Assembly (NCBI GenBank): GCA_017549805.1
Contig: JAFYNJ010000006.1
Span: 1-64,000, forward strand
Length of the DNA stretch: 64,000 nucleotides
Direction of reading: 5' to 3'
Origin: Bacteroidales bacterium
Lineage (GTDB): Bacteria; Bacteroidota; Bacteroidia; Bacteroidales; F082
Shown here: one piece after another, positions 1-64,000 of the stretch
Numbering within the stretch: position 1 is the first letter of the stretch
How the letters are laid out: every line of letters starts with the position of its first letter
Made by a program: the position numbers and the translations under genes
Notes under the pieces: generated by a model
Seen by the model: the letters and a program-made list of their open reading frames with translations, nothing else
Databases searched by the model: none
Told to the model about the DNA's origin: nothing

Positions 1-86
<86 letters not shown>

Positions 87-93
87 CCTACGA

Positions 94-125
94 GAAAGCC
101 CTCCGCCAACGGCGAGAGGGCTTTC
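94..125 (+). terminator. rRNA operon terminator hairpin
   Basis: Perfect 10-bp stem GAAAGCCCTC / GAGGGCTTTC, extended by CGCC/GGCG around an AAC loop, directly after the 5S gene and followed by TTCGTTTAG. It is a typical intrinsic terminator for the rRNA operon. It also faces the 3' end of the minus-strand helicase gene. Confidence 0.85.
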
Positions 126-128
126 TTC

Positions 129-190
129 GTTTAGAGTTGAGGGTTTAGAGTTGAGAGGTGCTTGCCTTTCACCTTTCACCTCTCACCTTT
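129..190. repeat. Heptamer repeat array over the helicase stop codon
   Basis: Two copies of a 14-bp unit GTTTAGAGTTGAGG (129-142 and 143-156, the last base varying) are followed by 7-bp units CCTTTCA, CCTTTCA, CCTCTCA and CCTTTAA (165-191). On the coding (minus) strand of the helicase the 7-bp units read GGTGAGA/GGTGAAA, and its stop codon TGA (178-176) lies inside one unit. Similar heptamers occur at 32117-32150 and 49361-49434. Confidence 0.75.
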
Positions 191-1597
191 AAAGAATTCT
201 TCCTTGAAATTGACAAAGTAAAGTTGCTCCTGCGCGCGTGTCACCGCCGTGTAAAGCCATCGCAAGTCTTCCTTTTCCATTTCATCCTTCAAATTCAACG
301 ATGAATCCACAAACACATTCTTCCATTGGCCGCCTTGGGTCTTATGGCAGGTCAACGCGTATGCGAACTTCACCTGCATGGCATTGAACCACGGATTCTG
401 CTTCATGGCCTTGTAACGCTCGCGACGGTTGGGAATGTCCATATAGTCGGCTTCGATGGCTTGCCGTAACCGTGTGCTCTCCTCTTCTGTCAACGACGCA
501 CTGTTGCTGTTCAGGGTATCCAAAATGATCTTGACATCCAAATTGGGAGCATCTGGATAATCGGGGAAAGCCAATTCTACATCGGCAAATCGGAATCCAT
601 ACATTTCCTCGTAATGGGCGATTTTCAGAATTTCTGCCATATCGCCATTGGCGATGAAACTGATTTTCTGGTTGCCATCGGCCCAAAAATAGTTGTTCTT
701 CACAATCATCAATTTGTCGCCCGTGGCAATCTCCCCATCGATATTCAAGATACGGCTTCGAATGGCTTGGTTAAATAGGTTGGCGCGCTTGTTCGACTTG
801 CAGACGATGACGGAATCGTTGTTGTGCTCGGCATCGAAGGCATGGTGTAATAGCTCCTCGAAAGCCTCAGGATCGATGCGATGGGTGTCGTTGAAATGAA
901 GGTCGAAAAGGGGCAATGGATACTGCATGAGGTCTTCCAACAGCATTTCCCTTAGATGGGTGGCATTGCTTAAGATGCCCGACTGCAAGGCTTGGCGTTT
1001 CACCTCGGTGAGTTCAAACGAGGCGATGGTCAGCGGAAACTGGCTTTGAAGATAGTCGATGTCGAGAGCGGGACTTTTCTCGTTGCCCACGGGAGGCAAC
1101 TGTGCCGTGTCGCCAATTAACAACAAACGGCAGTTCTCGCCGCTGAAGATATATTCCAGCAGGTCGTCAAGGAGACTTCTTGTGCCAAACTCCTTTTCCT
1201 CGCCAATCATGGAGGCTTCGTCAACAATGAATAGCGTGTTTTTATGCTTGTTTTGGCCCCTTACCATCCTCAGACTGCCGTCGGGGAAGGCCTGTACTTG
1301 ATAGATTTTCTTGTGGATGGTGGAGGCGTAACGATGTGTATAACCGCCCAACACCTTGGCAGCCCGACCCGTCGGTGCCATCAGCACATAGTCCATTCCG
1401 ATCTCGGGAAGGGTCTTCACCAGCGTGGTTACCAAGGTGGTCTTTCCAGTGCCGGCATAGCCGCGAAGAATGTAGGTTGGATGTTGTTTTTGCGAAAGAA
1501 GGAAAGCAGCCAGATGCTTCAACACCGTAGCTTGGCCTGTGGTGGGTGTTAGGCCGAAGGAATCCAACAGCCGCGCAAACAGTTCTTCTCTGCTCAT
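176..1597 (-). CDS. RecD2/UvrD-like ATP-dependent DNA helicase
   Basis: Superfamily 1 helicase of 473 aa. The Walker A motif GYAGTGKTT is at residues 46-54, followed by the Walker B motif FIVDEASM and the motif III element GDTAQLPPVG. The C-terminal UvrD_C_2 segment includes ALTCHKTQGGQW and LYTAVTRAQEQLYFV. This architecture matches the short RecD-like exodeoxyribonuclease V alpha family common in Bacteroidota, which unwinds DNA with ATP; the precise repair role is unknown. It is the last gene of the exbB-to-helicase operon, starting 3 bases after tamL. Its last residues (FKGER) are encoded by a heptamer repeat that also supplies the stop codon. Confidence 0.88.
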   Translation of the reverse strand: MSREELFARLLDSFGLTPTTGQATVLKHLAAFLLSQKQHPTYILRGYAGTGKTTLVTTLVKTLPEIGMDYVLMAPTGRAAKVLGGYTHRYASTIHKKIYQVQAFPDGSLRMVRGQNKHKNTLFIVDEASMIGEEKEFGTRSLLDDLLEYIFSGENCRLLLIGDTAQLPPVGNEKSPALDIDYLQSQFPLTIASFELTEVKRQALQSGILSNATHLREMLLEDLMQYPLPLFDLHFNDTHRIDPEAFEELLHHAFDAEHNNDSVIVCKSNKRANLFNQAIRSRILNIDGEIATGDKLMIVKNNYFWADGNQKISFIANGDMAEILKIAHYEEMYGFRFADVELAFPDYPDAPNLDVKIILDTLNSNSASLTEEESTRLRQAIEADYMDIPNRRERYKAMKQNPWFNAMQVKFAYALTCHKTQGGQWKNVFVDSSLNLKDEMEKEDLRWLYTAVTRAQEQLYFVNFKEEFFKGER

Positions 1598-1600
1598 GGC

Positions 1601-3934
1601 TTAGAACGGGTATCCGATGTTAAACACCAAATGTAGGTCGTCTAAATCCAAGTCGCTGTTCCATAGCCAATGTCTTCCCATCGCATCGGGATAAGGATTT
1701 CTGATGGGCTTGGCCATGTCCAGTCGGAGGATGACCATCTTGAGGTCGAAACGGACGCCAATACCGGCATCCACAGCCAACTGGTCGTAGAAGGTATTGA
1801 AATGGAACTCACCGTTGGGAAGCAAGTCATTGGCATGGTAATTCCAAATGTTGCCGGCATCCACGAAAAGGGCTCCTTTGACCGAATTACGAATGGGGAA
1901 ACGAAGCTCGGCATTGCATTCCAGCTGGATGTCGCCGATGCGTTCGACATTGGCATTGGTGGTAGTGGGATCGTAGGCGCCAGGCCCCAGCGTCCTGTAA
2001 TCCCAGCCCCTCATGCCCATGGAGCCACCTGAGTAGAAACTGCGCTCAAAAGGCATGTCGTAAGAGTTGCCGTAGGGCATACCCAAACCGACCAATTCCC
2101 TACAAACAAACCAGGTTTCTTCGCCAAGTTTAAAGTATTGCCTGAAATCCACATCCGCACGGAGGAACTGTGCATAGCGGATGCCGAACAGCTCATGGTG
2201 GTCGTCCTGCTCCGTGATCAGACGGGTGCCGTTGAAAAGCGACAGGAGTCCGCCACTCGACTCAAGGTTGGCCCTGACATAGATGTAGTTTTTCGATCTG
2301 TTGTAAGTCTGGGTATTGTAAATCACCGAATAGCGGCCACCAAACACAAAGTGACTGGTGTATTGGTCCTTGATGCGTTGGTTGTTCTCTTGGTCGAGGA
2401 TGGCCTGGAACTCGGGAATGGGATTGACCTTCACGAAGTTGAGGTAGAACGGTGTCAAGATGAATTGGAGACGTTGGTTCGATTTCCAGTCGTAGCCGAA
2501 CGATCCCATGGTCATGTAACGTGAATAAGCATAACGAACTTGGGCGCTGCTACCCACAGAAAGGGTGGTCTTGGGCTGGTAGTCGATGGCAAATGATTTC
2601 AAAGGGATAGGGCTCAGGAACTTCGGGAAGTTGAGGCTGGAATTGAAGATTAGTTCTCCAGTGTTGAAGACGCTGGATTCATCGCTGACACCTCCCAAAT
2701 CGATGATTTCCTGGGCTTCCAGGCCGCCCTTGACACTGACGGTCAGTACTTCGGCACCCTTGAAAAGATTCTTGTTTGTGTAGGTGACGCTGCCGCTGAT
2801 GCCAAGGTCGCCCCCCGAATTGGTTGCTTCCGTCTGCAATTTAATGGAATGTACATCGGAACGCCGTAATAGGATGTTGCAATTGAGTAGGTTTAGCGAA
2901 TCGTTCGGAACGCTGTCGAACTCAATGCTGGAGTTGGAAAACACCTTGAGGCTTGAAAGGGCATTATAGGTTAGCTCCACCTGTTTTTGTCGATAGGGCC
3001 TGTCTTTAAAGACTTGTATGACCTGCTTGAAGGTGCTTGGCCGGATGCGTGGCTTCTCATGGAAATAGAAATTCAGGGTGTTGGGAATGTTTCTAAATCC
3101 TGTGGAATAGGTGATGGTCGCCGAATCTGTCGGGGGAATGGTTGCCAGCATGGGCATGTAGTTGGGATAGATGCTGATCTTGTTGATCGTGTAGCGTTTA
3201 TGCGGATGCTTGGCTCCGGTGTTGCGATCCTTGGCGTTGTCAATCTTCATCGTGATCTCCAAAGTGTGGTTGTTGTAACTGCTGTCAACCTCAAAGGAGA
3301 TGTAATCGCGTGTAAAGTAATAGTAACCCGTGTTGCGAAGGAAATCCGTAATCATGACCCGTTGCTCATCAAGAGTATAGGCATTGTAGATGTCGCCAAC
3401 CTTGGCTGGGAAACGTTTTTCAAGTCGCATGACGGAACGCATCAGGGCCGTGTCCTCAATCTGATAGTTGATCTGGTTGATGCGATAGGGCGTTGACGGT
3501 TTGATGGTGTAGGTTGCGTATGCCTTGTGTCTCTTGAACTTCACCGTATTGGTGACCTTGGAGTGGAAATAGCCACGGTTGTCGAGGTATTGCTCGATTT
3601 GGCGTGCGGAATTGCGAGCGGCTGCTGCATCGTAATACTCGGGTTCCTTGGCGAGGTTCTCGTTCACCCAGCGCCAGAACTTGCTGTCTGTCTTTTTCTC
3701 GGTGTAATAATAAAGCCAGGTGGGGAACTTGGTGGGGAAGCTGACCTTATGGGTGCCTTGGGTAATGTATGGTGTGACGTCGGATTTCTTGAACTCTACC
3801 TTTTTGTCCTCAATCTTAACCTTGTTCTCATGCAGAAAATGCTGCCCTTCGGGCATCAAATGTCCTATGCGGCATGACGGGAGCAGGACGACTGACAGAC
3901 AAAAAAGGATAATATGGAGTACGCGTTTTCTCAT
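1601..3934 (-). CDS. tamL: TamL, lipidated TamA/BamA-family outer-membrane assembly protein
   Basis: Omp85-superfamily protein of 777 aa. It has a lipoprotein signal peptide with lipobox LLPSC (Cys21), POTRA-like segments in roughly residues 25-380 (for example YLDNRGYFHSKV and FLRNTGYYYF), and a C-terminal 16-strand barrel of the surface-antigen type. The barrel shows the GGSMGMRGWDYRTLGPG lid-loop motif (VRGF/Y equivalent) and ends in FNIGYPF, with the terminal Phe expected for such barrels. Lipidation distinguishes TamL of Bacteroidota from TamA. It should sit in the outer membrane and help insert or export surface proteins. Its start codon overlaps the folC stop by one base (TGATG), implying translational coupling. 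No tamB is visible beside it. Confidence 0.88.
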   Translation of the reverse strand: MRKRVLHIILFCLSVVLLPSCRIGHLMPEGQHFLHENKVKIEDKKVEFKKSDVTPYITQGTHKVSFPTKFPTWLYYYTEKKTDSKFWRWVNENLAKEPEYYDAAAARNSARQIEQYLDNRGYFHSKVTNTVKFKRHKAYATYTIKPSTPYRINQINYQIEDTALMRSVMRLEKRFPAKVGDIYNAYTLDEQRVMITDFLRNTGYYYFTRDYISFEVDSSYNNHTLEITMKIDNAKDRNTGAKHPHKRYTINKISIYPNYMPMLATIPPTDSATITYSTGFRNIPNTLNFYFHEKPRIRPSTFKQVIQVFKDRPYRQKQVELTYNALSSLKVFSNSSIEFDSVPNDSLNLLNCNILLRRSDVHSIKLQTEATNSGGDLGISGSVTYTNKNLFKGAEVLTVSVKGGLEAQEIIDLGGVSDESSVFNTGELIFNSSLNFPKFLSPIPLKSFAIDYQPKTTLSVGSSAQVRYAYSRYMTMGSFGYDWKSNQRLQFILTPFYLNFVKVNPIPEFQAILDQENNQRIKDQYTSHFVFGGRYSVIYNTQTYNRSKNYIYVRANLESSGGLLSLFNGTRLITEQDDHHELFGIRYAQFLRADVDFRQYFKLGEETWFVCRELVGLGMPYGNSYDMPFERSFYSGGSMGMRGWDYRTLGPGAYDPTTTNANVERIGDIQLECNAELRFPIRNSVKGALFVDAGNIWNYHANDLLPNGEFHFNTFYDQLAVDAGIGVRFDLKMVILRLDMAKPIRNPYPDAMGRHWLWNSDLDLDDLHLVFNIGYPF

Positions 3935-5220
3935 CAGACAACCTCGGCAACAATAAAATTCGAACCGCCAACAAAAACGACATCATCGATATAGGCAGCA
4001 TTGATTGCAGATTGATAGGCGTCGCGCACTGATTCATAGACCTTGCCTCTTAGGCCAAGTTCGAAAGCCTTTTCCGCCAGGATGTTGGCGTCGAGACCGC
4101 GTGGAATGTCGGCCTTGCAGAAATAATACTCGCAACTGTGGGGCAGCAACTGAAGCACATGGTCAATGTCCTTGTCGTTGACCATGCCGATGACGAAATG
4201 CAGTTTGTTGTAGGACATCTCGGCCAGCTGTGAGATTACCTCGCGGATGCCATCAACATTGTGCCCTGTGTCGGCGATGGTCAGGGGGTCGTTGTTCAAG
4301 ATTTGCCAACGTCCCATGAGGTGGGTGTTGCGGATTACATTGGCGATGCCGTCGCGAAGATGGTCGTCCGTAAGTTGGAACCTCTCGCGAAGCAGGTCGG
4401 CAGCACACATCACAGTGGTCAGGTTTTTCTTCTGGTAGTTGCCCATCAGTGGAATCTCACAAGCTTCCAGATACAGGTCGTTGTTTTTCCAGATGTCATA
4501 CTCCTGCTTGTATAGTGACTCAATGTGAATCTTGTCGCAGTCGAAGATTTGGTCGGCAAAATAGATGGGACTGTGGCACTCAGCGGCCTTGTTTTCAAAC
4601 ACTTGATGCGTTTCTGACTGGGTTTCACCAATCACCACAGGAATGCCTTCCTTGATAATGCCGGCTTTCTCGCCGGCAATCTTCTCCAAGGTATCGCCCA
4701 AAAACTGCACATGGTCGAGTCCAATATTGGTGATGACGCTAAGTTCGGGCGTGATGAGGTTGGTGGAGTCGAGCCGACCGCCCATGCCCACTTCCACGAT
4801 GGCGATATCGACCTGCTCATTGCTAAAGTAGTCGAACGCCATGCCAACGGTCATCTCAAAAAAGGAGAGTTCCATCTTTTCGAACGACTCTTGATATTTG
4901 GCGATGAAGTCAACGACTTGTTCTTCCGGAATCATCTCGCCGTTGATACGGATGCGTTCCCTAAAGTCGCGTAAGTGGGGCGAAGTGTAAAGGCCTGTTT
5001 TGTATCCCGCTTCCTGGAAGATGGATGCCAGCATGTGGGAACAGGATCCCTTGCCGTTGGTGCCGGCCACATGTACCGATTTAAAGTTGTTTTGAGGATT
5101 GCCCAGCATATTGAGCAAAGCGATGGTGTTGTTTAAATCGGCCTTGTATGCAGCAGCTCCGATACGTTGGTACATCGGCAGCTGTTTGTACATCCATTCG
5201 AGGGTATCGGTGTAATTCAT
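3934..5220 (-). CDS. folC: Bifunctional folylpolyglutamate synthase / dihydrofolate synthase
   Basis: Mur-ligase-family enzyme of 428 aa that adds glutamate to dihydropteroate or folates with ATP in the cytoplasm. The P-loop GTNGKGS is at residues 53-59, followed by the family signature YTSPHLRDFRERI. The central IVEVGMGGRLDSTN and TNIGLDHVQFLG motifs and the C-terminal ligase domain (ADTGHNVDGI) are present. Length is normal for FolC. It lies 6 bases after tonB and overlaps tamL, so this housekeeping enzyme is co-transcribed with envelope-energising and outer-membrane assembly genes. Confidence 0.93.
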   Translation of the reverse strand: MNYTDTLEWMYKQLPMYQRIGAAAYKADLNNTIALLNMLGNPQNNFKSVHVAGTNGKGSCSHMLASIFQEAGYKTGLYTSPHLRDFRERIRINGEMIPEEQVVDFIAKYQESFEKMELSFFEMTVGMAFDYFSNEQVDIAIVEVGMGGRLDSTNLITPELSVITNIGLDHVQFLGDTLEKIAGEKAGIIKEGIPVVIGETQSETHQVFENKAAECHSPIYFADQIFDCDKIHIESLYKQEYDIWKNNDLYLEACEIPLMGNYQKKNLTTVMCAADLLRERFQLTDDHLRDGIANVIRNTHLMGRWQILNNDPLTIADTGHNVDGIREVISQLAEMSYNKLHFVIGMVNDKDIDHVLQLLPHSCEYYFCKADIPRGLDANILAEKAFELGLRGKVYESVRDAYQSAINAAYIDDVVFVGGSNFIVAEVV

Positions 5221-5226
5221 AGGCGA

Positions 5227-6021
5227 TTATCGGTTTTGAACGAAAGTATAGGTGATCGTTCCCTTTTGTTCTTCAGGTGCGGTGGGGTCGGGGATGAATT
5301 TTGAGCGTCTTGCGGCTTCCATGGCGGTTCTGCGCATCTCGCTGTTGGTAATGTCAGTTCCTTTGCCAATGGCAGTCCTGATGACGTTGCCCTCACGGTC
5401 CACCCAAATCTCCACTACAATGTGTCCTTCTTCGGGGAAATCCTTCGGGGGGCGTTGCAGGGTCTTGGCACCACGGCCTCCTAGGTCATAGCCTGGACCG
5501 TTTCCCTTGCCGCCTTGTCCGTCGTATTTCTTCACGCCTGCCAATCCATTGGGATTGCCTTGGTCGCCAGGCTGTCCAGTGATGCCTTCGGAACCGCCGT
5601 CCTGAGCCTTGTCTTTGCCTTTGAACAAAGCTTTTGGGTTGACGGTCTGCTGAGGCGTCTCCACGGGCTCTTCTGGTTTCTCTTTGGGTTTCACCTGCTG
5701 TTCCTTCTTGGGTTCTTTCTCTTTCTCCTTTTGGATAGAAGGTGCCTCTTCGGTGTCTTGTGTTACAATCTCATCCTTGCTCTTCGAAGTTTCATCCTCT
5801 TGAGGCTTGGGTGGAGTAGATTGCTCGGGTATGGCGGGTTGTTCGGGCTGCACTTGACCCATGCCTTGGTTGTACAAGCCCAAGTCAACTTCCACACCTT
5901 CCTCTCCAGGGAGTGGCAGTGGGGTGCGGAATGCCATCAAGAAGAGCACCAGCAGGACCAGGGCGTGGACCACGATGGTGCCGACAGCGGCGATGGTTTT
6001 ATCTTTTTTAGGATTGCTCAT
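5227..6021 (-). CDS. tonB: TonB-family energy transducer
   Basis: Protein of 264 aa with one N-terminal membrane helix (about residues 8-30) and a long Pro/Lys/Glu-rich periplasmic spacer (about 55-125). A Gly-rich stretch (about 140-185) and a C-terminal TonB-like domain (about 195-264) follow, including EIWVDREGNVI and TAMEAARRSKFIPDP. It should transmit ion-motive force from ExbBD to outer-membrane receptors. The start overlaps the exbD stop by 4 bases (ATGA), which fixes both reading frames and supports an ExbB-ExbD-TonB unit. A TolA-like role is possible given the charged spacer, but no tolB or pal is adjacent. Confidence 0.88.
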   Translation of the reverse strand: MSNPKKDKTIAAVGTIVVHALVLLVLFLMAFRTPLPLPGEEGVEVDLGLYNQGMGQVQPEQPAIPEQSTPPKPQEDETSKSKDEIVTQDTEEAPSIQKEKEKEPKKEQQVKPKEKPEEPVETPQQTVNPKALFKGKDKAQDGGSEGITGQPGDQGNPNGLAGVKKYDGQGGKGNGPGYDLGGRGAKTLQRPPKDFPEEGHIVVEIWVDREGNVIRTAIGKGTDITNSEMRRTAMEAARRSKFIPDPTAPEEQKGTITYTFVQNR

Positions 6022-6431
6022 TTCTTGGGTGAAGTGGCCAAAATGACCTTGTGGTTCTGTTCTGTGGCGTTGTTGATGTCGTTGACGGCGTCAATTACAT
6101 TGACGACGTATTGAACGGGTACCGATTTGTCGGAACGGAGTACGATGGTCGCGTCACTTTGCCCGTTGATCTTGGCGCTGATGATGCCGGCCAACTCATC
6201 GTCGGTGACAGGAGTCTCATCCACATAATACTGGAAGTATTCGTTGATATAGACGGTGACGGTTTGTTTGGCCATGGTCTTGCTGCTGCTTGATGGAAGC
6301 AGCAACTTGATGGCATTTGGAGCCACCAGCGTGGAGGTCAGCATAAAGAAGATCAACAGCAGGAACACCAAATCCGACATGGACGAGGAGTTGAAGCTGA
6401 CGCCGATCTTGTTTCTTGTCTTGATAGCCAT
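6018..6431 (-). CDS. exbD: ExbD/TolR-family biopolymer transport protein
   Basis: Protein of 137 aa with a single N-terminal transmembrane segment. This carries the conserved ion-coupling aspartate (Asp20 in SSMSDLVFLLLIFFM), and a periplasmic ExbD/TolR domain follows (IVLRSDKSVPVQYVVNVIDA). It forms the ion-driven motor with ExbB and TonB. It lies 12 bases after exbB and overlaps tonB by 4 bases. Confidence 0.92.
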   Translation of the reverse strand: MAIKTRNKIGVSFNSSSMSDLVFLLLIFFMLTSTLVAPNAIKLLLPSSSSKTMAKQTVTVYINEYFQYYVDETPVTDDELAGIISAKINGQSDATIVLRSDKSVPVQYVVNVIDAVNDINNATEQNHKVILATSPKK

Positions 6432-6443
6432 AGCGCTAAGGTT

Positions 6444-7079
6444 TTATGCTGGTTCGTTGAGAACATCCATAAACTCGGTGGCCTTGGCTTCAAGAAGGTT
6501 GACGACGTCTTGGATGCGGGCGACAATAATGGTGTAGAACACGTAGGCGATGATGCCGACGATCAAACCGCCCACGGTAGTAACCATGGCCTGATAAATG
6601 CCTGAAGAGAGCAGCTCGATGTCAATGTTGTTGCCGGCCATCGACATATTGTAGAAGGCACGGATCATGCCGACCACGGTGCCAAGGAAACCGATCATCG
6701 GTGAGGCACTGGCAATCATGGAGAGCAGGGTGACACCCTTCTCAAGCTTGCCGACCTCGATGTTGCCCACATTCTCGATGGTGGTGTTGATGTCGCTCAA
6801 TGGACGACCCAGTCGTGAGAGGCCTTTCTCGATCATGCGTGCGATGGGGGAGTTGCTGCCGTGGCAAAGGGCCTTGGCGCTTTCGATCTTACCGTCTTTC
6901 ATGTATTCGCGGATGCGGTCCATGAAGCCGTTGTCGATTTTGGTGGCGCGTTTCACAACGATGTAACGTTCAATGAAAATGTAAACGGCAATGACAGATA
7001 GAACGGCCAGTACGGCCATGATCCAGCCACCTTTCATGGCGAGGTCGAGGATGGAGAGTTTGATTTCTGTTGCTTCCAT
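6444..7079 (-). CDS. exbB: ExbB/TolQ/MotA-family proton channel protein
   Basis: Protein of 211 aa with three predicted membrane segments (about residues 15-35, 115-137 and 163-187). The hallmark ASASPMIGFLGTVVGMI and VTTVGGLIVGIIAY motifs of the ExbB/TolQ channel are present. It is the first gene of the minus-strand operon exbB-exbD-tonB-folC-tamL-helicase. A good Bacteroidota promoter lies at 7119-7151, about 40 bases upstream of the start. Confidence 0.93.
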   Translation of the reverse strand: MEATEIKLSILDLAMKGGWIMAVLAVLSVIAVYIFIERYIVVKRATKIDNGFMDRIREYMKDGKIESAKALCHGSNSPIARMIEKGLSRLGRPLSDINTTIENVGNIEVGKLEKGVTLLSMIASASPMIGFLGTVVGMIRAFYNMSMAGNNIDIELLSSGIYQAMVTTVGGLIVGIIAYVFYTIIVARIQDVVNLLEAKATEFMDVLNEPA

Positions 7080-7118
7080 ATAAATAAGATGATTTTTAAT
7101 TTCAATGAATAGAATTTA

Positions 7119-7151
7119 CAAAGGTAATGATTTTATCATAAACTATACCAA
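7119..7151 (-). promoter_or_regulatory. Promoter of the exbB operon
   Basis: On the minus strand the -7 box TACCTTTG (7126-7119) fits TAnnTTTG exactly. A TTG at 7151-7149, 22 bases upstream, fits the -33 box. The start codon is at 7079. Confidence 0.65.
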
Positions 7152-8213
7152 TTAACTTGTTTTTGGATGCCAAATAAGGCCGCTGCAACTGTCGGTGGGC
7201 GCGCCGGTCACGGAACTGAGCACATTGGCGCGTCCCTCCAACCGTAACAATCCCAAAAGGGCAAAGATGAGGGCTTCCTTGAAGTCCACCGTCATCCTGT
7301 CGGGAACCACCACCTGATGCTTGGTGCGTTGCTGGATGCGTTTGATGAGATAGGCGTTGTGTGCGCCACCGCCGGTGACGAGCATCCTTCCCTTCGGGAG
7401 ATGCTCGATTGCCTTGGCAATCTGCATGGCGATGTGCTCCACACAGGTCGCCATGCCATCGGCGGTACCATAAGGCTCGATCAAAGGCTTTTGATAGGTC
7501 TCGAAAAACTCCCTGCCCAACGATTTCGGCGGCTCCTGACGGAAAAACGCGTTGTCGTTGAGTTGGTTCAACAACTCCTCGTTGACCTTGCCACTGCATG
7601 CCAACAATCCATCTTTGTCGTATGCCATGCCTTCGCGCTGGGCCAGCCAGTTGAGGGCTTGGTTGGCAATGCAGAGGTCGTAGGCGATGCGGAATCCCTC
7701 CACCTCGTAGGAAAGGTTGGCGATGCCGCCGATATTGAGGCAGATGTCATAGTCGCCGAACAGCAACTGGTCGCCGATGGGCACCAAAGGTGCACCTTGA
7801 CCACCTTTCAAAACATCCTCGGTGCGGAAATCGTTGACGGTAAGCAATCCACAGGCATCTGCCAATGCCTGACCGTCGCCAATCTGTAAGGTAAAGTGTT
7901 GTTCGGGCTTGTGAAACACTGTGTGTCCATGCGAAGCCACGAAATCGGGCTTCTCCTCATGCCGTTCAATGAAATCCGAGGCGCATTGTCCAAGATAAGT
8001 GCCATACTCCAAGTCAAGTGGCTTCAGCGCTTCGGGCTGCGACAGGAAAGCATTGGCAAGCCTTTCTTTCCAGACGTCCGGATAAGGCATGGTTTCCGCG
8101 TCAAGGATGCGATAGGAATACTTGCCTGCGTCACTGGTGAAACGCACCAGGGCGAGGTCCAAGCCGTCGAGCGAGCTGCCCGACATGAGTCCTATGGCGG
8201 TGACGGTTTTCAT
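7152..8213 (-). CDS. anmK: Anhydro-N-acetylmuramic acid kinase
   Basis: Sugar kinase of the ASKHA fold, 353 aa. It phosphorylates and opens 1,6-anhydro-MurNAc to MurNAc-6-phosphate in peptidoglycan recycling. Diagnostic motifs are GLMSGSSLDGLDLA (residues 8-21), ASHGHTVFH, CLNIGGIANLSY and VTGGGAHNAYL, with the C-terminal DFKEALIFALLG. Its start overlaps the murF stop by 4 bases, so cell-wall synthesis and cell-wall recycling are translationally coupled here. Confidence 0.95.
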   Translation of the reverse strand: MKTVTAIGLMSGSSLDGLDLALVRFTSDAGKYSYRILDAETMPYPDVWKERLANAFLSQPEALKPLDLEYGTYLGQCASDFIERHEEKPDFVASHGHTVFHKPEQHFTLQIGDGQALADACGLLTVNDFRTEDVLKGGQGAPLVPIGDQLLFGDYDICLNIGGIANLSYEVEGFRIAYDLCIANQALNWLAQREGMAYDKDGLLACSGKVNEELLNQLNDNAFFRQEPPKSLGREFFETYQKPLIEPYGTADGMATCVEHIAMQIAKAIEHLPKGRMLVTGGGAHNAYLIKRIQQRTKHQVVVPDRMTVDFKEALIFALLGLLRLEGRANVLSSVTGAPTDSCSGLIWHPKTS

Positions 8214-9487
8214 TGGATTAGAGGCAATGCTTTTTCAAGTTGAATGCCTCTGGAGCCTTTTACGAGGATGGTCCGATGCTCCACGGGATGTTGTCCTAAA
8301 TAGGCAACGAGGTCATCCACAGTGGGGAAGGTGTGGTATTCAGGGTTGTCGTTGTATTGGCTGAAGCAGGGACCTACCAGGTAGGCTTCGTGGAATCCCG
8401 AGGTCTTTAGCAGATTGAGGATGGCTTTGTGTTCCTGTTCGGAAGCATCGCCGAGTTCCCGCATGTCGCCCAAAATCAGCAGCGCATTGCCGCCGCTGAT
8501 ATTCCTGAAGTTGTTGATGGAAGCGCTCATGCTGGTGGGGTTGGCATTGTAGGCATCCATGATGATATGGTTTTTCCCTTCGATGACTTGCGAGCGGCTG
8601 TTGGTGGGTTGGTAGGCCTCCAAGGCTTCCTTGATGTCGTTGGCATCGACGCCGAAATGCATGCCGACAGCGATGGCGGCGGCCACATTCTCGAAGTTGT
8701 AGGAACCGACCAGTCGTGTTTGGATGTCGCCAGTACTTTCGCTGCTTACCGTGAGGTAAGGATTGCATGACTTGATGTGGACTTGATAGTCGTTTTGTTG
8801 GCCTGAACCGTAGGTGTAATGCGAAGAATCCCCGATGAGATCGGTGAGCAGCTTGTTGTCGCCGTTGACGAATGCGGTTTTGTGATGAGCCTTGAGATGG
8901 TCGTACAGCTCGTTCTTCGTCTTGATGACGCCTTCGAAGCAGCCAAAACCTTCCAGATGGGCCTTGCCGATGTTGGTGATAAGGCCGTAGTCGGGACAAA
9001 CGATATCCACCAATGTCTTGATTTCACCAGGATGGTTGGCGCCCATCTCCACCACGCCGAATTCGGTCTCCGGTGTGATGCTGAGCAGGGTAAGCGGCAC
9101 GCCGATATGATTGTTGAGGTTTCCTTGGGTGTGGATCAACCGGAACTTCTTGCTGAGCACGGCCGACACCAATTCCTTGGTAGTGGTCTTGCCGTTGGTG
9201 CCTGTAATGGACAGCACCTTCAATCCCTTCAACTGTTGGCGATGGTAGTGCGCAAGCTCCTGCAATGCCTGCAATGAATCCTTGACCTTGAGAATGCGAG
9301 GGTGCTCAGGCAGGCTTTGGCGGTCGGCTACGACGAGGCTGGCTACGCCTTGTTCAGCTACTTCCATCGCAAAGTCGTTGCCGTCGAATCGTTCACCCTT
9401 CAGGGCAAAGAACACGGAATCAGGCTCAATGCGCCTGCTGTCGGTGCTTACTTTATAGGCTTTGCAATAATATTCGTAAATGGACAT
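8210..9487 (-). CDS. murF: UDP-N-acetylmuramoyl-tripeptide--D-alanyl-D-alanine ligase
   Basis: Cytoplasmic Mur ligase, 425 aa, that adds D-Ala-D-Ala to the UDP-MurNAc-tripeptide. Visible motifs are an N-terminal substrate-binding part (STDSRRIEPDSVFFALKG), the P-loop ITGTNGKTTT (94-103), GNLNNHIGVPLTLL, VVEMGANHPGEI and the C-terminal DAYNANPTSM. I start at the ATG 9487-9485. The open frame continues to 9682, but that extension would read through the hairpin at 9503-9539 and has low-complexity sequence unlike MurF. The gldJ-murF neighbourhood is also known in flavobacteria. Confidence 0.93.
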   Translation of the reverse strand: MSIYEYYCKAYKVSTDSRRIEPDSVFFALKGERFDGNDFAMEVAEQGVASLVVADRQSLPEHPRILKVKDSLQALQELAHYHRQQLKGLKVLSITGTNGKTTTKELVSAVLSKKFRLIHTQGNLNNHIGVPLTLLSITPETEFGVVEMGANHPGEIKTLVDIVCPDYGLITNIGKAHLEGFGCFEGVIKTKNELYDHLKAHHKTAFVNGDNKLLTDLIGDSSHYTYGSGQQNDYQVHIKSCNPYLTVSSESTGDIQTRLVGSYNFENVAAAIAVGMHFGVDANDIKEALEAYQPTNSRSQVIEGKNHIIMDAYNANPTSMSASINNFRNISGGNALLILGDMRELGDASEQEHKAILNLLKTSGFHEAYLVGPCFSQYNDNPEYHTFPTVDDLVAYLGQHPVEHRTILVKGSRGIQLEKALPLIQ

Positions 9488-9502
9488 TTCTATTGGATTT
9501 AA

Positions 9503-9539
9503 AAAAAGCCGTTTGATTTGGTTTTTCAAACGGCTTTTT
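9503..9539 (-). terminator. Terminator hairpin between gldJ and murF
   Basis: A 14-bp stem AAAAAGCCGTTTGA / TCAAACGGCTTTTT surrounds a short loop, with a T-rich run on the minus strand. It sits between the gldJ stop (9559) and the murF start (9487). No TAnnTTTG box is visible after it, so murF may depend on partial read-through. Confidence 0.8.
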
Positions 9540-9558
9540 GTTATGCTTGGGTATGAGG

Positions 9559-11061
9559 TTACTTGGTAAAGGAACTGCCCACCTTGTTCATCGCACAGCG
9601 GAAACCGATGGATGCCGATGCTTGGTTTTGGTTCAGGTAGCGGCGGTTGCCTGGGCTCAGGTAGTAAGGACCGTCGGCCCATGAGCCACCTTTATACACT
9701 CTCGACTCGTCGCTGATGAGGGTGGTGCCGGGAGAATCGTTGGTGGCATAGTCGTACATGTCCTTGGTGAAGGCCTTTTGGTCTTCCTGGGTGTCGGTCC
9801 AGCTGCTGCGGATGGATGACATATAGTCGCCATCGGCATAGTTGGAGTTGAACGAGGTGCGGTAGTTTTGGCGCTTGGAAGCCTCTTCCTGCGAGATGGG
9901 CTCTCTGCGGATGCGGCCCAAGGAGTCTTTCTGTGCAATGAAACCGTCCTCGTCAAGCACTTTTTGCATGAACACATTGCCACGGAACGGGCTGTAGTCG
10001 GCCACATCCTCGAAGCTCAAGGGACGATAGACGTCGGCTACCCATTCCGACACGTTGCCGGCCATGTTGTACAGACCGTAGTCGTTCGGCCAGTAGGAAC
10101 CTACAGGAGCAGGAAGGGCGGCACCGTCGTTGAGGTTACCGGCCACACCCATGTAGTTGCCGGGACCGATCTTGAAGTTGGCCATGAAGCTACCACGGTA
10201 TTTCTTGTCGTCGGTGCGTAATCCGTCGCCGTTCCAAGGATAGACCTTGCGTTGGGCGATGATGTCGTTGTTGGTGTTGCCGATCAGACCCACAGCTGCA
10301 TATTCCCATTCGGCCTCCGAGGGGAGACGGTAGGAAGGAAGCAAGATGCCGTCCGACATGTTGACGTTGCGGAGGCCTTCGCCGTTCTTCTTGCTGAGGT
10401 CTTTCTTGCCGTTCTTCACGTTGCCGATATACTGTCCGGCAAGGTAAGCGTCCGTATTGAAGTTCTCTTCGTCCTGTTGTGAAGGATCCCAATCCAGCAC
10501 GCCTGCTTTGATGAGCATCAACTCATTCACGCGGTCGGTACGCCAGGTGCAGTAGTCGTTTGCTTGTACCCAGGTAACGCCGACCACTGGATAGTCGTTA
10601 TAGGAAGGGTGTCTGAAATAGACCTCGATCATCGGCTCGTTATAGGTCAGTCTGCCACGCCAAACCAGCGTGTCAGGCATGGCGTTGCGCACCACCATAG
10701 GATAGTTTTGTCCATAAACACGGTTTAGCCAATAAACATATTCCCGATAATCCACATTGCTGACCTCGGTGCGGTCCATGAGGAAAGAGGGGATTGTCAC
10801 CTTGCGCGGCATGTTGTCCCAACTGTAAGTCAAGTTGTCGGTCGTGCCACCCATGACAAACGTACCTCCTTCAATGGCGATCAAACCGGGACCGATTTCC
10901 TGGTCGTTGATCTCCGCTACCTCAAAACCTCCGTTGTTGGGGTCGTTGTAAGCCCAACCGGTGGTTCGGGAAGTTGGCTTGGAAAACCACTTACAAGAAG
11001 ATAAAAGCATTCCTGCCATAAGGCAGATAGCCAATGTCTTAATACCTGATTTAATAATCAT
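9559..11061 (-). CDS. gldJ: GldJ-like T9SS/gliding lipoprotein (formylglycine-generating-enzyme fold)
   Basis: Outer-membrane-type lipoprotein of 500 aa from ATG 11061. The signal peptide ends in lipobox LLSSC (Cys23). A SUMF1/FGE-sulfatase fold follows, with IEGGTFVMGG, MDRTEVSNVDYREY, LPSEAEWEYAAVG, YNMAGNVSEWVADVY and the final GFRCAMN. The motif TGWAYNDPNNGGFEV before the fold resembles GldJ more than GldK/PorK. GldJ is needed for stable T9SS and gliding machinery; it is not expected to be an active FGE. An in-frame ATG at 11103 is rejected because the -7 box at 11121-11114 would leave it essentially leaderless and would precede the signal peptide. The gene lies next to porU, porV and murF, as in other Bacteroidota. 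Confidence 0.85.
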   Translation of the reverse strand: MIIKSGIKTLAICLMAGMLLSSCKWFSKPTSRTTGWAYNDPNNGGFEVAEINDQEIGPGLIAIEGGTFVMGGTTDNLTYSWDNMPRKVTIPSFLMDRTEVSNVDYREYVYWLNRVYGQNYPMVVRNAMPDTLVWRGRLTYNEPMIEVYFRHPSYNDYPVVGVTWVQANDYCTWRTDRVNELMLIKAGVLDWDPSQQDEENFNTDAYLAGQYIGNVKNGKKDLSKKNGEGLRNVNMSDGILLPSYRLPSEAEWEYAAVGLIGNTNNDIIAQRKVYPWNGDGLRTDDKKYRGSFMANFKIGPGNYMGVAGNLNDGAALPAPVGSYWPNDYGLYNMAGNVSEWVADVYRPLSFEDVADYSPFRGNVFMQKVLDEDGFIAQKDSLGRIRREPISQEEASKRQNYRTSFNSNYADGDYMSSIRSSWTDTQEDQKAFTKDMYDYATNDSPGTTLISDESRVYKGGSWADGPYYLSPGNRRYLNQNQASASIGFRCAMNKVGSSFTK

Positions 11062-11113
11062 TGCAAATAATTTTGGTGCTTTAAAAACTATCTTATTGCG
11101 CATTTATTGTGTG

Positions 11114-11121
11114 CAAAAGTA
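11114..11121 (-). promoter_or_regulatory. -7 box of the gldJ promoter
   Basis: The minus strand reads TACTTTTG, a full match to TAnnTTTG, about 50 bases upstream of the preferred gldJ start (11061). No clear -33 TTG was found at the usual distance. Confidence 0.55.
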
Positions 11122-11173
11122 CATTTTTTTTCTTTTTGCCGTGAAAACACCTACAAAAATAATAAAAAAACCG

Positions 11174-11181
11174 TAATTTCG
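11174..11181 (+). promoter_or_regulatory. Possible -7 box for porU
   Basis: TAATTTCG differs from TAnnTTTG at one position and lies 26 bases before the porU ATG. The -33 region is A-rich without TTG. It is a weak candidate in the divergent gldJ/porU spacer. Confidence 0.35.
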
Positions 11182-11207
11182 TTTCCCCAAATATAAGACA
11201 TCTTTAC

Positions 11208-14200
11208 ATGCACAAAATATCATTGTCACTATTGTTGTTGGTTTCCCTACTGTGCGGTTCCGCGATGGGGCAGTCTGCCAGTTATGCGAATCATTCAGTG
11301 CTGTCAACGGGGAAATGGTTTAAGGTGGGGATTGCCGAGACAGGCATGCAAAAACTCACCTATTCCGATCTGTCATCGCTCGGCATGGAGGTGGACCGTC
11401 TCAATCCTCGCAATATCCGCATCTACCATAACGGTGGTGGAACCCTTAGCGAACTCAACGCCGCTCCCCGCATCGACGATTTGATGGAAATACCTGTCCT
11501 CGTTTATGGCGAGTCGGATGGGAAGTTCGACCGTGACGATTACATCTTGTTTTACGCCCAAGGTCCCGTAACTTGGAAATATGCCTTCAATACCCAGTCG
11601 TTTGTACATCAACAAAACGCGTATGACGATTACTCCTATGCCTTCATCACTGCCGATTTGGGCCCGGGACGGCGTATCGAAACGGAGACCGCACCGGGAG
11701 GAGCTGGTGAGGATGTCGATGAATTTCTCGATTATCAGCTTTACGAAAAGGACAATTACAATATCATCAATGGAGGAAGGACTTATTATTCCGATATCAT
11801 TGAAGGAAACGGAAGCCTGTCGTTGAATTTTGATTTCAAGAATGCCAAGACCAACCGTGATTGTAAGATTAGGCTTAATTTGGCAGGTAGGAATTTCAGT
11901 CCGGCCAGTTTCCGCCTTTTGGTGAATGGCGACCAGACACAGGTGTTCAACATCACCCCGACAGCTCCTGGCTCAGACCATGCATTTGCATACGAGTCTT
12001 CTGGAGCCGTTGCTGCTACGATGACGGGCGATAACCTCAAGGTGACACTCACCCATGTCGGTGTTTCAGGAACCACCTCGATCGGTTATGTTGACTATGT
12101 TGCGGTGAACGCCTGGCGAGCATTGAAGTTTACGGCCCAACAGATGTTGTTCCGCAACCCCGAAGCCGTTGATAGCGGTAAGGTTTACCGTTACAAGATC
12201 ACCGGGGCCAGTTCAGCCTTGCAGGTTTGGAATATCACCGATTCCGTCTGTCCGAGGAAGGTGAACGGCCAGCTTTCGGGATCTGTGTATAGTTTCAAGG
12301 TGTCGGGCAATGCAAGGAATGAGTTCGTCGCTTTCGACGGATCAGGTTTTTATGTCCCTGAGCTGTTGGGTGAGGTGGCCAACCAAGACCTTCATGGTGA
12401 CCGCAATTATGATTACTTGATGGTGGTTTATCCCGATTTTATCGAGCAGGCTGAACGCTTGAAATCCATCCATGCGGTTTATGATCCCGACTTGGAGATT
12501 AAGATTGTCACTCCCGAGCAGATCTATAATGAGTTTTCGTGCGGAGCACAGGATGTGACGGCCATCCGCGACTATTGCCGGATGCTGTTTCGTGATGATC
12601 GGCCTTTGCGTTACCTGTTGCTCTTTGGCGATGCGTCGTTCGATTATAAGAATCGACGGGGCATTGTGAACTTTGTCCCCACCTACGAAAAGCCCATTGC
12701 TTCCAGCATTCAGGCAAGTATTGTAACCGACGACTATTTCTGCTTCATGGATGATGATGAAGGGTCATTGTCTAGATCCAAGCCCGACATCGGTGCGGGA
12801 CGCTTTCCGGTATCGACCCTGGAGCAGGCCACCCAAATGGTTGACAAAGTGGAAAACTATCTGGCCTTGAACGAAAGCTCAATGCAGCCATGGAGAAATG
12901 TGATCACTTTCATGTGCGATGATGCACAAAGCAATCAGTTTTTCGATCATTCTGAGGCTTTTGCTCGCCAAATCAAGGAAACGGGTGGTCGGAACATGTT
13001 AGTTGACAAGATTTATCTTGATGCCTACAACCAGGAAAACACCCCCAACGGACAGCTTGCTCCCGAGGTTAATATGGCGCTGAACAACAGGATGGAAAAA
13101 GGCACGTTGGTGCTCAATTATGTCGGCCATGGCGGCGAGGTCCAACTTGCCGAGGAACGCATCTTGAAACGCTCCGATGTCAATAGCTGGCGCAATGGTC
13201 CGAAATATCCGCTCATGATTACGGGCACCTGTGAGTTCAGCCGTTATGACGACCATGACCGTACTTCCTTGGGCGAGTATGCATTCCTGAGCCAATATGG
13301 CGGCATGGTGGCGATGTTCACCACTTCGAGGGTGACCCAGGCCGAGGCCAACAAACGTTTCATCACAGAGGTCTATAACCATCTGTTTGAAATTGAGAAT
13401 GGCCAACGTCTTCGCTTAGGCGATGTGTTTCGCATGGCAAAGTCGTATGGCAATGAGAATGAGCGAATCTATGTGTTCTTTGGGGATCCTGCCTTGCGCT
13501 TGCCATTGCCGAAATGGACTGTCGAAACCACCAGGATCGACGATACCCTGAAAGCCTTGCAACCTGCCACCATCGAAGGTGAGGTCAGGGATCAATATGG
13601 ACAAGTCGCCTCGTCGTTCAATGGCATTGTGTATGTAAGCGTTTACGACAAGGAAACCGTCTATTCCACCAAAGGGGATGAAAACACGCCTGTCAAGGAG
13701 TTCACACTTCGTCAGAGTGTGCTCTTCAACGGGAAGGCCGAGGTGGTTGACGGCCGTTTTTCCATTGACTTCATTGTCCCTCGCGACATTTCCTATCGTT
13801 TCGGGAATGGCGCTATCAGCTATTATGCTACCGATTATGTCAACGACGCTTCTGGATTGTATGAGGATGTGATCATCGGCGGCAACTATGATGATGCGGT
13901 GATGGATGAAAATCCACCCCAGGTGAGACTGTATATTGATGACGAGCATTTTGTCAGCGGCGGTATCACTGGCGATAGTCCTACTTTGATTGCATACGTT
14001 TCCGACGAAAGTGGCATCAACACCACGGGAGCAGGCATCGGGCATGACATCGTTGCTACGCTTTCCGGTCCGCTCAACGAGTCGTATGTGTTGAACGACT
14101 ATTTCGAAGCCGACATGGGAAGCCAGGGCAATGGCGTGGTCAACTATAGGATGCAGAACCTTCCCGAAGGAGAGTATATCTTGACCTTGAAGGTGTGGGA

Positions 14201-14567
14201 CGTCTATAACAACTCGGGAGTTTCCAGCATCGTGTTCAATGTGGTGAGCAGTTTGCGCATGGTCCTTGAAGAACCCGTTTGTGCACCCAACCCAGTGGCA
14301 GGGGAGACGTCTTTCAGTTTCGGCCATAACCAGATTGGCAACAACATGGATGTCCAGATCCAGATTTTTGACATGATAGGGCGTCGGGTCGCTATGTTGC
14401 ACCAACAGGTGGCGGGCACTTCGGCAAGGACCAATCCCATCCCTTGGAACGGATGTGCCCAAAACGGGAGCCCGTTGCCCTCGGGTGTGTATGTGTACTG
14501 TATTACGGCCACCAACGATCAGGGCGAAACAGCCTCCATCACATCAAAATTTGTAATCCTACGATAG
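11208..14567 (+). CDS. porU: PorU-type T9SS sortase, peptidase family C25 (copy 1)
   Basis: Exported protein of 1119 aa with a signal peptide (about residues 1-22) and an N-terminal PorU-like domain (KLTYSDLSSLGMEVDRLNP, about 47-65). A gingipain-type C25 domain follows, with catalytic His641 in YVGHGGE and Cys675 in TGTCEFS. Ig-like segments and a C-terminal T9SS domain come last (FSFGHN, IFDMIGRRVAML, SGVYVY, about 1020-1119). PorU with PorV removes the sorting domain of T9SS cargo and links the cargo to surface lipopolysaccharide. A second PorU-like gene starts only 9 bases downstream. Both copies have the dyad, so I cannot tell which one is the housekeeping sortase; this copy lies next to gldJ. 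Confidence 0.88.
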   Translation: MHKISLSLLLLVSLLCGSAMGQSASYANHSVLSTGKWFKVGIAETGMQKLTYSDLSSLGMEVDRLNPRNIRIYHNGGGTLSELNAAPRIDDLMEIPVLVYGESDGKFDRDDYILFYAQGPVTWKYAFNTQSFVHQQNAYDDYSYAFITADLGPGRRIETETAPGGAGEDVDEFLDYQLYEKDNYNIINGGRTYYSDIIEGNGSLSLNFDFKNAKTNRDCKIRLNLAGRNFSPASFRLLVNGDQTQVFNITPTAPGSDHAFAYESSGAVAATMTGDNLKVTLTHVGVSGTTSIGYVDYVAVNAWRALKFTAQQMLFRNPEAVDSGKVYRYKITGASSALQVWNITDSVCPRKVNGQLSGSVYSFKVSGNARNEFVAFDGSGFYVPELLGEVANQDLHGDRNYDYLMVVYPDFIEQAERLKSIHAVYDPDLEIKIVTPEQIYNEFSCGAQDVTAIRDYCRMLFRDDRPLRYLLLFGDASFDYKNRRGIVNFVPTYEKPIASSIQASIVTDDYFCFMDDDEGSLSRSKPDIGAGRFPVSTLEQATQMVDKVENYLALNESSMQPWRNVITFMCDDAQSNQFFDHSEAFARQIKETGGRNMLVDKIYLDAYNQENTPNGQLAPEVNMALNNRMEKGTLVLNYVGHGGEVQLAEERILKRSDVNSWRNGPKYPLMITGTCEFSRYDDHDRTSLGEYAFLSQYGGMVAMFTTSRVTQAEANKRFITEVYNHLFEIENGQRLRLGDVFRMAKSYGNENERIYVFFGDPALRLPLPKWTVETTRIDDTLKALQPATIEGEVRDQYGQVASSFNGIVYVSVYDKETVYSTKGDENTPVKEFTLRQSVLFNGKAEVVDGRFSIDFIVPRDISYRFGNGAISYYATDYVNDASGLYEDVIIGGNYDDAVMDENPPQVRLYIDDEHFVSGGITGDSPTLIAYVSDESGINTTGAGIGHDIVATLSGPLNESYVLNDYFEADMGSQGNGVVNYRMQNLPEGEYILTLKVWDVYNNSGVSSIVFNVVSSLRMVLEEPVCAPNPVAGETSFSFGHNQIGNNMDVQIQIFDMIGRRVAMLHQQVAGTSARTNPIPWNGCAQNGSPLPSGVYVYCITATNDQGETASITSKFVILR

Positions 14568-14576
14568 AATTGTGCT

Positions 14577-17500
14577 ATGATCAATAAAAGAAATGTCGTG
14601 TTTTGTCTGTTGGCCTTGGCAATGTGTTTACCATTGAAGGCCCAATGGGAAGTGCATGAATCCGTGCTGAGCGATCATTCTTGGTATAAGGTCGGGATCG
14701 TTGAGGATGGCGTCTATGGCATCGACTATGCCTCCTTGCAGTCGCTTGGCGTTGACATGCAAAGCATCGATCCGCTCCGAATCCGTCTGTATGGGAATGC
14801 TCCCGGAATACTACCGGAAGGGAACAACGAGGAACGATATGACGATTTGACTGAAATTGCCATCCAGGTGACAGGGAGCGAAGATGGCTCGTTCGATACC
14901 AACGACAGGATTTTGTTCTATGCCAATGGTCCTGTGAACATGAGGCGGAATGAATTGAATATGTTTGATTATGAACGCAATCCCTATACGGATACTATCT
15001 TTTATTTTTTGTGTGTGGATGCCGATGGTTTGGGGTTGCGTATTCAGGAGAAACCTTCGGTTCAGACTGGGCCTGAGACGCCGGTCGTCACTTCTTATCA
15101 GGACTTTATCTGGCAGGAAAGCGAAGAGGTTTCACCATACGCTTCTGGAAGGACTTGGTACGGAGATTTGATTACGGGTCAGGATGGATTCAGGGAGTTT
15201 GTCTATGATTTGCCAGATAGGGATGTCGCTCATCCGGTCAGGATTGACTCGAAAGTGTTGGGACGTAATACGGATTCGTTTACCTATAATTTGAAAATCA
15301 ACGATCTGAATATCGTCAGTGGTTTTGCTTTCAGGGCCTATAAGCAACGTGAATACGGCGTTGAACATAATGCCGATAGGTCCTTGATTGTCAAGATAAA
15401 TCCCATCAAGGTTCGGTATGAGATCAATCCGTCGTCATCCAACCCCATGCTTTTTATCGATTACTTCACCCTTGACTTTTGGCGCGCTTTGCGTTTTAGG
15501 GATCATGGAGTGGGTTTTAGGATTTTACCGGAACAGATCATCGACTTTGTCGGAAAGGTCCAGGTGGAAGATGTGCATCCTGGTGTGTATTGCTGGGATG
15601 TCACCGATCCGTTGCATCCGTATTTGCAACAAGTCCAGATACAATCTGGCATCATGTCGTTTGGAATTGATGACACGATGGAACGGCGTTTCCATTTGTT
15701 TGACATGGATGGCATAAGGCAAGTGGCGTCGATGTATCCGATCGGTCATCAGAATCTGCATGGAATCACGGATGCTGAGCTGCTGATCATTACGCCGCGT
15801 GTGTTTTGGAGCCAGTCGGAGGCTTTGGCCGACTTCCACAGGGAAATGGATGCCATGAATTGTGTCTCGGTTGACGTGAAGGAGATATACAACGAATTTG
15901 GCACTGGCATACCCGATCCTACGGCTATTCGCGACTTCATTCGAATGGTGTATCTTCGTAGTCAAGGCAATTTGAAATATGTTTTGCTGATGGGGAAAGG
16001 CACCCATGATTTCAGATGCATCAAAGGCGTTGATAACAATTTTGTTCCTTCTTATCAAGCGGCGACCAATGCACATCTGGAGGTGGACTCCAAATGCTCG
16101 GATGATTATTATGCCCTGATGGATGCCGATGAGGGATTGAATTGTGAAGGCCTGGTGGATCTCGGCGTTGGCCGACTCCCGATCACTACGCCCGAACAGG
16201 GCGATGCCATGGTGGAGAAAATCAAGCATTACGCTGATCTTTCTCACAATCACGGCTTGTGGAAAAACAATCATCTGCTGGTAGCAGACAATGATGTCAT
16301 CACCTATTCAAACTATGCAGAAACCCTCGGTTTGATTCTTGACACCATTTTCCATCAAGTCAATGTCCAGAAACTATATCTCGATTCCTATCCTTTGGTG
16401 ACTACCCCATCGGGGGTGAGGGTGCCTCAAGCCAATGAGGTGTTGATGGACGCTTTGGAGAAAGGGGTTTGCGTGATGAGTTATACGGGTCATGGCGGCG
16501 TGAAAGGCTTGGCGACGGAACAGGTGGTCTCGGTTTCCGACATCCAGTCGATGGACAATTATGACAGACTGCCATTCGTGCACACGGCTACCTGCGAGTT
16601 CAGTAAGTTTGACAATCCTACCGAGGTTTCGGCTGGTGAATTGATGATGCTGAATTCCCATGGCGGTGCCATTGCCATGTTAACTACGGTGAGACCGACC
16701 CATGCCCATAACAATCAGTATTTTTCGAGGTCGTTCCATGAACGTGTATATGAAAAGTCCGGCCTTCAAAACTTGCGCATGGGTGATATTTATCGTTTGA
16801 CAAAAACGGACCGTTACTCCAAGGCGAATATAGTGTATGTGTTGTTTGGCGATCCGGCACTTCGGTTCAACTATCCGATTGACGAGGTGCAAACGGAGCG
16901 ATTGGAAGGGGATGCCGTCCGAAAGGTCGAAGGGTTTGTTTCGAGACCAGGAGGGGCGATTGATAACCAATTCAACGGCGAGCTTGACTTCAGGGTTTAT
17001 GATCAAAAGACGAATTACTCCACGCTGGGTCAGTTTGATGGGAATGTAATGGACTATTCCTTCTTCCACGACGTCTTGTTTGAAGGGAAAGTGAGTGTCG
17101 TCAACGGAAGGTTCTCGCTTCAGTTTCCTGTCCCTGCCAACATCAGTTATGGGAACAACACCGCACGTTTGAGCTATTACGCATACGACTCCATACGCAA
17201 TGTGGAGGCGAATGGCGTTTATGAGGACTTGTTCTTGAATGGCTCGGCTACAGTTGATAACCAAGGACCTGATATCCACCTCTATTGGAATTCTCCTGAT
17301 TTCGAGAACGGCTCCAGCGTTACGCGTCGTGGCGTGTTGTATGCCGACCTCTTTGACGAGCATGGCATCTACCATTACAATGTCAGCATCGGCCGTGACT
17401 TGGTGCTGAAAAGCAGCATTCCGGAGTATGACAACATGATTCTCAACGATTGTTATGAGCCGGCGCTTGATGACTATCGCCGAGGCCGTGTGGCCATAGC

Positions 17501-17894
17501 GGTTGGGGATCTTGAGGATGGCACTTATTCCTTCTCGTTGAAGGCCTGGGATACACAGAACAACTCGTCGGAAGCCGAGATCGTGTTTGTGGTGCAACAA
17601 GGTGCCCTGCTGTCGCAGGTTTACAACAAACCGAATCCTTTTGCCGACGAAACCTGGTTCACTTTCACGCATGGTGACATGACAGACCATCTTTCGGTGG
17701 TGGTGGAGGTCTTCGACGTGTTGGGGCGCCGTGTGGCGCTGTTCCAACGGGAAACCGAGTCCAATGAAGGAGTGGTGACGCCGATTGGCTGGAACGGCAG
17801 CGCACTTCGCTCGGGACTTTACCTGTATAGGTTAACTGTCACGAATTCAGAGGGGAAATCGCGAACGGTCAGCCAACGGATGATCAAAAAATAA
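14577..17894 (+). CDS. PorU-like C25 peptidase/sortase (copy 2)
   Basis: Exported protein of 1105 aa with the same layout as the upstream gene: signal peptide (1-23), PorU N-domain (GIDYASLQSLGVDMQ), C25 domain and a C-terminal T9SS domain (VFDVLGRRVALF, SGLYLYRLTV). Catalytic His639 (YTGHGGV) and Cys673 (TATCEFS) are intact and have the same 34-residue spacing as in copy 1. The two proteins look like diverged tandem paralogues, with similar order but much substituted sequence. It sits 9 bases after porU and before porV, so it is co-transcribed with the sortase machinery. It may be a second sortase with other cargo, or a surface protease derived from PorU. Confidence 0.85.
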   Translation: MINKRNVVFCLLALAMCLPLKAQWEVHESVLSDHSWYKVGIVEDGVYGIDYASLQSLGVDMQSIDPLRIRLYGNAPGILPEGNNEERYDDLTEIAIQVTGSEDGSFDTNDRILFYANGPVNMRRNELNMFDYERNPYTDTIFYFLCVDADGLGLRIQEKPSVQTGPETPVVTSYQDFIWQESEEVSPYASGRTWYGDLITGQDGFREFVYDLPDRDVAHPVRIDSKVLGRNTDSFTYNLKINDLNIVSGFAFRAYKQREYGVEHNADRSLIVKINPIKVRYEINPSSSNPMLFIDYFTLDFWRALRFRDHGVGFRILPEQIIDFVGKVQVEDVHPGVYCWDVTDPLHPYLQQVQIQSGIMSFGIDDTMERRFHLFDMDGIRQVASMYPIGHQNLHGITDAELLIITPRVFWSQSEALADFHREMDAMNCVSVDVKEIYNEFGTGIPDPTAIRDFIRMVYLRSQGNLKYVLLMGKGTHDFRCIKGVDNNFVPSYQAATNAHLEVDSKCSDDYYALMDADEGLNCEGLVDLGVGRLPITTPEQGDAMVEKIKHYADLSHNHGLWKNNHLLVADNDVITYSNYAETLGLILDTIFHQVNVQKLYLDSYPLVTTPSGVRVPQANEVLMDALEKGVCVMSYTGHGGVKGLATEQVVSVSDIQSMDNYDRLPFVHTATCEFSKFDNPTEVSAGELMMLNSHGGAIAMLTTVRPTHAHNNQYFSRSFHERVYEKSGLQNLRMGDIYRLTKTDRYSKANIVYVLFGDPALRFNYPIDEVQTERLEGDAVRKVEGFVSRPGGAIDNQFNGELDFRVYDQKTNYSTLGQFDGNVMDYSFFHDVLFEGKVSVVNGRFSLQFPVPANISYGNNTARLSYYAYDSIRNVEANGVYEDLFLNGSATVDNQGPDIHLYWNSPDFENGSSVTRRGVLYADLFDEHGIYHYNVSIGRDLVLKSSIPEYDNMILNDCYEPALDDYRRGRVAIAVGDLEDGTYSFSLKAWDTQNNSSEAEIVFVVQQGALLSQVYNKPNPFADETWFTFTHGDMTDHLSVVVEVFDVLGRRVALFQRETESNEGVVTPIGWNGSALRSGLYLYRLTVTNSEGKSRTVSQRMIKK

Positions 17895-17934
17895 AAAATT
17901 CTTAAGGGAAATACTAATTCAAGGAGTTTATCGT

Positions 17935-17942
17935 TATTTTTG
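17935..17942 (+). promoter_or_regulatory. -7 box of the porV promoter
   Basis: TATTTTTG matches TAnnTTTG perfectly and ends 30 bases before the porV ATG. It lies in the 78-base gap after the second porU-like gene. No consensus -33 TTG was found. It suggests porV can be transcribed apart from the porU genes. Confidence 0.6.
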
Positions 17943-17972
17943 CATAATATTATTTGAAACACTTTACTACGT

Positions 17973-19208
17973 ATGAAAATCAAAGCATTTCTTATTGGAA
18001 CCGTATTGGTTCTGTTGGGGATCCAATCCTATGGCCAAAGCCAGTTGTTGGGTCAAACCTTGAATCCGAATGTTATTACTACCGCCGTGCCTTTTGTTTC
18101 CATCGCTCCCGATGCCCGCGGTGGTTCCATGGGTGATTGTGGTGTGGCTTCCGAGGCCGATGTTTACAGCATGCACTACAATCCGGCAAAATATACCTTT
18201 TTGAAACAGGATTTGAGCGTCGGTTTGGGCTACAGCCCTTGGTTGCGCAATTTGGTTCCCGACATGAACCTTGCCTATCTGGCTTTTGCCAAGAAGCTGA
18301 ATTCGGAATCGGCTTTGGCAGCCACCTTGCGTTACTTCAGATGCGGTGACATCGAGTTCAGAAAGACAGCTGAAGAGATCCCTCAGGTCTATAGTCCCAA
18401 TGAATGGGCTCTTGACGCCACTTACTCCAGAATGTTGACGGATTATTTGTCAGGTGCTGTGGCAGGTCGCTTTATCTATTCCAACCTGACTCAAGGTTAT
18501 GACGAGTCGTCAGCTGGTTGGTCAGTTGCCGCCGACATCGCCGTTTACTACAAGCGTCCGGTGGAATGGTTCCGTGATATGGATGCCGACTTCTCTTGGG
18601 GTGCCAGCATCACCAACATCGGTTCAAAGGTGAGCTATAGAAACACCAGCATCAGGAAAGACTTTATCCCGACCACCTTGCGTTTCGGACCCTGCTTGAA
18701 GATGGAATTGGATGAATACAACTCCTTGGCCTTCATGTTCGACGTTACCAAGCTGTTGGTGCCGACTCCGCCCCTCTACAAGAGAGATGAGACAACCGGT
18801 AACTTTGTGGTTGAGAACGGTGAATATGTGATTGAGGAAGGTATGGATAACGACGTTTCCGTGATGGTCGGTATGATTCAATCCTTCTATGATGCTCCCG
18901 GCTGTTCCTATGACGACCAGATGAACCTGGTGCATTTTGGAAAGGCATACGAAGAGCTTTGCGAATACAACATCGGTGTGGGTGCCGAGTATTGGTACAA
19001 CAATACCTTTGCAGTGCGCGCCGGTTATTTCAACGAGGCTGCCATGAAGGGTAACCGTAAGTATGTTACTTTGGGCGCTGCTTTGAAATACAATGTGTTT
19101 GGCTTGGATGTCTCCTACCTGGTTCCGGTGAACGGCAAGGTTGGCACCAACCCGTTGGAGAATACTTTGAGATTCAACTTGACTTACGATCTTGTTTCCA
19201 AGAAATAA
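17973..19208 (+). CDS. porV: T9SS outer-membrane shuttle/attachment protein PorV
   Basis: FadL-like outer-membrane barrel of 411 aa with a signal peptide (about 1-22, ending YGQS). The PorV/PorQ-family pattern is present: PFVSIAPDARGGSMGDCGVAS followed by YSMHYNPAKYTF, then LTDYLSGAVAGRFIYSNL, AGYFNEAAMKGNRKY and the C-terminal strand LTYDLVSKK. PorV collects T9SS cargo from the translocon and presents it to PorU. Placement right after two porU-like genes supports this assignment. Length is normal for PorV. Confidence 0.93.
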   Translation: MKIKAFLIGTVLVLLGIQSYGQSQLLGQTLNPNVITTAVPFVSIAPDARGGSMGDCGVASEADVYSMHYNPAKYTFLKQDLSVGLGYSPWLRNLVPDMNLAYLAFAKKLNSESALAATLRYFRCGDIEFRKTAEEIPQVYSPNEWALDATYSRMLTDYLSGAVAGRFIYSNLTQGYDESSAGWSVAADIAVYYKRPVEWFRDMDADFSWGASITNIGSKVSYRNTSIRKDFIPTTLRFGPCLKMELDEYNSLAFMFDVTKLLVPTPPLYKRDETTGNFVVENGEYVIEEGMDNDVSVMVGMIQSFYDAPGCSYDDQMNLVHFGKAYEELCEYNIGVGAEYWYNNTFAVRAGYFNEAAMKGNRKYVTLGAALKYNVFGLDVSYLVPVNGKVGTNPLENTLRFNLTYDLVSKK

Positions 19209-19226
19209 GTCTCTTGGAGGACGATA

Positions 19227-19256
19227 AAAAAAGGCGGCCAATCGGCCGCCTTTTTT
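19227..19256. terminator. Bidirectional terminator between porV and the C25 protease gene
   Basis: Stem AAAAAAGGCGGCC / GGCCGCCTTTTTT with loop AATC. It has a T-run on the plus strand after porV and, because the flanks are A/T symmetric, also on the minus strand after the convergent protease gene. Confidence 0.9.
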
Positions 19257-19275
19257 GTTTTGGTGCTCAACGCCA

Positions 19276-22200
19276 TCACTTGATGACGTTGAGATGCCTG
19301 ATGCAGATGCCGTTGCCGGTGCTGATCTTCACCAGGTAGGATCCAGCTTGGAACTGTGCCATGTCGATGCTCAGTCTGTCGGTGTTGGCTTGGCTGTCAT
19401 ACACCATCTGTCCGAGGTTGTTGTAAACCGTGACGCGGTTCATGCCTTCGGCCTCGACATACACCTTGTCGGAAGTCGGGTTCGGGTAGAGCTTGGCGTT
19501 GGCTTCCCATTCGCCCACGCCCGTGGAGTTCTTCACGGTGATGGCGAGGTTGCCTTCAAGGTTGTTGCATTCAGAGACGGGCGATGCTGTCAGCACGGCT
19601 TGGCCTTTATAGGTTTGGCTCCAAGTGACGGTGACCGAAAGGCCGTCGTTGGCAGGCAGCAAGGTGCCGGCTTCTTCAGGGGCGATGCTATAGCTCGACA
19701 TCAAACCGTTGGTGACGGTGAACTCGGAAATCGGGGTGACGCGTGCGTCAAGTTCCGAGTCGCCGCTGATGGCGGGGGCGATGTCGGTGGGAATCACATT
19801 GATGGTAAGCGTGAGATCCAACACAGTTTCGCAATCGCTTCCACAGCCACTGTTTGCTGAGGTGATTTTCGTCAGGCGGATTTCTGTGGTTTCGGAGGGC
19901 GTAATACTATAGGTATAGCCTGTGCCATTGAAGGAGATGGGTTCGATGCCATCACCCTCGATGGTGTAGTTCTGGTCGTTGATGTCGCCACCGGCAACGG
20001 TGAACTCAAATGTGGCAGTCTCGCCTTTGCAAATTTCAAGATTGGTGTTGTCAACGGTAAGGCTCGGCGCTTCAAGCACTTCAATGTCCAAACTGCTGTT
20101 CGGGTCGATTTCGCATAAACCGTTGCTCAGATGGTGGAATTCAAAGGTGTAGTTGCCGGGAACAAGGCTTGCGGTAGGAAGTGTCAAGGGTTGTCCTTCA
20201 ATCAGGGTGATGGCTTCACCGTTGATCTCCATGGTCATCTGTCCATCGATATAGCCGCTGAGAGTGGCGAAATCGACGATGTAGTCCTGACCTTGGCAGG
20301 CCATGAGGATGCAATTGGGCAGAGGCATGTCCATCATAGGAGCCTGATTCATCTCAAACGGATATTCCAAGGTGACAGGGCCGCAGCCGGCTGAATTGGC
20401 GGTGGCCAGCAATGTGACGCTGCCTGCAGCGATATCTTCAGCGCTTGGCGTATAAGTGGTTGACAACTCGTTCGGGTCGGCGAATTCGCCGCTGCCCGAC
20501 GTTGTCCAAACGAAAGAGGCATAGTCGCCTGAAACCACTTGGACGGCTACCGGTTGAGGCTCTTGTAAGCCGCAGTATTGAGCGTCGTTGATGGCGTAAT
20601 CAAGCACCACGTTCTCATTGATGTTCAAGGTCATGTCGTCAGTAATCGTGTTGCCGTGGCTACCGCTGATGGTGATGGTCAAGGTAACAGTGCCATTTGC
20701 GTTGTCTTGGACACCAGGGGTATAGACGGGATTCATGAGGGTGGCGTCATCGAAGGTGCCGTCGCCGGAAGTGGTCCAAAGGAGTGTTTGGTAATTGGCT
20801 GCATAGCCGAGGATTTGTGCCGACTCGTCTTTGCAGATGGCCATGTCAAGACCTGCACTTCCCGCCATGCTGAGATCGCGAGGCAATATCACGAAGTCGA
20901 TCCAGCAGCAGTCGCTGCCATTCGACACGCTTGAGTCTTTCTTGTATTTCCATTTAAAGGTGTGATTGCCTGCCATTACATGGTATTGTGCTTTGGTCCA
21001 GTTGATGCTGCCTGACCAATAGCCCATTTCAGTATTGTCGATATAGAAGTACAATTTGTCGTAATTATTCTCTGACGACACCTTATAATAGAAGGCGATG
21101 GAGTCGGTCTCGCCGACTTCGTATGTAAGCGTCAGGAGTGTTTCTTGGCTGTCGGAGATGGCACCTGATTTCATGCAATAGTTGCCTTCGTAGGGTTGGT
21201 CGGTACACATCGTCCAAGGATGGCTGGTGTCATTCGACCACATTGTCGGATCAATGGTTCCCAATTCGAAGTCTTCGACATTCAGACCGATCTTTGACAT
21301 GAAGTCCCTTGAGTCGGTGTAAACGCCTGAAACAACGTCCAGGGTGTATTCGGCAGCAAAGCCTGAGGGAGCACCACCAACATACACATCGAATTCCACT
21401 GCAGCAGATCCGTTGGCGTCGATGCCGTTTACGGTAACGCTAGGTTCGGATGTGATTTGCAGGAAGACATTGTTCATGGTGAGGGTTGCGTCGGCAACTC
21501 TCGAATCGGCGTTGCCCTTGTTCATGATGGGGAATCTCAGTCTGGCTCGTTCACCTGGGTCGAGACGGCCGTTCCCGTTGCCTTCCAATTCAGTGATGGT
21601 GACATTGCCTATCTCGAACACAGGAGCGTAAGCCTTCATGGTGATATGGTACTCGTAGGTGTCGTTACCGCTGGTGATGGTAGCCAGGAACTCAATGTTG
21701 GTCTTGTTAGGAACCTCGTCTGAAATGGTAAAGCTGAAAGCCTCACTTAGGTCAAGGACGTCGTTTGAGTTGATGGCGGTGAAGTCGGCGGTGCCATCGG
21801 TGATGGTGACATATTCCGATTCGGAAGTCAAAGTAATGGTGCCTGCAGGAGCCTGGGTATTGCCAACGTTCTTGAGCTGGATGTTGAATCCGGTCTCATC
21901 GCCGAAATTGAGTTGTGGAGCTTCGTCGCTGAGCGTGTACTGGTTGATGATGACATAAGGTCCGTCGGCAGGGATGACGTCGATGTCGGCCTCATAGCGA
22001 AGATAGTTTTGTCCAGTGATGGTGAGTCGGATGACGGTAGGAGGAACCTGTGAGGGAATTTCGATGTTTTGGACAGAACCGGTTGCCGTAGCTACTGCCA
22101 AGATCTCCATGTTTTCGCCTTCGCCCGTGGTAAGGGCAATGGTGGTGCCTTCAGGAGCGGTGATTTGGAAGGTGGTGAGGCCTGCCAGTTGTACGTTCAA

Positions 22201-24159
22201 ATGGTTCGGGGTAATGGCCTGTGGCACTTGTGTGTAGATGCGCAAGAAGGCGTCGCAGTGTGCGGTGAACATGGTGTAGGTGATGTCCTTGTCGTCGGTG
22301 TTATAGGGCCATGAGCTTTGAGCTAGGAAGTATTTGCCGGCTACATTGCCAAAGGCGGGCATCCAGTTGCCTGTCTTAGGACCAGCGGGCTGATAGGGAC
22401 CGAAGTCGGGCATGAAATCGCCGTCGAAGAGGTCGTAAACACCCCAAACGAAGGCGTCGTTGACGAATGAGTAGGAAGTCTCAGTTGGGCAGAGCACACC
22501 GACAGCGCCGGCGTTTTGACCGTTGTAGGTTTGGCGCATCCAGGCTTCGCAGAAGCAGGTGTTGCTATAGTTGAACTTGCCAGTGAGGCAGTTGATGGAC
22601 ATCACGAAAGGCAGCTTGCCCACATTGTTCATCTGAGCTACGTGTGAGTTCTTCACGGCAGGCTCGCCCCAACCGACTTCTTCGCCATGGTCGCGGTGCT
22701 GCAGCCAGAAGGCGCCGTTGTTGACGGCTTGCACTACTTGGTCGGGAGTGCCGCCAGTCCAACCGCCGAGCTCGGAAGGCGTGGCAGGGATGTATCCCCT
22801 TCCATTAGGGCCGAAGTAATTGACCACCATGGAGGTGTTTTGGTTCGACGACCAGGAGGTTCCTGGCGTGCCTGAATAAACGCAGTTGATGCGTTGCGGG
22901 TTGTAACCGTGGTTACGCATGTAGCCGCCAAACACTTCCGAACAGATCTGGAACCAACGTTCGGTTTGCCATCCCAAAGCAGTGATGGGGTTGGCGTAGA
23001 AGGAAGGATCGGTGTTTGGGTTGGTGTATTCATACTCGATTTGTTTGCCAACGAAAATGGGAAGTTGTTCTGGCGTTTCGGCAATCAAACGGGAGAACAC
23101 CATGTCGGGCAAGTTGTCGTTGCCCACCACATCGGCATATCCGTTATCGGTGATGCAACTTCCGTATGGGTGGGGAGCAGTCTCTGCAGGGACGTATTGG
23201 CCCATGTTGGTGCCATGGTCGCCCAACATGCATACCGCCACAGGAGCAATATCCCAAGTGTTGTAGGCATTGTGGAACCAGGTCTTCATGGCAGCGGTGG
23301 TGGTGGCTGGCATCTCATCCAAACGATAGACCTCAGTGATGATGCCTTGTTGCATGCGGTATTCCTTCAGCTGTTGTGCGTAAGGGGCCCAGGCATCGTT
23401 GTTAGGGGTGATGATGAGGTACTCTGCGCCATCGGCACCATCGCGGATCCAGTCTTGCATACGAGCCTCATAGTCGATTACCGGTAACTGGTCATAGTTC
23501 ATCAACTCGGCGGCGAGGATGGGATCCCAATAGGGAGAACGCAAACGGTCTTCGCCAAAATGGCCATTGCCGCCTTCGTAGTTGATAGCGAGTTCGATGT
23601 CGGTGTAAACCACCAGGTCCTTGGTGACAGGATTATACTGGAAAGGCGTAACCGATACGGTGACGGCATCCACGCCACGGATGTATGACTTGCTTACTGT
23701 GAATGGGTTTTCGGGATAGAAGGCGTTCTTGGAATAAACCTTCATGTCCTTCTTGTATTCCATGTCTGGCTCTTCCGATTCAGCTTGGATGCGAAGAGCG
23801 GGAGCGATGTTCACATTGTGGAACGTTTGCTGCTCGGCCCTGACTACGCTTAAGGTAGCCTTGGCACCTTGAGGGATGGCCATCATGCGGCTTTCCGCAG
23901 GAAGGTTCGGTAGTCCGGCATCATTGGGGATGCAGACGGCTTTGATGCTGATTTCGGACATCTCCTCGTCGCGGTAGTTGAGTTGGCTGAGGGAGAACTG
24001 TCCCAGCTGGTAGCTGATGTGCGCACCGTCCCTAGTCTTGTTCGTCATGGCGAAGCCTTGGCTTCCTTTGACGGGGAAGGTGTACGTCTGTGCCATCGTC
24101 AAGTTGGCAGTCATGGCCAACAGCGTGATGACGAGCAGTTGAAGTAAAGTTTTTTTCAT
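19276..24159 (-). CDS. Large gingipain-like C25 cysteine protease with T9SS sorting domain
   Basis: Exported protein of 1627 aa. The signal peptide (1-23) is followed by a gingipain-type propeptide (about 25-230) and a C25 domain (about 240-600). Catalytic His491 (QHRDHGEE) and Cys524 (SINCLTGKF) are intact. Ig/CARDB-like segments follow (about 690-950). A MAM/cleaved-adhesin-like jelly roll comes next (about 960-1095; YEGNYCMKSG, CCWIDFVILP), then further Ig-like repeats, and a T9SS domain at about 1553-1627 (LYPNPTSDKVYVEAEG, VYNNLGQMVY, GSYLVKIS). It is probably a surface-anchored or secreted proteinase like P. gingivalis gingipains, but longer than most C25 enzymes. It is the last gene of the four-gene set transcribed from 29182. 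Confidence 0.87.
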   Translation of the reverse strand: MKKTLLQLLVITLLAMTANLTMAQTYTFPVKGSQGFAMTNKTRDGAHISYQLGQFSLSQLNYRDEEMSEISIKAVCIPNDAGLPNLPAESRMMAIPQGAKATLSVVRAEQQTFHNVNIAPALRIQAESEEPDMEYKKDMKVYSKNAFYPENPFTVSKSYIRGVDAVTVSVTPFQYNPVTKDLVVYTDIELAINYEGGNGHFGEDRLRSPYWDPILAAELMNYDQLPVIDYEARMQDWIRDGADGAEYLIITPNNDAWAPYAQQLKEYRMQQGIITEVYRLDEMPATTTAAMKTWFHNAYNTWDIAPVAVCMLGDHGTNMGQYVPAETAPHPYGSCITDNGYADVVGNDNLPDMVFSRLIAETPEQLPIFVGKQIEYEYTNPNTDPSFYANPITALGWQTERWFQICSEVFGGYMRNHGYNPQRINCVYSGTPGTSWSSNQNTSMVVNYFGPNGRGYIPATPSELGGWTGGTPDQVVQAVNNGAFWLQHRDHGEEVGWGEPAVKNSHVAQMNNVGKLPFVMSINCLTGKFNYSNTCFCEAWMRQTYNGQNAGAVGVLCPTETSYSFVNDAFVWGVYDLFDGDFMPDFGPYQPAGPKTGNWMPAFGNVAGKYFLAQSSWPYNTDDKDITYTMFTAHCDAFLRIYTQVPQAITPNHLNVQLAGLTTFQITAPEGTTIALTTGEGENMEILAVATATGSVQNIEIPSQVPPTVIRLTITGQNYLRYEADIDVIPADGPYVIINQYTLSDEAPQLNFGDETGFNIQLKNVGNTQAPAGTITLTSESEYVTITDGTADFTAINSNDVLDLSEAFSFTISDEVPNKTNIEFLATITSGNDTYEYHITMKAYAPVFEIGNVTITELEGNGNGRLDPGERARLRFPIMNKGNADSRVADATLTMNNVFLQITSEPSVTVNGIDANGSAAVEFDVYVGGAPSGFAAEYTLDVVSGVYTDSRDFMSKIGLNVEDFELGTIDPTMWSNDTSHPWTMCTDQPYEGNYCMKSGAISDSQETLLTLTYEVGETDSIAFYYKVSSENNYDKLYFYIDNTEMGYWSGSINWTKAQYHVMAGNHTFKWKYKKDSSVSNGSDCCWIDFVILPRDLSMAGSAGLDMAICKDESAQILGYAANYQTLLWTTSGDGTFDDATLMNPVYTPGVQDNANGTVTLTITISGSHGNTITDDMTLNINENVVLDYAINDAQYCGLQEPQPVAVQVVSGDYASFVWTTSGSGEFADPNELSTTYTPSAEDIAAGSVTLLATANSAGCGPVTLEYPFEMNQAPMMDMPLPNCILMACQGQDYIVDFATLSGYIDGQMTMEINGEAITLIEGQPLTLPTASLVPGNYTFEFHHLSNGLCEIDPNSSLDIEVLEAPSLTVDNTNLEICKGETATFEFTVAGGDINDQNYTIEGDGIEPISFNGTGYTYSITPSETTEIRLTKITSANSGCGSDCETVLDLTLTINVIPTDIAPAISGDSELDARVTPISEFTVTNGLMSSYSIAPEEAGTLLPANDGLSVTVTWSQTYKGQAVLTASPVSECNNLEGNLAITVKNSTGVGEWEANAKLYPNPTSDKVYVEAEGMNRVTVYNNLGQMVYDSQANTDRLSIDMAQFQAGSYLVKISTGNGICIRHLNVIK

Positions 24160-24198
24160 CGGTTGATTTATTAATGGTTCATATTGAATTCTGTTTGC

Positions 24199-25065
24199 TT
24201 AATCAAAATAGTAACATGCATCCCTGAGTCGTTTTTTGATGGGGAATAGGATGGTAAGGTTGGCTTCAAGGTCATGGGAACGGATAATTCTATTGTTATC
24301 CTTTTTCACTAGTTTCTTCTCTTGTTCATTCCATTTCCAAATGAATCCTTCTTCGGCGAGGTTTCGGAGTCCGTAGTTGATGGCGACATCAAACTTCACG
24401 ATGATGGCATAGCCATTCGTAGGGATGCGACCCATGAGGCCCAATCCTCCGAGGGCACTCGCGTTAATGAGTGCTTTTGCATCGACTTCCTCAATCCTTT
24501 TCTCCTCATAGCCACCAAAAGTAGTGATGGTGGTTTGAGTGGGTGGATTCTCAAACAGGAACTGTTTTTCTCTTATGGTTGCGTTGAATCCCAAAGGGAT
24601 ATCCACTTGAGGAGCAATGAACAAATAGGGAATCACCTTGTCGTCTTTTACGGCGCCCTTGAAATAATAGGTCAAAGGAATGCGTACGGATGCCACATTG
24701 TAGCCCATGTAGAATTCCCTATGAAAGGTCCCGTTGGCTGTCAAGGACTGTTGGTAGGGCCGGTCATAGTACATCTTGGTGCCTTTCTGGGAGAAAAGTC
24801 CTTCGAGGCCTATTGAGAGTTTTGAGAAATACCGTTCGGCAACAATGCCCAGGTTGTATCCGAAATTGCCTGAATAGATCACTTTTTGAAGTTCGGAATC
24901 CGGCATGAAGCTCCAGGGACAGCCGAGTTTCACTCCAACGGTGTAGTTGCTAAAGGCCAAATTGGTTCCTTGGTTCTGCGACTTGAGCGGCTTGCGGAAT
25001 TGCCTTTGCGCGCTCAGCGAAACCGAGAGGAATAATAAGATGCCGATGATAAGAAACCTTTTCAT
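24199..25065 (-). CDS. Outer-membrane beta-barrel protein (PorT-like family)
   Basis: Protein of 288 aa with a signal peptide (about 1-19, SVSLSAQ). It shows alternating amphipathic strands typical of the OMP_b-brl_2/PorT family: YTVGVKLGCPWSF, FGYNLGIVAERYF, LSIGLEGLFSQKG, VRIPLTYYFKG, YLFIAPQVDIPLG and ANLTILFPIKKRL. It should lie in the outer membrane. It is between the lipoprotein gene (16 bases upstream) and the C25 protease gene (39 bases downstream). A specific role, for example a partner of the protease, is only inferred from position. I do not equate it with T9SS PorT itself. Confidence 0.7.
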   Translation of the reverse strand: MKRFLIIGILLFLSVSLSAQRQFRKPLKSQNQGTNLAFSNYTVGVKLGCPWSFMPDSELQKVIYSGNFGYNLGIVAERYFSKLSIGLEGLFSQKGTKMYYDRPYQQSLTANGTFHREFYMGYNVASVRIPLTYYFKGAVKDDKVIPYLFIAPQVDIPLGFNATIREKQFLFENPPTQTTITTFGGYEEKRIEEVDAKALINASALGGLGLMGRIPTNGYAIIVKFDVAINYGLRNLAEEGFIWKWNEQEKKLVKKDNNRIIRSHDLEANLTILFPIKKRLRDACYYFD

Positions 25066-25081
25066 TCAGTGATAAAACGTG

Positions 25082-25783
25082 CTATTTGTCATTCCAATCG
25101 CAACTGGGCGAGAGTCCTGGGTGTTTTTTGATTTCGATGGTTCCTGGTGCGTAGGCTTGGGTGGGTTGGTAATCGTATTTTAGGATTTTCTTTCCGAAGA
25201 TATAGTTTTTTACTCCTTTGAATTCTATTGTTGGGGGCGTCGTCGTTGTAATCGTATCGAAGACAAGAGTACCTGAAATGAGCATGGCGACAGTGGGGTC
25301 GCCGTTGCCTTCGATTTTTCCGACATAATAGGTGGTAAACAGCGTATCGTGTCCTATGATGTAGGCATTTTCAAGGTCCAATAGATAGGTGTTGTTGTAA
25401 GAGTCGCGGGTTTTTATCTTGTGTTTGGCAATGCACTGAACATGGTCGTAGAAAAGGTGCGTGTTGATGGAAGCATCGTATGTTGGTGGTGCCGCATGGG
25501 ATTGGATAATCTGGTTTCCGTTGTAGATATCAAAGATATAACGGATACATGTGTCATAGAATAAGCCATTCACACTAAAACAGATGTCATTCAGGGAAGG
25601 AGGATTGGGGCCAAAATAGATGTTGTCTTCTCCAAAAAGCTCCACCAGATCGTTGTTTTGCTGTAATGCATCCTGAATCGTCTCAACTTCTTGAGGGTCG
25701 TTAAAGTCAATGTCTATAGCAGTACAAGAGCAGAGCCAATAGGTCATGCAGATGAATACCAAGAAACGACTGATTTCTTTCAT
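25082..25783 (-). CDS. Putative lipoprotein of unknown function
   Basis: Protein of 233 aa with an N-terminal hydrophobic stretch and a lipobox-like YWLCSC at about residues 16-21, so probably lipidated. The body contains many beta-type segments and a central region (AYIIGHDTLFTTYYVGKIEG), with no family I recognise. It sits 12 bases after the PKD/Cys-repeat protein gene and 16 bases before the barrel gene, inside a set of exported proteins. A surface or periplasmic accessory role is an inference. Confidence 0.6.
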   Translation of the reverse strand: MKEISRFLVFICMTYWLCSCTAIDIDFNDPQEVETIQDALQQNNDLVELFGEDNIYFGPNPPSLNDICFSVNGLFYDTCIRYIFDIYNGNQIIQSHAAPPTYDASINTHLFYDHVQCIAKHKIKTRDSYNNTYLLDLENAYIIGHDTLFTTYYVGKIEGNGDPTVAMLISGTLVFDTITTTTPPTIEFKGVKNYIFGKKILKYDYQPTQAYAPGTIEIKKHPGLSPSCDWNDK

Positions 25784-25795
25784 GCTTCTAGTTTG

Positions 25796-28700
25796 TTAGT
25801 CCAAAATGATCACTTTCTTGGTAATGGTTCCCTCTTTGCTGGATAGGATGAAGACATAAACTCCACTGGACAACTTGCCGGAATGGTATTGGTGGGTTTG
25901 CTTCTCATAGCCGTTATGGATTATGAAGCTATCGATCAATAAGCCGGTCATGTCATAGACCTTAATACTCACATCTCCGAACATGTTGTCGAACGAAAGT
26001 GTCATGTTGCCGTCATTGGGGTTGGGATAGATGTCGGCATGGCAGTTTTGGCTGATTTCCGAAGTACCGTATGAACTGCAATGAATCCATTTGGAGTGTT
26101 CATCTCCACCGCAACTACAATCGCCCGAACTTCTTGTTCTAGCACACAGCTCAATGGAATCCAACTCGTAGGTGTAAATGTAGAGATAGCATTTGTCACC
26201 GTTGTCGTAGGGTATTAAATCCCATTTATTGAAGCCTTCTGGAGTCTTGATAAACCATTCGGTCTCATGGGTGCCGGGGGCATCAATCCAATAGCGTTCG
26301 ATGGTGTATTGGAATTCGGAGCCTCCCACAACCCAACTGTTTCCTTCAATACGTGGGAAACTGGGCGTGTAGTCGAGTTGGAGTTTCAGCGTTACAATAG
26401 AGTCGCATCCGAGGTGGGTGTCAATGGTTTTTTGGTAATCACCTGGTTCTGTAAGCAAATAGCTTTCGCCATTCCAGCCGAATTGCCATTCGTATTGGTC
26501 GCATTGGTTGAGGACACGCTTTTCGCTGATGTCATCGTAATTGACGGTAAGATCGAGCACGTAAGTGCTATCGCAGTTGAAATTGGCTCCACCTCCAATG
26601 GGGAATGGGGCGACATAATGACCGGACCTATCATAGGTCTCTCCATTGACAGACCAAGGATAACTATTGCATTCCGTACGAGTTTCTTGATGGTAGAATT
26701 CTTGATGGAACTTAAGGTTCAAACGGTATTTGATGTCGCATCCGCCCTGTGGATCGGGAAGGATGATTTCGTCGTATGTGTCTTGGGTGTAGGTTTGTCC
26801 TGTCCATTTCCAATAGAACGATGGGGTTTCGTCATAACCGTAGCATTGGTATTCTTCTTGAGTGGGGGGCATCTGGTATTCGCCCACGGAAAGCACTAGT
26901 TTCTCAACCAAGAGACAGCCGTGGCTATCGATGGTGTCAAAATAGGCCACATCGCCATCGTGATTGTATTCAGTTCCATGGAAGTTGTAAGTTTGTGAGG
27001 TGCAGATGGTCGGGTCCACGATGATGGTGTCATTGGCGGGGTACACATGGAGGTCGAGCCATACGATGCTATCGCAATCATGGACAGTATGCAGGTTGAC
27101 AGGATGCATGCCTTCGGTGTTGAAGTATTGGTTGTGGAAGTTGTAGCTGGTTCCAGGACAGATGTATGCGGTGGTGGTATTGGAGGAATTCGGTTCGGTA
27201 TAGGATGGATAGTAGCGGAGATGCAGTGTAATGGTTTTGTCACAGCCTTGAGCAGTGGTGGTGTAGTATGGGTAATCGTCTTCTTCACTGTACTCCTGTC
27301 CATAGAAGGTGTAAGTATCGCCTGGACAAATATATTGGGTTACATCCTCTTGTTCGGGATGGTTGACTGTAACGGTGGTGGTGACGGTTTGTGAGCCCAT
27401 GCCGTCGCTTACTGTACAGGAATAGGTGGTGGTCTCAGTAGGGCTGGCTACGGGGTTGGCAATAATAGGATTGCTCAATCCGATGGTGGGTGTCCAGGAG
27501 TAGCTGAAGTTGCCGGTGCCGCCTACTGCAGTGGCTTGTAGTTGTGAAGTTTCACCCAGGCAGATGCTGTTGGGTGATGCATTCGCAGTGGCCGTCATGT
27601 TTGAACCGCTGACGAGGACATTGACTTGGTCGGAACTGGTGCATCCGCCTTGAGGATGGGTAACGGTAAGTGTGAAAGTGGTGGTTTGTTGCAGTGCAAC
27701 GGTTTGCGTGTTTTGGGCATTTGGGTTGACCACCTTGTTGGCGGGTTCCCAATGGTAGTTAAGTCCGTCGCTGCCTCCATTGCCTCGTAGTGTTGCAGTG
27801 CCGTTATAGACGACGGTTTGGTCTTGGCCGGCATCGGCTACAGGAACTGGATAAACGGTAACTCTTTGGGTCTTGGTGTTGGTACATGCACCATTTCCGC
27901 AACTTGCAGTGAGCGCCACATTGTAATTGCCTGCTGCAGCATATTGGTGAGTGGGGTTTTGTTGGTTGGAGGTGTTTCCGTCACCGAAATCCCATTGATA
28001 CGTCATGGCTTGATTGGTCGGATTGGTTGTGGAATTGTTGGTGAACTGGGTGACAGCACCTTGACATACCGTGGTGGCCGTAAAACTTGCAGTGGGTTGG
28101 GCATAGACTTGAACTCGTGTTGAGGCACTGTTGGTTTGTCCATTTAAATGGATGGTGCAAATATATTCGCCAGACATGGACATGTTGCAGTTGGGGCGGG
28201 TAACAGTCTGCCCGTTGGCGGTCCATCCACCTGGTCCTGTCCAACTGTAGGTGGCACCAGATTGAGCGTTGCCGGTAAGCGTAATGGTTTCGCCTATGCA
28301 GTAAGGTCCGTCGTTCTCAACCAAAGGCGGCAGGATGTCGCAGTCGGTGGTGCCGTTACCACTGGTTTTACTAAAATTGATATTACAAGTTGCGTTAGAG
28401 TAGTTAGTGATAATCAGGATATAATACTGTCCTGTTTGTGCTGATGACGGAATTTGACAATTCTCGGTTGAAGCAGTACTGTAACTACAGGAAACCACCT
28501 TTGGCGAAGTGAGCCCATTAGGGCAGGGAGCAACAGGATCGTCAAACGGGCCCCAACAGCAAAAGTCAATGTCAACACTTGGAGTGCTGTACATGTGGAT
28601 GGTAATGCTGCCCGGGTTGCCGATTCTCATGTAATACCATGCGGGATTAGGCGTTGAGCCAAGGCAAGAGTAGTAGGGACCGGATTCTCCACTGCCAGCA

Positions 28701-29182
28701 TTGACACCGGCAGGGAATTGGTACATGCCGTTGTCGGTGCAGAAGGGGTCGGCATTGGCGCATAGGTTGTTTTGTCTTGATTGAATGTATTTGTCCATCA
28801 TCAAGGAAAGCATGAACTCCTTAGGGAGATGGGATTTGTATTCCATCGCGGTTTCAGCGGCTTGCACTTTATCCATTCGTGAAAACCTGATGCTGTTTTC
28901 CTCGCGAAAATCCAAAAAGGCATCCTTGATATCCATTCCAGTGAAAGAAGGGTCGGCGCTAATGATGAAAACGCCATCCCATTCACTGTTGACGACATGG
29001 AAACGACTGTCATTAATCAAGTTGTATAGGAATACGACGCGTTCGTCGAAGTTGGCAATTTCTGTGATGTCGAAATCAATGGTCGATTCGTTGTGGATGA
29101 GTTGTGGCTGTTGTCCGAAATGCTTCATCGGCATGGCCGTCAACAGGACTATGATCCCCAAAAATCTCAGCAGTTTGTTCAT
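25796..29182 (-). CDS. Large PKD/Cys-repeat surface protein with T9SS sorting domain
   Basis: Exported protein of 1128 aa with a signal peptide (1-23). An N-terminal region of unknown fold is followed by a Cys-rich segment (about 140-280), Ig-like domains and a PKD domain around residue 396 (YQWDFGDGNTSNQQNPTHQY). About five repeats of 60-90 residues follow (about 610-960), with the pattern C-PG-TY-F-G-EY and a closing GCD-I-L-L. The C-terminal T9SS type A domain covers about 1045-1128 (IYPNPNDGNMTLSFD, VYDMTGLLIDSF, SGVYVFIL). This is the make-up of Bacteroidales surface adhesins rather than enzymes. It is the first gene of the operon ending in the C25 protease. Confidence 0.8.
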   Translation of the reverse strand: MNKLLRFLGIIVLLTAMPMKHFGQQPQLIHNESTIDFDITEIANFDERVVFLYNLINDSRFHVVNSEWDGVFIISADPSFTGMDIKDAFLDFREENSIRFSRMDKVQAAETAMEYKSHLPKEFMLSLMMDKYIQSRQNNLCANADPFCTDNGMYQFPAGVNAGSGESGPYYSCLGSTPNPAWYYMRIGNPGSITIHMYSTPSVDIDFCCWGPFDDPVAPCPNGLTSPKVVSCSYSTASTENCQIPSSAQTGQYYILIITNYSNATCNINFSKTSGNGTTDCDILPPLVENDGPYCIGETITLTGNAQSGATYSWTGPGGWTANGQTVTRPNCNMSMSGEYICTIHLNGQTNSASTRVQVYAQPTASFTATTVCQGAVTQFTNNSTTNPTNQAMTYQWDFGDGNTSNQQNPTHQYAAAGNYNVALTASCGNGACTNTKTQRVTVYPVPVADAGQDQTVVYNGTATLRGNGGSDGLNYHWEPANKVVNPNAQNTQTVALQQTTTFTLTVTHPQGGCTSSDQVNVLVSGSNMTATANASPNSICLGETSQLQATAVGGTGNFSYSWTPTIGLSNPIIANPVASPTETTTYSCTVSDGMGSQTVTTTVTVNHPEQEDVTQYICPGDTYTFYGQEYSEEDDYPYYTTTAQGCDKTITLHLRYYPSYTEPNSSNTTTAYICPGTSYNFHNQYFNTEGMHPVNLHTVHDCDSIVWLDLHVYPANDTIIVDPTICTSQTYNFHGTEYNHDGDVAYFDTIDSHGCLLVEKLVLSVGEYQMPPTQEEYQCYGYDETPSFYWKWTGQTYTQDTYDEIILPDPQGGCDIKYRLNLKFHQEFYHQETRTECNSYPWSVNGETYDRSGHYVAPFPIGGGANFNCDSTYVLDLTVNYDDISEKRVLNQCDQYEWQFGWNGESYLLTEPGDYQKTIDTHLGCDSIVTLKLQLDYTPSFPRIEGNSWVVGGSEFQYTIERYWIDAPGTHETEWFIKTPEGFNKWDLIPYDNGDKCYLYIYTYELDSIELCARTRSSGDCSCGGDEHSKWIHCSSYGTSEISQNCHADIYPNPNDGNMTLSFDNMFGDVSIKVYDMTGLLIDSFIIHNGYEKQTHQYHSGKLSSGVYVFILSSKEGTITKKVIILD

Positions 29183-29212
29183 GAGTATGAGTTTTTCATG
29201 GTTTAAAACTTA

Positions 29213-29220
29213 CAAAGATA
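29213..29220 (-). promoter_or_regulatory. -7 box for the surface-protein operon
   Basis: The minus strand reads TATCTTTG, a full TAnnTTTG match, 30 bases before the start at 29182. No good -33 TTG was found. Confidence 0.55.
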
Positions 29221-29259
29221 TAAGTTTTTTCCGATAAGTAGGTTGAAATACATTGTTAA

Positions 29260-29293
29260 ATAAAAAAAAGAAAGCGGTCTAAGCCGCTTTCTT
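29260..29293 (-). terminator. Rnf operon terminator
   Basis: Stem AAGAAAGCGG / CCGCTTTCTT (29268-29277 with 29284-29293), loop TCTAAG, followed on the minus strand by a run of T (29267-29261). It lies 27 bases after the rnfA stop. Confidence 0.88.
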
Positions 29294-29320
29294 AAACAGT
29301 TTCAGTAAGAAACGATGGTA

Positions 29321-29923
29321 TTATACGATGCCTGTAAAGCCCATGAAGGCCAAGGCCAAAATGCCTGCGGTAATCAAGGCGATAGGGGTGCCTTTCATGC
29401 CCTTCGGAGGTTCCATCAAGTCGATGTGCTCGCGGACACCGGCGAAGATCACCAGCGCCAGGGCAAAACCGATGGCGATGCCGACGGCATAGACGATGGA
29501 TTCACCCAAGCTGAGCATGTGAGCCACACCACCGTAACTGAACTCTTTGGTAACCACAGTTAGGGAGACGCCCAACACGGCGCAGTTTGTGGTGATCAAG
29601 GGAAGGAACACGCCCAATGCCGTGTAGAGCGACGGGCTGATCTTCTTCAAGATGATCTCCACCATCTGCACCAAGGCGGCGATGATGAGGATGAAGGCGA
29701 TGGTTTGCATGAACTTGTCCAAACCCAACGGCACCAGGATGTACTGGTTGGTCAGCCAAGTTACCAAAGTGGCCAAGGTAAGCACGAAGATGACAGCAGC
29801 ACCCATGCCCAAGGCCGTGGAAGTCTTCTTTGAAGTGCCCAGGAAGGGGCAAATGCCCAAAAACTGGGAGAAGATCACGTTGTTGACCAAGACGGTCGAT
29901 AAGATGATGATGAGGTATTTCAT
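29321..29923 (-). CDS. rnfA: Rnf electron transport complex subunit A
   Basis: Integral membrane protein of 200 aa with about six helices. The RnfA/NqrE signature VNNVIFSQFLGICPFLG is at residues 13-29, and the mirror-image element LPLITTNCAVLGVSL lies near 107-121; each carries one of the Cys residues thought to bind the membrane Fe-S centre. It is the last gene of rnfBCDGEA and is followed by a strong terminator. Rnf moves electrons between reduced ferredoxin and NAD+ while pumping H+ or Na+. Confidence 0.95.
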   Translation of the reverse strand: MKYLIIILSTVLVNNVIFSQFLGICPFLGTSKKTSTALGMGAAVIFVLTLATLVTWLTNQYILVPLGLDKFMQTIAFILIIAALVQMVEIILKKISPSLYTALGVFLPLITTNCAVLGVSLTVVTKEFSYGGVAHMLSLGESIVYAVGIAIGFALALVIFAGVREHIDLMEPPKGMKGTPIALITAGILALAFMGFTGIV

Positions 29924-29929
29924 GGCTGA

Positions 29930-30523
29930 TTAGTGATTTTCTTTTTTGAGTTTGTTGACGATAGCGATAACGAAACCAAGGCAGATGAAGGCGCCTGGAG
30001 GCAGTACAAAGACCAAGATCTTTGCCGTTTCGGGCAGGATGCTAAGTCCGAAGATGGAGCCGTTGCCGAGGAATTCGCGGAGGCAGCCCAATAGGGTAAG
30101 GGCAAAAGTGAAGCCCAAGCCCATGCCGAAACCATCGAGCAGTGACGGCCATACGGGGTTCTTCGAGGCGAAAGCCTCAGCGCGACCCAACACGATGCAG
30201 TTCACCACGATGAGGGGGATGAACAAGCCGAGGGTCTCATAGATATCGGGCACATAGGCCTGCATCAACAGCTGTACTAGGGTTACGAACGAGGCGATGA
30301 CGACGATGAAGCAGGGGATACGCACCTTGTCAGGGATGAAACCTTTCAGCAAGGAGATGAACACATTGGAAAGGACGAGCACGAAGGTCGTGGCCAAGCC
30401 CATCGACATACCGTTAATGGCACTGGTGGTGGTGGCCAAAGTGGGGCAGCAGCCCAACAGCAGCACCAAGATAGGATTCTCTTTGACGAGACCTTTGGTA
30501 AAGGTTTGCAAGTTGTTACTCAT
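29930..30523 (-). CDS. rnfE: Rnf electron transport complex subunit E
   Basis: Membrane protein of 197 aa of the RnfE/NqrD family with paired motifs [19 protein letters not shown] and [20 protein letters not shown]; the two Cys-containing half-helices are typical. I start at ATG 30523, which has an unusually good Shine-Dalgarno (AGGAGG) 8 bases upstream. The open frame reaches 30628, but that extension would overlap rnfG by over 100 bases. The gene overlaps the rnfG stop by 8 bases. Confidence 0.95.
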
Positions 30524-31115
30524 TTTCAGTTCCTCCTTCCTTAAAATTTGCTTCAAATGCCTTATAGGCTTTGTCAACAGCCTTCGAGAAGGCTCTCGAT
30601 GTAATGGTGGCCGCCGTGATGGCGTCAACGTCGCCGCCGTCTTTGGTGACCGTCAGTTTGAAGGTTTCCGGGTTTTTGTCAACGAACTGGTCCTTGAACT
30701 TGCCGGTCATGTTGGCGCCGAGGCCAGGGGTCTCACTGTGCGAAAGCACCGAAGTGCCTTTGATGGTGCCGTCGGCAAGGAAGCCGACCATCATCTCGAT
30801 CTTGCCGCCGAAACCGCCTTCACTGGTCTTGATGGCCACACCTTGGAAGTTTCCATTGGCGTCGTAGGCGATGTTGCAGGGGAAGTCCATGGTGACACCG
30901 TCTTCAGTATAGCTGATCGTTTCAGCCTGATAGGTGATTTCGCCATCCAAAGGCAACACGGCTTGGATGGCAGCTTCGTTTTTCTTTTGGTCCACTTCGG
31001 CGATGGCATCCTTGGTGAAGCCATAAACCAGTCCGAGTACACCGCCCGACACTGCCGTGATGACGAACAGCGCCACAAGCATGTTAATCAAGGTTGATTC
31101 TTTTTTCTTTGCCAT
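30516..31115 (-). CDS. rnfG: Rnf electron transport complex subunit G (FMN-binding)
   Basis: Protein of 199 aa with one N-terminal membrane helix (about 10-34) and a periplasmic FMN-binding domain. The covalent flavinylation site is [13 protein letters not shown] (164-176), with Thr170 as the likely FMN-linked residue. The usual motif is S/T-G-A-T, so Ala replaces Gly here. Upstream elements [18 protein letters not shown] match RnfG/NqrC. FMN attachment requires an ApbE transferase, which is not in this window. It is translationally linked to rnfE by an 8-base overlap. Confidence 0.93.
30532..30537 (-). promoter_or_regulatory. Shine-Dalgarno of rnfE
   Basis: A perfect AGGAGG on the minus strand, 8 bases before the rnfE ATG and inside the end of rnfG. 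Strong SD sequences are rare elsewhere in this window. This one fixes the rnfE start and may support reinitiation after rnfG. Confidence 0.7.
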
Positions 31116-31120
31116 GGCGA

Positions 31121-32116
31121 TTACTTTTTAGAAGGTTTGACAACACCGAAGACTTGAGGCTTGAAGGCCTTGTTGATAAGCGGCGTGAAGGCGTTCATGA
31201 TGAGGATGGCGAACGACACGCCTTCAGGGTAGGCGCCCCAGAGACGGATCACCACCGTGATGAGACCAATGCCAATGCCGAATACAATCTTGCCTTTCGT
31301 GGTCATGGGCGAGGTCACCATGTCGGTAGCCATGAAGAAAGCGCCGAGGAGGAGACCGCCATATACCAGATGGTACCACGGAGCGATGTAAACCGCTGGG
31401 TTGATGAGGTAGCAGGCACCCGTGAACACAAACACGGTGAGCAGGATGCTCAACGGGGTGGCAATGTCAATGACTTTGCGGATGATGAGGTAGAGGGCAC
31501 CAAGCAGCAGGGCGATGGCGCAGACTTCGCCGAAGGCGCCGCCACGGTTGCCAAGCACCATGTCGAGGAACTGCATGTCGCCGAGTTCAGCAAGCGTCTC
31601 TGCACCTGATTCCTTCAGGATGCCGAGTGGGGTGGGGCCCGTGACAGCATCGGTGAAGAAGCCTTTTTCGAAGATGGGTGCGACCTGTGGCCAGGTAGTC
31701 ATGGCAGTCGGGAACGACACGAGCATGAACACACGGCCTACCAAAGCAGGGTTGAAGGGGTTCTTGCCCAAGCCGCCGAAAGCCATCTTGCCGATGCCGA
31801 TGGCAACGACACTGCCTACGATGGCCATCCAGATGGGAAGGTTGGCAGGCACGTTGAAAGCCAAAAGCAGACCAGTCAGGGCAGCCGATCCGTCAGTGAT
31901 GGTGACGGGTCCCTTGATGAGGAACTTCTGGATGAGCCACTCGGTCAGCATGCAGGTGACCACTGTGACCAGTGTCAGCCTCAACGCATACCAACCGAAA
32001 TAATAAATTGCCACAAGCAAGGCGGGAACCAGCGCGAGGATGACCCGATACATGATCTTCCTCGTATTCTCCGTCGAATGTACGTGCGGCGAGCCGGATA
32101 TTGTGTAGTTATTCAT
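31121..32116 (-). CDS. rnfD: Rnf electron transport complex subunit D
   Basis: Membrane protein of 331 aa, RnfD/NqrB family. It has the N-terminal SGSPHVHSTENTRKIM, the FGGLGKNPFNPALVGRVF motif (113-130) and the covalent FMN site DAVTGPTPL (156-164) with Thr162 as the likely attachment residue. Helices continue to TTKGKIVFGIGIGLITVVIR. The T-G-P-T form replaces the usual S-G-A-T. It lies 5 bases before rnfG; the 30 bases separating it from rnfC consist of heptamer repeats. Confidence 0.95.
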   Translation of the reverse strand: MNNYTISGSPHVHSTENTRKIMYRVILALVPALLVAIYYFGWYALRLTLVTVVTCMLTEWLIQKFLIKGPVTITDGSAALTGLLLAFNVPANLPIWMAIVGSVVAIGIGKMAFGGLGKNPFNPALVGRVFMLVSFPTAMTTWPQVAPIFEKGFFTDAVTGPTPLGILKESGAETLAELGDMQFLDMVLGNRGGAFGEVCAIALLLGALYLIIRKVIDIATPLSILLTVFVFTGACYLINPAVYIAPWYHLVYGGLLLGAFFMATDMVTSPMTTKGKIVFGIGIGLITVVIRLWGAYPEGVSFAILIMNAFTPLINKAFKPQVFGVVKPSKK

Positions 32117-32150
32117 AAACTTTATCTTTTATCTCTTATCTTTAATCTAT
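32117..32150. repeat. Heptamer repeat array after the rnfC stop codon
   Basis: On the coding (minus) strand this reads AAATAGA, TTAAAGA, TAAGAGA, TAAAAGA, TAAAG. These are 7-bp steps, equivalent to GATTAAA, GATAAGA, GATAAAA in another register. The rnfC stop TAG (32149-32147) begins the array, which fills the rnfC-rnfD gap. Confidence 0.7.
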
Positions 32151-33502
32151 TTCTGACTTCTTGCCTTGATGATCGCTCCCGTCTTGGCTTTGCCATAACG
32201 GATGTAGTCGAGCAACGGGATGTTGGCGGGACAGGTGAATTCGCAGGAACCGCATTCGATGCAGTCCATGATGTGATTCTTCTCTGTTTCGTCGAAGTCG
32301 TTGAGCTTGGCCACCTTGTGGAGCAGGAAAGGCTGCAGGCCCATAGGGCATGCCTTGGCGCAGCGACCGCAGCGGATGCAGTTGGTCTGGCGCCGGTCTT
32401 GGGCTTCCTTGATGGTCATCAAGAGGATACCCGAGGTGCCTTTCATGCAGGGGAAGTTGGTGACCGACACCGACTTGCCCATCATCGGGCCGCCATTGAT
32501 GACATCGGTGATGCCTTCGGGCAGACCGCCAACAGCTTCGATGAGGAGGTCGGCAGGCGTACCGAAACGCACACGGAAATTGGACGGCTGCTTCACCGAC
32601 TTGCCCGTGACGGTGACGATACGCTCGATGAGCGGCTTGTTTTTCTGAACGGCCTCATAGATGGCGTAGGTGGAAGCCACATTGACCACGACGCAACCTG
32701 TCTCGATAGGCAGCTTGCCCGAAGGCACCTCGCGGCCGGTGATGGCTTTGATGATCTGCTTTTCACCGCCTTGTGGGTACTTGGTTTTCAATGGCTGCAC
32801 CTCGATGCCATTATAGAGGTCGGGATGTTCCTTGATGGTCTTTTCAAGCAGCTCAATGGCTTTCATCTTATTGGTCTCAATGCCGATGATGCCTTTCTCA
32901 GTGCCAACGCCTTTCATCACGATCTTCACGCCGATGAGGAATTCTTGGGTCTTCTCCAAAAGGAGGCGGTAGTCGCAGGTCAGGTAGGGCTCGCATTCGG
33001 CGGCGTTGATGATGACATATTCGGCTTTCTTGCCTTCGGGCACCATCATTTTGACATGGGTGGGGAAGGTGGCACCGCCCATGCCGACGATGCCGCATTC
33101 CTTCACCTTGTCAATAATGGCTTTGCCATCCAGTTTTATGTCGGTGATCAGCTCGTCTGTGACGAGGATGCCTTCGGCCCATTCGTCGTTCTCCTCACGG
33201 TCGATGAACACGGCGGGTTTGTAGTAGCCGGTGTGATCCATCACCACATCCACCTTGGCAACGGTGCCGGTGGCGGGGGAGTGGACATTGGCCGACACGA
33301 AGCCCTTTGCGGTACCGATGAGTTGTCCGGTCAGCACGCGGTCGCCTTTGTTGACGATGCATTCAGCCGGTGCGCCAAGGCATTGTCCCAGCGGGACGAT
33401 GATCTGCTTGGGCATCGGGAAGTCTTTGATGGGTTGGTCCGCCGAGAACTTGTTCTCTTCGGGATGGACGCCGCCCTTATGGAAAGTCTTTATGGGATTC
33501 AT
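32147..33502 (-). CDS. rnfC: Rnf electron transport complex subunit C
   Basis: Peripheral subunit of 451 aa that binds NADH/FMN. The N-terminal RnfC barrel region (VPLGQCLGAPAECIVNKGD) is followed by the flavin/NAD domain (GIVGMGGATFPTHVKM, IINAAECEPYLTCDYRLL). Two 4Fe-4S clusters, CIRCGRCAKACPMGL and CIECGSCEFTCPANIP, lie at about 373-426. Normal length for the Bacteroidota/Clostridia form. It overlaps rnfB by 4 bases (ATGA). Confidence 0.96.
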   Translation of the reverse strand: MNPIKTFHKGGVHPEENKFSADQPIKDFPMPKQIIVPLGQCLGAPAECIVNKGDRVLTGQLIGTAKGFVSANVHSPATGTVAKVDVVMDHTGYYKPAVFIDREENDEWAEGILVTDELITDIKLDGKAIIDKVKECGIVGMGGATFPTHVKMMVPEGKKAEYVIINAAECEPYLTCDYRLLLEKTQEFLIGVKIVMKGVGTEKGIIGIETNKMKAIELLEKTIKEHPDLYNGIEVQPLKTKYPQGGEKQIIKAITGREVPSGKLPIETGCVVVNVASTYAIYEAVQKNKPLIERIVTVTGKSVKQPSNFRVRFGTPADLLIEAVGGLPEGITDVINGGPMMGKSVSVTNFPCMKGTSGILLMTIKEAQDRRQTNCIRCGRCAKACPMGLQPFLLHKVAKLNDFDETEKNHIMDCIECGSCEFTCPANIPLLDYIRYGKAKTGAIIKARSQK

Positions 33503-34401
33503 GCGGTAACGGGTTTTTCGAGTTCAACTTTTTGAGCTTCAGGAGCTTCTGTTGCAGGAGTCTCCACTTTCGGTTTCTTGGGAGGGAAGTTGACGGTGTG
33601 GATGGATCCTCTCGGACACACGTCGGCGCACTTGCCGCAGGCCTTACACTTGGCCGGGTCGATGTAGGCTAAGTTGCCACGCATCTCGATGGCTTCGAAG
33701 GGGCATTCCTTTAGGCACTTTTGGCAGCCGATGCAACCCACCGAGCAGTTCTTGACAACCAAGGCACCCTTGTCGGTGTTGGAGCAGCACACATACACGC
33801 GGCGGTCTTTCTTGCCGCGGGGACGGATCTCGATGATGCCTCTCGGGCAGGTCTTGGCGCATACGCCGCAACCCACACACTTGTCAGGATCCACGACGGG
33901 CAGTCCCGTCTCCTTATCGATGTGCAAAGCGCCGAAGTTACACTTCTTCACGCAGTCGCCAAGTCCCATGCAGCCTTTGGAGCATCCGCCCTTGCCGGCG
34001 TAAAGGGTGCTGGCGAAAGCGCAGATGTCGGCACCTTCATAATGCACTTTGGCGGGTGAGTTTTGGCAGCTGCCGTTGCAGCGAACCACGGCAATCTTGG
34101 GTTCGAAAGCGGCAGCGGTCAGTCCGAGGACGGCAGCCACCTTGTTCATGTCGGTGCCAGGACATGCCAAACCGTCGATGTTGCCTTTCTCGGCAGCTTG
34201 CTTCACGCAAGCCTCAGCCAAGGCACGGCAACCGGCAAAGCCGCATCCGCCGCAGTTGGCGCCGGGCAAACAGGCTTCAGCCTCGTCGATGAGGGGGTTC
34301 TCCTCAACCTTGAACTTCTGGGCGACGATATACAATATCACCGCCAGTACGGCTCCAAGTATTCCGAGAACCAGTAATGAAATAAGTAAAATGTTACTCA
34401 T
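33499..34401 (-). CDS. rnfB: Rnf electron transport complex subunit B (polyferredoxin)
   Basis: Protein of 300 aa with an N-terminal membrane helix, a 4Fe-4S domain (CLPGANCGGCGFAGC, about 44-58) and several ferredoxin cluster motifs (CVGCGVCAKTCP, CIGCQKCLKECP, CKACGKCADVCP). It is the entry point for electrons from reduced ferredoxin. It is the first gene of the rnf operon and has its own promoter at 34443-34476. The C-terminal tail is Pro/Glu/Lys-rich. Confidence 0.96.
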   Translation of the reverse strand: MSNILLISLLVLGILGAVLAVILYIVAQKFKVEENPLIDEAEACLPGANCGGCGFAGCRALAEACVKQAAEKGNIDGLACPGTDMNKVAAVLGLTAAAFEPKIAVVRCNGSCQNSPAKVHYEGADICAFASTLYAGKGGCSKGCMGLGDCVKKCNFGALHIDKETGLPVVDPDKCVGCGVCAKTCPRGIIEIRPRGKKDRRVYVCCSNTDKGALVVKNCSVGCIGCQKCLKECPFEAIEMRGNLAYIDPAKCKACGKCADVCPRGSIHTVNFPPKKPKVETPATEAPEAQKVELEKPVTA

Positions 34402-34442
34402 TTGTAGAAATGTTTTTATTAGTTTTCAATTTTTATAACTTG

Positions 34443-34476
34443 CAAAAATAAGAATTTATTCAATGCGATATTCAAA
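34443..34476 (-). promoter_or_regulatory. Promoter of the rnf operon
   Basis: The minus-strand -7 box TATTTTTG (34450-34443) and -33 box TTTG (34476-34473) are separated by 22 bases. The -33 box lies inside the end of rseC, so rnf can be transcribed independently of rseC. The rnfB start is about 40 bases downstream. Confidence 0.68.
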
Positions 34477-34869
34477 CTGTCTCTTTATTTTATCGCGTCG
34501 AAGGTAAAGCACAAAATAATAGGGAATTAATGCTGCGATGCCGATGAGTGCCGAGAGGCCTTCTCCCAATCCTATGCCGAGGCAGGTGAACAAAACCGCC
34601 AGCAGCAACACGATGGGGATGAGATAGGCCAACACCGCAGCTTTGTTGCCTTGGCCCACCGCCATGATGACATTCACTTTTTGGAATAGATGGAATTCCT
34701 GTCTGTCAGGGCGAGGCACGGTAAGGACCTTCTCGGCTTGGTCGCTCATGGTGCAGGCACTCTTGGCATGACAAGCTGCACAGGCGCTCATGGCCGTGAT
34801 CTTGATTTCCAATGTATCGTCGGTGATCTTTGTGATGACCCCTTCGTGAGAGATGGTTTCTTCGCTCAT
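34456..34869 (-). CDS. rseC: RseC/SoxR-reducing-system family protein
   Basis: Protein of 137 aa with an N-terminal domain bearing the cysteine motif CAACHAKSAC (residues 30-39, followed by another acidic/Thr stretch) and two C-terminal membrane helices (about 78-120). The RseC family assists SoxR reduction together with Rsx/Rnf proteins in enterobacteria, and rseC next to rnf is a recurrent arrangement in Bacteroidota. I start at ATG 34869; the upstream open frame to 34998 crosses the promoter region and encodes no family sequence. The gap to rnfB is 54 bases and contains the rnf promoter. Confidence 0.85.
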   Translation of the reverse strand: MSEETISHEGVITKITDDTLEIKITAMSACAACHAKSACTMSDQAEKVLTVPRPDRQEFHLFQKVNVIMAVGQGNKAAVLAYLIPIVLLLAVLFTCLGIGLGEGLSALIGIAALIPYYFVLYLRRDKIKRQFEYRIE

Positions 34870-34880
34870 TGCGTGAATTT

Positions 34881-34912
34881 TTGTTTGCAAAGTTACTTTT
34901 TTTTTAATTTTG
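34881..34912 (+). promoter_or_regulatory. Promoter of the yihY-flippase-dehydrogenase run
   Basis: -7 box TAATTTTG (34905-34912) with -33 TTG at 34881-34883 (21-base spacing). The ATG follows 8 bases later, giving a very short leader. It overlaps the divergent rseC -7 box at 34888-34895. Confidence 0.65.
34888..34895 (-). promoter_or_regulatory. -7 box of rseC
   Basis: The minus strand reads TAACTTTG, a full match to TAnnTTTG, 18 bases before the rseC start. It lies between the -33 and -7 boxes of the divergent plus-strand promoter, so the two promoters should compete for RNA polymerase. Confidence 0.6.
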
Positions 34913-34920
34913 CAGATAAT

Positions 34921-36210
34921 ATGACATGGATCAAGAGAAAATATGATGCACTGCGCGCTTGGTATAAAAGGGACGACAATTTCTTGAAGATTGTGCATTT
35001 CCCTGGTACCAAGTTGCCTTTATTGGACGTGCTCCGTGATTTTGTCAAGCTTTTCACCAAAGGCCGTACAGTGGACCGTGCCGCAGGCGTGGCCTTCAAC
35101 TTCTTCGTGGCGCTTTTCCCATTGCTGCTTTTCTTCTTCACCTTGATTCCCTACATCCCGATTCCGCACCTTTATGAAAGGGTGATGATGCTCATCAAGG
35201 ATTTCCTCATCCCGTCGGGAACGCTTGACTATGTCACAGAAACCATCGATGGTATCATGAACCAGCCGCACGACGGCTTGCTCTCTATCAGTATCGTCCT
35301 CTGCTTGGTTTTCGGCTCCAGCGGCATCGTGGCATTTTTCAACGGGTTCCGCAACGTATACGCCAACTATGTGACCGACAAGGGTCTGACGGTGAAGAGC
35401 TGGATCATCCAACGCATCTTCGCCATCGTCATGCTGTTGATCATTGGGATCCTTGTGATTCTTTCCATCATGTTGATCTCCATGGGTGGTATGGGGATGC
35501 ATTTTCTGGTAACCCATGAAATCATCGCAAGAGGCAAGTTCTTGTTCGTCCTTTTCAATCTGTTGCGTTGGATTGTTGCCATCTTCGCACTTTGTTTTGG
35601 TGTTTCGCTTCTCTATTATTTCGGCAATGTGCGTTACGACGAACATTACCGTAAAGAGTTGAAGCGTCCCAACCGCAAAGGGAAGAAATACCGTGAGTTT
35701 GTCATCTTCAGTCCTGGTACCATTCTCGCCACGACGCTCTTTGTTTTGGGTACGGTGGCCTTCAACACCTATATTTCCAACTTCTCACGATACAACGTGC
35801 TCTATGGATCCATCGGAACCCTCATCATTTTGTTGCTATGGATCTGGATCGTTGCCATCTTGATTTTGGCTGGCAATGACTTGAATTCTGGCATCCGGCG
35901 TGGAACCATGAAATTGAGTGCTGGTGAGGACAATACCCGCAGAAAACAGATTGTCATCGACTCCTTGCGTAAAAACATCCAATCACAGGAGAATGCCATT
36001 GAGAATAGGAAAAAGAAGCTCGCCAATTTACAAAAGGATATTGACGAGAAGCTGGTGGTTGTTCAGAAGCTTGAGGAAGAGAACAAAGATAGCGAGCTGA
36101 TTATCAAGGTATTTAAGGATTATGTGGAACGTGAACTGAAGAATGCGGACCAGGAAAGCCTGGATACGGATTCCATGCGCGAACGCATTGCGAAGGCCGA
36201 GGAAGCATAA
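34921..36210 (+). CDS. YihY/BrkB-family inner-membrane protein with C-terminal coiled coil
   Basis: Membrane protein of 429 aa. The YihY/virulence-factor BrkB domain has about six helices, with family motifs DRAAGVAFNFFVALFPLLLF, LVFGSSGIVAFFNGFRNVY and the final helix YGSIGTLIILLLWIWIVAIL (about 290-310). After the membrane part comes a charged coiled coil of about 90 residues (about 335-429, rich in K/E/Q), longer than the family average. The molecular function of YihY proteins is not established. Start at ATG 34921, just after the -7 box. It is followed 9 bases later by the flippase-like gene. Confidence 0.85.
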   Translation: MTWIKRKYDALRAWYKRDDNFLKIVHFPGTKLPLLDVLRDFVKLFTKGRTVDRAAGVAFNFFVALFPLLLFFFTLIPYIPIPHLYERVMMLIKDFLIPSGTLDYVTETIDGIMNQPHDGLLSISIVLCLVFGSSGIVAFFNGFRNVYANYVTDKGLTVKSWIIQRIFAIVMLLIIGILVILSIMLISMGGMGMHFLVTHEIIARGKFLFVLFNLLRWIVAIFALCFGVSLLYYFGNVRYDEHYRKELKRPNRKGKKYREFVIFSPGTILATTLFVLGTVAFNTYISNFSRYNVLYGSIGTLIILLLWIWIVAILILAGNDLNSGIRRGTMKLSAGEDNTRRKQIVIDSLRKNIQSQENAIENRKKKLANLQKDIDEKLVVVQKLEEENKDSELIIKVFKDYVERELKNADQESLDTDSMRERIAKAEEA

Positions 36211-36219
36211 AGGTTTGTC

Positions 36220-37749
36220 ATGGGTATCGTAGCACGACAGAGCATCAAGGGCACCATTGCCACCTATATAGGGGTGGCGGTGGGTATCGTTACCACTTTC
36301 TTCATCCAGACCAAAGCCCTTGAACCAGAGCAAATCGGCTTGATCGACGTGCTGTTGCAGTGTGCCATCCTGTTCTCGGGTTTGGCGCAGTTGGGCACCA
36401 ACTCCTCGGCCATGCGTTATTACCCGTTTTTCAAGGACGAGGAACATCGTGACCACGGCTTCTTTGGCTGGACTCTGTTGGTACCGTTTATCGGCTTTGC
36501 CATCTTCCTTCTGGCTTTCTTTGCTTTCAAAGGTTACATTGTGGAGTTCTTCTCCAAGGATTCGAGGCTGTTTGGCGACTATGTCAACTTTTTGATTCCT
36601 TTGGCGTTTTTCTTGCTGTACATCTCTGTTTTTGAGACGAATAGCAATCTTCTTCTTCGTATTGTGCTGCCCAAGTTCATCCGAGAAGTCGGTTTTCGGG
36701 TGGGAACATTGGTGATCTATCTGCTTTATTATTACAAAGTGATTGATTTTGATGGGGTGGTTGTTGCCTTTTGTGTGTTGTATGGCATCGCCACTTTGAT
36801 CAATGTGGTGTATTTGTTGTCATTGAAACGGGTTTCTTTCAAGATCGAGAAAGGTTTTGTCTCGAAAGAGATCAAGCGCGATTTCCTGTTCTACACTTTG
36901 TTCATGATTACGGCCGCCTTGGCAGGCAACATGATTCCCATGCTGAGCAAGTTCTTCGTGGCAGGCAAGACGGGCTTCCGCTTGGCGGGTGTGTTTGCCA
37001 TCGCTACCAACATCGCGGCGGTCATTGAGATGCCTTACCGTTCGTTGGGCGCCATCTCCCGGCCTCACATTTCCGAAGCCATGGCCAAGAAAGATACGCG
37101 AACTGCAGACTCCCTTTGTAAGAATGTGGCCTTGCATCAATTCATCGCAGGCACCTTTGTCTTTCTGATGGTATGGATCAATATCGACTTCCTTTTCGAT
37201 CTGCTTCCCAATGGCGACATCTATCGCTTGGGCAAATGGGCGGTCCTGATTCTGTCCTTTGGTCGGCTAGTCTATTCCACCTTGGGCGTGACCACCACGG
37301 TGCTCAGTTATTCGAAATACTATTATTATTCCTTGATATTCACCATTTTATTGGCAGGAATGTCCATTGGATTGAACGAATGGCTGGTTCCCCAGTGGGA
37401 TATCAATGGCGGTGCCTTTGCCTATGCGGTTTCCTATTTAGTCTATTTCATCCTGCTGATAGCCTTCATCAAATGGAAAATCGGCGTGCAACCACTATCG
37501 GCTCAGATGCTTCCCGTGGCGATGGTCATTCTGGTCCTGTTTGGCATAAACTGGCTTTGGGCCTCTTTCCTAACACCATGTTTTGCGAGTTTGTTCGAAA
37601 AGCCCATTTTCGGTTTATTGCTTGATGCCGTTCTGAAAACATCGCTCTTTTTGATTCTTGGCCTGACCGTAATCTACAAGATGAAGGTTTCACAGTCGGT
37701 GAATGATTTGTTGGATAAGGCGATGAACGTTGTTCGTTTGAAGAAGTGA
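36220..37749 (+). CDS. Polysaccharide flippase-like membrane protein (MOP superfamily)
   Basis: Protein of 509 aa with 12-14 predicted helices. The N-terminus is typical of Wzx/RfbX-type exporters (SIKGTIATYIGVAVGIVTTFFI), as are the central basic loops and LSKFFVAGKTGFRLAGVFAIATNI. It is expected to move lipid-linked oligosaccharides across the inner membrane. Its substrate is unknown; the surface-glycan operon 3 kb downstream on the other strand is a plausible supplier of its cargo. It is co-directional with the YihY gene (9-base gap) and the dehydrogenase gene (18-base gap). Confidence 0.85.
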   Translation: MGIVARQSIKGTIATYIGVAVGIVTTFFIQTKALEPEQIGLIDVLLQCAILFSGLAQLGTNSSAMRYYPFFKDEEHRDHGFFGWTLLVPFIGFAIFLLAFFAFKGYIVEFFSKDSRLFGDYVNFLIPLAFFLLYISVFETNSNLLLRIVLPKFIREVGFRVGTLVIYLLYYYKVIDFDGVVVAFCVLYGIATLINVVYLLSLKRVSFKIEKGFVSKEIKRDFLFYTLFMITAALAGNMIPMLSKFFVAGKTGFRLAGVFAIATNIAAVIEMPYRSLGAISRPHISEAMAKKDTRTADSLCKNVALHQFIAGTFVFLMVWINIDFLFDLLPNGDIYRLGKWAVLILSFGRLVYSTLGVTTTVLSYSKYYYYSLIFTILLAGMSIGLNEWLVPQWDINGGAFAYAVSYLVYFILLIAFIKWKIGVQPLSAQMLPVAMVILVLFGINWLWASFLTPCFASLFEKPIFGLLLDAVLKTSLFLILGLTVIYKMKVSQSVNDLLDKAMNVVRLKK

Positions 37750-37767
37750 TTGAATTATTGTCAAAAG

Positions 37768-40686
37768 ATGTTGTATTATACCGACCCAATACACCGTATT
37801 GCCTACGCGACTGATGCCAGCGCCTATCGGGAGATGCCGCAAGGTGTGGCCTATCCCGAAAACGACATGGACATTCTTGAGCTCATAAGGCTTGCGCGAG
37901 AAGAGCATACTTGCTTGATACCTCGTGCGGGCGGCACTTCCATTGCCGGTCAGGTGGTTGGCAACGGCATCGTGGTGGATGTGAGCAAACATCTCAACAA
38001 GATCATTGAGATCAACCCCAAAGAGCGTTGGGCCAGAGTTCAGCCTGGTGTGGTGCGCGATGAGCTGAACCTCGCATTGAAGCCTTACGGCCTGTTTTTC
38101 AGCCCTGAGACCTCTACCAGCAACCGTTGCTGCATTGGAGGCATGGTGGGAAACAACTCTTGTGGTACACATTCACTGGTATATGGCTCCACCCGCCATC
38201 ATGTGCTGCAACTGAAAGGCTATCTTGCCGACGGCTCCTTTTTCGACACGGAGAAACGAGGAGATGGTGAGCTTGAGAAGAAGATCTATTCCCAGCTTGA
38301 GGCATGGGGAAGAGACGTAGTCAAAAGGGCACTCATTGAGGAAAACTTTCCAGACAAGTCGCTTCGTCGTCGCAGTTGCGGCTATGCCATCGATGAAGCC
38401 ATCGAGGACGGCATTGACCTCTGCAAGCTGATTTGTGGTTCGGAAGGCACCCTTTGTTTTGTGACGGAAATAAAGGTGTCGCTTGACCCGCTTCCACCTA
38501 CAGAACATCTGGTGCTTTGTGCCCACTGCCATTCGTTGGAGGATAGCTACCAAGCGAATCTTATTGCTTTGAAGCACCATCCTGTGGCAATTGAATTGAT
38601 GGATGGAAGGATCTTGGAGTTGAGCAAAGGAAACAAGGCGGCAGAGAAAAACCGTTTCTTTGTGGAGGGTGATCCTGCGGCATTGCTCATTTCCGAGTTC
38701 AATGGCAGTGAAATGGATGCTGATGCCGATGCCTTGGAAAAAGAACTTCAGGAGAACGGTCTGGCCTATACCTGCACACGTGTTTATGGCACCGATGTTG
38801 ACAAGGTTTGGGCGTTGCGTAAAGCTGGTTTGGGTGTGCTGAGCGGGATGAAGGGCGATGCCAAGCCCATCGGTGTTATCGAGGATACGGCAGTGGCTCC
38901 CGAGAGGTTGCCAGCATACTTGAAAGATTTCGGTGAGATGCTCGATCGACTTGGGTTGAGTTGCGTTTATTACGGCCATATCAGCACCGGCGAGTTGCAT
39001 CTCCGTCCTATTATTAACATCAAGACACCCGAAGGCAAAGCCTTGTTTAGAAGTGTGGCAGAGGAAACGGCCAAACTTTGCAAGAAACATAAGGGCAGCT
39101 TGAGCGGTGAGCATGGCGACGGCCGTTTGCGTGGTGAGTTCATCCCGTTGATGTATGGGGAGGAATGCTACCAAATGATGCGTGAAGTGAAGCAGTGTTG
39201 GGATCCTGACGGTATTTTCAATGTGGGCAAGATTGTTGATACCTCTCCGATGGACGAGTTCCTCCGTTTTGGGGTGGGACAAGGCTATGCACTGGAGAAA
39301 CAGCTGAAAAACGGCAAGACCTATTTCAACTGGAAAGCCGATTTTGACGAGTGCCAAGTGGAAGGTGCTAGTGGGGTGAAATCGCAGTGCCACGCCTTGA
39401 TGTGTTCCATTGAGCAATGCAATGGTGCGGGCGATTGCCGCAAGTCGAACCTGATTGGTGGTACGTTGTGTCCGGCTTTCAAGGAATCGAAAGACGAGCT
39501 GATGAGTACCCGAGCCAGGGCTAACATCCTGCGTGAGGTGTTGACCAACGGCATCGATGGCGAGGTGTTGTCTCGTCATGAGTTGGAGGAGGTGCTTTAT
39601 TCTTGCTTAGCATGCAAGGGTTGTAAGGCAGAATGCCCATCGAATGTGGACATGACACGTATCCGGGCTGAGGTGCTGCAGCAGATCTACGACAAGGAAG
39701 GTGTCCCGTTGCGTTCGTTTGCCGTGGCGCGGATGGCCATGGTGGAGCGACTTGGACATTATGTTTGGCCGGTTTACAATCTGTTTGCGTCATGGAAGTT
39801 CTCTTCCAATATCATCAAGCATATCGTCAAGTTCTCAACCGAACGGGAAATACCCACATTGAGCCGTGTCACCATGCGTCATGCGGTACGCATTGAAAAG
39901 AGGAAAAGTAAAATCAAACCCACCAAGGGTAAGGTGTATTTGTTTGCCGATGAGTTTACCAACTTCCAGGAAGCGGAATTGGGTCTCACTTTTGCCAAAT
40001 TGTTGTTAAGGTTGGGCTATGAGGTGGAGATTCCCAAGCATGTGGAAAGTGGCAGGGCAGCCATTTCAAAAGGTTGCCTGAAGTTGGCAAAGAAGTTCGC
40101 GGTGAAGAATGTAAACCTGCTTAAAGACAAGGTTTCCGACGAAACCCCGTTGGTGGGCATTGAACCTTCTTGCATCCTCAGTTTCCGCGATGAGTATCCC
40201 GATTTGGTTCCGGCTGAGTTGCGTGCGGTAGCTAAACATTTGGGCAAAAACGCTTTGCTGTTCGATGAATTCATCATGCGCGAGGCGGCAAAAGGCAACA
40301 TTACCTCAGCGGATTTCAAGGACGATGCAGTTGAAATATGGTTGCACGGCCACTGCCACCAAAAGTCGTTGGTAGGTGTGGAGAAAACCGTGGCTGCCCT
40401 AAAACTGTTGAAGGGGGCCAAGGTGAATGTCATCCCCAGTAGTTGTTGCGGCATGGCCGGATCATTCGGCTACGAGGAAGAACATTACAGAACCTCACTC
40501 GCCATCGGCGAGATGGTGTTGTTCCCAGCAGTCAGGAAGGCGATGGAGAAGAGTGATCAAGTAGTGCCTACGGTTGTTTGTGCCCCGGGTACTTCGTGTC
40601 GTCAACAGATATTGGACGGCACAGGAGTTCGGGCCGTGCATCCTATTGAATTGATGTATCAGTGGCTATTTTCCGATAGCTGTTAA
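37768..40686 (+). CDS. YdiJ-like FAD- and Fe-S-containing 2-hydroxyacid dehydrogenase
   Basis: Fusion of 972 aa. It has an FAD-binding PCMH domain (PRAGGTSIAGQVVGNGIVVD, GGMVGNNSCGTHSLVYGST), an FAD-oxidase C-terminal domain (LSGEHGDGRLRGEFIP) and a ferredoxin-like module with CLACKGCKAECP. A CCG/heterodisulfide-reductase-like domain follows (GHCHQKS, PSSCCGMAGSFGYE, CAPGTSCRQ). This order matches E. coli YdiJ and GlcD-GlcF-type enzymes, which oxidise D-2-hydroxyacids (D-lactate, glycolate, D-2-hydroxyglutarate); the substrate cannot be read from sequence. I prefer ATG 37768 over an in-frame TTG at 37750. The 3' end overlaps the convergent SDR-cytidylyltransferase gene by 21 bases. Confidence 0.85.
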   Translation: MLYYTDPIHRIAYATDASAYREMPQGVAYPENDMDILELIRLAREEHTCLIPRAGGTSIAGQVVGNGIVVDVSKHLNKIIEINPKERWARVQPGVVRDELNLALKPYGLFFSPETSTSNRCCIGGMVGNNSCGTHSLVYGSTRHHVLQLKGYLADGSFFDTEKRGDGELEKKIYSQLEAWGRDVVKRALIEENFPDKSLRRRSCGYAIDEAIEDGIDLCKLICGSEGTLCFVTEIKVSLDPLPPTEHLVLCAHCHSLEDSYQANLIALKHHPVAIELMDGRILELSKGNKAAEKNRFFVEGDPAALLISEFNGSEMDADADALEKELQENGLAYTCTRVYGTDVDKVWALRKAGLGVLSGMKGDAKPIGVIEDTAVAPERLPAYLKDFGEMLDRLGLSCVYYGHISTGELHLRPIINIKTPEGKALFRSVAEETAKLCKKHKGSLSGEHGDGRLRGEFIPLMYGEECYQMMREVKQCWDPDGIFNVGKIVDTSPMDEFLRFGVGQGYALEKQLKNGKTYFNWKADFDECQVEGASGVKSQCHALMCSIEQCNGAGDCRKSNLIGGTLCPAFKESKDELMSTRARANILREVLTNGIDGEVLSRHELEEVLYSCLACKGCKAECPSNVDMTRIRAEVLQQIYDKEGVPLRSFAVARMAMVERLGHYVWPVYNLFASWKFSSNIIKHIVKFSTEREIPTLSRVTMRHAVRIEKRKSKIKPTKGKVYLFADEFTNFQEAELGLTFAKLLLRLGYEVEIPKHVESGRAAISKGCLKLAKKFAVKNVNLLKDKVSDETPLVGIEPSCILSFRDEYPDLVPAELRAVAKHLGKNALLFDEFIMREAAKGNITSADFKDDAVEIWLHGHCHQKSLVGVEKTVAALKLLKGAKVNVIPSSCCGMAGSFGYEEEHYRTSLAIGEMVLFPAVRKAMEKSDQVVPTVVCAPGTSCRQQILDGTGVRAVHPIELMYQWLFSDSC

Positions 40687-41811
40687 GGCATCGCGAAGTT
40701 GGCTGCTGCTAGTGCCTTGGGTGTAGGGAAAATAAATGATTTTTACATCAGTGTCGGCGAAAATCTGTTCATATCGATTGAAACGTTCTGTCCCTTTGTA
40801 ATCCGATCCGACAAACAGATAGTCATATTTCACGATACCTTTGAGATAAACGTCGCAATCCTCTTTCTCTGAGGGAATTACTTTGTCCACATACTTGATG
40901 CTTCTAATGATTTCAGTTCGCTCTTCAAAAGAGATGAACGTACTTTTCCCTTTGTGTGATGCGTCTTTGTGTACCCCTACCACAAGATAATCGCAGTATT
41001 GTTTGGCGCGACGCAAGAGATTAAGGTGCCCAATATGGAATAGGTCGAAAGTGCCGCTCAAGTAGCCGATTTTCAGCTGAGGTTTGCTGCTGGTTCGTCC
41101 ACTTTCCTGTTTGTATTGATAACTCTGCAAGCCGAACTGGTGAGGGTCCTGATGATAGCGCTCCAGAACTCCTTGAAATATTTCTTCATATTGAGGGATG
41201 AACAATGTTTGCCTTTGTTCCATTTTGGCAATGATGGTTTGAGCCAATGACTCAGTTTGGTTCAAGTCGTTGTCTCCGCCATTGAACTTGGTACCTTTGA
41301 TCGATCCGGGCGAAACGTTCAGTATTCGGTTTTCGGTTCCAGCCATTTCCAGCTCAATATTAAGGCTTTCGATGGCATTGCATAGAGCTGCTTTTGTGGC
41401 GCTGTAGGTGGCGAAGAGGGGGGAACAAATAAGTCCCGCAATGCTTCCCATAACGGCACAATGGAACGTTGTTTTTTGCTTCATCATCGGGAAGAAAAAA
41501 TGCAGAACCTTTAACGCAGCTATGCTGTTTACTTGGAAACTGTTCTGGATTTCTTGCTCCAAAATGTCTTCAAAAGGCGTGATCCTGCCAAAACCGGCAG
41601 TAATGATCAAAGTGTCAATATCTTTGAATTGTTCAAGGAACGAAAAGTCGTTGTCCATGAGGTTGGCTTGGCAGAAAGGAATGCCGTTCTCGTCCAATAG
41701 ATTGTTGCCGACCTTATCGACGACATCGACGAGGCAACCTCTTTTTTTTAGTTCCAACGAAATGGCCAAACCGATGCCGTTGCTCCCACCAATTACCAGT
41801 GCTTTTTTCAT
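40666..41811 (-). CDS. Fused short-chain dehydrogenase / TagD-like cytidylyltransferase
   Basis: Two-domain protein of 381 aa. Residues 1-235 form an SDR: GGSNGIG at 8-14, catalytic Ser123, Tyr136 and Lys140 (YSATK), and PGSIKGT after the active site. Residues 245-381 form a glycerol-3-phosphate/ethanolamine-type cytidylyltransferase: SGTFDLFHIGHLNLL with H259-I-G-H262, VGVHKDASHKGK, VGSDYKGTERF and the closing TQGTSSSQLR (364-373). The pairing suggests that one polypeptide makes an alditol phosphate from a keto-sugar phosphate and activates it to a CDP-alditol; the substrate is unknown. The neighbouring LicD-type transferase gene fits as consumer. A separate -7 box at 41842-41849 allows independent expression. 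Confidence 0.82.
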   Translation of the reverse strand: MKKALVIGGSNGIGLAISLELKKRGCLVDVVDKVGNNLLDENGIPFCQANLMDNDFSFLEQFKDIDTLIITAGFGRITPFEDILEQEIQNSFQVNSIAALKVLHFFFPMMKQKTTFHCAVMGSIAGLICSPLFATYSATKAALCNAIESLNIELEMAGTENRILNVSPGSIKGTKFNGGDNDLNQTESLAQTIIAKMEQRQTLFIPQYEEIFQGVLERYHQDPHQFGLQSYQYKQESGRTSSKPQLKIGYLSGTFDLFHIGHLNLLRRAKQYCDYLVVGVHKDASHKGKSTFISFEERTEIIRSIKYVDKVIPSEKEDCDVYLKGIVKYDYLFVGSDYKGTERFNRYEQIFADTDVKIIYFPYTQGTSSSQLRDALTAIGK

Positions 41812-41841
41812 GGATTATGAGATATGTGTTGTAATGGTTTG

Positions 41842-41849
41842 CAAAAATA
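41842..41849 (-). promoter_or_regulatory. -7 box for the SDR-cytidylyltransferase gene
   Basis: The minus strand reads TATTTTTG, a perfect TAnnTTTG, in the 53-base gap after the GT4 gene and 30 bases before the start at 41811. No clear -33 TTG was found. The other genes of this operon are separated by at most 2 bases, so this gap stands out. Confidence 0.55.
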
Positions 41850-41864
41850 GTAAATAAGGAATAA

Positions 41865-42992
41865 TTAATGGGAAAGTGTACACGTATTATAGACTTCTAT
41901 GATTTCATCCGAGACGACCTCGGGCGAGAATATCTCAATACACTCTTTTGAGATGCGAGACGGTTCGTATTCTGAGTATCGGTTACGAATACTTTTCAAA
42001 GCCTCTGCAAGTGCTTTTGTGTCGTCCACGGGGACGAGCATCCCCAGTCGTTCATTCATGAATGATTCAGGACCTCCACACTTTGTAACTACAACGGGCA
42101 ATCCCGAATAAAGAGCTTCAATGCAAGCAACTCCAAAAGTTTCGCTTGAGGATGCAAGAACGAAAACATGGCACCCTTGATAAAACTCACCAATTCGTTC
42201 GCGCTCAAGTTGGCCTTTCAGTATGACCTTTCCGGTCAAACCCTTCTTTTCAACAAGACTTTGAAGGTGTTCTCTTTCGGGACCATCCCCGATGATGGCG
42301 AGTTCTGAATGATCGCTTACGGATGCAAATGCTTCAATCAGGTTGTCAAATCTTTTCAGAGGTATTAAGTTACCTACAGAAACATAGACAAATGGCGTCG
42401 TGTTGTTCTTCTTGGGTTGGCATGGGAAAAAGCTGTTGTCCACCATATTGCGAATACAAATGCTATCTACGCCAAAGTTCACCTTGACGTGTTCTTGAAG
42501 CGCGGGGGAGACGCAAATCAAACGGTCGCAGTTTTGGTAGGCTTTTTTGGCCAAGCGTTTGTCCAAGTCGCTGATTTGTTCGGAGGTCTTGTTGAGTTTG
42601 CTGCTGTGCTCGGTAACCACCAGCGGGATGCTGTATTTCCTTTTTAGAATAGTGGCAATAGCAGCTATGGAATAAAAGTGGGCATGGACGATGTCGGGTT
42701 TCCCGAATGACTTCAGCATGGCCCGGAAAGGGATGAGCAACAATTGTTGCAATACGGGCAGAAACCTCCTGTAAACACCAATGGGAAGCGACAGTTCAAA
42801 AACATGGACGCCTTCTTCATCGTATTGGAATAAACCATATTTCCTTCTAAAAGAAATGGCTCTAAAGTCAATGGCGACGAAAGCAACCTCGATGCCTTGT
42901 CGTGCCAATGCTTTGGCTTGATCGAACTCGAAAATTCCGTTTAACGGGTATTCGGATGTCGGTTTCCCTCTAGAAATAATGGCGATTTTCAT
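41865..42992 (-). CDS. Family 4 glycosyltransferase
   Basis: GT-B glycosyltransferase of 375 aa. The N-terminal GT4-like acceptor domain includes HAHFYSIAAIATILKRKYS and VVTEHSSKLNK. The C-terminal Glycos_transf_1 domain has VSVGNLIPLKRFDNLIEAF, IIGDGPEREHL and the donor-binding LASSSETFGVACIEALYSGLPVV. It transfers a nucleotide-activated sugar onto a growing surface glycan at the cytoplasmic face. It lies 2 bases after the LicD gene, so it is part of the glycan operon. Confidence 0.9.
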   Translation of the reverse strand: MKIAIISRGKPTSEYPLNGIFEFDQAKALARQGIEVAFVAIDFRAISFRRKYGLFQYDEEGVHVFELSLPIGVYRRFLPVLQQLLLIPFRAMLKSFGKPDIVHAHFYSIAAIATILKRKYSIPLVVTEHSSKLNKTSEQISDLDKRLAKKAYQNCDRLICVSPALQEHVKVNFGVDSICIRNMVDNSFFPCQPKKNNTTPFVYVSVGNLIPLKRFDNLIEAFASVSDHSELAIIGDGPEREHLQSLVEKKGLTGKVILKGQLERERIGEFYQGCHVFVLASSSETFGVACIEALYSGLPVVVTKCGGPESFMNERLGMLVPVDDTKALAEALKSIRNRYSEYEPSRISKECIEIFSPEVVSDEIIEVYNTCTLSH

Positions 42993-42994
42993 TT

Positions 42995-43786
42995 TTATTG
43001 GATGTCAACATAGATAATGTGGCTGACGCGTTTTTCTTTTGGAGGGATCTGCATGTAGTTGCCGTATGCCTCGGTGAGACATTTGTCGGGATCAGCAGGA
43101 CCCGAGAAAGTTCTGCCTTCAAATTCGATGTCTTTCAGAGGGAACACCATGTCTTTGGTGTAAGAGATGCCTGGGCTGAAGTGCTTTTCTAATCCAAGAC
43201 GGTCTTTTTTGCCTAAATTGCATAAACCCCAAAGGATATCCAACCCTAATTTCATGATGGGGAAGGTAATGGTTGCAATATGGTTCTTTAAAGTTACATC
43301 GTTTTTGACATAAAAGAAGAAATAGATCTTTTTGTACCAATGCATGATGAACTTCAGAAGTTTCTTGTTGACAGTGGGATAGGGAACCATTTCAAAAATA
43401 TCTACATAAAGACCTTTCTGGTAATTTCTGGAAAAGTCTTCATGCTTGGTGACAAAGAAAGAGTTGCGGTCCCTGACTTTGCAAAAAGGCGAACGATAAG
43501 TTGGATCGGTTTCTTTGGTTTGCAAAAAAAGGTTTTCGGGCAATTCCTTTGGTGCTATTTCCTTGAAACGAGCCAAATCCTCGCTGAGCATTGAAATGTC
43601 AATGTCGTCATCCCAAGGAATGTAACCCTTATGCCTAACAGCACCTAACAGCGTGCCCCAATCCAACCAATACTTGATGTCATGTTTGCGGCATACCTTG
43701 TCGATTTCCACGAGAATGTCCAAAATGCGCAATTGCATTTTTCGCAATGTGGTGCCTTCGGCATTATATTGTGATAAGTCTTCCAT
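42995..43786 (-). CDS. LicD/fukutin-family phospho-alditol or phosphocholine transferase
   Basis: Protein of 263 aa with the LicD nucleotidyltransferase-fold signature: DWGTLLGAVRHKGYIPWDDDIDI, with Asp59, Asp60, Asp61 and Asp63 as likely metal/catalytic residues, then KVRDRNSFF and the terminal YGNYMQIPP. Family members transfer phosphocholine, phosphoglycerol or phosphoribitol from CDP donors to glycans (LicD in bacteria, FKTN/FKRP in animals). The donor is not identifiable from sequence. The cytidylyltransferase fusion two genes downstream makes a CDP-alditol plausible. Spacing to both neighbours is 2 bases. Confidence 0.9.
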   Translation of the reverse strand: MEDLSQYNAEGTTLRKMQLRILDILVEIDKVCRKHDIKYWLDWGTLLGAVRHKGYIPWDDDIDISMLSEDLARFKEIAPKELPENLFLQTKETDPTYRSPFCKVRDRNSFFVTKHEDFSRNYQKGLYVDIFEMVPYPTVNKKLLKFIMHWYKKIYFFFYVKNDVTLKNHIATITFPIMKLGLDILWGLCNLGKKDRLGLEKHFSPGISYTKDMVFPLKDIEFEGRTFSGPADPDKCLTEAYGNYMQIPPKEKRVSHIIYVDIQ

Positions 43787-43788
43787 AA

Positions 43789-45105
43789 TTATTCAGTTTG
43801 CATTTGTGCTTTCTCCAACAATTTGGCAAATTCCCATGCCAACGCCTTCCTTGAATACTTCTCAATTTCCGCGTTTTCATTGGATGGTAGGCGGTTGCCT
43901 AAATATCGTTCATAAAGGTCCTTGATGACGGTTTTCATTTTTTCCTTTTCCTCAAATCCAACCGTGACGCCCGATTCCGTTTCGCTGATGATCCTTGCGG
44001 CGTCGCCGTCTTCGGGACCGATGCAAAGGATGGGACGGCCAGCGGCAATATACTCAAAAAGCTTGCCCGTCAAAATGCCCTTGGCATTGGGCGTGTTGTT
44101 GACAAAGAGCAACAACACTTGCGACGAGGCCTGCTGCTGTTGGATCTGGTCATGAGGAATGTATGAAATGAACTCCGTGTTGTCTTGAAGATTGCAGGAC
44201 TCAATAGATAGGGCTACCGATTGGTCAACCTGACCGATAAGCCTAATTTTTAGTTTGCTGGCAAATTGAGAGTCGAAGGCTTTCAACTCGCCTAAAGCCT
44301 GCCAGAGTTGGTGCTCGTTGCGGTTGGCCCCGATGATGCCGATATGGGTCAAGGTGAATTCTGATGACAAATGGGTTGCTTCAGGGTTGGCTTGCGGTTC
44401 CCAGTCAAACCCGTTGGGAATGACATCGACATGCTTCGCCCCAAGTCTTTCCAAACCTTCAGCCATGTCCCAACCCACGCCCGCAATCTTGTCGGCCTGG
44501 GTCAACACCTTGTGCTCTAAACGACGGTGTTTGCGGTCGGCCCAACGGGTGAGATGCAGATCGTCGTAATAGTCGATCTCGGTCCAAGGGTCGCGGAAAT
44601 CGGCAATCCATGGCAGGTTCAAGGCTTCCTTCAATTTCATGGCAATCAAGTGCATGGAGTGGGGCGGACCTGTGCTAACAATGGCATCCACGGGATGATC
44701 CTTTAGGTAGGCCTTCAAGTACTTGACGGAAGGTTTCACCCACCAACAGCGGGCATCAGGGATGAAGAAGTTGCCACGCACCCACACCGATAGGCGCTCT
44801 TTCCAGCCTTTTTGCTTGCCTGACTCATCGATGAAACCAGCTTTGACTTTCTGGTCTTTCTTGATGCCAAGTAGCTTTTTGTAATAGTTGTAGGGCTCTA
44901 CAATGGGTCGGCGTATCACCTCGGCTTCGGGACATACATCCTTTTCCAAGGATGGATCTTCCACCGGATATTCTGCGTTCTCTGCAGTATAGATCACGGG
45001 CTGCCAGCCGTTTTCGGGTAGGTATTTCGACATCTTCAGCCAACGCTGGACGCCGCTCCCACCTGAAGGAGGCCAATAGTACGTGATGATCAGAACGCGT
45101 TTCAT
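43789..45105 (-). CDS. Glycosyltransferase (GT4-like)
   Basis: Protein of 438 aa opening with the GT-B start ITYYWPPSGGSGVQRWLKMSKYL. It continues with IVSTGPPHSMHLIAMKLKE, WIADFRDPWTEIDYYDD, ITKVGWD-like AGVGWDMAEGLERLGAKHVDVIPNGFDW, and a C-terminal donor-binding region (GKLFEYIAAGRPILCIGPEDGDAARI). Sugar specificity is unknown. It overlaps the YfhO-like gene by 4 bases and precedes licD by 2 bases, so the set is translated together. Confidence 0.87.
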   Translation of the reverse strand: MKRVLIITYYWPPSGGSGVQRWLKMSKYLPENGWQPVIYTAENAEYPVEDPSLEKDVCPEAEVIRRPIVEPYNYYKKLLGIKKDQKVKAGFIDESGKQKGWKERLSVWVRGNFFIPDARCWWVKPSVKYLKAYLKDHPVDAIVSTGPPHSMHLIAMKLKEALNLPWIADFRDPWTEIDYYDDLHLTRWADRKHRRLEHKVLTQADKIAGVGWDMAEGLERLGAKHVDVIPNGFDWEPQANPEATHLSSEFTLTHIGIIGANRNEHQLWQALGELKAFDSQFASKLKIRLIGQVDQSVALSIESCNLQDNTEFISYIPHDQIQQQQASSQVLLLFVNNTPNAKGILTGKLFEYIAAGRPILCIGPEDGDAARIISETESGVTVGFEEKEKMKTVIKDLYERYLGNRLPSNENAEIEKYSRKALAWEFAKLLEKAQMQTE

Positions 45106-47594
45106 GCCTTGGCTTCTTTCTTGGGTTTGAAGGTAAAGAAGAGCGCCGCAATCAAACCTAAAATCATGATTAGTGAACTGGCAAACGAAATGCCATTTCC
45201 TATCGTGTAGGCTTTGGGTGCGTAGGTCATTACGATTTCATGGGTTCCACTGGGAATGAGTGCGCTGCGCAGGATGTAGTTGGCACGCAACAGAGGATGC
45301 TCTTGGCCATCGACATACAGTTTCCAACCCCGTTGGGTCCAAATCTCCGAGAAGACCACCAATTGATCCTTGTCGGCCTTGAATTGATAGGTCAGCTTAT
45401 TGGGCTGGTAGTCAGTCAATGCGATTTGTCCGGGCACGCTGTCGAGCAGTTGGTAGCTGCCCACCTGCGATTCGAATTCTTTATTAAGAATGGCTGTATG
45501 CGCCAGGTCGGTGCTGGCAATGGCATCGATTTCCTCGTTAGGAGTGCCGACCCATCGGATATCGTTTGCAATCCAGGCATTGCCAAAGGCGAATGGATTC
45601 TGGAATGCCTGGGCGTTGGGGTTGAAGATGATGTATTTGGTGTTGAGCATGTTGAGCACTTTCTCCTGGCTTAGTGTATTCAATAGCAGCTCAGCGGAGT
45701 TGGCGCTTCGAAGTTGGTTGATTTCATCGTTGAGATATTGGGTGATGATGTCCTGGTAACGGCGCAACTTGGCACCGCAGTAGCCGCCCAATGACTTGTG
45801 GAAATAGCATGTGCTGGCATCGTTGAACATGTCCTTGGTGATGTCGGCAACCCTGAAATCCAGACTTTTGTCATTTAAGATGTATTGATCGGCAGCAGAT
45901 GCCGTGTATGGTTTTTGGGCTTGTTTCTTGGAGATGAAATCGTCGTCGTTGAGGTAACGTCTGTCGATGGGGTACATGTCCGCCAGTACGAGGACTGCAA
46001 GGATGACAAAGGCAGGCACGGCTTTGAGTTTACCTTTGCCATAGAGGAAGATCGGCACGGCAGCAAGGAGGATGAAGAGCAGGCTGCGCAAGGCATCCTT
46101 ACGGAAGATCGCCACGCGGACGTTCTCCAGTTGTGTGGCAAAGGTGGAATAGAGGGCTCCATCCTTGCCCTTGCTCATGGCGGCAAACTGGTTCGCCTCG
46201 CCTTGGCTGAGGAAGTTGAAGAAGGCTTTCGGAGCGATGTAGAACAAGAGGCAGACACCAGCGGTGATACCCAAGGCAATCCAGAATTTCTTCAGGTTCT
46301 GCTTAAAGTTTTCGGGACTCTTTGCGATTTCGGTCAAGCCTAAGAATCCCAATAATGGCATGCAGACTTCGGCGATGACCAAGGTCATGGAGACTGCTCT
46401 GAACTTGTCGTATCCCGGCACATAGTCAAGGAAGAAGTTGGTGAAGCCCATGAAGTTCTTTCCCCAGCTAAGCAGGATGGAAAGCAATGTGGCGATGAGC
46501 AGCGCCCATTTTAGCTTGCCTTTCACTGTCAAGGCACCCAACACGAAGAGGAAGACGACGATGGCGCCGACATACACAGGGCCACTGGTGCCGGGCTGGT
46601 CACCCCAGTAGGCATTGCTTTGGGCAATGCTGTCCCTGAACTGGCGGTCGGCCTTGTCCAAGGCGGGGTTTTGTTTACCGATGTAAGCGGAGGCACCGCC
46701 TTTGGCGTTGGGGATTAATAGGCTCCAAGTCTCGCCTTTGCCGTAACTCCATTGGGTGATGTAATCGCGGTCGAGACCTTTGGTCTGGTTGTCTTCGTTG
46801 CGGGTCAACACCGGTTTGCCACGGGTGGTTTCTTTTCCGAATTCATAGTTTCCATACAGTGTCGTAGAGCAAGTGAGGATACCGATGATCGAGGCGATTA
46901 CCAAACAAGCGGAGGCTTTCAGGAAATGGTTCAACTTCTTTTCCCTGATGTCGCTGATGAGTTGGGCAATGATCAATATCAGGACAATCAGCAACAGGTA
47001 ATAGGTGATTTGCAGGTGGCCGGTGCGGACCTCAAAGGCCAGAGCGAATGCGGTAAGAATGGATCCCCAAAGGTATTTGCCTTTGTAAGTAAGCAATACT
47101 CCAGCAATCACGGGCGCCATATAGGCCATGGCCATGGCTTTGGAATTGTGTCCGGCTCCAATGATGATAAACAGGTAGGAAGTAAATCCGTAGGCGATTG
47201 CTCCAACTAGGCTGATCCAGAAACTGCAATCAAGCACCAAGAGCAGGATGAAAAACCCTAACATGCTGATAAACACTGATCCAATGGGGTGTGGTAATCC
47301 CAAAGACAGCGCTTTGTACACGGGGTTGGTGAGGTTGCCTTTTGGGGTGATGCCGATGTTCCAGACGGGCATGCCGCCAAAGGGTGCGTTGGTCCAAAGC
47401 GTCTGCTCTCCTGTAGCCTCGCGGTATTGGTTGATCTCTTGGGACATGCCAAGATGCATCTCGATATCGTGTTGCTTGATGCGTTTTCCTTGAAGAACGG
47501 GATTGAAATAAACCAGCGTGATGGCGGCAAAGACCAAAATAGCCGCAATGATTCCGATGATGTTTTTGTTCCGTTGAAAGAAGCTGTTTTTCAT
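45102..47594 (-). CDS. YfhO-family multi-pass membrane protein (putative glycosyltransferase)
   Basis: Protein of 830 aa with about 12 membrane helices, the first two bracketing a loop with GKRIKQHDIEMHLGMSQEIN and WTNAPFGGMPVWNI. This is a feature of the YfhO family, GT-C-like proteins that glycosylate lipoteichoic acid or other surface molecules in Firmicutes. The long extracytoplasmic C-terminal domain ends with a last helix and a Lys-rich tail. Start at ATG 47594; the open frame begins further upstream at 47639 but that part overlaps the GT2 gene. It is the second gene of the glycan operon. Confidence 0.82.
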   Translation of the reverse strand: MKNSFFQRNKNIIGIIAAILVFAAITLVYFNPVLQGKRIKQHDIEMHLGMSQEINQYREATGEQTLWTNAPFGGMPVWNIGITPKGNLTNPVYKALSLGLPHPIGSVFISMLGFFILLLVLDCSFWISLVGAIAYGFTSYLFIIIGAGHNSKAMAMAYMAPVIAGVLLTYKGKYLWGSILTAFALAFEVRTGHLQITYYLLLIVLILIIAQLISDIREKKLNHFLKASACLVIASIIGILTCSTTLYGNYEFGKETTRGKPVLTRNEDNQTKGLDRDYITQWSYGKGETWSLLIPNAKGGASAYIGKQNPALDKADRQFRDSIAQSNAYWGDQPGTSGPVYVGAIVVFLFVLGALTVKGKLKWALLIATLLSILLSWGKNFMGFTNFFLDYVPGYDKFRAVSMTLVIAEVCMPLLGFLGLTEIAKSPENFKQNLKKFWIALGITAGVCLLFYIAPKAFFNFLSQGEANQFAAMSKGKDGALYSTFATQLENVRVAIFRKDALRSLLFILLAAVPIFLYGKGKLKAVPAFVILAVLVLADMYPIDRRYLNDDDFISKKQAQKPYTASAADQYILNDKSLDFRVADITKDMFNDASTCYFHKSLGGYCGAKLRRYQDIITQYLNDEINQLRSANSAELLLNTLSQEKVLNMLNTKYIIFNPNAQAFQNPFAFGNAWIANDIRWVGTPNEEIDAIASTDLAHTAILNKEFESQVGSYQLLDSVPGQIALTDYQPNKLTYQFKADKDQLVVFSEIWTQRGWKLYVDGQEHPLLRANYILRSALIPSGTHEIVMTYAPKAYTIGNGISFASSLIMILGLIAALFFTFKPKKEAKA

Positions 47595-47595
47595 A

Positions 47596-48543
47596 TCAAT
47601 GCTTGAAGATGTTTTGGATGAAGCCAAGTCCGTATCCAAACAGCTGGCAATAGGCTGCAGGTATGGATAGCAAGGCGACTTTTAGACTTTTATTCTTGAT
47701 GAGTGAATCGATGAAGACCGACAATATGTAAATCAGTATGGGAATGATCCAAAGCCAAGAGTGGAAGATGGCAAGCAACACCAGCAAAAGGTTCCCCAAC
47801 ACGAAAACCGCTGGAAGCAAATGCACCAACTTGAAGGTGTCGGGATAGCGACGCTTCAGCATCACACAAGCCTCGCCCGAATGTTTTACCTGTTTGAAGA
47901 ATGAACTGAATTTGACACGGCGCTTATGGTAAACGTAGGCGTCGGGAAATAGACGGCAAATGTACCCCGCTTCGAAAAGCCTCGTGCTTAGATCGATGTC
48001 TTCTCCGTATCGTATGTTGTCAAAGCCTCCGACCCTTTTGAACACATTCCTATAGATGCCCATGTTGAAACTGCGGGGATAAAACTTGTCCATCTTTTGC
48101 TTGCCTCCACGAATCCCTCCCGTGGTGAAAAACGAGGTCATCGAATAGTTGATCGCTTTTTGGATGGGAGAGAAGGACTCGTGGGCGCGATCGGGACCGC
48201 CGAAAGCGTCGCAGTGTTCGCGGTCGAGCTCTTTTTGGATGTTTTCCAGATAGTCGTCGGGTACAATGACATCGGAGTCCAAGATGATGAGCCATTCGCC
48301 GTTGCTGCGTTCGGCGCCGTAATTTCGGGAAGGTCCCGGTCCGGTGTTTTCCTTGTAGTAATACTTCAGGTCAAGACGGTCCTTGTATTGGTTGCAAATC
48401 GTGTCGCTTTTTTCGGTCGAGCCGTCTTCCACCACGATGACTTCGAAGTCTTTCAAAGTCTGCTTGCAAAGGCTCCCGAGAAGCTCATCGACTTCAGCTG
48501 GACGATTATAGACAGGGACGATGACCGAATACCTCATCTTCAT
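47596..48543 (-). CDS. Family 2 glycosyltransferase with C-terminal membrane helices
   Basis: Protein of 315 aa with a GT-A domain: YSVIVPVYNRPAEVDELL, VVEDGSTEKS, the DXD-type ILDSDVIVP, and EDIDLSTRLFEAGY. Two membrane helices follow at about 240-290. It is likely processive or membrane-anchored and adds sugar to a lipid-linked glycan. The ATG at 48543 is used, with ATG 48537 as an alternative; the longer open frame to 48588 crosses the promoter. It is the first gene of the minus-strand glycan operon. The -7 box lies at 48560-48553. Confidence 0.88.
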   Translation of the reverse strand: MKMRYSVIVPVYNRPAEVDELLGSLCKQTLKDFEVIVVEDGSTEKSDTICNQYKDRLDLKYYYKENTGPGPSRNYGAERSNGEWLIILDSDVIVPDDYLENIQKELDREHCDAFGGPDRAHESFSPIQKAINYSMTSFFTTGGIRGGKQKMDKFYPRSFNMGIYRNVFKRVGGFDNIRYGEDIDLSTRLFEAGYICRLFPDAYVYHKRRVKFSSFFKQVKHSGEACVMLKRRYPDTFKLVHLLPAVFVLGNLLLVLLAIFHSWLWIIPILIYILSVFIDSLIKNKSLKVALLSIPAAYCQLFGYGLGFIQNIFKH

Positions 48544-48549
48544 TATTTT

Positions 48550-48581
48550 TTGCAAAGATAGGGAATGTTTGTGTATTTTTG
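48550..48581 (+). promoter_or_regulatory. Promoter of the methyltransferase gene
   Basis: -7 box TATTTTTG (48574-48581) with TTG at 48550-48552, spacing 21. The ATG is at 48597, giving a leader of only about 10 bases. Confidence 0.68.
48553..48560 (-). promoter_or_regulatory. -7 box of the surface-glycan operon
   Basis: The minus strand reads TATCTTTG, a full TAnnTTTG match, 10 bases before the GT2 start at 48543. It overlaps the spacer of the divergent methyltransferase promoter. No -33 TTG was found at standard spacing. Confidence 0.55.
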
Positions 48582-48596
48582 CATTCAAATCAAAGA

Positions 48597-49379
48597 ATGA
48601 TGAAAAAACTCATCTCCTTGTTCACCAAGCTATTTCCCCGTCAGTTCCTGATTCGGTGCAGCTATGTCTTTAGCTTCCTGATCAGACCTTTCTATTGGGG
48701 GAACAAGGTGGAATGCCCCGTTTGCGGCAAGCATTTCAGGAAGTTCTTGCCTTACGGCTATGGACAGGCGGTTGACAACAGGATGTGTCCGAAATGCCTT
48801 TCCTTGGAACGTCATCGTCTGTTGTGGCTTTATCTCAAGGAGAAGACGGATTTCTTCACTGCTCCTTTGAAGGTCTTGCATTTTGCTCCGGAGCAGCCTT
48901 ACCTGAAGCGTTTCCGTGCCTTGAAGAATTTGGATTATACTACGGCCGACTTGGATTCTCCCATTGCCGACCTTCATCTGGATGTGACTGCCATTGACCA
49001 GCCGTCCGATACATACGATGTGGTGATTTGCAATCATGTGTTGGAACATGTGAGTGATGCCAACTTGGCTTTCAAAGAAATACAGCGTATTCTGAAGCCA
49101 GGTGGTTGGGCGATTCTTTTGGTTCCGATCAATCCCGATGTGGACACTTTCGAGGATCCATCTATCACCGACCCGAAGGAGCGCGAACGCCTCTTTGGAC
49201 AATATGACCATGTGCGCCAGTTCGGCCGCGACTATGCCGATGTGTTGCGCAAAGCTGGATTCGAGGTGGTTGAGGATAGACTATACTACGAGCTCTCGGA
49301 AGAACAGAGACAAAGGATGAGGCTCGCTCGCCGAGGGGAAGAGATTGTTTATAGGTGTGAGATAAAAGATAAGAGATAA
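48597..49379 (+). CDS. Class I SAM-dependent methyltransferase with zinc-ribbon N-terminus
   Basis: Protein of 260 aa. Near the N-terminus it has two Cys pairs, CPVCGKHFR and CPKCLSLERHR, forming a probable zinc ribbon. A methyltransferase type 11/12 domain follows, with VLHFAPEQP as the SAM loop, DVVICNHVLEHVSD and LKPGGWAILLVPI. This make-up is common in glycan-cluster methyltransferases, and the gene is divergent from the glycan operon, so a surface-sugar substrate is plausible but unproven. ATG 48597 is chosen; 48600 is also possible. The last residues (EIKDKR) and the stop are encoded by a heptamer repeat. Confidence 0.82.
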   Translation: MMKKLISLFTKLFPRQFLIRCSYVFSFLIRPFYWGNKVECPVCGKHFRKFLPYGYGQAVDNRMCPKCLSLERHRLLWLYLKEKTDFFTAPLKVLHFAPEQPYLKRFRALKNLDYTTADLDSPIADLHLDVTAIDQPSDTYDVVICNHVLEHVSDANLAFKEIQRILKPGGWAILLVPINPDVDTFEDPSITDPKERERLFGQYDHVRQFGRDYADVLRKAGFEVVEDRLYYELSEEQRQRMRLARRGEEIVYRCEIKDKR

Positions 49380-49434
49380 AAGATAAAAGTTGGTGGTGGC
49401 AACTGAACTATTATCTTTTATCTCTTATCTCTTA
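49361..49434. repeat. Heptamer repeat over the methyltransferase stop codon, with inverted copy
   Basis: Four 7-bp units GATAAAA, GATAAGA, GATAAAA, GATAAAA (49361-49388) cover the stop codon TAA (49377-49379). About 20 bases later the inverse follows (TTATCTTTTATCTCTTATCTCTT, about 49411-49433), so the two halves could pair into a long A/U stem. The nearest relatives in the window are at 32117-32150 and 129-190. Confidence 0.75.
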
Positions 49435-49438
49435 ACTA

Positions 49439-49467
49439 GAGAAGGCCACCCATCGGGTGGCCTTCTC
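49439..49467. terminator. Strong hairpin between the methyltransferase gene and rpmH
   Basis: A 13-bp perfect stem GAGAAGGCCACCC / GGGTGGCCTTCTC with loop ATC in the convergent gap. There is no long T-run on either side, so termination strength is uncertain, but its position suggests a two-way terminator. Confidence 0.7.
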
Positions 49468-49510
49468 GTTATACCTTAAATAAGAAATAGAAACGGCTTC
49501 TATCTTTATT

Positions 49511-49657
49511 TTAGTATTCGTCAGAAACGGTAAGTTTCTTTCTGCCTTTGGCTCTTCTGCGGGCTAACACCTTGCGGCCGTTGGCAGTTGACATTCTTTC
49601 TCTGAAACCATGCTTGTTTCTGCGCTTTCTGTTCGATGGTTGATAAGTGCGTTTCAT
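49511..49657 (-). CDS. rpmH: 50S ribosomal protein L34
   Basis: A 48-aa basic protein, [18 protein letters not shown] at the start followed by [22 protein letters not shown] and a short acidic end (SDEY). This is an unmistakable bL34. Its length is normal, and it is transcribed as a single gene from a consensus promoter at 49714-49743. The convergent methyltransferase gene is separated from it by the hairpin at 49439. Confidence 0.98.
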
Positions 49658-49713
49658 TTTCGTATATGTTTTTGTTTATTTCACTAAATGGAATACCCCT
49701 TATTTTGGGACTG

Positions 49714-49743
49714 CAAAATTACATATTTTTTCGTTCCGCGCAA
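49714..49743 (-). promoter_or_regulatory. Promoter of rpmH
   Basis: Minus-strand -7 box TAATTTTG (49721-49714) and -33 TTG (49743-49741) with 19-base spacing: the best full match to the Bacteroidota housekeeping promoter in the window. It leaves a leader of about 50 bases before the ATG at 49657. Confidence 0.78.
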
Positions 49744-49775
49744 CTTTTTTTTGAAAAAATGTCAAAAAAGAATCT

Positions 49776-51242
49776 TTAGGCCACCGTTTCCTTCATGGGA
49801 ATGTTCTTCAAGGTTTCCACCAGGAACTCCCAGAAAGGCGTGACGCTCTCGATGAGCAGGGCCTCGTCGGGTGAGTGCGGGTGAACCAAGGTCGGACCGA
49901 AGCTTACCATGTCCCAGTTCGGGTATTTGGAACCGAGGATGCCGCATTCCAATCCGGCGTGGATGACCATTACCTTGGGCTCTTTGCCGAACTTTTCGAG
50001 ATATACGGTCTTCATGGTGTTGAGGATCGGGGAGTTGGCGTTTGGTTTCCAACCCGGGTAGTCGCCAGTGGAGTAGGCTTCAGCGCCGTTGTCGGTGAGG
50101 TTCTTGCGAATCTGCTCGGCCAGCTTGTCCTTGTCGGCATCGACGAGGCTACGGGTGAGCGAGGCGCTCACGATCTTGCCGTCTTCCATCTTGATGGTGG
50201 CGAGATTTGAGGAAGTCTCGGTGGTGCCTTCGAAGTCCTTCGACATGGCAATCACACCATTGGGATAGCGGGCGATGGCACAGAACAGATTGTCCTGGGT
50301 CTTGAGGTCGATCACTTGTTTTGGCATCTCAGCGGGTTCGCAGAGGATGGCCATTTCGGGCTCGATGCCTTCAAACTCTTCCTTCACAATGGCTTCGTAT
50401 TCCTTGGCATATTCCTCAAACTCGGCTTTCTTGCCTTCGGGGACGACCACGATGGCCATGGCTTCTCTTGGGATGGCGTTGCGGAGGCTGCCGCCGTCGA
50501 TGCAGGCCATGCGGAGACCGTATTTCTCAGCGGCCATCAGCATCATGGTGTTGAGCACCTTGTTTGCGTTGGCACGACCGAGGTTGATGTCCATGCCGGA
50601 GTGTCCGCCCTTGAGACCTTTCACGAAGAGCTTATAGGCAATCATGCCAGCGGGGACGTCTTCGTAGTTGGGTGTCCAGGTGCCGATGTTGTCAACGCCG
50701 CCAGCGCAGCCCACGTAGAGCTCGCCTTCGGTCTCAGAGTCCATGTTGAGCAGGATGTCGCCTTGCAGCACACCGGGTTTCAGCAGGTTGGCGCCGGTCA
50801 TGCCGGTTTCCTCGTCGATGGTGAAGAGGGCTTCGACGGGACCGTGTTCCAGATCAGAGGCTTCGAGTACGGCCATGGCTGCTGCTGCGCCCAAACCGTC
50901 GTCAGCACCGAGGGTGGTGCCGTTGGCCTTCACCCAACCGTCTTCGATATGGGTCTCGATGGGGTCATTTTCAAAATCGTGCGGGTTGCCGTCGTTCTTC
51001 TGCGGCACCATGTCGAGATGTGCCTGCAGGATGACGCCCTTGCGGTTCTCCATACCGGGAGTGGCAGGCTTGCGCATGATGACATTGCCGCAGTCGTCGA
51101 CCATGGTCTCCAGTCCGTGGTCTTCGCCCCATTGCTTCATGAAAGCGATCACTTTGGCTTCTTTCTTCGAGGGACGTGGGATTTGCGTCAGGCTGTGGAA
51201 GTTTTTCCAGATGCCATTAGGTTGTAATTCTTGAATTGTCAT
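49776..51242 (-). CDS. pepD: Aminoacyl-histidine dipeptidase (M20 family)
   Basis: Cytoplasmic metallopeptidase of 488 aa that cleaves Xaa-His dipeptides. Metal ligands and catalytic residues are visible: His75 and Asp77 in QAHLDMVPQ, Asp114 in LGADDGLGAA, Glu144-Glu145 in IDEETGM, Asp168 in NMDSETEG, and the late His in IHAGLECG. The lid domain (GLKGGHSGMDINLGRANANK) is intact. Length fits PepD. A 45-base spacer containing a 16-bp tandem repeat separates it from the ABC exporter gene upstream. Confidence 0.95.
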   Translation of the reverse strand: MTIQELQPNGIWKNFHSLTQIPRPSKKEAKVIAFMKQWGEDHGLETMVDDCGNVIMRKPATPGMENRKGVILQAHLDMVPQKNDGNPHDFENDPIETHIEDGWVKANGTTLGADDGLGAAAAMAVLEASDLEHGPVEALFTIDEETGMTGANLLKPGVLQGDILLNMDSETEGELYVGCAGGVDNIGTWTPNYEDVPAGMIAYKLFVKGLKGGHSGMDINLGRANANKVLNTMMLMAAEKYGLRMACIDGGSLRNAIPREAMAIVVVPEGKKAEFEEYAKEYEAIVKEEFEGIEPEMAILCEPAEMPKQVIDLKTQDNLFCAIARYPNGVIAMSKDFEGTTETSSNLATIKMEDGKIVSASLTRSLVDADKDKLAEQIRKNLTDNGAEAYSTGDYPGWKPNANSPILNTMKTVYLEKFGKEPKVMVIHAGLECGILGSKYPNWDMVSFGPTLVHPHSPDEALLIESVTPFWEFLVETLKNIPMKETVA

Positions 51243-51248
51243 GGTTTT

Positions 51249-51287
51249 GTTTATTTGTTGAGTTGTTTATTTGTTGAGTTGTTTGTT
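51249..51287. repeat. 16-bp tandem repeat between the ABC exporter gene and pepD
   Basis: Two full copies of GTTTATTTGTTGAGTT (51249-51264 and 51265-51280) plus a partial third (GTTTGTT). It immediately follows the stop codon of the ABC exporter gene and precedes the pepD start. Confidence 0.75.
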
Positions 51288-53120
51288 CTAATTAAACGAT
51301 TGGAGGTCGGTGAGTTTCTTGTAAACGCCATTCACGGCGATTAATTGTTCATGCGTTCCGCGTTCGGTAATCTGGCCTTTCTGGAGAACGATGATCTCAT
51401 CGGCATGCTGGATGGTGGAAAGTCGGTGGGCTATAACGATGGAGGTGCGTTGGCTCATCACCTTCGATAGGGCGTCTTGCACCAAGCGCTCACTCTCAGT
51501 GTCGAGTGATGAAGTGGCTTCGTCCAATATTAATATAGGTGGGTTCTTGAGCACGGCGCGGGCAATGCTCAGGCGTTGGCGCTGACCACCGCTGAGGTTC
51601 ATGCCACGGTCGCCGATGGTGGTGTCGTAGCCGTGTTCCATCTCCATGATGAAGTCATGGGCGTTGGCGACCTTAGCGGCTTCGATGACAGCCTCCTTCG
51701 ACACATTCTCCATGCCGAAGGCGATATTGTTGAACACGGTGTCGTTGAAGAGGATGCTTTCTTGAGTCACAATGCCCATCAAGCCACGCAAATCGCTGAT
51801 CTTGTAGTCACGGAGGTCGTGACCGTCAATCGTGATGCTGCCTTCGCAGACGTCGTAAAAACGGGGCAGTAGGTCGGCCAAAGTCGATTTACCGCCTCCG
51901 CTTTCACCCACCAAAGCAATGACTTTACCCTTCGGAATCTTCAGGTTGATGTCTTTCAGTACATCGTCCTTCTCATAGCGGAAAGAAACGTCTTGATAGC
52001 TGATTTCTTGGTTGAAGTCTTTGATTTCCAGGGCATTCTCCTTCTCGGTAATCACCTCGTCCTCATCCAGGAACTCGAAGATGCGGTCCGCTGAGGCAAG
52101 GCCTTTCTTGATGTTAAAATAGCCTTGGGCAAACGACTTGATGGGGGAGATGATCTGTGAGAAGACAACGATGTAGCTGATGAATCCAGCAGCACTCAAG
52201 CTGCTTTCTCCACCTAAAATCATATTGCCTCCAAACCATAATACAATAATCACCACGATGGCTGAGAGGAACTCGCTCATTGGCGAGCTCATGTCGCGTT
52301 TGCGGTGTACTCCCAGAAGTGATTTGGAATAGGCCTCGTTTTGCTCTCCGAACTTTCTTCTCAGATATCCAATGGCGTTGAATCCTTTGATAATCCGTAA
52401 TCCTGAGATGGATTCCTCGATGGTGGCCGTAATGCCCGCAAGCCTGTTTTGGGTTTCCTTGGATTCTTTCTTCAACGCTTTGCCGATCCTGCCTATGACC
52501 AGTCCCGCTATAGGTAGCAATATTAGTACGAATAGCGTGAGTCTGGCACTTTGGCTCAAGAGGAAGGCGAAGTAAAAGATGATGGTCAAAGGATCCTTGA
52601 TGAGCGACTCGATCCAGTTGAGGATGGATACCTCGACTTCCTGCACATCGTTGGTGATGCGCGACATGATGTCGCCTTTTTTCTGCCTGCTGTAGAACGA
52701 GAGGGGCAGGATAAGGATCTTGTTGTAGAGGTCGTTGCGCAAATCCTTATTGGTGCCTATGCGGACCTTGGCCATGGTGTAGTAGGCAAAGAAACGCCCC
52801 AGGTTGCGGAAGAAGAAGGCGACGAGCAAGACAATGCAGATGAATATCAAGGCATAACGGTGGCCGTTTTCAACGATGATGCTTCCCATCGTGTAGTTGA
52901 GATAGCTCATCAAGTAGTCGGAGGTGAGGGCGAACTCGGGTTTTGCCACCACCTCGATGGCTTCCGTCTGGAAGAGCAGGTTCAGCAAGGGGACGAGCAG
53001 GGCAAACGAGAATAGGGAGAAGAAAATGGTGACTAGGTTGAAGAAAAGGTTCAACAACAGTGAGAACCAATAAGGTTTCACATAGCCGAGAATCCGATTG
53101 AACGACCCTTTTTTTGACAT
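51288..53120 (-). CDS. ABC exporter, fused permease and ATPase (MsbA-like)
   Basis: Protein of 610 aa with an N-terminal type I exporter domain of six helices (about 15-330) and a C-terminal ATPase. The ATPase shows Walker A GESGGGKST near 405, the signature LSGGQRQRLS near 510 and Walker B ILILDEATSSLD near 530, then HRLSTIQHADEI. It probably works as a homodimer exporting lipids, peptides or drugs; an MsbA-like lipid flippase role is a family-level guess. It starts 3 bases after purB, so it shares that transcript. Confidence 0.88.
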   Translation of the reverse strand: MSKKGSFNRILGYVKPYWFSLLLNLFFNLVTIFFSLFSFALLVPLLNLLFQTEAIEVVAKPEFALTSDYLMSYLNYTMGSIIVENGHRYALIFICIVLLVAFFFRNLGRFFAYYTMAKVRIGTNKDLRNDLYNKILILPLSFYSRQKKGDIMSRITNDVQEVEVSILNWIESLIKDPLTIIFYFAFLLSQSARLTLFVLILLPIAGLVIGRIGKALKKESKETQNRLAGITATIEESISGLRIIKGFNAIGYLRRKFGEQNEAYSKSLLGVHRKRDMSSPMSEFLSAIVVIIVLWFGGNMILGGESSLSAAGFISYIVVFSQIISPIKSFAQGYFNIKKGLASADRIFEFLDEDEVITEKENALEIKDFNQEISYQDVSFRYEKDDVLKDINLKIPKGKVIALVGESGGGKSTLADLLPRFYDVCEGSITIDGHDLRDYKISDLRGLMGIVTQESILFNDTVFNNIAFGMENVSKEAVIEAAKVANAHDFIMEMEHGYDTTIGDRGMNLSGGQRQRLSIARAVLKNPPILILDEATSSLDTESERLVQDALSKVMSQRTSIVIAHRLSTIQHADEIIVLQKGQITERGTHEQLIAVNGVYKKLTDLQSFN

Positions 53121-53123
53121 AGC

Positions 53124-54464
53124 TTAATAGTTGAATCCCGTGTAGTTTTCTGGTGTGATGGCCATCAGTTCCATCTTGATTTCCTTGCTGACGGGCAAGC
53201 CTTTGATGAACTCGTCGATGGTCTCCTTGTCAATGTGCTTGTTGGTGCGGGTAAGGCCTTTCAGCAGTTCGTAGGCGCCTTCGATTTGTTCGCGGCGTAG
53301 GACGGTCTGGATGGCCTCGGCCACCACGGCATAGTTCTGTTGGAGGTCCTGGCGGATTTTGTCCTCGTTGAGCAAGAGCTTGTCGAGGCCTTTCAGCAAC
53401 GACTTGATGGCGATCAGCGTATGAGCAATCGGCACGCCGATGTTACGGGTGACGGTCGAGTCGGTGAGGTCGCGTTGCAGACGGCTGATGGGCAGCTTGG
53501 TGCTCAGGAAAGTGAGCACGGCGTTGGCCATGCCGAGGTTGCCTTCGGCGTTCTCAAAGTCGATGGGATTCACCTTGTGCGGCATCGCCGACGAGCCCAC
53601 TTCGCCAGCCTTGATCTTTTGCTTGAAATACTCCATTGAAACATACATCCAGATGTCGCGCGATAGATCGATCAAGATGGTGTTGATACGACGGAGGGCG
53701 TCGAAGTAAGCCGCCATGAAGTCGTAGTGCTCGATCTGGGTGGTGGTCTGTTGGCGTTTCAGCTTGAGACTCTTCTCAACGAAGTGTTTCGCGAAGGCCG
53801 GCCAGTCAATGTCGGGGTAGGCCACTTTGTGGGCGTTCATGTTGCCCGTGGCACCGCCGAACTTGGCCGTAAACGGCACATTGTTCAACATCTTGAGCTG
53901 GTCGTTCAGGCGCTCCACATAGACGTAGATCTCCTTACCGAGGTGGGTGGGGCTGGCGGGTTGGCCGTGGGTGCGGGCGAGCATAGGGATGTCGCGCCAT
54001 TCTTTGGCCATGCCGTTGAGTTTATCAATGACCTCTTCGATGGCGGGTTTCACCACCAGTTTGTGGGCTTCCATCATGGAAAGCGGCACTGCGGTGTTGT
54101 TGATATCCTGCGAGGTCAGGCCGAAATGCAGGAACTCTTTCCATTTTTCAAGTCCCATCTCGTCGAACTGGCGCTTCAGATAGTATTCCACTGCCTTCAC
54201 GTCGTGGTTGGTGGTCTTTTCGATCTCTTTGATCTCCTCGGCATCTTCGGTCAGGAACTCCTCATAGATGGCACGGAGGTCATCGTATTCGCCTTCGAAG
54301 TCCTCCAATTGGGGCAGCGGAATCTCGCATAAGGCGATGAAATATTCCACTTCCACCATCACTCGGTAGCGGATGAGGGCGAATTCGGAAAAGAAGTCAT
54401 TAAGTTCTACGGTCTTTGATTGGTACCGACCGTCAATCGGGGATATGTTTTTTAGAGCGGACAT
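53124..54464 (-). CDS. purB: Adenylosuccinate lyase
   Basis: Fumarase/aspartase-superfamily enzyme of 446 aa acting twice in purine synthesis (SAICAR to AICAR, and adenylosuccinate to AMP). The flexible-loop signature with the catalytic Ser is SSAMPHKVNP (291-300). THGQPASPTHLGKE (165-178) holds the catalytic His, and KTTNHDVKAVEYY (83-95) lies upstream. The length is the normal E. coli-type form. Its start overlaps the fba stop by one base (TAATG-type coupling). Confidence 0.96.
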   Translation of the reverse strand: MSALKNISPIDGRYQSKTVELNDFFSEFALIRYRVMVEVEYFIALCEIPLPQLEDFEGEYDDLRAIYEEFLTEDAEEIKEIEKTTNHDVKAVEYYLKRQFDEMGLEKWKEFLHFGLTSQDINNTAVPLSMMEAHKLVVKPAIEEVIDKLNGMAKEWRDIPMLARTHGQPASPTHLGKEIYVYVERLNDQLKMLNNVPFTAKFGGATGNMNAHKVAYPDIDWPAFAKHFVEKSLKLKRQQTTTQIEHYDFMAAYFDALRRINTILIDLSRDIWMYVSMEYFKQKIKAGEVGSSAMPHKVNPIDFENAEGNLGMANAVLTFLSTKLPISRLQRDLTDSTVTRNIGVPIAHTLIAIKSLLKGLDKLLLNEDKIRQDLQQNYAVVAEAIQTVLRREQIEGAYELLKGLTRTNKHIDKETIDEFIKGLPVSKEIKMELMAITPENYTGFNY

Positions 54465-55471
54465 TATTTTTCGATTAATTTATCGTTTGAGCCCAACACA
54501 TTCACGATCTTATGGATGTAGAGCTTCTTCATGTTGTCGCGGGCGGGGGTGAGATACTTACGCGGGTCGAACTCGGCGGGTTTCTCTGCCAAGGCCTTGC
54601 GGATGGCTGCAGTCATGGCCAGACGGCTATCTGAGTCGATGTTAATCTTGCAGACGGCGCTCTTGGCGGCCTTGCGCAGCTGTTCCTCGGGGATGCCGAC
54701 GGCGGCCTTCAAGCTGCCACCATATTGGTTGATGGTATCCACTTCCTCTTGAGGCACCGATGAAGAACCGTGCAGCACGATGGGGAAGCCGGGCAGCTTC
54801 TTCTCGATAGCTTCCAACACGTCAAAAGCCAACGGAGGTGGCACGAGACGACCCGTTTGCGGATCGACGGTGCATTGCTCAGGAGTGAACTTATAGGCGC
54901 CGTGCGAAGTGCCGATGCTGATGGCTAAGGAATCCACACCCGTCTTGGTGACGAAGTCGATGACTTCCTCAGGCTTGGTGTAATGGCTCTCAGCGGCGGA
55001 AACTTCTTCCTCAACCCCGGCCAGTACGCCGAGCTCGCCTTCTACGGTCACATCGTATTGATGGGCATAGTCCACCACCTTGCGGGTGAGAGCCACGTTT
55101 TCGTCATAAGGCAGTGCCGAGCCGTCGATCATCACCGACGAGAAGCCCATGTCGATGCATGACTTGCAGAGTTCGAAGCTGTCGCCATGGTCGAGGTGCA
55201 GCACAATTTCAGGATGGGCGCAGCCCAGTTCCTTGGCATACTCCACAGCGCCTTCAGCCATGTAACGCAATAGCGTCTGGTTGGCATAGTTGCGTGCGCC
55301 TTTCGAAACTTGAAGGATGACGGGTGACTTGGTCTCGACCGCAGCCATGATGATGGCTTGCAGCTGTTCCATATTGTTGAAGTTGAATGCCGGGATGGCA
55401 TAGCCGCCATCGACTGCCTTGGCGAACATCGCTCTTGTGTTCACGAGTCCTAATTCTTTGTAGCTGATCAT
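54464..55471 (-). CDS. fba: Class II fructose-bisphosphate aldolase
   Basis: Zinc-dependent aldolase of 335 aa cleaving fructose-1,6-bisphosphate in glycolysis. The metal/active-site segments are LHLDHGDSFELC (91-102, Asp94 and His95), VMIDGSALPYDEN, VEGELGVLAG and GTSHGAYK (His190), followed by VLHGSSSVP. It is the first gene of fba-purB-ABC exporter. No consensus promoter is visible in the 46 bases upstream, so it may be read from the beta-helix protein gene before it. Confidence 0.95.
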   Translation of the reverse strand: MISYKELGLVNTRAMFAKAVDGGYAIPAFNFNNMEQLQAIIMAAVETKSPVILQVSKGARNYANQTLLRYMAEGAVEYAKELGCAHPEIVLHLDHGDSFELCKSCIDMGFSSVMIDGSALPYDENVALTRKVVDYAHQYDVTVEGELGVLAGVEEEVSAAESHYTKPEEVIDFVTKTGVDSLAISIGTSHGAYKFTPEQCTVDPQTGRLVPPPLAFDVLEAIEKKLPGFPIVLHGSSSVPQEEVDTINQYGGSLKAAVGIPEEQLRKAAKSAVCKINIDSDSRLAMTAAIRKALAEKPAEFDPRKYLTPARDNMKKLYIHKIVNVLGSNDKLIEK

Positions 55472-55517
55472 ATCTTAAATTATTGATTTGTATTTCTGTT
55501 TGTTTTTATCTTCTAAC

Positions 55518-57797
55518 TCACTGTGCAGTAAAGTTAAATGCCTGTGTTGATGCTGACGAATTTCCGCCGAGGTAGAGCCCGTGGAATGTTGTTGTCGGGT
55601 TGGTAGGCGCCTGATCGCCGTACTTCACAAAATAGGTGTTGCCGCTCACCATACCTGTTGCGGTGATTAGGGCGAGGTTGCTTGTGCAGTTTGCCTCAAA
55701 GCTGAACGTCACCATATTGGTGCCGCCTGAGCCGCTAGTGTTCGACAGGGTATAGTATTTTCCTGTTTGGAATGTATAACTGTTGGTGTAGAATTTGTAA
55801 CCTTGTGCCGGGTTGGTGATGGTACCTCCACTGCCGCCTCCGCCGGGCCAGCCACCACCTTGTGAGCCGCCAGCGCTAATTCCGATGCCAGTGCCTGTAA
55901 TGCGGATATAATTGTTATTGTCGCAGTCAAAGCCTTCCTCTGGGTTGCCTCTGGTGGTGTAGGCGAAAGCTACGCCATTGCCGATGGTGATGGCGCCAGC
56001 TGTTCCTGCATTGGAGTCAACGGCGTCGTTGCCGTTGCTGAAACACACTGTCACACCGCCGTTGAACAAAATCTTGCCTTTGGAGTTGATGCAGTCGTCG
56101 TAGCATTTGAAGTAGTGCTGGCCGCCTTCAATGTCGATTTGAGTCTTGGATTCCAAGCCTTCGGCGCCGTTTGAAGTGGTTGTGACGGTTGTTGTTCCGC
56201 CGTAAAGGGTTGCTAAGCCACCCACTTTGATGCCTTTTGCCGAAGATTTTGTTGACGAACCGCCGCCACCAGGACCTGGAGGCCATCCGCCGCCACCCGA
56301 GCCTATCTGCGCACCTGTCGTTGAGATGATGAGGGTGGGGCCGGTGCCGTCAGGGTTGCCTTGTGTGTAGGTGCCTGTATAGGTGTTGCCATTCTTTTTG
56401 CCCACTTTGATGCCTTTGCCAGCCTTGCCGGTGCTGTTGAGGGTGATGTTGCCGCTCAGGATCTGCATGTTGCCTTCAGCGCGGAGGCAAGAACTGGAAT
56501 AGGTGTCGGTAGGTGAAGTGGCGGGGTAGGTGGCACCATCGCCGTGGGTTTCGATGTGGATGGTGTTGTTGCCGCTGATGGTCATGTCGCCGGCACAAGA
56601 GATGCCCTTGCCGCCATGGTTGGTGGTCGGGAGGTTGATGGTGATGTTGCCACCGCTGATGAGGATGTTGGCATCGCCCTTGATGGCGGTGCAATAGGTA
56701 GGATCATTGTCGATGATCTCGGTGGAGCCGCTTGAGAGGATTTCGATGGTGCCACCGCTGATGGCAATGTCCTGATCACACTTGATGCCCTTTGAAATGT
56801 CGCCTGAATGCTCGATTTCGAGGGTGCCTCCATGGATGAACAGGAGGCTGTCGGCCTTGATGCCTTTGGCATCGTAACCTGTGCAGTTGATATCGAGATG
56901 TCCGTCATCCATGGTAAAGACACCGGAGACCTTGATGCCTCGCTGGCTTTCGGCGGTTGTATTGATGGTAAGATTGCCGTTCTGAATGGTGACATCGCCG
57001 GAAACGTCAAGGCCGTCGGAGCCTGCCGCCATGATGTTGAGCGAACCTCCGTTCCAATAGATGTCATGGTTTCCGTGGATGCCATCGCTGTCGGTCTCTG
57101 TAATTACAATATTGCCGCTGTTGACGGTCATGTTGCCGTCTGCGTTGATTCCATGCTTGGCATTGCCAGTCACTCGCAAAGTGCCATTGCCGTTCACGAT
57201 AAGATTGCCTGTGGCTTGGAAGGCCGCTTTTGCTGAGCTGTTGGCTCCATCGGCAATGGTGCAGATGCCCTCGACGTTAAGGTTCGCGTTCACGGCCGAA
57301 GCGAGGTTGATGGCTGCAGTGGTGTTGCTGGTCAGTGACAGGTAACTAAGTGTTAGGTCGAAAGCGGAGTTGCTGTAGATGGTCAGCGAGCCGTTGGTTG
57401 AACTGCCTGTAACAAAGTAGTTGACGCCAGCCTTGGTGGAGTTCACTGTGACGTTGGCATCGTTGGAGGTGACCTCGATGCCTTCGTCGGCGTAAGGGTT
57501 GACAACAGACACGGAACTGTTGCTATAGGTTATGGTCACGGCATCGCCGGGTTGCGGAACTTCTTGAAGCACAAAAGTAATGCTGTCGAATGCAGTCACA
57601 GGAAACGCGTTGATGCCTCCGTTGGTGTTGAAATAGAGCGATGTGGGCGAGCTTCCTTGGAAATATAGGTTGTTGATCTCGTTGACGTTGTTCTGGTAAA
57701 TGACTTGTCCCGATTGGTGCAGGTTGATGTAGTATTCCTGGGCCTGAAGTCCGATGCAGCTGATGAGCAAAGCTGCCAAAAATGCCAACTTTCTCAT
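55518..57797 (-). CDS. Beta-helix carbohydrate-binding-type surface protein (Cthe_2159 family)
   Basis: Exported protein of 759 aa with a signal peptide (1-19, CIGLQAQ). After a short N-terminal module (LYFNTNGGINAFPVTAFDSITF) comes a right-handed beta-helix built of many turns of the type GNLTIN-A-KGIKV and GGTIEI-SSG (about 110-600). Two Gly/Pro/Trp-rich inserts follow (GSGGGGWPPGPGGGG and GGSQGGGWPGGGGSGG). This resembles the calcium-dependent, polygalacturonate-binding Cthe_2159 family. There is no T9SS sorting domain at its end. Its start overlaps the stop of a small T9SS-domain gene by 4 bases, so the two are coupled. Confidence 0.8.
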   Translation of the reverse strand: MRKLAFLAALLISCIGLQAQEYYINLHQSGQVIYQNNVNEINNLYFQGSSPTSLYFNTNGGINAFPVTAFDSITFVLQEVPQPGDAVTITYSNSSVSVVNPYADEGIEVTSNDANVTVNSTKAGVNYFVTGSSTNGSLTIYSNSAFDLTLSYLSLTSNTTAAINLASAVNANLNVEGICTIADGANSSAKAAFQATGNLIVNGNGTLRVTGNAKHGINADGNMTVNSGNIVITETDSDGIHGNHDIYWNGGSLNIMAAGSDGLDVSGDVTIQNGNLTINTTAESQRGIKVSGVFTMDDGHLDINCTGYDAKGIKADSLLFIHGGTLEIEHSGDISKGIKCDQDIAISGGTIEILSSGSTEIIDNDPTYCTAIKGDANILISGGNITINLPTTNHGGKGISCAGDMTISGNNTIHIETHGDGATYPATSPTDTYSSSCLRAEGNMQILSGNITLNSTGKAGKGIKVGKKNGNTYTGTYTQGNPDGTGPTLIISTTGAQIGSGGGGWPPGPGGGGSSTKSSAKGIKVGGLATLYGGTTTVTTTSNGAEGLESKTQIDIEGGQHYFKCYDDCINSKGKILFNGGVTVCFSNGNDAVDSNAGTAGAITIGNGVAFAYTTRGNPEEGFDCDNNNYIRITGTGIGISAGGSQGGGWPGGGGSGGTITNPAQGYKFYTNSYTFQTGKYYTLSNTSGSGGTNMVTFSFEANCTSNLALITATGMVSGNTYFVKYGDQAPTNPTTTFHGLYLGGNSSASTQAFNFTAQ

Positions 57798-58282
57798 AGC
57801 TTCATCAGTTTTAAGGTTTTACCATCGATATTCAGCAAATACATGCCTCGCATCAAGTCGGTAATATCAACCGACATGCCTTCGGAGGCTTGGAAAACCT
57901 TGACGAGACGGCCGTCGAGGGTGTAAATCCGTGCGATGCTAGTGCCCGTTAGGTTTTGGATTATGAAGCGGTCGTGGGACGGATTGGGCGCGATCTGCAG
58001 TTGGGATGCGTCGTTTTCTGGAATGCCAGTTGTTTCTGTACAGACGATTTTCCGAATCCTTGAAAGATCCAAAGCCGTTGTGATGCCAACATTGTCAACG
58101 ATGATGACTTTCTCGCCGTTTTCAAAATAGAGTTGGCTGTTTTCTGAGAGTTGGTAAGTCAGCTCTTCGCCGTCAGTGGTGGTGACGATGAGGGAAACAT
58201 TGGTGCTTTGGGCGCTTGAGTGGAAAGCGATTCCGATGAGGAATGCGATGAGCATCAATGCTTTAAATACGGAAAGTCTCAT
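57794..58282 (-). CDS. Small exported protein with T9SS sorting domain
   Basis: Protein of 162 aa from ATG 58282, whose signal peptide is KALMLIAFLIGIAFHSSAQ. A short module (TYQLSENSQLYFENGEKVII, then LSRIRKIVC) resembles the N-terminal module of the next protein. A T9SS type A domain follows (IAPNPSHDRFIIQNL, IYTLDGRLVKVF, RGMYLLNI). The longer open frame to 58429 is rejected because it crosses the -7 box at 58320-58313. It ends in an ATGA overlap with the beta-helix protein gene. Its function is unknown; it may be a surface partner of that protein. Confidence 0.75.
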   Translation of the reverse strand: MRLSVFKALMLIAFLIGIAFHSSAQSTNVSLIVTTTDGEELTYQLSENSQLYFENGEKVIIVDNVGITTALDLSRIRKIVCTETTGIPENDASQLQIAPNPSHDRFIIQNLTGTSIARIYTLDGRLVKVFQASEGMSVDITDLMRGMYLLNIDGKTLKLMKL

Positions 58283-58312
58283 AATAAGGGGCGTTTTACT
58301 GAAATTAAACGC

Positions 58313-58320
58313 CAAAGATA
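58313..58320 (-). promoter_or_regulatory. -7 box for the small T9SS protein / beta-helix protein pair
   Basis: The minus strand reads TATCTTTG, a full TAnnTTTG match, 30 bases before the start at 58282. No -33 TTG was seen. Confidence 0.55.
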
Positions 58321-58389
58321 ATAATTTATTCGAATTAGGAGTTTGTTTTTTATCTGGAATCTTCAGTAGTGTACATGAAAAAACTTTTT

Positions 58390-58420
58390 TTGCGAGTTGC
58401 AAAAAAAAGTCGTAATTTTG
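58390..58420 (+). promoter_or_regulatory. Promoter of the steroid-type reductase operon
   Basis: -7 box TAATTTTG (58413-58420) and -33 TTG (58390-58392) with 20-base spacing. The ATG of the first gene follows 7 bases later, so the transcript is almost leaderless. It is the only promoter found before five tightly packed genes (58428-63258). Confidence 0.72.
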
Positions 58421-58427
58421 CAACTTC

Positions 58428-59153
58428 ATGTCTTATAACAAAGTAAAATATTATCGGATATTCAAATGGACGCTGGTGCTGTCCATGTTGGTCTTCCTTT
58501 GGGGTTGCGGTTTCTTCTCCTCGTTCCGTTCGACTAGGGTAAGAGATGATGGGTATTGCGAAGAGGAAGAGCGTCAACGCATGGAGGAAGAAGAGCGCCG
58601 TTACCATGCGGAGATGGCTCGTTATTTCGATTCCCTCAAGAGGATCGAATATGAACATTTCTACGATTCGTGCGAACTGGTGCTTCAAGAGGAATGGGAT
58701 TCCATCATGCGCAGCATGGTTGATACGGTAGGGGTGAACGAATTTGTCATGGCGCTTGCCGATAGTATCATCGAGTATGCCAAGGAGTTCATGCATGTTC
58801 CGTACGTCCATGGAGGCAACGGTCCCACCTGTTTCGACTGTTCGGGATTCACCAAGTTTGTTTTCAAGAAATTCGGCTATCAGCTGAAACGCACTGTACC
58901 GGGGCAGTTGAGCGATGGCTGGAAGGTGATCAAAAACCGTGATGAACTCCGTCGGGGTGATTTGGCGTTTTTCGGGGGACGCGCGGTTCCCACTCAAATG
59001 GGGCATGTGGCCATCATTGTGGACAATGATCCTGTAACACATCGCTTTACTTTCATTCATGCTACCTTGAATGAGGGTATCACCATTTCCGCCTCCGATG
59101 AAAAATACTATAAAATACGCTACATGACCGCATGTAGAATCCTTCCAGATTAG
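58428..59153 (+). CDS. NlpC/P60-family lipoprotein, putative cell-wall endopeptidase
   Basis: Protein of 241 aa with a lipoprotein signal peptide (lipobox FLWGC, Cys27). A Glu/Arg-rich helical region (about 44-75) is followed by a C40 peptidase domain with FDCSGFTKFVF (catalytic Cys138), GHVAIIVDN (His193) and FIHA (His211 region). Such enzymes cut D-gamma-glutamyl-diaminopimelate bonds in peptidoglycan. It is the first gene of the operon and lies 4 bases before the beta-propeller gene. Why a wall enzyme leads a steroid-type reductase operon is not obvious; it may simply be co-transcribed. Confidence 0.87.
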   Translation: MSYNKVKYYRIFKWTLVLSMLVFLWGCGFFSSFRSTRVRDDGYCEEEERQRMEEEERRYHAEMARYFDSLKRIEYEHFYDSCELVLQEEWDSIMRSMVDTVGVNEFVMALADSIIEYAKEFMHVPYVHGGNGPTCFDCSGFTKFVFKKFGYQLKRTVPGQLSDGWKVIKNRDELRRGDLAFFGGRAVPTQMGHVAIIVDNDPVTHRFTFIHATLNEGITISASDEKYYKIRYMTACRILPD

Positions 59154-59157
59154 CGAT

Positions 59158-60477
59158 ATGAGATCTTTTTACTTGTTTTTGGCATTCTTTCTCTTCGTTT
59201 TTCCTGTCTCATTCCAGGCCCAAGAGGCAGCAAAGCCTGCTTCCAGCCAGCCCAAGGCGATCCATCCCGACATCGGCAACTCGGTCAGTTCCTACGATGG
59301 CCAGTTCTCCATCACCTTGCTGACGAAGAAGCAGTATTATTCGCGCTCCGACACCTTGACCATGGATCCCGACATCCGCTCTCCCAAGTCGATCCATATC
59401 CATCCATCGGGGGAAAAGTACTATGTGAATTCGTTGGAAGGTGCCAGGACAGTGGTGTATGAGTCGGCCACCAACACCAAGATAAAAGTGATTCATCACA
59501 ACTTCAACAGGGCGGACACCTTGCTGTGGAGCAAACCATCTGGGTTGTATCCGTTCACGCATTACAAGAATAACCTCAACACCTTTTCTGGAAAGCCTGT
59601 GGAGAGCGCCTTCTCGCATGGTGGACGCTACCTATGGGTGCCTTATTACCGGCGCAGCTACGACATCAACGCGCAAGATCCTTCGGCGGTGGCCGTCATC
59701 GATACCGAGACGGATTCCATCATCAAGCTGATGGAGACGGGTCCGCTGCCTAAGATGATTGCGGTTTCAAACAACAATAGGTATGTGGCCGTCACGCATT
59801 GGGGCGACAATACGGTGGGCATCATCGACATCTCCAGCGATTCTCCGAAAGACTGGCATCATGTTGCCTGTGTGACAGTGAAATACAAGCTGACACTTAA
59901 TTTCAGCATGACCTCACAGGTCAACCGCGACGTCAATAGCGGAATGTGTCTGCGTGGGACGGCTTTCACGCCCGATGACCGCTATCTTTTGGTGGGTGCC
60001 ATGGGAGGTGGCGGTGGCATCTCGGTGATCGACATGGAGGACTTTACCTATAAGGGAACGGTGCAAGGCATGATGAACAATTTGAGGCATCTTGTCATTC
60101 GAGGCAATTACATTTATTTGAGTATCAATAAGACTGGATATATCCAGCGGGCTCCTTTGGACGCTTTTATGGATACAGTGGCAAATATGAAGAATGGCAA
60201 GGCGCGTTTCGAGAATTGGACCAACTGCAAGGTGGGCTCAGGCGCGAGGACGATTGAAGTCACAAGCGACGGCTGCTATGTCATCGCTGCGTGCAATTCC
60301 AGCAACTGCTTGTCGGTGGTGGATGCGGAAACCATGCAACCTGTTGCGACCATTTCCGCCGACTCCTATCCTGTGGGGTTGGACATTTCTGAGGATTGCC
60401 GGTTTGTTTATCTCACTTCTCAGGCCAGAGAAGGCAGGGGAGGCAACTGCGTGGATATCTTTAAATTGAAGTATTGA
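59158..60477 (+). CDS. Exported YncE-like beta-propeller protein
   Basis: Protein of 439 aa with a signal peptide (1-21, FPVSFQA). A seven-bladed, YncE/cytochrome-D1-like propeller follows, shown by repeats of the type VAVIDTETDSIIKLMETGPLP, PKMIAVSNNNRYVAVTHWGDN, ISVIDMEDFTYKGTV and LSVVDAETMQPVATISADSYP. No catalytic residues are evident; such propellers bind ligands or proteins in the periplasm or at the surface. It is separated by 2 bases from the 5-alpha-reductase gene and 4 bases from the NlpC/P60 gene, so it belongs to the same transcript. Confidence 0.8.
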   Translation: MRSFYLFLAFFLFVFPVSFQAQEAAKPASSQPKAIHPDIGNSVSSYDGQFSITLLTKKQYYSRSDTLTMDPDIRSPKSIHIHPSGEKYYVNSLEGARTVVYESATNTKIKVIHHNFNRADTLLWSKPSGLYPFTHYKNNLNTFSGKPVESAFSHGGRYLWVPYYRRSYDINAQDPSAVAVIDTETDSIIKLMETGPLPKMIAVSNNNRYVAVTHWGDNTVGIIDISSDSPKDWHHVACVTVKYKLTLNFSMTSQVNRDVNSGMCLRGTAFTPDDRYLLVGAMGGGGGISVIDMEDFTYKGTVQGMMNNLRHLVIRGNYIYLSINKTGYIQRAPLDAFMDTVANMKNGKARFENWTNCKVGSGARTIEVTSDGCYVIAACNSSNCLSVVDAETMQPVATISADSYPVGLDISEDCRFVYLTSQAREGRGGNCVDIFKLKY

Positions 60478-60479
60478 TA

Positions 60480-61247
60480 ATGACATTGCATCAGTTCAAC
60501 TTGTTCCTCATTGTCATGGCCGTCATCGCCTTGGTGGTGTATGTGAGCCTGTTCTTTGTGGATGCGGGCTATGGCAAATTCTATGACAAAAAGTGGGGGC
60601 CGTCCGTCAACAACAAGTTGGGTTGGGTGCTCATGGAAGCGCCTGTATTCATTGCCATGCTGGTGCTGTGGCTCTGTTCCGACAGGCGTGGCGACTTGGT
60701 GCGGCTTGCTTTTCTGTTTTTGTTCGAGTTGCATTATTTCCAGCGCTCTTTTGTGTTTCCTTTTCGCCTTCGCGGAAAAAGCATGATGCCGTTCTCCATC
60801 ATTTTGATGGGGGTGGTGTTCAATGTGCTGAACGCCTTGATGCAGGGCGGCTGGATCTTCTATTTCTCGCCTGTCGACTACTATGGACGCGACTGGCTGA
60901 CTACGCCGAAGTTTATCGTCGGTTTCCTGCTCTTCATCATCGGGATGTACATCAACATCCAGTCGGACGACATTATCCGCAACTTGCGCAAAAACGGCGA
61001 CTCAAGGCATTATCTTCCCAAAGAGGGCATGTTCCGCTATGTCACTTCGGCCAATTATTTCGGTGAGTTCATCGAGTGGGTGGGCTTCGCCATTCTTACC
61101 TGGTCGTGGGCTGGTGCCGTGTTCGCTTGGTGGACATTTGCCAATTTGGCGCCACGCGCCCACCGCATTTACGATACCTACAAAAGGGAGTTCGGCGATG
61201 AGCTCGACACTAAGAAGACAAGGCGTTTCATCCCATTCATTTGGTAA
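60480..61247 (+). CDS. Steroid 5-alpha-reductase family membrane enzyme (SRD5A-like)
   Basis: Membrane protein of 255 aa with about seven helices, strikingly like vertebrate SRD5A1/2 in motif order and length. WVLMEAPVF carries the likely substrate-binding Glu53. HYFQRSFVFPF at 85-95 includes the Tyr86 equivalent. GMYINIQSDDIIRNLR (155-170) and the NADPH-binding SANYFGEFIEWVGFA (190-204) follow, and the protein ends in RRFIPFIW. The family reduces the delta4 bond of 3-oxo-delta4-steroids with NADPH to 5-alpha products. A gut-type bile acid or steroid hormone substrate is inferred from context. I choose ATG 60480; a TTG two codons earlier overlaps the upstream stop. Confidence 0.9.
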   Translation: MTLHQFNLFLIVMAVIALVVYVSLFFVDAGYGKFYDKKWGPSVNNKLGWVLMEAPVFIAMLVLWLCSDRRGDLVRLAFLFLFELHYFQRSFVFPFRLRGKSMMPFSIILMGVVFNVLNALMQGGWIFYFSPVDYYGRDWLTTPKFIVGFLLFIIGMYINIQSDDIIRNLRKNGDSRHYLPKEGMFRYVTSANYFGEFIEWVGFAILTWSWAGAVFAWWTFANLAPRAHRIYDTYKREFGDELDTKKTRRFIPFIW

Positions 61248-61262
61248 TAAAGACTTGCGTTT

Positions 61263-62492
61263 ATGGAATCAAAGATATTCACTCCCTGCCAGATCGGTCC
61301 CGTCACCTTGCGTAACAGGGTGATCCGTTCCGCTGCTTTTGAGAACATGGCCTACGGCAACCGGCCTTCAAAGGATTTGTTCGACTACCATGTGGCGGTG
61401 GCTCGTGGTGGTGTGGGTATGACCACGGTGGCGTATGCCGCCGTAAGCCAATCGGGCCTTTCGTTCGACGGCCAGCTGTGGATGCGTGAAGAGATCGTGC
61501 CTGAGCTGAAGCAGCTTACCGATGCCATCCATGCCGAAGGAGCCAAGGCTTCCATTCAGTTGGGCCATTGTGGCAACATGACGCATCGTGCCACCTGCGG
61601 CTGCAGACCCGTTGGAGCTTCAGGAGGCTTCAACCTTTATTCCCCGACCTTGGTTAGGAAACTCAAGGTAGAGGAGATACATGCCTTGGTGAAAGACTTC
61701 GGGCATGCCGTAGAGCTGGCTCGCCAAGCGGGTTTCGACTGTGTGGAGATCCATGCTGGACACGGCTATCTGATCAGCCAGTTCCTGTCGCCTTACACCA
61801 ATCGTCGTCATGATGAGTTTGGTGGCAGCTTGGAAAACAGGATGCGTTTCATGCGACTTGTCATCGAGGAGGTGATGCGTGTGGCGGCCGACGATATGGG
61901 CGTGGTGGTCAAGGTGAACATGCACGACGGCTTCCGTCGCGGCATGCAACAGGAGGAATGCCTCAAGGTGGCGCAGGAGCTGGAGCGTCTTGGCGTGCAT
62001 GCCTTGGTGTTGACGGCTGGCTTCGTGAGCAAGGCCCCGATGGAGGTGATGCGTGGCGCTATGCCGTTGAAGACCTTGCGTTATTACATGGATGTGAAGA
62101 AGTTTTGGTGGCTCAAGGCTGGATTGGTCTTTGTCGGCCGCATGATGATTCCCACGAGACCTTATAGCGAAGGCTATTTCCTGGAGGATGCCAAGGTGTT
62201 CCGTGCCCATTTGAAGATGCCTTTGATCTATGTGGGCGGCTTGATCTCCAAGGAGAAGATGGAGGAGGTGCTCGATGCCGGTTTCATGGGCTTGCAGGTG
62301 GCGCGCGCCTTGGTGCACGACACGGAGTTTGTGAACAAACTCCAGCGCGGCGAGATCACTCGCAGCGGCTGCAAGCACTCCAACTACTGCATAGGCCGCA
62401 TGTACACGCTGGAGATGAAATGTCACCATTGTGTGGAGAATCTGCCGGAACGCTTGCAAAAAGAAATTGACGAAGCAGAGAGAACCTTGTGA
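61263..62492 (+). CDS. NADH:flavin oxidoreductase of the old yellow enzyme family
   Basis: FMN-dependent TIM-barrel reductase of 409 aa. Motifs are TLRNRVIRSA near the FMN site, SIQLGHCGN (98-105), the catalytic His pair in EIHAGHGYL (162-170), SPYTNRRHDEFGGSLENR (176-193) and VGGLISKEKMEEVLDAGF. Near the end are four cysteines (C370, C376, C387, C390) in a CX5C-X10-CX2C arrangement, possibly a remnant or variant Fe-S site. It lacks the C-terminal FAD/NAD domain of BaiCD/BaiH and 2,4-dienoyl-CoA reductases. Next to a 5-alpha-reductase it could act as 3-oxo-delta4-steroid 5-beta-reductase or a delta-specific ene-reductase; this is inference. Spacing to neighbours is 15 and 1 bases. Confidence 0.88.
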   Translation: MESKIFTPCQIGPVTLRNRVIRSAAFENMAYGNRPSKDLFDYHVAVARGGVGMTTVAYAAVSQSGLSFDGQLWMREEIVPELKQLTDAIHAEGAKASIQLGHCGNMTHRATCGCRPVGASGGFNLYSPTLVRKLKVEEIHALVKDFGHAVELARQAGFDCVEIHAGHGYLISQFLSPYTNRRHDEFGGSLENRMRFMRLVIEEVMRVAADDMGVVVKVNMHDGFRRGMQQEECLKVAQELERLGVHALVLTAGFVSKAPMEVMRGAMPLKTLRYYMDVKKFWWLKAGLVFVGRMMIPTRPYSEGYFLEDAKVFRAHLKMPLIYVGGLISKEKMEEVLDAGFMGLQVARALVHDTEFVNKLQRGEITRSGCKHSNYCIGRMYTLEMKCHHCVENLPERLQKEIDEAERTL

Positions 62493-62493
62493 T

Positions 62494-63258
62494 ATGAGAG
62501 CTTTGATCACGGGCGGCAGCTCAGGCATGGGGCTGGAATATGCGAGGCAGTTGGCAGCCAAAGGCCACGACTTGCTTTTGGTGAGCAACCAACAGGAAGA
62601 GCTGACCAAAGCTGCGAAACAGCTCTCACAAACATACAGCGTCGATGTGATTTCCTGTTATCAAGATCTGGCTGTCGAGACAGCTGCTGAGGAGTTGTTC
62701 TCGTTTTGCCAAGAGGAAAACCTCCAAATCGACATCTTGATCAATAATGCCGGCATGTTTTTTTTCGAGGAACTGTCGAATGACAACGAGGCCAAAGCGC
62801 TCACGATGATGCGTTTGCAAATCTATACCCCAACACGTTTATGCGTCTTGTTCGGTGAGGAGATGAAAAAGCGCAAATCAGGTTACATCCTCAACATGTC
62901 GTCGATGGCGGCAAAACTTCCATGCCCCGGCATCACGGTCTATTCTGCCACCAAGGCCTATCTGAAGAGCTTCGGCAAGTCGCTCTATTTCGAGATGCGT
63001 CCCTACGGCGTTGGTGTGACCACGGTTTGTCCCGCGGCCATAGCCACGCCACTTTATAAGCTGAAACCATCTTTGTTGAAATTGGGCGTGAAGGTCGGTT
63101 TGATTGGCACCCCACAATGGCTGGTGCGCCGTGCCTTGAGGAGAATGTTCAAGAAACGTCGTGTCGTCAAACCTGGCTTGATGAACTATTACCTTCCGCC
63201 GTTGATTGCCATCTTGCCGAAGTGGCTGGTGGATCGGCTGTGGAAGAAATACAAATAG
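62494..63258 (+). CDS. Short-chain dehydrogenase/reductase, hydroxysteroid-dehydrogenase-like
   Basis: NAD(P)-dependent SDR of 254 aa. The cofactor motif TGGSSGMG is at residues 6-13, INNAG at 83-87, catalytic Ser136/137, and Tyr150 and Lys154 in YSATK. A basic, hydrophobic C-terminal extension (LVRRALRRMFKKRRV, YYLPPLIAILPKWLVDRLW) resembles membrane-associated 17-beta-HSD12/3-ketoacyl reductase-type SDRs. In this operon it could interconvert 3-oxo and 3-hydroxy steroids; position stereochemistry cannot be read from sequence. The ATG at 62494 lies 1 base after the OYE stop; an upstream in-frame start inside the OYE gene is rejected. Confidence 0.88.
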   Translation: MRALITGGSSGMGLEYARQLAAKGHDLLLVSNQQEELTKAAKQLSQTYSVDVISCYQDLAVETAAEELFSFCQEENLQIDILINNAGMFFFEELSNDNEAKALTMMRLQIYTPTRLCVLFGEEMKKRKSGYILNMSSMAAKLPCPGITVYSATKAYLKSFGKSLYFEMRPYGVGVTTVCPAAIATPLYKLKPSLLKLGVKVGLIGTPQWLVRRALRRMFKKRRVVKPGLMNYYLPPLIAILPKWLVDRLWKKYK

Positions 63259-63274
63259 TTATTTCCATTATATA

Positions 63275-64000
63275 TCATTCTGCCTTGTGCTCCTCGGGGA
63301 CAATGTCGGTGGCGAGTTGGTTGAGTAGTTGGACGGTGTTGTCAAGCCATTTCTTATAAGAAGGATTGTGAAGCACCAGTGATTTGTAATGTTCCAAAGC
63401 TTCTTCAAAAACAGGAATGGCTTGAAGGTTCCGCTCCTGTTGTCTATAGAGCAATCCCAAGCTATAGAGAGAGTTGGCCAACCTTGGCTCAAAGACTTGA
63501 GCGTTGCTGTTTGTCAAGCGTCTGTATATAACTATGGCATCCAGATACATGGCCTCACTTTCCGTGAATCGTTGTCCCCTGTAATACATGTAAGCGAGAC
63601 TGCTTAACGTTGCGACCAAATCGGGATCGTAGGTTTGTGGGGCGTCTTTATCCAGACGTTTGAAGAATTCTAAGGCCTGCAAATACAAGCTTTCGCTTTC
63701 TTCAACACGTTGGGTGTCGTAATATAGGTCGGCAAGTTCGCTCAGTGCTTTGGCCATATAGGGTTCAAGGGATTGTGGACCGTCTTTTTTCAAGCGTCTG
63801 AAGATTTCCAAGGCTTCTAGGAACAAGGGTTCGCTTTCTTTAAGGCGGTGGGTGTTCTTGTACGAGACGGCAAGGTTGTTCAGCGTCATGGCCAAAATGG
63901 GCTCATAGAGCTGTGGGTTGTCTATTGCCAAGCGTCTGTAGATCTCCAAGGCTTCCAAGCGTATCGGATCGCTTTCCGTGTAGCGTTGGGCGTTGTCGTA
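63275..64000 (-). CDS. Tetratricopeptide-repeat protein, C-terminal part (N-terminus beyond window)
   Basis: At least 241 aa; the frame is still open at base 64000 and no true start is visible (the first Met-like codon at 63958 is an internal TTG/Leu). It holds about five TPR units with an unusually regular 46-residue period, each beginning LEALEIYRRL or a variant (F-EALEIFRRL, LQALEFFKRL) and containing LAxLYY and ESExLY. TPR arrays of this kind mediate protein contacts. The gene converges on the SDR gene with a 16-base gap and no hairpin. Whether it is related to the steroid-type operon is unknown. Confidence 0.82.
   Translation of the reverse strand, partial: YDNAQRYTESDPIRLEALEIYRRLAIDNPQLYEPILAMTLNNLAVSYKNTHRLKESEPLFLEALEIFRRLKKDGPQSLEPYMAKALSELADLYYDTQRVEESESLYLQALEFFKRLDKDAPQTYDPDLVATLSSLAYMYYRGQRFTESEAMYLDAIVIYRRLTNSNAQVFEPRLANSLYSLGLLYRQQERNLQAIPVFEEALEHYKSLVLHNPSYKKWLDNTVQLLNQLATDIVPEEHKAE

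What the first reader, a model, noticed from the sequence alone, without database searches (positions are those of the whole stretch)
58390..63258. Five-gene operon with a full set of steroid/bile-acid-type reductases
Seen: one promoter (58390-58420) and five genes with 1-15 base gaps: NlpC/P60 lipoprotein, beta-propeller, SRD5A-like 5-alpha-reductase, old-yellow-enzyme reductase and SDR. The 5-alpha-reductase keeps the family's motif order through the C-terminal NADPH site. Known: some gut Bacteroidales carry 5AR, 5BR and 3-beta-HSDH genes that turn 3-oxo-delta4-bile acids into isoallo-type products. Inference: this operon makes 5-alpha or 5-beta saturated, 3-hydroxy steroids or bile acids, possibly a variant of that pathway with an exported propeller as ligand binder.
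Basis: partly seen in the sequence, partly recalled or inferred. Interest (0 to 1): 0.85.

Follow-up and report, generated by a model that had tools for sequence, protein, structure and literature searches.

The report
Steroid-reductase gene trio in gut Bacteroidales
A gut bacterium carries a conserved set of three genes that probably reduce ring A of steroid-like molecules; it belongs to a kind already described in human gut bacteria, but its close relatives often come from ruminant stomachs, where bile acids are not the obvious substrate.

Summary
The five genes are present with the stated gaps. The membrane protein is an SRD5A-family protein by Pfam, fold and catalytic Glu/Tyr. The unit is three genes, not five: 5AR, OYE and SDR lie together in 20 of 21 same-genus loci fetched and in other Bacteroidales families. 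NlpC and the propeller accompany them in 6 of 145 related loci. In 30 of 31 distinct close relatives without that pair, a Bacteroides-type -7 box precedes 5AR; the window has none there. So the five-gene operon is a local join, and the 'exported ligand binder' idea lacks support. Bacteroidales SRD5A genes form two clades: one largely with this trio (window, Alistipes, Barnesiella, Muribaculaceae), one of lone genes. The trio resembles the described Bacteroidota 5AR/5BR/3beta-HSDH cluster; the characterised proteins could not be compared. Two points go further. The trio clade has replaced two NADPH contacts (His230, Tyr177 of PbSRD5A) that the other clade nearly always keeps. And 15 of the 26 nearest named relatives are labelled as ruminant-stomach or RUG genomes, upstream of bile, while this genome has no bile-salt-hydrolase family match; sterol or hormone ketones are as likely substrates as bile acids. 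Activity is untested.

The parts
60480..61247 (+). 5AR: SRD5A-family integral membrane reductase, 255 aa; catalytic E53/Y86, M52 in place of the family's Gln, I230 and H177 in place of two NADPH contacts
61263..62492 (+). OYE: 409-aa old-yellow-enzyme barrel (H164/H167/Y169) with a conserved Cys tail (C370, C376, C387), no BaiCD-type C-terminal half; candidate 5-beta-reductase/Delta4-dehydrogenase
   Evidence: PF00724 193.5 bits; BaiCD model 194.6 bits, best stretch over positions 3-257 of 642, cut-off 825; conservation in 133 rows
62494..63258 (+). SDR: 254-aa classical short-chain dehydrogenase (TGGSSGMG, S137, Y150, K154); candidate 3-hydroxysteroid dehydrogenase
   Evidence: PF00106 143.9 bits; S137, Y150 and K154 in 114 of 114 rows
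58428..59153 (+). NlpC/P60 lipoprotein joined upstream; not part of the conserved unit
   Evidence: PF00877 68.2 bits; near the trio in L028, L030, L031, L048, L049 and L050 only
59158..60477 (+). Secreted YncE/cytochrome-d1-type beta-propeller joined upstream; not part of the conserved unit
   Evidence: PF02239 36.2 bits; PDB 1l0q 6.6e-13; found in 6 of 145 loci
58389..58420 (+). Bacteroides-type promoter TTTG-N20-TAATTTTG; -7 box starts 15 bases before the NlpC ATG
   Evidence: same -15 position of a TAnnTTTG box before NlpC in L028, L031 and L048, not in L030, L049 or L050

Best explanation
Core unit: three genes, 5AR-OYE-SDR, forming a membrane/cytoplasmic A-ring reduction module of the kind reported for gut Bacteroidota (5AR, 5BR, 3beta-HSDH). 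Shown: the membrane protein is an SRD5A-family protein with the catalytic Glu-Tyr pair, and the three genes are co-conserved. Inferred: 5AR takes a 3-oxo-Delta4 steroid from the membrane and transfers hydride from NAD(P)H to C5 on the alpha face; the OYE reduces the same double bond to the 5-beta product or, in reverse, oxidises 5-beta 3-ketones to Delta4 so that 5AR can turn them into 5-alpha; the SDR reduces the 3-ketone to a 3-hydroxyl. Net result: 5-alpha (allo) 3-hydroxy steroids. The natural substrate in this lineage is undetermined and may well be sterol- or hormone-derived ketones rather than bile acids. The NlpC and propeller genes are a lineage-specific upstream join.
Against: No activity data. 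The Gln of the reported Q-E-Y motif is Met in all 166 Bacteroidales sequences examined, and Q56A/L abolished activity in human SRD5A2 (PMC7815742, passages). Two NADPH contacts are replaced in the trio clade. 13 of the 45 loci of the order draw plus L022-L026 have 5AR without OYE. OYE and SDR reach no curated cut-off among the families shown.
Confidence: 0.68

Rival explanations
1. Bile-acid-dedicated variant: the trio makes iso-allo bile acids as reported for human gut Bacteroidales.
For: Same three enzyme types as reported (PMC12697870, PMC12789469, passages). The trio also occurs in hindgut genomes: horse-faeces, roe-deer-colon and water-deer-rectum titles are among the 80 named loci.
Against: 15 of the 26 named loci at 79% identity or more are labelled reticulum/abomasum (5) or RUG (10; RUG = rumen uncultured genome is recalled), upstream of bile entry. 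No PF02275 match in this genome; 9 of 35 same-genus genomes have one, 2 of them strong.
Confidence: 0.25
2. Sterol or hormone ketone hydrogenation in the rumen: the trio performs the 4-en-3-one to 5-alpha/5-beta stanol steps, using sterol ketones as electron sinks.
For: Ruminant-stomach labels of many close relatives. Herbivore faeces are described as dominated by sitosterol and its 5-alpha and 5-beta products (PMC6366745, passages reporting earlier work). In other gut bacteria a 5-beta-reductase of the OYE family is fused to a 3beta-HSDH/isomerase that acts on pregnenolone, and the authors suggest phytosterols as possible substrates (PMC12238238, passages).
Against: No Delta5-4 isomerase was sought in this genome; no substrate data; the window's own sample source is unknown.
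Confidence: 0.3
3. Non-steroid module: the 5AR-like protein, OYE and SDR saturate another membrane enone such as a quinone, polyprenoid or fatty acyl chain.
For: Remodelled NADPH site and Met for Gln. OYE and SDR resemble generic ene-reductases and dehydrogenases in PDB and NCBIfam. DUF1295 and PEMT profiles also pass their own cut-offs on 5AR (32.5 against 20.4, 25.2 against 25).
Against: PF02544 is far above DUF1295 and PEMT, and the fold matches steroid reductases far better than ICMT. 20 of 35 same-genus genomes carry it, many of the 35 being incomplete, which does not look like a core lipid gene.
Confidence: 0.15
4. A true five-gene operon with an exported propeller capturing the ligand.
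For: Gaps of 1-15 bases and one promoter in the window.
Against: The propeller is in 6 of 145 loci, all close relatives; the relatives without it have their own -7 box before 5AR.
Confidence: 0.05

Closest known systems
Gut Bacteroidota 5AR / 5BR / 3beta-HSDH gene set (isoallo-bile-acid pathway; Sato et al. 2021, seen only through reviews)
   Same: Same three enzyme types side by side; the clade includes Alistipes, a genus for which 5AR is listed
PbSRD5A (PDB 7c83) and human SRD5A2 (7bw1)
   Same: Fold over the whole length, catalytic Glu/Tyr, most NADPH contacts
   Different: Gln to Met; NADPH-contacting His230 to Ile and Tyr177 to His; linkage to OYE and SDR
BaiCD / gut steroid 5-beta-reductase ci2350 (OYE family)
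   Same: OYE barrel with H-x-x-H-x-Y (the BaiCD profile matches its N-terminal part)
   Different: 409 aa, lacks the C-terminal half of the 642-position BaiCD profile; Cys spacing C-X5-C-X10-C; 194.6 bits against cut-off 825. ci2350 itself was not compared by sequence

Membership tests
SRD5A steroid 5-alpha-reductase family (PF02544) | Pfam profile above gathering score | tested here: met
   140 bits, cut-off 22.6
SRD5A steroid 5-alpha-reductase family (PF02544) | SRD5A membrane fold | tested here: met
SRD5A steroid 5-alpha-reductase family (PF02544) | Catalytic Glu57 and Tyr91 (SRD5A2 numbering) | tested here: met
   E53 and Y86 in the window; 146 of 146 trio-clade and 20 of 20 other-clade sequences
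SRD5A steroid 5-alpha-reductase family (PF02544) | Gln56 of the Q-E-Y motif (called highly conserved in the enzymes studied in PMC7815742) | tested here: not met
   Met in 166 of 166 Bacteroidales sequences of both clades. It is a motif of the enzymes studied there, so family kinship stands on profile and fold, but steroid activity is not to be assumed
SRD5A steroid 5-alpha-reductase family (PF02544) | NADPH-site residues N160, D164, R171, N193, E197, R227, H231, Y235 | tested here: inconclusive
   Seven of eight kept in the window; H231 is I230. In the trio clade H231 is I/L/V in 145 of 146 and T in 1; His in 19 of 20 of the other clade
SRD5A steroid 5-alpha-reductase family (PF02544) | NADPH-dependent 5-alpha reduction of 3-oxo-Delta4 steroids | not testable with these tools
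   needs enzyme assay
Bacteroidota 5AR/5BR/3beta-HSDH cluster | Adjacent SRD5A, OYE and SDR genes | tested here: met
   That the published 5BR and 3beta-HSDH are an OYE and an SDR is recalled
Bacteroidota 5AR/5BR/3beta-HSDH cluster | Same clade as the 5AR of genera with reported activity | tested here: inconclusive
   Two Alistipes loci group with the f59 rows (98*) inside the trio clade (100*); P. merdae, Odoribacter and B. dorei sequences not available
Bacteroidota 5AR/5BR/3beta-HSDH cluster | Conversion of 3-oxoLCA / 3-oxo-Delta4-LCA to isoalloLCA | not testable with these tools
   needs culture or heterologous LC-MS assay
BaiCD | NCBIfam NF041087 cut-off 825 bits over 642 positions | tested here: not met
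   194.6 bits, best stretch positions 3-257
DUF1295 / ICMT-type membrane enzymes | Best profile and best fold match of the protein | tested here: not met

The most novel reading that the evidence does not exclude
The 5AR-OYE-SDR trio is a general Bacteroidales sterol/steroid A-ring module that in ruminant-stomach lineages works on plant-sterol or hormone ketones, not bile acids, using an SRD5A subclass with a remodelled cofactor site (His230 and Tyr177 contacts lost), possibly with NADH or altered coupling; bile-acid isomerisation in the human colon would then be a side use of this older module.
Probability: 0.3. Interest if true: 0.6.

Novelty: new member of a known kind. Interest (0 to 1): 0.4.

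Why it matters
If the trio is active, ruminant-stomach bacteria would carry genes able to make 5-alpha/5-beta steroids before bile is added, which bears on how herbivores form stanols, on hormone inactivation in livestock, and on which substrate the human-gut version evolved for. A dairy-cow study of intestinal bile-acid metabolism scored 15 KEGG functions, listed without an SRD5A entry, and reported that cow intestinal MAGs lacked 3beta-HSDH (PMC9750977, passages), so a set like this could be missed by that kind of annotation. The cofactor-site difference between the two Bacteroidales SRD5A clades is directly testable by assay.

Tried and rejected
Five-gene operon with the propeller as ligand binder: rejected on synteny and position of the -7 box. 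DUF1295/ICMT identity: rejected, although DUF1295 and PEMT pass their own cut-offs weakly. Met for Gln in Q-E-Y as a mark of the trio clade: rejected, it occurs in both Bacteroidales clades. A first residue table used the wrong numbering offset for Q53/E54/Y87 and was redone by motif. NCBIfam gave no family for 5AR in the window or in three relatives. A conserved upstream partner was looked for in 22 chosen loci: the widest shared families were in 6 of 22 (one a divergent gene upstream of 5AR in same-genus loci), none general. PHROGs gave nothing for the propeller. In the phylum draw (392 genomes) matches to the window 5AR at 55% identity or more, apart from the own genome, were in two Bacteroidales genomes; outside Bacteroidales the best was 40%. 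Literature: nine searches; I saw no paper on this trio in rumen bacteria in those listings, which is no proof of absence.

Full report
Observation. The five ORFs are present on the + strand with gaps of 4, 2, 15 and 1 bases. Pfam gives NLPC_P60, a YncE/cytochrome-d1-type propeller, Steroid_dh (PF02544, 140 bits), Oxidored_FMN and adh_short. The promoter is an exact match to the Bacteroides pattern TTTG-N19-21-TAnnTTTG (consensus recalled) at 58389-58420; the window holds 4 such matches against 0.68 expected, and 1 of 100 shuffles reached 4. The sigma-70-type scan of 57500-64000 showed no excess (4 found, 6.4 expected) and lists no site at that place.

Two SRD5A clades in Bacteroidales. In 392 Bacteroidales genomes, 156 had a PF02544 match over cut-off; many of these are weak matches under 50 bits that I did not study. 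I fetched 40 loci with scores of about 123-156 bits and 20 of the higher-scoring group, 173-197 bits, besides 25 loci from relatives and 80 named loci. A tree of 78 rows (65 of the first kind, 12 of the second, PbSRD5A; quick method, SH-aLRT only) separates the two kinds with support 100* and 95*; its own checks warn of long branches, PbSRD5A above all, so the root is unsure. The window lies in the first clade with Alistipes, Barnesiella and Muribaculaceae loci. One same-genus locus, L040, has the same 5AR DNA as L061, a contig of Candidatus Limimorpha equi, which places the host near that genus.

Gene neighbourhood. Among 145 loci of the window's clade (134 with distinct 5AR DNA), 132 have an OYE on the same strand within 6 kb and 113 have OYE and SDR; counted by distinct DNA, 121 and 102. 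By source: L027-L046 (same genus) 20 of 20 with both; named loci 80 of 80 with OYE and 72 of 80 with both (this set was picked for 5AR similarity and some contigs are short); the order draw plus L022-L026, 32 of 45 with OYE and 21 of 45 with both. That last set holds one more same-genus locus, L197, with OYE but no SDR match, so for the genus the count is 20 of 21. Of the 13 loci without OYE nine belong to family code f2, two to f79, one each to f4 and f35. In the other clade 0 of 20 loci have an OYE match; one has a weak SDR match. In several loci the SDR comes first (for example L079, L081, L095), so the set survives rearrangement.

NlpC and propeller. A propeller relative is in the fetched stretch of 6 of 145 loci (L028, L030, L031, L048, L049, L050), all close relatives with 87-91% 5AR identity and with an NlpC relative beside it; short contigs may hide others. 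In L028 and L048 a 287-aa gene lies between propeller and 5AR, and in L031 two genes on the other strand do. In close relatives lacking the pair (L029, L032-L046, L051-L072; L027 and L197 were not in this set), a TAnnTTTG box starts 15-48 bases before the 5AR start in 37 of 38 loci (30 of 31 distinct). The same test gives 0 of 38 before OYE and 0 of 37 before SDR. In L073-L127 it gives 10 of 55 (5AR), 0 of 55 (OYE) and 4 of 48 (SDR); in the order draw plus L022-L026 14 of 45, 1 of 32 and 0 of 21; the window has none in the 200 bases before 5AR. The full two-box pattern was found upstream of 5AR in only 2 of the 38. So in close relatives the trio seems to have its own promoter, and in the window's sublineage it lies behind NlpC-propeller.

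Residues. Compared with PbSRD5A, all 146 sequences (145 loci plus window) keep the Glu, Tyr and Arg of the active site and D164, R171, E197, R227 and Y235 (SRD5A2 numbers); N160 is kept in 145 and N193 in 143. The Gln of the Q-E-Y motif is Met in 166 of 166 Bacteroidales sequences. Two changes mark the trio clade: PbSRD5A His230 is Ile 128, Leu 13, Val 4, Thr 1 (His in 19 of 20 of the other clade), and Tyr177 is His in 143 of 146 (Tyr in 20 of 20). Both residues hydrogen-bond NADPH in PbSRD5A, and mutations of the contacts impaired activity (PMC7815742, section 8 read, other passages seen). What the changes do to cofactor use is unknown.

OYE and SDR. The OYE has H164-x-x-H167-x-Y169 in 131 of 133 rows and C370, C376 and C387 in 129-130 of 133. 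Its best stretch covers only positions 3-257 of the 642 of BaiCD (194.6 bits, cut-off 825). An OYE-family protein, ci2350, was shown to be a gut steroid 5-beta-reductase (PMC12238238, passages). The SDR keeps Ser137, Tyr150 and Lys154 in 114 of 114 rows; its steroid role is inferred from context only. No Delta5-4 isomerase search was made.

Ecology. Of the 26 named loci at 79% 5AR identity or more (L048-L072 and L080), 5 titles name reticulum or abomasum, 10 carry RUG labels (recalled: rumen uncultured genomes), 1 duodenum, 1 is Limimorpha equi and 9 name no source. The window's own source is not stated. Bile enters at the duodenum (general knowledge; reflux into the abomasum is possible). PF02275 (bile salt hydrolase family) has no match in the own genome; 9 of 35 same-genus genomes have one over cut-off, 2 of them strong (over 200 bits), one of these, G026, a trio carrier. 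20 of 35 same-genus genomes carry 5AR. Herbivore faeces are described as dominated by sitosterol and its 5-alpha/5-beta products (PMC6366745, passages), which makes sterol ketones a fair alternative substrate.

Known work. [quoted passage not shown]), and list 5AR for Parabacteroides merdae, Odoribacter, Bacteroides dorei and Alistipes, citing Sato et al. 2021 (PMC12789469, passages). The original was not held. The trio is therefore best filed as a new member of that kind, with the substrate open.

Noticed in passing
L023, L026, L181, L187, L190, L191, L193-L195 (family code f2): A Bacteroidales lineage with trio-clade 5AR genes (two fetched copies in three of six genomes) but no OYE or SDR match in the fetched stretch.
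   Followed up: partly
L199-L218: A second Bacteroidales SRD5A clade closer to PbSRD5A (39-48% identity), without OYE neighbours, keeping the NADPH-site His (19 of 20) and Tyr (20 of 20); function unknown.
   Followed up: partly
window 58413-58428; L028, L031, L048: A TAnnTTTG box starts exactly 15 bases before the NlpC start codon in the window and three relatives, which suggests a leaderless transcript or a later true start.
   Followed up: no
window 55518-58429 (-): A Cthe_2159-type carbohydrate-binding protein and a small protein with a Por secretion tail, divergent from the operon; relatives of the pair also flank the trio in loci without NlpC-propeller (L034, L051).
   Followed up: no
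L028 and L048, ending just before 5AR: A 287-aa gene of unknown function with a hydrophobic C-terminal stretch lies between propeller and 5AR.
   Followed up: no
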